This document shows, one piece after another, positions 1 to 7,757 of a stretch of DNA of 7,757 nucleotides; the first letter of the stretch is position 1; every line of letters begins with the position of its first letter. The translations under genes were made by a program, and so were the position numbers. This DNA is from Caryophanales bacterium UBA1231 (GTDB taxonomy: Bacteria > Bacillota_I > Bacilli_A > ML615J-28 > CAG-313), in contig DBWT01000007.1 of NCBI GenBank assembly GCA_002309035.1, positions 19,157-26,913 of the forward strand, in the 5' to 3' direction. The notes under the pieces are model-generated. The model worked only from the letters and a program-made list of their open reading frames with translations. It was not told where the DNA came from and ran no database searches.

Positions 1-582
1 CAAACACGTGAAGAAATTAAACGTATTCAAAGAGAAACAGGTATAACAACTGTATTCGTAACTCACGACCAAGAAGAAGCTATGAGTATTTCTGACGAAA
101 TCGTTGTAATGAAATTAGGTGTTGTACAACAACAAGGCGTACCACAAGATGTTTATAACAAACCAGTTAATAAGTTTGTTGCTAAATTCCTAGGTACTCC
201 ACCAATCAACATGTTTGATGGTCAAATTAAAGATCACAAATTAATGATTGGCGATGAAGTTATTGACAAAGTAGATTTTGATGATCAAGAAGTTGAAATA
301 GGTATTAGACCAGAAGGATTCATTATCGTTGATGGTGCAAATAAGGGGGCTTTTTCTTTTGAAGTAGAAGCTGTTGAATTCATTGGACGTGATAAATCAA
401 TTATCGGTCGTCACATCAATTGTCAAAAACCAACATTTAGAATTCTAATTGATGCATCAATTCAAGGCATCGAAGTTGGAAAAATTATTAAAGCTGACAT
501 TAAACCAAATAAACGTTTTATCTTTGACAAGGTAACAGAAGTAAATATGGAGTATCAACCAGAAGAAGCAAAGGAAGAATAG
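1..582 (+). CDS. ABC importer ATP-binding subunit, UgpC/MsmX/MalK type (5' truncated)
   Basis: This is the C-terminal 193 residues of the cytoplasmic ATPase that powers a carbohydrate-type (CUT1) ABC importer. The frame is open from base 1, and ATG 82 is an internal Met, not the start. The H-loop motif VTHDQEEA lies at visible residues 20-27, with the switch His at 22, followed by the family-typical stretch SDEIVVM. Next come the usual hinge (QQG.P.DVY..P.N.FVA.FLGTPPINMF, about 43-75) and a TOBE/MOBE regulatory region (about 76-190) with the IGIRPE signature near 94-99. Walker A, the ABC signature and Walker B must lie upstream of the window; complete family members are about 360-370 residues. 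Two permease genes follow after 3 bases, so it is very likely the dedicated ATPase of this importer. MsmX-like ATPases can serve several importers, so sharing cannot be excluded. The family call is secure; the substrate is not shown by this subunit. Confidence 0.95.
   Translation, partial: QTREEIKRIQRETGITTVFVTHDQEEAMSISDEIVVMKLGVVQQQGVPQDVYNKPVNKFVAKFLGTPPINMFDGQIKDHKLMIGDEVIDKVDFDDQEVEIGIRPEGFIIVDGANKGAFSFEVEAVEFIGRDKSIIGRHINCQKPTFRILIDASIQGIEVGKIIKADIKPNKRFIFDKVTEVNMEYQPEEAKEE
570..575 (+). promoter_or_regulatory. Ribosome binding site of the first permease, inside the ATPase gene
   Basis: AAAGGA lies 10 bases before ATG 586 and within the last codons of the ATPase gene. It supports ATG 586 as the permease start and suggests translational coupling, because the ATPase stop is only 3 bases before that start. 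Confidence 0.7.
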
Positions 583-585
583 TTT

Positions 586-1506
586 ATGGAAGTCAAGCGT
601 AATCAAAGGGTTGCCTGGCTATATTTGCTTCCAACATTAATTTTGCTTGGGGTTTTTACAGTATATCCGTTGTTTAGAACAATCTTCATGGCGTTCTGTG
701 AAAACTACAATTATGCGAGAGATACTTGGACAGCTTTTGGGTTGCAAAACTTCAGAAATATTTTAACAGGCACATCATTCTTAAAATATTTAAAAACAAC
801 AACAATTATTGTATTTATTTCTGTTCCAGCATCTATTATCTTGTCATTGTTAATAGCTGTAGGATTAAATTCAATTAAAAAGTTTACCAAAATATATCAA
901 ACAATCTTCTTTATGCCATATGTAACAAATTCAATTGCAATCGGTATGGTATTCTCAGTTATGTTTGCTGGTGATAGAAGTATTGTAAATGCATTGCTTT
1001 CAAAACTTAACATTACACCAATTAACTGGTTAGGTGGTATATCACAATTTGGATATCCATCATATGTAACAGAAATGATTGTTTTACAAGTATATATAAT
1101 TTGGCACGCTTTACCATTTAAGATTTTAATTCTTTTAAGTGGTTTACAAGGTATTGATAAACAATATTATCAAGCTGCACAAATTGACTGTGCAACAAAG
1201 TCAAGAACATTACTAAGAATAACTGTTCCACTATTATCACCACAAATTGCCTTTTTACTTACAACCTCAATTATTGGTTCGTTTAAAGAGTATTCATCAG
1301 TAATTGGTTTGTTCGGTGAAAACGAAGGTGCTGTAGGTATGAAATACGACATGCGAACAGTTGTAGGTTATGTTTATGCATCATTGAAAGACGATAGAAT
1401 TGGTGCGGTTGGTGAGGCTTGCGCTGCATCCATTGTTCTATTTGTTATTATCATGGTGTTCACATTAATTCAGAACCTTCTTCAAAAGAAGAGAGTTCAT
1501 TACTAG
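586..1506 (+). CDS. ABC importer permease, MalF/UgpA-type
   Basis: Integral membrane subunit of the importer (306 residues, normal for UgpA-like proteins, which lack the large MalF periplasmic loop). The N-terminus carries the typical WLYLLPTLILLGVFTVYPL signature (about 11-29) as the first membrane segment. Further hydrophobic segments lie near 71-95, 106-128, 162-186, 220-238 and 277-299, giving the usual six. The cytoplasmic EAA coupling loop, which docks on the ATPase, is at about 196-218 in the form QAAQIDCATKSRTLLRITVP. It differs from the consensus EAA---DGA by Gln for Glu at its first position and Cys202 for the normally strongly conserved Gly. The tail is short and basic (KKRVHY). 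It lies between the ATPase and the second permease and probably forms a heterodimer with the latter. The start is fixed by the upstream AAAGGA. The family call is very secure; the transported compound is unknown. Confidence 0.94.
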   Translation: MEVKRNQRVAWLYLLPTLILLGVFTVYPLFRTIFMAFCENYNYARDTWTAFGLQNFRNILTGTSFLKYLKTTTIIVFISVPASIILSLLIAVGLNSIKKFTKIYQTIFFMPYVTNSIAIGMVFSVMFAGDRSIVNALLSKLNITPINWLGGISQFGYPSYVTEMIVLQVYIIWHALPFKILILLSGLQGIDKQYYQAAQIDCATKSRTLLRITVPLLSPQIAFLLTTSIIGSFKEYSSVIGLFGENEGAVGMKYDMRTVVGYVYASLKDDRIGAVGEACAASIVLFVIIMVFTLIQNLLQKKRVHY

Positions 1507-1510
1507 GAGA
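1505..1510 (+). promoter_or_regulatory. Ribosome binding site of the second permease, overlapping the preceding stop codon
   Basis: AGGAGA begins inside the TAG stop (1504-1506) of the first permease and ends 6 bases before ATG 1517. It decides the start of the long version of the second permease, including its unusual N-terminal membrane segment, rather than a later internal Met. Confidence 0.8.
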
Positions 1511-1516
1511 TAGAAT

Positions 1517-2548
1517 ATGTTATTAAGTATTATTATCTCACTAGTTGCGGCATTAATAATTTTATTAGTTGTTCTTGCTGCAAGCAAGCCTGGTCAAAAA
1601 AGAAAGAATATTTTACAAAAGAATCTTGAATATTCGGGTTCGAATGGTTCAGCAAAACTAGACGATGATTATCAAAGAAATATCAGAAGTGCAAAAATCG
1701 GAACATTCTTTAGATACTTTATCGCATATTTGTTGTTAACTATTGCGGCATTCCTAGTTGTTTTCCCATTCTATTGGATGTTTGCTACATCAGTAAAGAG
1801 TGCGGAAGAAGTTATGAAGATGCCTCCAACACTATTCCCTCATCAAATTCATCTTGAAAACTTTAGATTAGCAATGACAATGAGTAAAGCTAACTTTGGT
1901 CGATATATGATCAACACATTGATTGTTGGTGTTATCTCAACAATCGGTACTGTGCTTACAACAGTTAGTAGTGCTTATGCATTTGCGAGATTAAACTTTA
2001 AAGGAAGAGATTTATTGTTTGCATTCTTTATCGCAACAATGATGATTCCAGGTGAAATGATGGTTATCACGAACTACATTACTGTATGTTCAAGATACAA
2101 AATTGGTAGTTTCAAATTCACATTTGAAAATACCTATGCTGCTATGATTGTTCCTTTCTGGGTAAGTACATATTACATATTCTTACTAAGAAATACATTC
2201 AAGCAAATCCCTAATGAATTGTATTATGCTGCGAAAGTTGATGGAACAAGCGACTTTAAATATTTATTAAAAGTTATGCTTCCAATTGCCTCTCCAACCA
2301 TTATTACAATCACAATATTAAAGATGATGGGTGCATGGAACTCTTACGTATGGCCAAATCTAGTTACTGAAGGTGACATGAGACTTATCACAAACGGTTT
2401 ACGTTCGGCATTCTCAAGTGAAGACGGAACCGTAGTTCATTTAAAGATGGCTGCAACAACTGTTGTAACCGTTCCACTACTACTCGTATTTGTATTCTTT
2501 AGAAAATACATTATGCGTGGTGTTTCAAGAAGTGGAATCAAAGGATAA
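1517..2548 (+). CDS. ABC importer permease, MalG/UgpE-type, with N-terminal extension
   Basis: Second membrane subunit of the importer (343 residues; the family is usually about 270-300). Residues about 66-343 match the MalG/UgpE fold: the first core membrane segment with the VVFPFYWMFATSVK motif (about 80-94), the LFPHQIHLENFR region (106-117), NTLIVGV and SSAYAFARLNFKGR (133-174), MMIPGEMMVI (175-184), and an EAA coupling loop at about 234-257 (ELYYAAKVDGTSDFKYLLKVMLPI) that keeps the DG pair. The end, about 334-343, is of the usual G.SRSG.KG type. Ahead of this core lies an extra hydrophobic segment at about 3-22, followed by a Lys/Arg-rich, polar linker (24-62). This predicts seven rather than six membrane segments. 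The AGGAGA just upstream of ATG 1517 supports this start. It probably pairs with the preceding permease. The substrate is unknown. Confidence 0.94.
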   Translation: MLLSIIISLVAALIILLVVLAASKPGQKRKNILQKNLEYSGSNGSAKLDDDYQRNIRSAKIGTFFRYFIAYLLLTIAAFLVVFPFYWMFATSVKSAEEVMKMPPTLFPHQIHLENFRLAMTMSKANFGRYMINTLIVGVISTIGTVLTTVSSAYAFARLNFKGRDLLFAFFIATMMIPGEMMVITNYITVCSRYKIGSFKFTFENTYAAMIVPFWVSTYYIFLLRNTFKQIPNELYYAAKVDGTSDFKYLLKVMLPIASPTIITITILKMMGAWNSYVWPNLVTEGDMRLITNGLRSAFSSEDGTVVHLKMAATTVVTVPLLLVFVFFRKYIMRGVSRSGIKG

Positions 2549-2557
2549 AAATTTAAA

Positions 2558-2563
2558 AAGGAG
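2558..2563 (+). promoter_or_regulatory. Ribosome binding site of the substrate-binding lipoprotein
   Basis: A near-perfect AAGGAG sits 8 bases before ATG 2572 in a 23-base gap. It is the strongest such site so far in the operon, as expected for a binding protein needed in excess over the membrane subunits. Confidence 0.8.
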
Positions 2564-2571
2564 AAAGAAAG

Positions 2572-4032
2572 ATGAAGAAATTTTTTACATTTGTAACAGT
2601 TTTATTAGCACTATTTTTAGTAGTAAGCTGTGGTATGGAAGGCGGCGATGATGGCCATGTTAATGAAATCCCATCATATACTGCAGAAGAAGTTAAAAAT
2701 TTAAGTGCACATGTAACATTCTGGCACGCAATGGGCCAAACAAAATCTGCTATTATTGAAGAAATGGTTAAATCATTTAACCGTATTTATCCTAATATTA
2801 CAGTAAGCATTGCATCACAAGGTGGATATGATGACTTACGTGATAAGGTTAACAGTAGTTTTCGTACAGGTGGTCACCCAACACTTGCCCAAGTATATCC
2901 TGACCACGTTTCACTATATTTACACAGCAATGCTGTTCGTGAATTAAATTCATATGTTAACCATGAAACTTATGGTTTAACACAAGCACAATATTCTGAC
3001 TATATTGAAGCTTACCTTGAAGAAGGTAGAATTTACGATAAAGCAAAAACTTTATATTCTCTACCATTCAATAAATCTACAGAAGTATTATATTTCAATG
3101 CAACATGGTTCCAAAAACATGGACTATTAGAAAGATATAACTTAGGTTACATTGATGAAAATAAGATTTTCCAAAGAAATGAAGGCGCTGCATTATCTTG
3201 GGAAGATATCGAAGAAATAGGTCAATACTTTATTTCAACTCCTGAATATCAAGCAATGAACACTACAGAAAGATTAGATAACTTTGCATTCTCATACGAT
3301 TCAGAAGATAACCTATTCATTACATTAACATTACAATTTGGTGGTGAATACACAAAATTAACTGGTGAAGGTACTGGTGAATTCTTATTTGATAACGCTA
3401 AATCAAGAGCTGCAATTCAATGGTACTATGATGCTTACAAAGCAGGTTACTTCGTAACTGCATCTGCATGGCAAGCTGATTACACATCAGATAAATTCAC
3501 AAGCCAAAACGTTAAAATTACTGTCGGATCATCAGCTGGTTGCTCATACAATGACCCAGGAGATAAATTTACTCTAGGTGTACTTCCATATCCTCAATGG
3601 GAAGATCCAACAAAAGAAAAGAAAGTTATTCAACAAGGTACTAACGTAGCATTATTTAATTGTGACGACCCTAATGAAGAATTAGCTGGTTGGTTATTCT
3701 TAAAGTTCATCACTACTTGGACTGAAGGATTATCATACGATCAACAACCAACATATATTTGGGCTACACAATCTGGTTATTTCCCAATTTTAAATAGCTT
3801 AATGAACTCTCCAGAATATCAAGAGTTCTTATCAGGCGAAGGCGATACTAAGACTTTACAAGCTATCGTAGCAATCGTTGGTTACGAACAAGCTGGTTAC
3901 AACTACTTCTCACCTTCATTCTCAGGTACTTCTAAGTGCCGTGACGTTGTAGAAGGTTTAGTTGAAGCTGTTCTATATGCAGGTAAATCACTAGATCAAG
4001 CATACAGTGAAGCACTTGCTGAATTAAGATAA
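2572..4032 (+). CDS. Family-1 extracellular substrate-binding lipoprotein (UgpB-like)
   Basis: Captures the transported ligand outside the cell and delivers it to the two permeases. It has a lipoprotein signal peptide (MKKFFTFVTVLLALFLVVSC), with the lipobox ending at Cys20, so it should be tethered to the outer face of the membrane. Family motifs in order: VTFWHAM near 48-54; a helix leading to FNRIYP (69-74); SSFRTGGHPTLAQVYPD at 95-111, closely resembling the UgpB 'FRTG.AP.ILQVY' region; LPFNKSTEVLYFN at 164-176; KFTSQNVKITVGSSAG at 328-343; QQGTNVALF at 364-372; SGYFPI at 401-406. At 486 residues it is somewhat longer than typical UgpB (about 440). By eye, the 'GLRLGN' arginine that contributes to glycerol-3-phosphate binding in E. 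coli UgpB is not present in the SPSFSGTSKC segment (447-456). Glycerol-3-phosphate is therefore not a safe substrate call. The next gene being a nuclease makes a nucleotide-derived ligand plausible, but this is inference. Confidence 0.9.
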   Translation: MKKFFTFVTVLLALFLVVSCGMEGGDDGHVNEIPSYTAEEVKNLSAHVTFWHAMGQTKSAIIEEMVKSFNRIYPNITVSIASQGGYDDLRDKVNSSFRTGGHPTLAQVYPDHVSLYLHSNAVRELNSYVNHETYGLTQAQYSDYIEAYLEEGRIYDKAKTLYSLPFNKSTEVLYFNATWFQKHGLLERYNLGYIDENKIFQRNEGAALSWEDIEEIGQYFISTPEYQAMNTTERLDNFAFSYDSEDNLFITLTLQFGGEYTKLTGEGTGEFLFDNAKSRAAIQWYYDAYKAGYFVTASAWQADYTSDKFTSQNVKITVGSSAGCSYNDPGDKFTLGVLPYPQWEDPTKEKKVIQQGTNVALFNCDDPNEELAGWLFLKFITTWTEGLSYDQQPTYIWATQSGYFPILNSLMNSPEYQEFLSGEGDTKTLQAIVAIVGYEQAGYNYFSPSFSGTSKCRDVVEGLVEAVLYAGKSLDQAYSEALAELR

Positions 4033-4045
4033 TTATTAAAAACTC

Positions 4046-4050
4046 AAGGA
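4046..4050 (+). promoter_or_regulatory. Ribosome binding site of the nuclease lipoprotein
   Basis: AAGGA lies 8 bases before ATG 4059 in a 26-base gap with no hairpin visible. It supports the start that gives a complete lipoprotein signal peptide. Confidence 0.7.
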
Positions 4051-4058
4051 ATAAAACC

Positions 4059-5759
4059 ATGAAAAAAATTTGGTTATTTCTCTTATTAGGATTATTTGTT
4101 CTTGGACTTGCAAGTTGTGATGCATTCGGCAGCAGTTCCACTGAACCTACTCCTATTAATCCTGGGGGCCAATCAACAATCGATAACACGCAAATTGTTA
4201 GAGATGAAGATATGGTTACTCCATATACAGACAAAACAAAATTAAATCGTAACTTTGCTGGTAAATCATTCTTACGTGATGGTATCGGTGAAGTAGAATT
4301 ATATGTTTCAACTGATGGTGATACTGCTCAATTTAAAGAAGGTAACACAACATTTACAGTTAGATTCAATGGTGTTGATACACCTGAATCAACATATAAA
4401 GTAGAACCTTGGGGTAAATCAGCTTCAAGATTCACAAAAGCAAAATTAACAAGTGCTTATAAAATCGTTCTTCAAAGAGACGAAATTAAGACACAAGTAT
4501 TAGACTCAACTTTAAAAAGATATCTAGCATGGGTTTGGTATCAACCAAGCGCTGGTGCAGATTTCAGATTATTAAATCTTGAAATTGTTGAACAATCATA
4601 CTCTACTTCTAAAGCCAGTGGTACAATGTATGCAGATGCAATGATGGAAGCTGACTTACAAGTTCAACAACTAGTTGTACGTATTCATAATAACAAGGTA
4701 CAAGATCCAGATTATGATTATAGTGAAACTGGTAAATATTTATCAATTCAAGAAATTAGAGAAAATGCTGAAGAATATGGACAATCAGCAATTAAAGTTA
4801 TCGTTCGAGGCATAGTTGCTCGTAAGATTGGTTCTTATTCAGCATATATTCAACAACAAGCCGATGGTATTTGGTATGTTGGTGGACAAAGCTTAGGTGT
4901 AAAACAATCAGAAGACAATCCTGATATGCCATTTGTTGGTGAAAACGGCAATTGGTGGTATGGAGATGTAGACACAGAAATTGCTGCTCTTGGTGCAACA
5001 CCTGGTGATACTGCATATCAATATTATTTAGCTAATCACGAAGGTGAAGACCTAGATGAATTAGAATGGATGCAATCATTAGAAGTTGCAGAAGTTGATG
5101 CAGAAATGAATTATCCATATGTTGTTCGTCCAAATGAATGGTATGGTATATATCTATACGGTGGCTTCTCAGGTCAAGCAAGTAAATTAACAATTGGTTA
5201 TGAAGTAAAAGTAGCTGGTAACTTTAGTGTTTATGCCGGTTCAATTCAAGTAACTGGTGTTACAGCTAAAGGTATTGAAGTATTAAACCGTGAAAAACAA
5301 GAACCACATATTTATGATATTCAAGATGTTACAACATTAAATTTAGAAAATACACAAAAATTTAATACATTAGTTGAATTACATGATATCGAAGTAACTG
5401 GTGGATACAACACTAAAACTTCAGATGGATTTACACTTTATTGTAAAGATAGTCATGGCAATAAATTCAATGTCAGAGTTGATGGTAATACAGCACTTCA
5501 TACTACTGAAGATGGTGAATATATTCAAGTTGCTGAATCAACCACAACTACTGCTAAAAAAGGTTATTATAGTGAAGGCGTACTTGATGCAGATGGTTAT
5601 GGATTAGTTAACTGTTATCAATACTTCGTTGGGATGAAATTCTCTTCATTAAAAGGTATCGTCGCTGTTTATGATCCTTCTGTTGAAGGCGAAGCAAGTA
5701 ATGCACAAGTACAATTAATGCTTACTTTAATATCAGATATGATTATAAAAGTTGAATAA
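4059..5759 (+). CDS. Surface lipoprotein nuclease: SNase (thermonuclease) domain plus OB-fold-like modules
   Basis: Predicted Ca-dependent, sugar-nonspecific nuclease anchored outside the membrane (566 residues). The signal peptide ends in the lipobox LASC (Cys20), followed by a Ser/Thr/Pro/Gly-rich linker (24-40). The SNase domain covers about 75-205. All expected active-site and metal-ligand residues are seen: D86-G-D88-T, R102 in VRFNGVDTPE, D107, T108, E110, and R154 in the segment KRYLAWVW. These correspond to S. aureus nuclease D19/D21, R35, D40, T41, E43 and R87; the RLLNLEIVEQSYS helix (170-182) matches its later core. Next is an OB-like module (about 225-410, starting SIQEIRENAEEYGQ and IKVIVRGIVARKIGSYSAYIQ) with an acidic, Trp/Tyr-rich insertion at about 280-360. 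A second OB-like module lies at about 417-560 (LHDIEVTGGY, FTLYCKDSHGNKFNVRVD). B. subtilis YhcR likewise combines SNase and OB domains. Placement directly after the binding protein suggests that it feeds the importer. The nuclease call is secure; the OB assignment is by pattern. Confidence 0.92.
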   Translation: MKKIWLFLLLGLFVLGLASCDAFGSSSTEPTPINPGGQSTIDNTQIVRDEDMVTPYTDKTKLNRNFAGKSFLRDGIGEVELYVSTDGDTAQFKEGNTTFTVRFNGVDTPESTYKVEPWGKSASRFTKAKLTSAYKIVLQRDEIKTQVLDSTLKRYLAWVWYQPSAGADFRLLNLEIVEQSYSTSKASGTMYADAMMEADLQVQQLVVRIHNNKVQDPDYDYSETGKYLSIQEIRENAEEYGQSAIKVIVRGIVARKIGSYSAYIQQQADGIWYVGGQSLGVKQSEDNPDMPFVGENGNWWYGDVDTEIAALGATPGDTAYQYYLANHEGEDLDELEWMQSLEVAEVDAEMNYPYVVRPNEWYGIYLYGGFSGQASKLTIGYEVKVAGNFSVYAGSIQVTGVTAKGIEVLNREKQEPHIYDIQDVTTLNLENTQKFNTLVELHDIEVTGGYNTKTSDGFTLYCKDSHGNKFNVRVDGNTALHTTEDGEYIQVAESTTTTAKKGYYSEGVLDADGYGLVNCYQYFVGMKFSSLKGIVAVYDPSVEGEASNAQVQLMLTLISDMIIKVE

Positions 5760-5764
5760 AGGAG
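5758..5764 (+). promoter_or_regulatory. Ribosome binding site of the large lipoprotein, overlapping the nuclease stop codon
   Basis: AAAGGAG begins inside the TAA stop (5757-5759) of the nuclease gene and ends 6 bases before ATG 5771. This fixes the start and implies coupled translation with the nuclease. Confidence 0.8.
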
Positions 5765-5770
5765 TGGAAA

Positions 5771-7757
5771 ATGAAAAACAAAATTACAAAAATTCTTTTA
5801 GCGGTTTTAGTTTTCTTCGCATCAGCATTCTTATTTTCTTGCGAAATTAATGTTGGTGAAAACACAGGTCGTGTTGATGCTAAAGCTGCAGTTAAAGATT
5901 TCTTAAGCAATGATTTACTTCCAGAAATCGTTAACAACGTTGCTTTAAATAAAGTAACAAGTAATATTACTTTTGCTGATCCAGAAATTGAACCAACAGA
6001 AGAAGATTTAGAAAACAATTCTTATTCTGGTTTCATTCGTGGTGTTACAGCATACATTGAAACATCTCGTCCAGATGTAATCCATGCTGAATGGGTTTCA
6101 ACTGCACAAAGAGAATATGTTAAAGATGACAAAGGTACAGTTATTGGTGTACAAAAAACTGAACAAAAACATTTAGTTCTAATTGTTGACAGACAAGAAG
6201 AAGACGTAGAAGTTGAAATTACAGTTCATGCGGAAGCTCCTTATGCTGTTGGAACTAAAACACATTATTTCTCTAGTTCAAGAACAATTACTGTTACTGT
6301 AGCTGCAAAAGAACCTGCATTTGAAATGACTCTAGGCGAATTAATGAACCTAGCTTCAAGTGATTGGGTATACTTCCAACAACATGGTGTTGTTGATGCT
6401 GAAGGCAATGAAAAGTGCACAATTAAAGTAAGAGGTATCGTTACTGAAGAATTATGGGGCGATGGTTATGACAACCATTCATTCATGATTAATGATGGCG
6501 AAGCTTCACTTTATGTATATGCTCCTACTGGTGACACAGTTGAAATTGGTGATTTAGTAGAAGTTACTTGTGTTCCTACTACTTATTATGGTATTGTTGA
6601 AACTAGCCAAAAACCTGTAGTTAAAGTTCTTTATGGCGGACAAGCAGTTCCTGCTCCAAAAGCAACTTATACAGTTGATGAATTATACGAAAATGTATCA
6701 TTAGAAGATCATACAGTTGCTGGTCAAAGATATAACATTCAAGGTGTTTTAGCATATGAAAGTGGAAACTTTGTATTAAAATCAGACTCAACTGATAAAT
6801 TTGTTCAAATTTATTATAAAGCTTATACTGATTATGAAAAATCATTATTAAATGCTCAATTAGGTAATAAGATTGAATTAGAAACTTGTATTTATGATTC
6901 GCACTCTGCTGGATATTTACGTTTACTTCCTAACGTTTATGACTATCCAATCAAAACTTTAGAAATGACTGATAAAGAAAAAGTTGATTCAGCTAAATTA
7001 CAATTACAAGCTGCTCAATTTAAAGCTAAATATGAAGATGGTGATGAATTAGTACTTCCTACTGTTACAACAGAAGGTGTTCAAGTAACATGGTCATTTG
7101 AACCTGCATCTGCATATGCTGATGGTAAGATCGTTGCTAAAGCTGAAGGCACATTAAAATTAACTGCTGTTATTACAGTTGGTGCTGAAAGCGATACATT
7201 CGAAAAAGTTATTAATATTGCTCCTAAAGCTGGTGAAATCACTAAAGAATTAGTTGCAAACCCAGTTGCTGGAACTGAATATGTATTATTCATTAATCAA
7301 GTTCAATTAAAGAAAGAATTATACTTCACAGGTGAAAAAGCTGGTAACTTCCTTGCTACATCTGAAGAATTAGCTTCTGCAGCAAAAGTTATTCTTGAAG
7401 CTGCTGAAGGTGGATTCTACATTTCATTCAAAGATAAGAATGGTGCTAAGAAGTATATCGATGTTGATGAATATCAAGCTGGTAAGTTTGGTGTTGCTAT
7501 AACAGATGCTCCATCATGTGTATATACATGGGATGCAACAGTTATGACATTCAATACTACAAAAGGTGATTCTTACCTAGGATCATACAATCAAAATACT
7601 TCAATCTCAAGAAGTGCATTATCATACATTACTGGTGACAATGCTGCTAATATTGATGTAACTCAATATCCTGTTAGATTATATAAAGTAACTGGTGGTG
7701 AAGAACCAATCGTTGAACCAGAACCAACAATCGTTTCACAACCTGTTGCTGGTGAAA
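5771..7757 (+). CDS. Large modular surface lipoprotein with Ig-like and OB-like domains (3' end outside window)
   Basis: The frame stays open for 662 codons to the window end without a stop. The signal peptide has a KNKITK start, a hydrophobic core and lipobox LFSC (Cys24). Visible modules: an N-terminal region (about 33-178) with a helix then beta-rich sequence ending RTITVTV, perhaps Ig-like; an OB-like module (about 184-290: IKVRGIVTEE, HSFMINDGEASLYVY, VEIGDLVEVT); a second OB-like module (about 299-398: YTVDELYENVSLEDH, YNIQGVLAYESGNFVLKSD); and an Ig-like domain of the bacterial 'atrophied Ig' type (about 401-485: DKEKVDSAKLQL, LVLPTVTTEGVQVTWSFEP, GKIVAKAEGTLKLTAVITVG). The last is a module of unknown family (about 490-640: PVAGTEYVLF, LYFTGEKAGNFLAT, YLGSYN, SISRSALSYIT, YPVRLYKV). 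After a Glu/Pro linker (643-653), QPVAGE appears to open another copy. No catalytic domain is visible; one could lie downstream, since OB/Ig arrays often precede nuclease domains. Its role may be nucleic-acid or surface binding; function is inferred only. Confidence 0.88.
   Translation, partial: MKNKITKILLAVLVFFASAFLFSCEINVGENTGRVDAKAAVKDFLSNDLLPEIVNNVALNKVTSNITFADPEIEPTEEDLENNSYSGFIRGVTAYIETSRPDVIHAEWVSTAQREYVKDDKGTVIGVQKTEQKHLVLIVDRQEEDVEVEITVHAEAPYAVGTKTHYFSSSRTITVTVAAKEPAFEMTLGELMNLASSDWVYFQQHGVVDAEGNEKCTIKVRGIVTEELWGDGYDNHSFMINDGEASLYVYAPTGDTVEIGDLVEVTCVPTTYYGIVETSQKPVVKVLYGGQAVPAPKATYTVDELYENVSLEDHTVAGQRYNIQGVLAYESGNFVLKSDSTDKFVQIYYKAYTDYEKSLLNAQLGNKIELETCIYDSHSAGYLRLLPNVYDYPIKTLEMTDKEKVDSAKLQLQAAQFKAKYEDGDELVLPTVTTEGVQVTWSFEPASAYADGKIVAKAEGTLKLTAVITVGAESDTFEKVINIAPKAGEITKELVANPVAGTEYVLFINQVQLKKELYFTGEKAGNFLATSEELASAAKVILEAAEGGFYISFKDKNGAKKYIDVDEYQAGKFGVAITDAPSCVYTWDATVMTFNTTKGDSYLGSYNQNTSISRSALSYITGDNAANIDVTQYPVRLYKVTGGEEPIVEPEPTIVSQPVAGE

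Follow-up and report, generated by a model that had tools for sequence, protein, structure and literature searches.

In the 7,757-nucleotide stretch of DNA analysed here, referred to as the window, we identified what is probably a nucleic-acid utilisation operon whose ABC importer would carry short oligonucleotides, with digestion outside the cell, import of di- and short oligonucleotides, and degradation inside. The original prediction had named the products of DNA or RNA digestion as the cargo, and this stands as a reading, narrowed by the site match of the binding lipoprotein to di- or short oligonucleotides as the most likely cargo. The specific cargo prediction is possible because of this binding-site match, and because the capture protein most resembles a dinucleotide-binding protein, short pieces are probably taken in directly. 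Comparisons of sequence and structure support the active site of the nuclease and the site residues of the binding protein, and gene linkage supports the import and intracellular steps; the cargo, the direction of transport, and the activity of the proposed system are what we infer.

The window encodes six open reading frames (ORFs), all on the + strand and one after another, and their listed coordinates bear out the claimed arrangement with gaps of 3 to 26 bases (3, 10, 23, 26, and 11 bases in order). The window ends cut both the first ORF, open at 5', and the last, open at 3'. The first encodes the C-terminal 193 aa of an importer ATPase of the UgpC/MsmK type (positions 1 to 582), with a full-length ortholog at 5256-6530 of relative locus L002. 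It is followed by a UgpA-like permease of 306 aa (586 to 1506; BPD_transp_1, 3.7e-14), a UgpE-like permease of 343 aa (1517 to 2548; BPD_transp_1, 6.6e-20), a binding lipoprotein (SBP) of 486 aa (2572 to 4032; SBP_bac_8, 8.2e-27), an SNase lipoprotein of 566 aa (4059 to 5759; PF00565, 6.8e-7, above the gathering score), and a large lipoprotein with OB-like and atrophied-Ig modules, of which 662 aa are visible (5771 to 7757, with the ORF running to 7756). Lipobox-like N-termini were read from the sequence, with C20 in the SBP and the SNase protein and C24 in the sixth protein. No tRNA and no Rfam family at gathering score was found in the window. The short gaps, together with the lack of any + strand terminator-like site within the operon, are only suggestive of a single transcript.

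The SNase protein has a nuclease domain at approximately residues 80 to 200 and an OB-like module at approximately residues 350 to 500, and it also matched the NCBIfam NucI thermonuclease model (2.4e-10, below cut-off). The catalytic residues of the Staphylococcus aureus SNase were mapped onto it. D88, R102, T108, E110, and R154 (S. aureus D21, R35, T41, E43, and R87) were identical in 34/34 aligned relatives, and D107 (S. aureus D40) is Asp in the window protein and 10 others and Asn in 23 of the 34. The predicted intact catalytic residues are thus present in the window protein, D107 included. Anchored in the membrane, the SNase lipoprotein would cut extracellular DNA or RNA, and nucleic acid would be retained on the cell surface by the OB-like module of this protein and by the large OB/Ig lipoprotein.

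Residues 352-531 of the SNase lipoprotein match residues 236-378 of the sixth protein (hhalign, 143 aligned columns, 95.7% probability). The model of the sixth protein weakly matches tandem-OB HIN-200 DNA-binding domains in Foldseek, only a hint given the low confidence of that model (mean pLDDT 69, pTM 0.47), and in Pfam the protein had only a sub-threshold aBig_2 match (2.9e-4) and one weaker sub-threshold match. Of the predicted OB/Ig content, the OB-like part is backed by the shared module and the weak HIN-200 match, and the Ig part appears here as the sub-threshold aBig_2 match, with clear matches in relatives, one of which (P0241, 942 aa) covers 98% of the visible part. The suggestion that the extra large lipoprotein sets this locus apart did not survive comparison, with genes of this type (LP-type) in 48 of the 80 best of 95 loci, including one of 1,049 aa at locus L011. 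We also rejected the novelty of the protein, since one is already described for Izemoplasmatales in PMC8289736. We likewise rejected the idea that the large lipoprotein contains a nuclease domain, since Pfam scans of ten LP-type or LP-placed proteins from relatives gave no nuclease family; these had aBig_2 or Big_2, some OB/S1-like or LTD, and a few weak other matches.

The ATPase-permease-permease-SBP-SNase string, with a second SBP allowed, was found in 61 of 80 fetched relatives. These are the best 80 of 95 loci, ranked on their likeness to the SNase family of the window, a choice that favours the window's locus type. Ten of the remaining loci were compatible with the string but cut by contig ends, and 8 had no importer near the SNase; at L079, one gene was dropped by the ORF filter, yet all five were found by a separate search, and this locus is outside the 61. 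Of the 136 genomes with the SNase in a 395-genome class sample, 130 also had the window's permease type, a count of genome presence and not of adjacency. Absences in the class-wide searches are soft, with at most 3 or 5 candidates scored per genome, and counts by genome ignore relatedness. Both results uphold the predicted conservation of the nuclease-transporter linkage. The window locus also has the feature tested for the nuclease-linked ABC importer cluster of Mollicutes, an SNase lipoprotein gene adjoining UgpC/A/E-type importer and SBP genes on one strand. In the permease tree, the second permease of the window, 66 other SNase-linked sequences, and 2 second-copy sequences lie behind one branch (support 100/99), which separates the SNase-linked permeases from 18 other CUT1 permeases, with long branches among those paralogs. 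Among the best 80 of 95 loci, the window was closest to a sheep-colon Bacilli MAG. Five stretches of viral contigs matched the search pattern, and none encodes a relative.

The closest PDB relatives of the SBP by sequence were entries of a dinucleotide-binding protein (7c0x, 3.3e-22; 3.1e-39 in a profile search). This protein of Thermus origin (PDB 7c0f-7c1b), which binds U3G, was reportedly described in a 2021 FEBS J paper, which PMC12718374 cites. With the AF2 model of the SBP (pLDDT 91.6), Foldseek ranks 1 to 25 were entries of the same protein with bound dinucleotide. The fold is the same at 20-24% identity, and the ligand-site residues were found as well; residue mapping gave a predicted site of Y86, Y109, D111, S169, Y304, S320, Y326, Q355, and Y403. 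Of the eight residues mutated in the dinucleotide-binding protein entries, five are identical in the window SBP, two are conservative (F79/Y109 and T240/S320), and N81 differs, being Asp (D111) in the window. A six-residue site, scored with both Ser and Thr accepted at position 320, was complete in 65 of 67 SNase-linked SBPs and in the 7c0f protein (6/6), and E. coli UgpB had 4/6. It was complete in none of ten unlinked SBPs of related genomes, each with 0 to 2 of 6; these controls are remote (E 4e-30 to 6.5e-6), and single positions may be misaligned. They were taken from the surroundings of unlinked CUT1 permeases, where six of the 16 regions fetched gave no SBP.

These comparisons bear on two other cargoes. 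The SBP_bac_8 and BPD_transp_1 families are mostly sugar transporters, and PDB molecule names among the SBP matches include sugar-binding proteins. However, a sugar importer, with the nuclease gene as a passenger or serving defence or matrix clearance, is very improbable in view of the five-gene string and of the site that the ten other CUT1-type SBPs lack. A glycerol-3-phosphate or glycerophosphodiester importer, the true Ugp function, beside which the nuclease would scavenge phosphate in parallel, has more in its favour. The ATPase, permeases, and SBP scored best to Ugp models in NCBIfam, all below cut-off (UgpC, 1.1e-34, curated cut-off, for the ATPase; UgpA, 1.9e-19, for the first permease), E. 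coli UgpB/UgpAEC shares the fold, the ATPase and permease type, and the phosphate-binding residues with the window system, and in VIA-align, M. tuberculosis UgpB solved with glycerophosphocholine tied in Z with the dinucleotide-binding protein as relative of the SBP. According to PMC12718374, two Tyr and two Ser that bind phosphate are common to UgpB and the GPC- and U3G-binding proteins and absent from glucose-binding ones, and the glycerol moiety in UgpB is held by a Trp clamp and Glu. The window SBP has counterparts of the former (Y86, S169, S320 or S321, and Y403) and shares with UgpB a Gly and an Arg beside them, but the glycerol-holding residues are missing: Glu89 of UgpB is Pro in 66/67 linked SBPs (Pro110 in the window), and the Trp-clamp positions have no aligned residue in 48/67, the window SBP included, and Trp in none of the others. 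Further, all 67 linked SBPs have Y304 and Q355, which the dinucleotide-binding protein shares, where UgpB has E254 and G306, and annotated neighbour clusters, available for a subset of neighbours, included second nucleases, NrnA, SurE, and a Na/Pi transporter, none of them glycerol-phosphate related. We regard the true Ugp function as improbable, and both it and the sugar transporter were rejected as best reading on the SBP site residues. Judging from these residues, the ligand is most likely a phosphodiester-linked di- or short oligonucleotide. The SBP would capture such pieces at a phosphodiester site resembling the one in the 7c0f protein, and the UgpA/UgpE/UgpC-like importer would move them inward.

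For the intracellular step of the oligonucleotide reading, cytoplasmic NrnA-type DHH/DHHA1 phosphodiesterases would yield mononucleotides, which SurE or salvage enzymes would then use. The NrnA and SurE genes are known from relatives and not from the window, and we infer that they belong to its system. Among the best 80 of 95 loci, 30 could be assessed for NrnA-type genes downstream, and 16 of these had them, with starts 3.0-6.2 kb past the SNase gene. In 17 of 65 genomes, NrnA and the permease were no more than 15 kb apart, versus approximately 4% expected at random, relatedness ignored; the set comprised 70 genomes with the best-scoring listed permease matches, 5 of which gave no NrnA at 1e-45. 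The closest relative found in the genome collection has its importer on a contig that breaks off within the large lipoprotein gene; this contig shares an overlap of 80 identical bases with the start of another, which carries the end of that gene and then two NrnA genes and SurE. Eight small genomes kept ATPase-permease-permease-SBP-NrnA without the SNase; nine genomes picked for size were searched, and the ninth (G090) has an SNase. In such small host-bound genomes, the importer may take ready-made short oligonucleotides from the surroundings, perhaps including signalling dinucleotides. In an order-level sample of draft genomes, matches to purH were absent in 36/43 and to pyrC in 34/43, so most genomes of the order probably need salvage.

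The predicted likeness to mycoplasma nuclease-transporter clusters agrees with the published M. agalactiae MAG_5030-5070, which encodes the P80 SBP, an SNase, an ABC ATPase, and two permeases and is reported in PMC3585158 as co-transcribed, with an active nuclease and a proposed import of nucleic-acid precursors. By their descriptions, the two loci share the same five functions. They differ in gene order (SBP-SNase-ATPase-permease-permease versus ATPase-permease-permease-SBP-SNase-large lipoprotein) and in the SBP, predicted in that source to bind sugar, whereas the window SBP resembles a dinucleotide-binding protein. The DNA-degradation loci described for Izemoplasmatales (PMC8289736; also PMC8397711 and PMC10470597) are probably of the same type as the window locus. 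L011, from MAG-BB-5 (Ca. Izemoplasma acidinucleici), encodes an ABC importer, two SNases, a large lipoprotein of the 1,049 aa given in PMC8289736, an NrnA pair, and a Na/Pi transporter. A nuclease domain is ascribed there to the 1,049-aa protein, but Pfam gave only aBig_2, LTD, and S1, along with a sub-threshold, partial match to ExeM/NucH. Importer, SNase, and large lipoprotein are also in the window (the last cut, with no LTD seen), whereas NrnA is in relatives only.

SNases release mononucleotides as well as short oligonucleotides, and the importer might carry nucleosides, nucleobases, or mononucleotides, with the nuclease and surface phosphatases completing digestion outside. This was proposed from gene neighbourhood, as nucleoside or nucleobase import, in PMC8289736, where 5'-nucleotidases are also predicted outside Ca. 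Izemoplasmataceae cells, and in general terms in mycoplasma papers. We consider it unlikely, although less so than the Ugp function. The SBP, which is of the CUT1/UgpB type, has best solved relatives that bind dinucleotide, none of the six window proteins had a phosphatase match in Pfam and NCBIfam scans, and a nucleoside, which lacks phosphate, would leave the phosphate-binding residues kept by the SBP without a partner; the case against a mononucleotide is weaker.

The nuclease-transporter concept and the large lipoprotein are already published; the di-/oligonucleotide cargo appears to be new, and among the papers listed in searches of the open-licence PMC literature we found none proposing it for this system. 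It is an even question whether the locus is a widespread nucleic-acid counterpart of the polysaccharide utilisation locus, with a nuclease outside, a dinucleotide ABC importer, and nanoRNases inside. If oligonucleotide import is true, the dinucleotide-binding class of ABC binding proteins gains a physiological role, the neighbouring NrnA genes are explained, and base, sugar, and phosphate would be taken up in a single step, with no prior extracellular dephosphorylation. The published Izemoplasma-type model of environmental DNA entry would change, with intact phosphodiesters imported and not nucleosides. Many ugp-annotated importers in Bacilli and Mollicutes would then not be glycerol-phosphate transporters, and a likely misannotation would be corrected; of the 395 genomes sampled from the class, 222 had a match to the window's permease type at E<=1e-60, and 164 had one at E<1e-115.

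The original prediction of 6 same-strand genes with gaps of 3–26 bases, and of what they encode, was borne out: the ORF positions agree, and domain scans recovered both permeases, SBP_bac_8, and SNase. All genes lie on the + strand, with intergenic gaps of 3, 10, 23, 26, and 11 bases: the first encodes the C-terminal 193 aa of the ABC ATPase, the second and third the permeases, followed by the binding lipoprotein (SBP; SBP_bac_8) and the SNase lipoprotein (SNase), and the sixth, the large lipoprotein, runs off the window end. The ATPase, permeases, and SBP received Ugp-type NCBIfam names, with all scores well under the curated cut-offs. The SBP (window positions 2572–4032) also weakly matched the NCBIfam P68 family of mycoplasma surface proteins (lipoproteins; 8.4e-6, below cut-off), which may link it to mycoplasma lipoproteins.

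A genome scan with an SNase alignment found 95 loci, and in the best 80 of these the complete ATPase-permease-permease-SBP-SNase string (an extra second SBP being tolerated) was identified in 61, so that the expected conservation of the nuclease beside this transporter in relatives was confirmed by gene neighbourhood. Ten loci cut by contig ends (L008, L017, L024, L027, L028, L041, L052, L054, L072, and L078) were compatible with the string, and L079 had all 5 genes by BLAST, falling outside the 61 because the ORF filter dropped one. The importer was absent near SNase in 8 loci (L049, L051, L059, L063, L064, L069, L070, and L071). Stand-alone SNase genes with common neighbourhood clusters (c28–c32) were seen in L049, L051, L064, L069, and L071, all from sediment Mollicutes MAGs. 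Among 395 genomes sampled from the class, the permease type (E<=1e-60) was present in 222, SNase (E<=1e-30) in 136, and both in 130 (Fisher p 7.5e-35, relatedness ignored), counted as presence in the genome rather than adjacency. Housekeeping dnaX-ybaB-recR genes were located upstream of the importer in 28 of the 61 five-gene loci (e.g., L002:1556-5226).

The permease 2 tree comprised 67 SNase-linked permeases (window included), 2 second copies (L065 and L067), and 18 CUT1 permeases from 11 of the genomes. A single branch (support 100/99, length 1.47) separated the SNase-linked and second-copy permeases from the 18 CUT1 paralogs, whose branches are long and whose order is unsure. The transporter thus forms a lineage of its own and is not a sugar importer borrowed recently. 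Downstream of their SNase clusters, L065, L067, and L073 carry another ATPase-permease-permease-SBP set of this type, and the second-set permeases of L065 and L067 group within the SNase-linked branch.

Five mapped SNase active-site positions were identical in 34/34 aligned relatives, and the sixth, D107, was D in the window and 10 others and N in 23; the window's catalytic residues are thus intact, as had been predicted. A separate small SNase protein (about 255–282 aa) occurs elsewhere in most genomes of the G002 family (e.g., G004:C3:167540-168022 and G002:C2:42895-43356). In the 61 five-gene loci, the SNase or SNase pair was followed by the window-type large lipoprotein in 37 and by another gene in 18, with 6 too short. 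The C-terminal part of the SNase lipoprotein and the large lipoprotein have a common module (hhalign 95.7%) that reads as OB-like, and the better half of a weak large lipoprotein model matches HIN-200 and CST-type OB DNA-binding domains. We infer that these surface modules may hold nucleic acid at the cell surface. In a second clade (L018, L019, L048, L053, L055–L058, L061, L068, L075, and L080), a ~404-aa lipoprotein-like gene (cluster c15), whose single scanned member gave no confident Pfam match, replaces the OB/Ig lipoprotein after SNase. In L145 and L146, a large aBig_2 lipoprotein comes straight after the importer and SBP, SNase being absent between.

NrnA calls were DHH/DHHA1 proteins with NrnA as best model, all under the 350-bit cut-off in every genome searched, controls included. 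NrnA lay downstream of SNase and the large lipoprotein in 16 of 30 assessable five-gene loci (2 copies in 15/16) and was absent within the available sequence of at least 7.5 kb downstream in 14; the remaining 31/61 loci were too short downstream for scoring. It was also found in L024, L052, L054, and L079, outside the five-gene set, and some loci added SurE or a Na/Pi cotransporter with a PhoU domain. Because the locus-linked NrnA proteins have no evident signal peptide by sequence, they should act inside the cell. In L002 of G002, the closest relative in the genome collection (SNase 63% identical to the window's), the importer contig stops within the large lipoprotein gene. Its final 80 bases recur without mismatch at the start of a different contig, and this second contig encodes the remainder of that gene, then NrnA, NrnA, and SurE; continuity rests on this overlap, which could in principle come from a repeat. 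NrnA was present in 65 of 70 further genomes chosen from the best permease matches, lying <=15 kb from the permease in 17 (random expectation about 4%, relatedness ignored). In 6 genomes the two shared a contig at a greater distance, and in 42 they were on different contigs. Published work, PMC7373297 included, gives 2-5-mers as NrnA substrates, and PMC7373297 also describes 2 NrnA-type proteins in M. bovis.

Matches to purH and pyrC were missing in 36/43 and 34/43 genomes of the window's order, respectively, and in the closest relative pyrC is present and purH absent; most of these genomes therefore probably depend on salvage. The nuclease-importer cluster concept is already published for mycoplasmas (PMC3585158; review PMC9740415) and Izemoplasmatales (PMC8289736; PMC8397711; PMC10470597). 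PMC10470597 mentions a single locus in which ABC transporters accompany NrnA and a nucleoid-associated protein, and has RecR among its upregulated genes. The Izemoplasmatales importer was named a probable nucleoside or nucleobase transporter (PMC8289736), whereas we propose an oligonucleotide cargo. The portions of the literature searched yielded no report of a dinucleotide-type site, its near-fixation in SNase-linked loci, or an oligonucleotide route; therefore, the kind of locus is known, and the new element is the proposed cargo.

Eight small genomes (0.6–0.9 Mb) retain ATPase-permease-permease-SBP-NrnA, and SNase was not found in their fetched stretches (L137–L144). The putative dinucleotide-type SBP site is partly altered in these loci, with Y86 replaced by W and Y403 by Q, S, or G (window protein numbering). 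L137–L144 (G326, G253, G366, G282, G276, G230, G315, and G407, respectively) encode ATPase, permease, permease, SBP, NrnA, and MnmE, with a second NrnA beyond MnmE in the first 6, and resemble phytoplasmas in gene order and genome size.
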